Origin: a bacterium | GTDB lineage: Bacteria; SM23-31; JAUVVT01 | Assembly: GCA_030616165.1 (NCBI GenBank) | Contig: JAUWXV010000245.1 | Coordinates: 1 to 5,448 of the forward strand | Reading direction: 5' to 3' | DNA length: 5,448 nt | Shown here: piece by piece, positions 1-5,448 of the stretch | How positions within the stretch are numbered: the stretch's first letter is position 1 | Layout of the letters: every line of letters begins with the position of its first letter | The notes under the pieces: model-generated | The model's input: only the letters and a program-made list of their open reading frames with translations | Told to the model about the DNA's origin: nothing | Databases searched by the model: none | Position numbers and translations under genes: made by a program

Positions 1-568
1 GAAGAGTCCTTGCATGACCAATCGTTATCTCCCCTTTTCTAAGACTCTCTTTAACTTCATCAGGCAAGTTCAGAAGTCTTAAAAGATTTGCTATGGTTGT
101 TCTATCAACACTTACCTTTTTTGCAATATCCTCCTGCGTCAGACTGCATTCTTCCATTAACCTCCTATAACCTTTACCAAGTTCTATAGGATTAAGATTT
201 TCTCTCTGAATATTTTCTATTATTGATAATTCAAGTAAATCTTCTTTTTTATATACAGAAAGCACATAAGCAGGTATTTTCTTAATCCCGACTTCTTTAG
301 CAGCCCTTAACCTTCTTCCTCCTGCTATAAGTTCATACCCACCGTCAATCCTTCTAACAGCTATTGGTTGAACAATACCCTTTTCTATTATTGAATTTTT
401 CAATTTCTCCATATTTTCCGGATTAAAGTCTTCTCTTGCTTGATATGGATTTGGTTTTACTACATCAATACCTATTTCCACAAAATTTTTACCTTTGTAT
501 TCATTATCAATACTCAATTCACCAGGGAAAAGGGCTCTAAGACCCTTGCCTAAATGTTTCTTTACCAT
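1..568 (-). CDS. parB: ParB/Spo0J-family chromosome partitioning protein (3' end beyond window)
   Basis: ParB is the CTP-dependent DNA clamp that loads at parS sites near the origin, spreads along DNA and stimulates the ParA ATPase during chromosome segregation. 189 codons are visible of a protein that normally has about 280-300 residues; the C-terminal dimerisation domain lies beyond the left edge. In order: an N-terminal ParA-interaction segment (residues 4-14, KHLGKGLRALF); the nucleotide-binding N-domain with the NPYQAR motif (40-45), the KGIVQPI stretch (63-69) and the GxRRxRA motif (83-89, here GGRRLRA); the ENIQRENLNPIE block (118-129); and a helix-turn-helix around residues 143-168 ending in the typical IANLLRLLNLP. 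The ATG at 566-568 is preceded by AAAGGAG at 10 nt spacing, and the N-terminal motif sits right behind it, so this start is secure. It overlaps the 3' end of parA by 32 bp in another frame, which suggests translational coupling. The usual GERR motif reads GGRR. Identity is clear from the motifs; the assignment to the chromosomal subclass is inferred from the pairing with a Soj-type ParA. Confidence 0.96.
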   Translation of the reverse strand, partial: MVKKHLGKGLRALFPGELSIDNEYKGKNFVEIGIDVVKPNPYQAREDFNPENMEKLKNSIIEKGIVQPIAVRRIDGGYELIAGGRRLRAAKEVGIKKIPAYVLSVYKKEDLLELSIIENIQRENLNPIELGKGYRRLMEECSLTQEDIAKKVSVDRTTIANLLRLLNLPDEVKESLRKGEITIGHARTL

Positions 569-1322
569 TATTTAAAATCTCCTTTGCTAAACTCATATAA
601 TTTTCACACCCTATAGAAACTGCATCAAAAAGTACAATAGGTTTGCCATGACTCGGTGCTTCTCCAAGACGAACATTTCTATGAATGCAGGTATCAAAGA
701 CCCTGCTTTGAAAATAGGATTTCACTTCATCTGAAACCTGTTTTGAAAGGTTTAATCTTCTGTCATACATTGTCAGCAGTATACCTTCAACCTTGAGATT
801 TGGGTTAAGATGTTTTTGAACAAGTCTAATGGTATTAAGAAGATGGCTCAAACCTTCAAGAGCATAATATTCACACTGTATCGGAATCATAACCGAATCG
901 GCAGCAGTGAGTGAATTTAATGTTAATAATCCTAAAGATGGCGGACAATCTATTATAATATACTCAAATTCATCTTTCAAAGAGCTGAGAGCGCTCCTTA
1001 ACATCTTTTCCCTCGATTCAATGTTCACCAGTTCAACCTCCGCACCCACTAAACGTATATTGGAAGGAATCAATTTGAGAAATGGTATCTCAGTGGTATG
1101 AATTATTTCATTTATATCCAAATTTTCCATCAGTGATTCATAAATGGTCTTTTCCAGTTTTCTCGGGTCTATTCCCAAACCGCTGGTTGCATTTGCCTGA
1201 GGGTCCATATCAACAAGGAGAGTATTTATCTCTGCTACACTTATACAGGAGGATAAATTCACAGCAGTAGTGGTCTTACCAACTCCGCCCTTCTGATTGG
1301 CGATAGCAATTATTTTTCTCAA
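537..1322 (-). CDS. parA: ParA/Soj chromosome partitioning ATPase
   Basis: ParA is a deviant-Walker ATPase that forms ATP-bound dimers on the nucleoid and, released by ParB-parS complexes, moves sister origins apart. The 261-residue protein has the deviant Walker A motif KGGVGKTT at 11-18 with the signature lysine K11 and catalytic-loop lysine K16, the A' motif LLVDMDPQANAT at 35-46 with D40, and Walker B YIIIDCPPS at 121-129 with D125. The RNVRLGEAPSHGKP segment at 215-228 belongs to the C-terminal part that in Soj proteins carries DNA-contact arginines. The size, and the absence of an N-terminal helix-turn-helix, fit the chromosomal Soj type rather than plasmid P1/F ParA. The start is TTG at 1320-1322, with AAGGG five bases upstream; no in-frame ATG fits better, and the MRKIIAIANQKGG start matches the family. 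It is the first gene of a parA-parB operon, with a good -10 box just upstream. It ends in TAG inside the start of parB. Confidence 0.97.
   Translation of the reverse strand: MRKIIAIANQKGGVGKTTTAVNLSSCISVAEINTLLVDMDPQANATSGLGIDPRKLEKTIYESLMENLDINEIIHTTEIPFLKLIPSNIRLVGAEVELVNIESREKMLRSALSSLKDEFEYIIIDCPPSLGLLTLNSLTAADSVMIPIQCEYYALEGLSHLLNTIRLVQKHLNPNLKVEGILLTMYDRRLNLSKQVSDEVKSYFQSRVFDTCIHRNVRLGEAPSHGKPIVLFDAVSIGCENYMSLAKEILNNGKETFRQGS
579..585 (-). promoter_or_regulatory. Ribosome binding site of parB, inside parA
   Basis: The minus strand reads AAAGGAG, ten bases before the parB ATG (566-568). It lies within the last codons of parA, so parB translation starts on mRNA that parA ribosomes are still crossing. 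It decides the parB start. Confidence 0.8.
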
Positions 1323-1344
1323 TTTATCCCTTAAAGAGTGGAAT

Positions 1345-1373
1345 ATTATAAATGAAGATAATTTTTTATTAAA
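1345..1373 (-). promoter_or_regulatory. Candidate parA promoter
   Basis: On the minus strand a perfect TATAAT lies at 1345-1350. With a 17-bp spacer, the -35 position (1368-1373) reads TTTAAT, a poor match to TTGACA. Transcription would start about 15 bases before the TTG start codon, leaving a very short leader that still holds the AAGGG ribosome site. The surroundings are so AT-rich that a chance TATAAT is possible. Confidence 0.42.
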
Positions 1374-1660
1374 AAATATAAATTAAACACTTAATAAAAG
1401 CAAGCAAAATATATCTTTAATAGAACTTCTATGAAAAAGGATGTTCTGTTCCGATGATAAAAAAATTTGTTTCTTTATTATTTTTTTATATAAATCCGAG
1501 AGCACGATTTATTGCGCACACTAAATCATTTGGTTTCGATAAATTTTGATAATTTTGGAAAGAAAGTAACAAAAAATTTTTATAATATTTCTAACTTTTA
1601 TTATTTAGGGTTTCATAAAAATACTTTATTAGAAATAATCAAAAAAAGCATTAGCAAGAG
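1374..1660. other. AT-rich intergenic DNA without a recognisable feature
   Basis: This stretch upstream of the parA promoter is very AT-rich and has no credible gene, tRNA or terminator. The only pattern seen is a short imperfect direct repeat (gataaatttt then gataatttt near 1538-1556). It may hold upstream control DNA for parA, but no operator or parS-like site was found. Confidence 0.5.
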
Positions 1661-1694
1661 TTGTAATTCCCCCGAGTACTCGGGGGAATTACAA
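1661..1694. repeat. Perfect 34-bp palindrome
   Basis: The half-site TTGTAATTCCCCCGAGT is followed directly by its exact reverse complement, with no spacer and GTAC at the centre. Seventeen of 17 pairs match, and the first flanking bases (g and a) break the symmetry. The GC-rich core CCCCCGAGTACTCGGGGG stands out in AT-rich DNA. No T-run follows on either side, so it is not a standard Rho-independent terminator. It could be a dimeric protein-binding site, a cruciform-forming dispersed repeat, or a hairpin in a read-through transcript. Its right half shares ACTCGGGGGA with the element at 2175-2274. Confidence 0.95.
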
Positions 1695-1730
1695 AAGGTA
1701 TTTATATTTATAATATCTGATAAATTCTCA

Positions 1731-1824
1731 CGTAGGGGCGAACTTGCCTGTCCTTTGGGCTTGTCCTTCGGGCTTGTCCTTTGGATTCGCCCTTATAATG
1801 AGGGCGGGTAAACCCGCCCCTACG
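1731..1824. repeat. REP/MITE-like structured repeat with terminal inverted repeats
   Basis: The element starts with CGTAGGGGCG (1731-1740) and ends with its exact complement CGCCCCTACG (1815-1824). Inside there are two further structures. GGGCGAA (1736-1742) pairs with TTCGCCC (1786-1792) around the tandem units, and GGGCGGGT-aa-ACCCGCCC (1802-1819) forms a tight hairpin. No transposase or substantial ORF is present. The 'GTAGGGGCG...CGCCCCTAC' ends resemble short dispersed repeats I know from many bacterial genomes, which presumably move by a transposase acting in trans; that part is inference. One window cannot show copy number. Confidence 0.8.
1747..1785. repeat. Three 13-bp tandem units inside the repeat element
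   Basis: The units are CCTGTCCTTTGGG (1747-1759), CTTGTCCTTCGGG (1760-1772) and CTTGTCCTTTGGA (1773-1785). Adjacent units differ at two positions. They fill the loop of the GGGCGAA/TTCGCCC stem almost exactly, so copy number may vary between element copies by slippage. Confidence 0.85.
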
Positions 1825-1848
1825 GAATAACTATGTTATAAATATAAA

Positions 1849-2174
1849 AAAATTATTAACCCTGAAACAGAATATATTTTCATGTTTTGTGTTAATCTAA
1901 AAGATTATTAACGTGCTACTGTATTTTATCACAATTAATCTTGATATATATAAAAACTGCCTAATAACCCATAAAAAAGGTCGATTTTAACATGAAAATG
2001 GCTAATTTTTGGTCTCCTAAGTTCAATATTAACAAGTGTTAATTTTTAGCATCCTCGTAACTTGTTATATGGTAATAACTTACGAATTTCGTGAACCCCT
2101 AACTTTTATTATTCATAAATTTACATTTGTTGTGAATAAACGGTTACTTACATATATTTAAGTATATCATAATT
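1849..2174. other. AT-rich intergenic stretch with several short inverted repeats
   Basis: No gene is visible here. It holds short inverted repeats: AATCT/AGATT at 1894-1906, ATTAACA-ag-TGTTAAT at 2028-2043, and ACGAA-t-TTCGT at 2082-2092. TTATTCATAA (2109-2118) against TTGTGAATAA (2130-2139) matches in nine of ten pairs. Such short matches are expected at some rate in AT-rich DNA. Their position beside parA and near gyrA makes them worth comparing with origin or operator sequences, but nothing here proves either. Confidence 0.5.
2131..2139 (-). promoter_or_regulatory. Single DnaA-box-like 9-mer
   Basis: The minus strand reads TTATTCACA, which fits the relaxed DnaA-box pattern TTATNCACA. It forms part of the right arm of the inverted repeat at 2109-2139. 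I found no second good match in the gap, so it may be a chance match; an origin would normally show a cluster. Confidence 0.25.
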
Positions 2175-2274
2175 TGTCATGTTGCGTCCCAGGAGAACTC
2201 GGGGGACGACATCTCTAAATTTTTGAGATTTCTCGACTCCGCCCCGAAACTTCGGGGCTCCGCTCGAAATAACA
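2175..2274. repeat. Composite three-hairpin repeat, about 100 bp
   Basis: Three stem-loops follow each other closely. CGTCCC (2185-2190) pairs with GGGACG (2203-2208), with a second short GAG/CTC pairing inside. ATCTCTAAA pairs with TTTTGAGAT (2211-2229, one mismatch). GCCCCGAA-ac-TTCGGGGC (2241-2258) is a perfect 8-bp stem. The outer ends TGTCAT (2175) and ATAACA (2274) are imperfectly complementary. The segment from TTTCTCGACTCCGCC to GCTCGAAAT resembles a repeat family common in bacterial drafts, described here from memory and not searched. It has no ORF and no T-run typical of a terminator. It shares ACTCGGGGGA with the palindrome at 1661-1694. Confidence 0.7.
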
Positions 2275-2425
2275 CCTATATTATGCAATTCAGCATTTAT
2301 GAGTATATCAGGCTAATTGACTGCAGAGTGAAAAATTAGAAATGGTAGAATCTTTCAATGCTCCAATTTTGGTACTTATTAAATTAAAAAGACTTATGAC
2401 TTCAAATACAGCAAATATCAAAAAA
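2275..2425. other. Intergenic DNA 3' of the cysteine-rich gene
   Basis: This stretch follows the last gene of the gyrA unit. I see no gene and no convincing terminator. AAATCAA-a-TTGATTT (2423-2437) spans the stop codon and is followed in mRNA sense by T residues, but its stem has almost no GC pairs and its loop is too small. Confidence 0.45.
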
Positions 2426-2839
2426 TCAAATTGATTTAATCCAATCTTCCTCTTCATCTGAAAGAATAATACCTTCGCTTTCTACATATTTAGCCGCGGT
2501 ACATGTACCATTTTCATCAAGATAAATCCCTTCCTTATTCATGCAACTGCTTTCAATATTAAAATCACAATTTGTATTATCACAATACAAAATTAATGTG
2601 ATAACCCCTCCATTAATAGACTCTTCTTCAAGTTTATTTCTTTTGAGTCCTGCTTCCATTTTCTTGTTTTTTAGACATAAATTGTATCTCTCGCATGAAT
2701 CACAGTCATATTCATCACAAATATTAATATTCTCACATGTGCCTGTAAAATCGAGGGTTACTTCACTAAGAAGGCATCTGTGGTTTAAATTATCGTCCTC
2801 GTAGCATTCTAAACAGTTGCAGCCAAAAATATTGCTCAT
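2426..2839 (-). CDS. Cysteine-rich protein with two DUF1540-like four-Cys modules
   Basis: I do not recognise this as a named gene. It encodes 137 residues with 13 cysteines, no signal peptide and no membrane segment, and an acidic C-terminus (SDEEEDWIKSI). The cysteines form three groups. Module 1 is C7-x4-C12-x9-C22-x12-C35, with an extra C9. A middle cluster is C41-x4-C46-x2-C49-x5-C55. After a charged linker (57-73), module 2 is C86-x4-C91-x7-C99-x13-C113. Modules 1 and 2 look like duplicates: both end in L-D-x-x-G-T-C after a similar spacing. Module 2, with C-D-x-x-x-C-x-F-N and a later I-x-L, resembles the DUF1540 family, whose function is unknown. Three metal sites (zinc or iron-sulphur) in the cytoplasm are plausible but inferred. 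The start is the ATG at 2837-2839, ten bases after a perfect AAGGAGG; a longer reading from TTG at 2872 would translate the ribosome site itself. It lies 62 bp behind archease on the same strand and is probably co-transcribed with it. Confidence 0.85.
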   Translation of the reverse strand: MSNIFGCNCLECYEDDNLNHRCLLSEVTLDFTGTCENINICDEYDCDSCERYNLCLKNKKMEAGLKRNKLEEESINGGVITLILYCDNTNCDFNIESSCMNKEGIYLDENGTCTAAKYVESEGIILSDEEEDWIKSI

Positions 2840-2849
2840 AATATCATAT

Positions 2850-2856
2850 CCTCCTT
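2850..2856 (-). promoter_or_regulatory. Ribosome binding site of the cysteine-rich gene
   Basis: The minus strand reads AAGGAGG, ten bases before the ATG at 2837-2839. It fixes the start at that ATG and argues that the ORF is a real gene, independently translated at good strength. Confidence 0.85.
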
Positions 2857-2901
2857 CTGATATTACAAACAAATATCCCTTATTTATTTATAATAGTTAA
2901 A

Positions 2902-3339
2902 TTAAATATCAAAAATTACCTGTCCCTCCCAAGCGTCGTTTATCTTTTTTACATAAAACTTATGATATGTTACAAGTTTAATTTCGTTTTTTATAAGATG
3001 TTTATTTAGATTTATATTCTCTCCTTTTGCAGTCGCAGAGACAAAAAATTTTCCCTTATTTTCAGAAGCATTTTTAATATTAAATTCCCTGAAAAGAAAA
3101 AGTTCATTTTGATGAAAAAAATGTAATTCCCTCAGCCAGTTTATTGTTACCTCTTCATAATCCTTCCCAACAATTCTAAAATGTTTCTCTTCGGCAGCCT
3201 TTACTGTTCTCCTGTCAATAATTATTGAAAACATCCCCCTTGCCGCATTTATAAGAGTTTCTGAAAAAGAGTTCCCGTAAAACTTAATTCCCACATCGGC
3301 GGTATGGTCTATGGCTGCAAATCCTGATTTATTACTCAT
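2902..3339 (-). CDS. Archease, RtcB RNA ligase activator family
   Basis: Archease is a small soluble protein that helps the RNA ligase RtcB become guanylylated and turn over repeatedly in tRNA splicing or RNA repair. Read from the ATG at 3337-3339 it has 145 residues, close to the usual 140 or so. The family signature is clear: IDHTADVGIKFYG near the N-terminus (residues 10-22), with the conserved D-H-T-A-D acidic and histidine residues, and near the C-terminus LVTYHKFYVKK then a tryptophan and a terminal FDI. In known archeases the conserved acidic residues at both ends form a metal site; that is family knowledge. An upstream in-frame ATG at 3358-3360 would add MKKIICK. Neither start has a strong ribosome site. 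I prefer the shorter form because family members begin just before the HTAD motif and because it gives an 8-bp overlap with the gyrA stop, a common coupling geometry. No rtcB is in the window. Confidence 0.92.
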   Translation of the reverse strand: MSNKSGFAAIDHTADVGIKFYGNSFSETLINAARGMFSIIIDRRTVKAAEEKHFRIVGKDYEEVTINWLRELHFFHQNELFLFREFNIKNASENKGKFFVSATAKGENINLNKHLIKNEIKLVTYHKFYVKKINDAWEGQVIFDI

Positions 3340-5448
3340 CTTGCATATTATCTTCTTCATTGTTTTTATTCTCTTCTTCTCTAATCACCTTCGCAATATC
3401 TGCAATAATATCGTTTTTATCAAGCTTTATAAGTCTTACTCCTTGAGTATTTCTACTTATAACCCTAATATTTTTAAGATGCTGTCTGATAATCACTCCA
3501 TTTGCGGTAATTATCATAAGGTCATCATTTTCTATGACTCCCATAAGAGCAATCATCTTTCCTGTCCTTTCTGTAATCTTTATAGTTTTAATCCCTTTTC
3601 CTCCCCGTCTTGTTAATCTATAATCTTTAATATCACTCCTCTTACCGTATCCTTTTTCTGTTACAGTGAGAATAGAACAACCAATTTTTACAGTAAACAT
3701 ACCAACAACCTTATCCCCATCTGATAGTTTTATGGCTTTTACACCTGCGGCGGTTTTACCCATACTTCTTACATCCGATTCTCTGAATCTTATTGCCTGA
3801 CCATAATATGTACCTAAAATTATATCTTGAGTCCCATCAGTGACCTTTGTTTCTATCAACTTATCTCCCTGATGTATATTAATAGCATTAACGCCCTTTT
3901 TTCGTGGATTTCTGAAAGAAGAAAGTGGTGTCTTTTTTATTATTCCTTTTTCTGTCGCCATTATAACATAATGTTTGTCATCGAACTCTTTCACACTGAC
4001 AAAAGAAGCGATATTCTCATCCTTTTCCTTTTCGATGAGATTTACAATTGCTCTTCCCTTAAAGGCTTTACCCCCTTGAGGAAGTTCATGTACCTTCAGA
4101 CAGTAGCATCTTCCATTATCTGTAAAAAATAATATATAATGATGAGTAGATGCAACAAAAAGATGTTCAACAAAATCTTCACTTTTAATTTTCGCACCAA
4201 TTGACCCCCTTCCTCCCCTTTGCTGTCTTCTGTATCCACTGACCGGAAATCTCTTGATAAATCCTGAGTGAGATATTGTAATAACCATATCCTCTTCGGC
4301 AATTGTATCTTCCAGACTGAATTCGGTATAATCTCTAATTATTTCTGTTCTTCTCTCATCCCCATATTTTTTATCAAGTTCCATTAATTCATCTTTAACA
4401 ATTTTCATTCTCAGGGAACGACTTTCAAGTATTGCTTTTAACTTGGATATAAGTTTTATCGTCTCAAGATAATCATTTTCAATTTTATCTCTTTCAAGTC
4501 CTGTTAATCTTTGAAGCCTCATATCCAGAATTGCTTTAGCCTGAACTTCAGAAAGGTCAAATCTCTTTATTAATGATTCTTTTGCGATTTGGGGATTTTT
4601 TGATTTCTTTATTAATATTATAATTTCATCAATATTATCTAATGCAATTTTTAATCCTTCCAAAATGTGAGCCTTTTTCTCAGCCGTTTCAAGGTCGAAT
4701 TTCGTCCTCTTTACTACTACATCATGGTAGTATTCTATAAAAAGCAAAAGCATCTCTTTCAGATTAAGGACATTCGGAGCACCATTAACAAGTGCAAGCA
4801 TAATAACACCATATGTTATCTGCATTTGCGTGTGCTTATAAAGCTGGTTTAATATAACTTCTGCCTGGGCATCTCTCTTAAGTTCAATAACTATCCTTAA
4901 TCCATCTCTGTCTGATTCGTCCCTAATATCATATATTCCTTCTATTTTTTTATCTTTTACAAGGTCCGCCATTTTCTCAATAAGTGCACTCTTATTTACT
5001 TGATAAGGGATTTCAGATATAACAATATTTTCTTTTTCTCCTTTTACTTTTTCAATGCTTGCCCTTGCCCTTACAATAATTTTTCCTCTCCCTGTTAAGT
5101 ATGCATTTTTTACCCCTTCATAGCCATAAATAATTCCTCCGGTAGGGAAATCTGGAGACGGAATAAACTTCATTAGTTCTACTATCTCCATTTCTGGTCT
5201 ATCTATAAGAGCAATTAATCCCTCAATGGCCTCGCTTAAATTATGGGGTGGAATATTTGTCGCCATCCCCACTGCTATCCCGGCGGTGCCATTTACTATT
5301 AAGTTCGGAAAAATTGTTGGGAGCACACTTGGTTCTTTTAATGTTGCATCAAAGTTCGGGACAAAACTAACTGTGTTCTTGTCAATATCCTTAAGCATCT
5401 CTTCAGCAATTTTTGTAAGCCTTGCTTCAGTATATCTCATAGCAGCAG
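3332..5448 (-). CDS. gyrA: DNA gyrase subunit A (5' end beyond window)
   Basis: GyrA is the DNA-cleaving and rejoining subunit of gyrase, working with GyrB as A2B2 to add negative supercoils using ATP. The visible 704 residues begin AAMRYTE: visible residue 5 is the catalytic tyrosine (E. coli Tyr122; codon 5432-5434) that attaches to DNA. Next come the VNGTAGIAVGMATNIPPHNL block, the tower, and the coiled-coil region with the ILEGLKIALDNIDEII and LDMRLQRLTGLE motifs. The C-terminal beta-pinwheel that wraps DNA starts near visible residue 385. It holds the GyrA-box QQRGGRG at 408-414 (4205-4225), which separates GyrA from the topoisomerase IV subunit ParC. A related RRGGKG lies in a later blade at 613-618 (3593-3610). 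The protein ends in an acidic tail (NNEEDNMQDE). The full length should be near 820 residues. The quinolone-resistance region lies upstream of the window, so nothing can be said about resistance. The stop overlaps the start of archease. Confidence 0.98.
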   Translation of the reverse strand, partial: AAMRYTEARLTKIAEEMLKDIDKNTVSFVPNFDATLKEPSVLPTIFPNLIVNGTAGIAVGMATNIPPHNLSEAIEGLIALIDRPEMEIVELMKFIPSPDFPTGGIIYGYEGVKNAYLTGRGKIIVRARASIEKVKGEKENIVISEIPYQVNKSALIEKMADLVKDKKIEGIYDIRDESDRDGLRIVIELKRDAQAEVILNQLYKHTQMQITYGVIMLALVNGAPNVLNLKEMLLLFIEYYHDVVVKRTKFDLETAEKKAHILEGLKIALDNIDEIIILIKKSKNPQIAKESLIKRFDLSEVQAKAILDMRLQRLTGLERDKIENDYLETIKLISKLKAILESRSLRMKIVKDELMELDKKYGDERRTEIIRDYTEFSLEDTIAEEDMVITISHSGFIKRFPVSGYRRQQRGGRGSIGAKIKSEDFVEHLFVASTHHYILFFTDNGRCYCLKVHELPQGGKAFKGRAIVNLIEKEKDENIASFVSVKEFDDKHYVIMATEKGIIKKTPLSSFRNPRKKGVNAINIHQGDKLIETKVTDGTQDIILGTYYGQAIRFRESDVRSMGKTAAGVKAIKLSDGDKVVGMFTVKIGCSILTVTEKGYGKRSDIKDYRLTRRGGKGIKTIKITERTGKMIALMGVIENDDLMIITANGVIIRQHLKNIRVISRNTQGVRLIKLDKNDIIADIAKVIREEENKNNEEDNMQDE

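Follow-up and report, generated by a model that had tools for sequence, protein, structure and literature searches.

A cysteine-rich bacterial protein that probably joins two DUF1540-related genes

The small cysteine-rich protein encoded at positions 2426-2839 of the window (the whole stretch of 5,448 nucleotides that was analysed) is a fusion variant of DUF1540 (PF07561), a known family that is functionally blank. Considering the taxonomic distribution of its parts, the simplest account is that the gene arose in the window's family by fusion of two neighbouring genes, one encoding modules 1 and 2 (N-type) and one encoding module 3 (C-type). Taken alone, the window protein is a modest finding. 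The gene comparison shows how a multi-cluster protein can arise by the joining of two single-purpose ones, and it extends the DUF1540 superfamily to lineages in which the Pfam model sees nothing. The features were as follows.

2426..2839, minus strand: whole gene, 137 aa, putatively fused N-type and C-type cysteine-cluster protein (open reading frame, composition, dN/dS)
2849..2857 (approximate), minus strand: Shine-Dalgarno AGAAGGAGG, about 10 nt before the ATG
2735..2821, minus strand: module 1, residues 7-35, C-x4-C-x9-C-x12-C, DUF1540-like by profile-profile comparison, Cys-preserving shuffles and the N-family genome search
2675..2719, minus strand: module 2, residues 41-55, C-x4-C-x2-C-x5-C, not DUF1540-like, invariant in all intact N-type relatives
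2585..2674, minus strand: linker, residues 56-85, site of the G001 frame change and inferred fusion site (alignment)
2501..2584, minus strand: module 3, residues 86-113, C-x4-C-x7-C-x13-C, DUF1540-like by profile comparison, a separate gene in G004

The reading frame starts with ATG, preceded by AGAAGGAGG with 10 nt between GGAGG and the start codon. It follows the archease stop codon after a gap of 62 nt, gyrA also lies upstream, and parA and parB lie further downstream on the same strand. The nearest relative, G001 (JAUVVT01, L018), belongs to the same family and has the same gene order. Between the two genes (NG86), dN was approximately 0.12 in the N half and 0.11 in the C half, while dS exceeded 1. 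The window gene is thus under purifying selection, and this low dN relative to dS indicates that both halves are kept as protein. The sequence-only reading had argued for a real gene from the Shine-Dalgarno and the operon position. The gene is real, as its open frame, Shine-Dalgarno, conservation and low dN/dS agree, but the operon argument is weak, because the gyrA-archease neighbourhood was common to the window and G001 only.

That reading had also listed 13 cysteines with three tetracysteine spacings, and all of these were as described: the residues are 7, 9, 12, 22, 35, 41, 46, 49, 55, 86, 91, 99 and 113. Cysteine made up 9.5% of the protein, compared with 0.77% in four neighbouring proteins (binomial P for at least 13, 7e-11). 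Modules 1 and 3 do share the L-D-x-x-G-T-C ending, as LDFTGTC and LDENGTC. The conserved plan consists of 12 cysteines and not 13, since both G002 and G004 have Y at the position of C9. The eight cysteines of modules 1 and 2 were invariant in all 18 intact N-type sequences, which span two phylum-level groups, and so were G33, E36, K57 and K59 (window numbering); the four of module 3 were invariant in three C-type sequences. Module 2 is flanked by aromatic and acidic residues.

The relationship to DUF1540 was investigated with hhalign, by comparing the module profiles with eight DUF1540 modules from genomes in which PF07561 exceeds its own cut-off (gathering cut-off, 22.1 bits); 200 permutations of all non-Cys columns served as the control. 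Modules 1 and 3 aligned with a score of 31.1 (shuffle maximum 22.6; 0 of 200), and the similarity between them that the earlier reading proposed to check was thus found. Module 1 aligned to DUF1540 with a score of 28.9 (maximum 18.0; 0 of 200) and module 3 with 26.1 (maximum 26.2; 1 of 200). Deeper DUF1540 sampling by class yielded only two more modules, both in a single protein encoded by a close relative of G090. In the reciprocal direction, the N-type family profile was run against 384 genomes. Beyond the Calditrichota-type phylum and the class of the window, it matched five loci, which lie in four genomes (E approximately 1e-3 to 2.5e-4). Both of the loci that were tested were DUF1540 above the Pfam cut-off, and one (G020) coincided with an earlier PF07561 match. 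These comparisons argue that the kinship between modules 1 and 3, and of both with DUF1540, goes beyond the spacing of their cysteines.

The Pfam DUF1540 model, the search proposed earlier for the separate pieces, gave no match at E up to 10 with the window protein, whether whole or in pieces, and it was not found in any N-type relative; the C half of G001 reached 12.0 bits (E 0.24), below the gathering cut-off. Because the model gave no match even at E 10, the window protein is best described as a distant relative of DUF1540 and not as a filed member. The shared element is a module of the form C-x4-C-x(6-9)-C-x4-[IV]-x-[VL]-...-C, with profile similarity beyond the cysteines, which DUF1540 proteins often carry twice in approximately 100 aa. 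The window protein differs in that the DUF1540 C-x-T-[FY] at the last cysteine is replaced by a G-T-C-E/T ending (GTCEN and GTCTA), and in its extra C-x4-C-x2-C-x5-C cluster and longer acidic linker. The DUF1540-type four-Cys spacing was present in modules 1 and 3 and absent from the middle cluster, which had no DUF1540 similarity. The initial description of a DUF1540-like part therefore held for modules 1 and 3, by Cys-preserving shuffles and reciprocal genome search, and failed for the middle cluster, if the "second" module meant that one. The same description had called a DUF1540-like pair enclosing another cluster unfamiliar; the pair is ordinary, as tandem DUF1540 proteins were common in the genomes searched, and the extra cluster is indeed unusual.

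Other searches gave little. No family in Pfam, NCBIfam or PHROGs exceeded its cut-off, for the whole protein or the modules apart, and the PDB sequence search gave no relevant match and no solved relative; a match to thrombomodulin (E 0.39) was taken as chance. Module 3 (protein residues 83-130) weakly matched phrog_4279 (E 0.008), a phage family of unknown function. No relatives were found among viral contigs or plasmids. AlphaFold2 models of the N-type and of the whole protein were of very low confidence (mean pLDDT 39.9 and 41.7).

Relatives were found in genome contigs by an alignment-based scan, whereas a single-protein scan found none. The first profile, over 386 diverse genomes, recovered only the known groups and one chance match inside an unrelated protein, and two further records, labelled Calditrichia, came from a profile scan of named genomes. 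Weak matches in L014, L017 and L047 were discarded because they fell within or spanned unrelated reading frames. Modules 1 and 2 form a stand-alone protein of 62-78 aa in 17 of the 40 Calditrichota-type genomes, including 14 of the 15 genomes of one family, as well as in G002 (labelled candidate division KSB1) and G004. The phylum, that of G348, is called Calditrichota-type because L021 and L022 carry this label and their sequences recur in G406 and G407. The C-type protein was not found in its 40 genomes. In G002 and G004 the N-type protein (63-68 aa) follows a large gene, which we take to be SprA-like from its sequence, not from a profile. G004 also has a separate 71-aa C-type gene, 5 kb further on and directly before parA; in this genome the N-type and C-type genes lie on the same strand as parA and have separate starts. 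The two types lie together only in G000 and G001. Since the N-type occurs widely alone, the C-type is separate in G004 and the joined form is confined to these two genomes, fusion appears the simplest origin.

The sequence-only reading had proposed internal duplication instead. A true duplication inside a single ancestral gene, from which fission later produced the separate genes of the relatives, would agree with the relatedness of modules 1 and 3 and with the origin of both fused-type genomes from one family. We consider it improbable: the widespread form is the N-type alone, the two G004 genes lie apart with starts of their own, and the similarity between modules 1 and 3 is about the same as that of either to DUF1540, so that recent duplication is not indicated. 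A possible trace of the fusion is GGAGG-N4-ATC, present in both fused-type genomes at the exact position of the ATG that starts the C-type gene of G004. It may be a relic of the second gene's start, but this is no more than suggestive; against it, GGAGG lies only 4 nt from ATC, and a clear Shine-Dalgarno is absent from the G004 gene.

The two halves of G001 are in different frames that overlap by 28 nt, with an A6 run at the break, and its lysine-rich linker is one base shorter than that of the window. Two overlapping genes or a frameshift read-through, with the fused frame of the window as an assembly accident, could produce this arrangement, yet such an explanation seems quite unlikely. No stop codon interrupts the window frame, and the second ATG of G001 lacks a Shine-Dalgarno. 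Read in the fused frame, the linkers remain alike before and after the break (EKKAEINLKDDEIEEE vs NKKMEAGLKRNKLEEE), and the simpler explanation is that G001 differs by a single base. The break is therefore most readily attributed to a one-base difference in an A-rich run, either real or from assembly.

The larger unannotated find is the stand-alone 78-aa N-type family, previously unnamed and defined here. Its gene lay directly 3' of a rhomboid gene on the same strand in all 19 loci checked (17 genomes; L021-L023 and L031-L046), and the linkage is seen in a complete single-contig genome, G348. Rhomboid and DUF6576 were identified by Pfam in one locus, and the DUF6576 tail occurs in L023. At these loci proS is often upstream, and a convergent gene, presumably GNAT-like, is often downstream. 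Like the window protein, the Calditrichota protein has module 1 and cluster 2, the eight invariant cysteines and an invariant K-x-K after the last of them; unlike it, it lacks the C-type module, ends in a conserved acidic/tyrosine tail (NEDYYNEDEY) and is linked to rhomboid instead of gyrA-archease. In L046 (1408-2345; G418, 62% complete), the N-type and the adjacent rhomboid gene are each split over two frames, probably by sequence errors. In L019, a reading frame at 6162-6659 overlaps the 3' end of the N-type gene; it presumably resembles only the C-terminal part of MnmA, and either a truncated gene or a chimeric contig would account for it.

The rhomboid linkage in G348 offers a place to test a DUF1540 function. 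The N-type family (residues 1-60 of the window protein) might represent a new, conserved module of these lineages with two metal sites, which possibly regulates the rhomboid protease in the cytosol or serves as its substrate adaptor. The window gene would then descend from this family and be joined to a second DUF1540-like protein instead. To this reading as a whole we attach only slight probability. No partner gene was common to all lineages, and context therefore does not give the function.

With moderate confidence, we propose that two formerly separate genes, N-type and C-type, were joined into one whose product would be a compact cytosolic binding or adaptor module. The N-type part would contribute one DUF1540-like tetracysteine module followed by the C-x4-C-x2-C-x5-C cluster, and the C-type part one further module of the DUF1540-like kind. 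In each tetracysteine group a single structural metal ion, probably Zn2+, is most likely bound and would stabilise a fold too small for a hydrophobic core. The existence and conservation of the gene, the kinship of its modules and the occurrence of separate genes in relatives are shown by the data, whereas metal binding, the identity of the metal, the cytosolic location and the adaptor role are all steps that we infer. The evidence for the probable metal binding is the invariant cysteines. Structural zinc in a cytosolic adaptor was judged likeliest because 12 invariant cysteines fall into three groups of four, the composition is acidic (29 D/E, 11 K/R) and the window protein has no evident signal peptide or membrane segment, for which reason it is probably cytosolic.

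The middle group, being invariant and next to aromatic and acidic residues, could also point to iron (rubredoxin-like Fe or Fe-S) and to a small electron carrier or redox sensor. This is unlikely, though less so than the other alternatives: ferredoxin, rubredoxin and other Fe-S families in Pfam and NCBIfam gave no match at E up to 10, no redox partner gene adjoins, and we know of no Fe-S motif with the spacing of the middle cluster. A structural protein whose cysteines form disulphides or cross-links, as has been suggested for spore-surface cysteine-rich proteins such as CdeA, was considered as well. CdeA of Clostridioides difficile, likened here by description, is small, cysteine-rich and carries a DUF1540 domain, and it differs in being a protein of the exosporium, the spore surface (PMC7677010, PMC6101409). 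It was the one DUF1540 protein for which our literature search turned up a published localisation. This location could favour disulphide cross-linking over metal, and on spores CdeA migrates as species of 19 and 47 kDa (PMC6101409). Against such cross-linking, which we regard as doubtful here, no signal peptide was evident in any relative. To our knowledge, the host phyla are not spore formers either. The single-transmembrane type of DUF1540 protein described at the cydX position in Firmicutes (PMC5322542) does not fit the window family. Our literature search found no function assigned to DUF1540, and structural metal in a cytosolic adaptor stays our preferred reading.

Two repeats lie elsewhere in the window. 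A perfect 34-nt palindrome (TTGTAATTCCCCCGAGT/ACTCGGGGGAATTACAA) occupies 1661-1694, in the 1.1-kb gap before parA, and an imperfect inverted repeat at 1731-1824, possibly a dispersed fold-back element, encloses a 13-nt tandem repeat (GCTTGTCCTTYGG).
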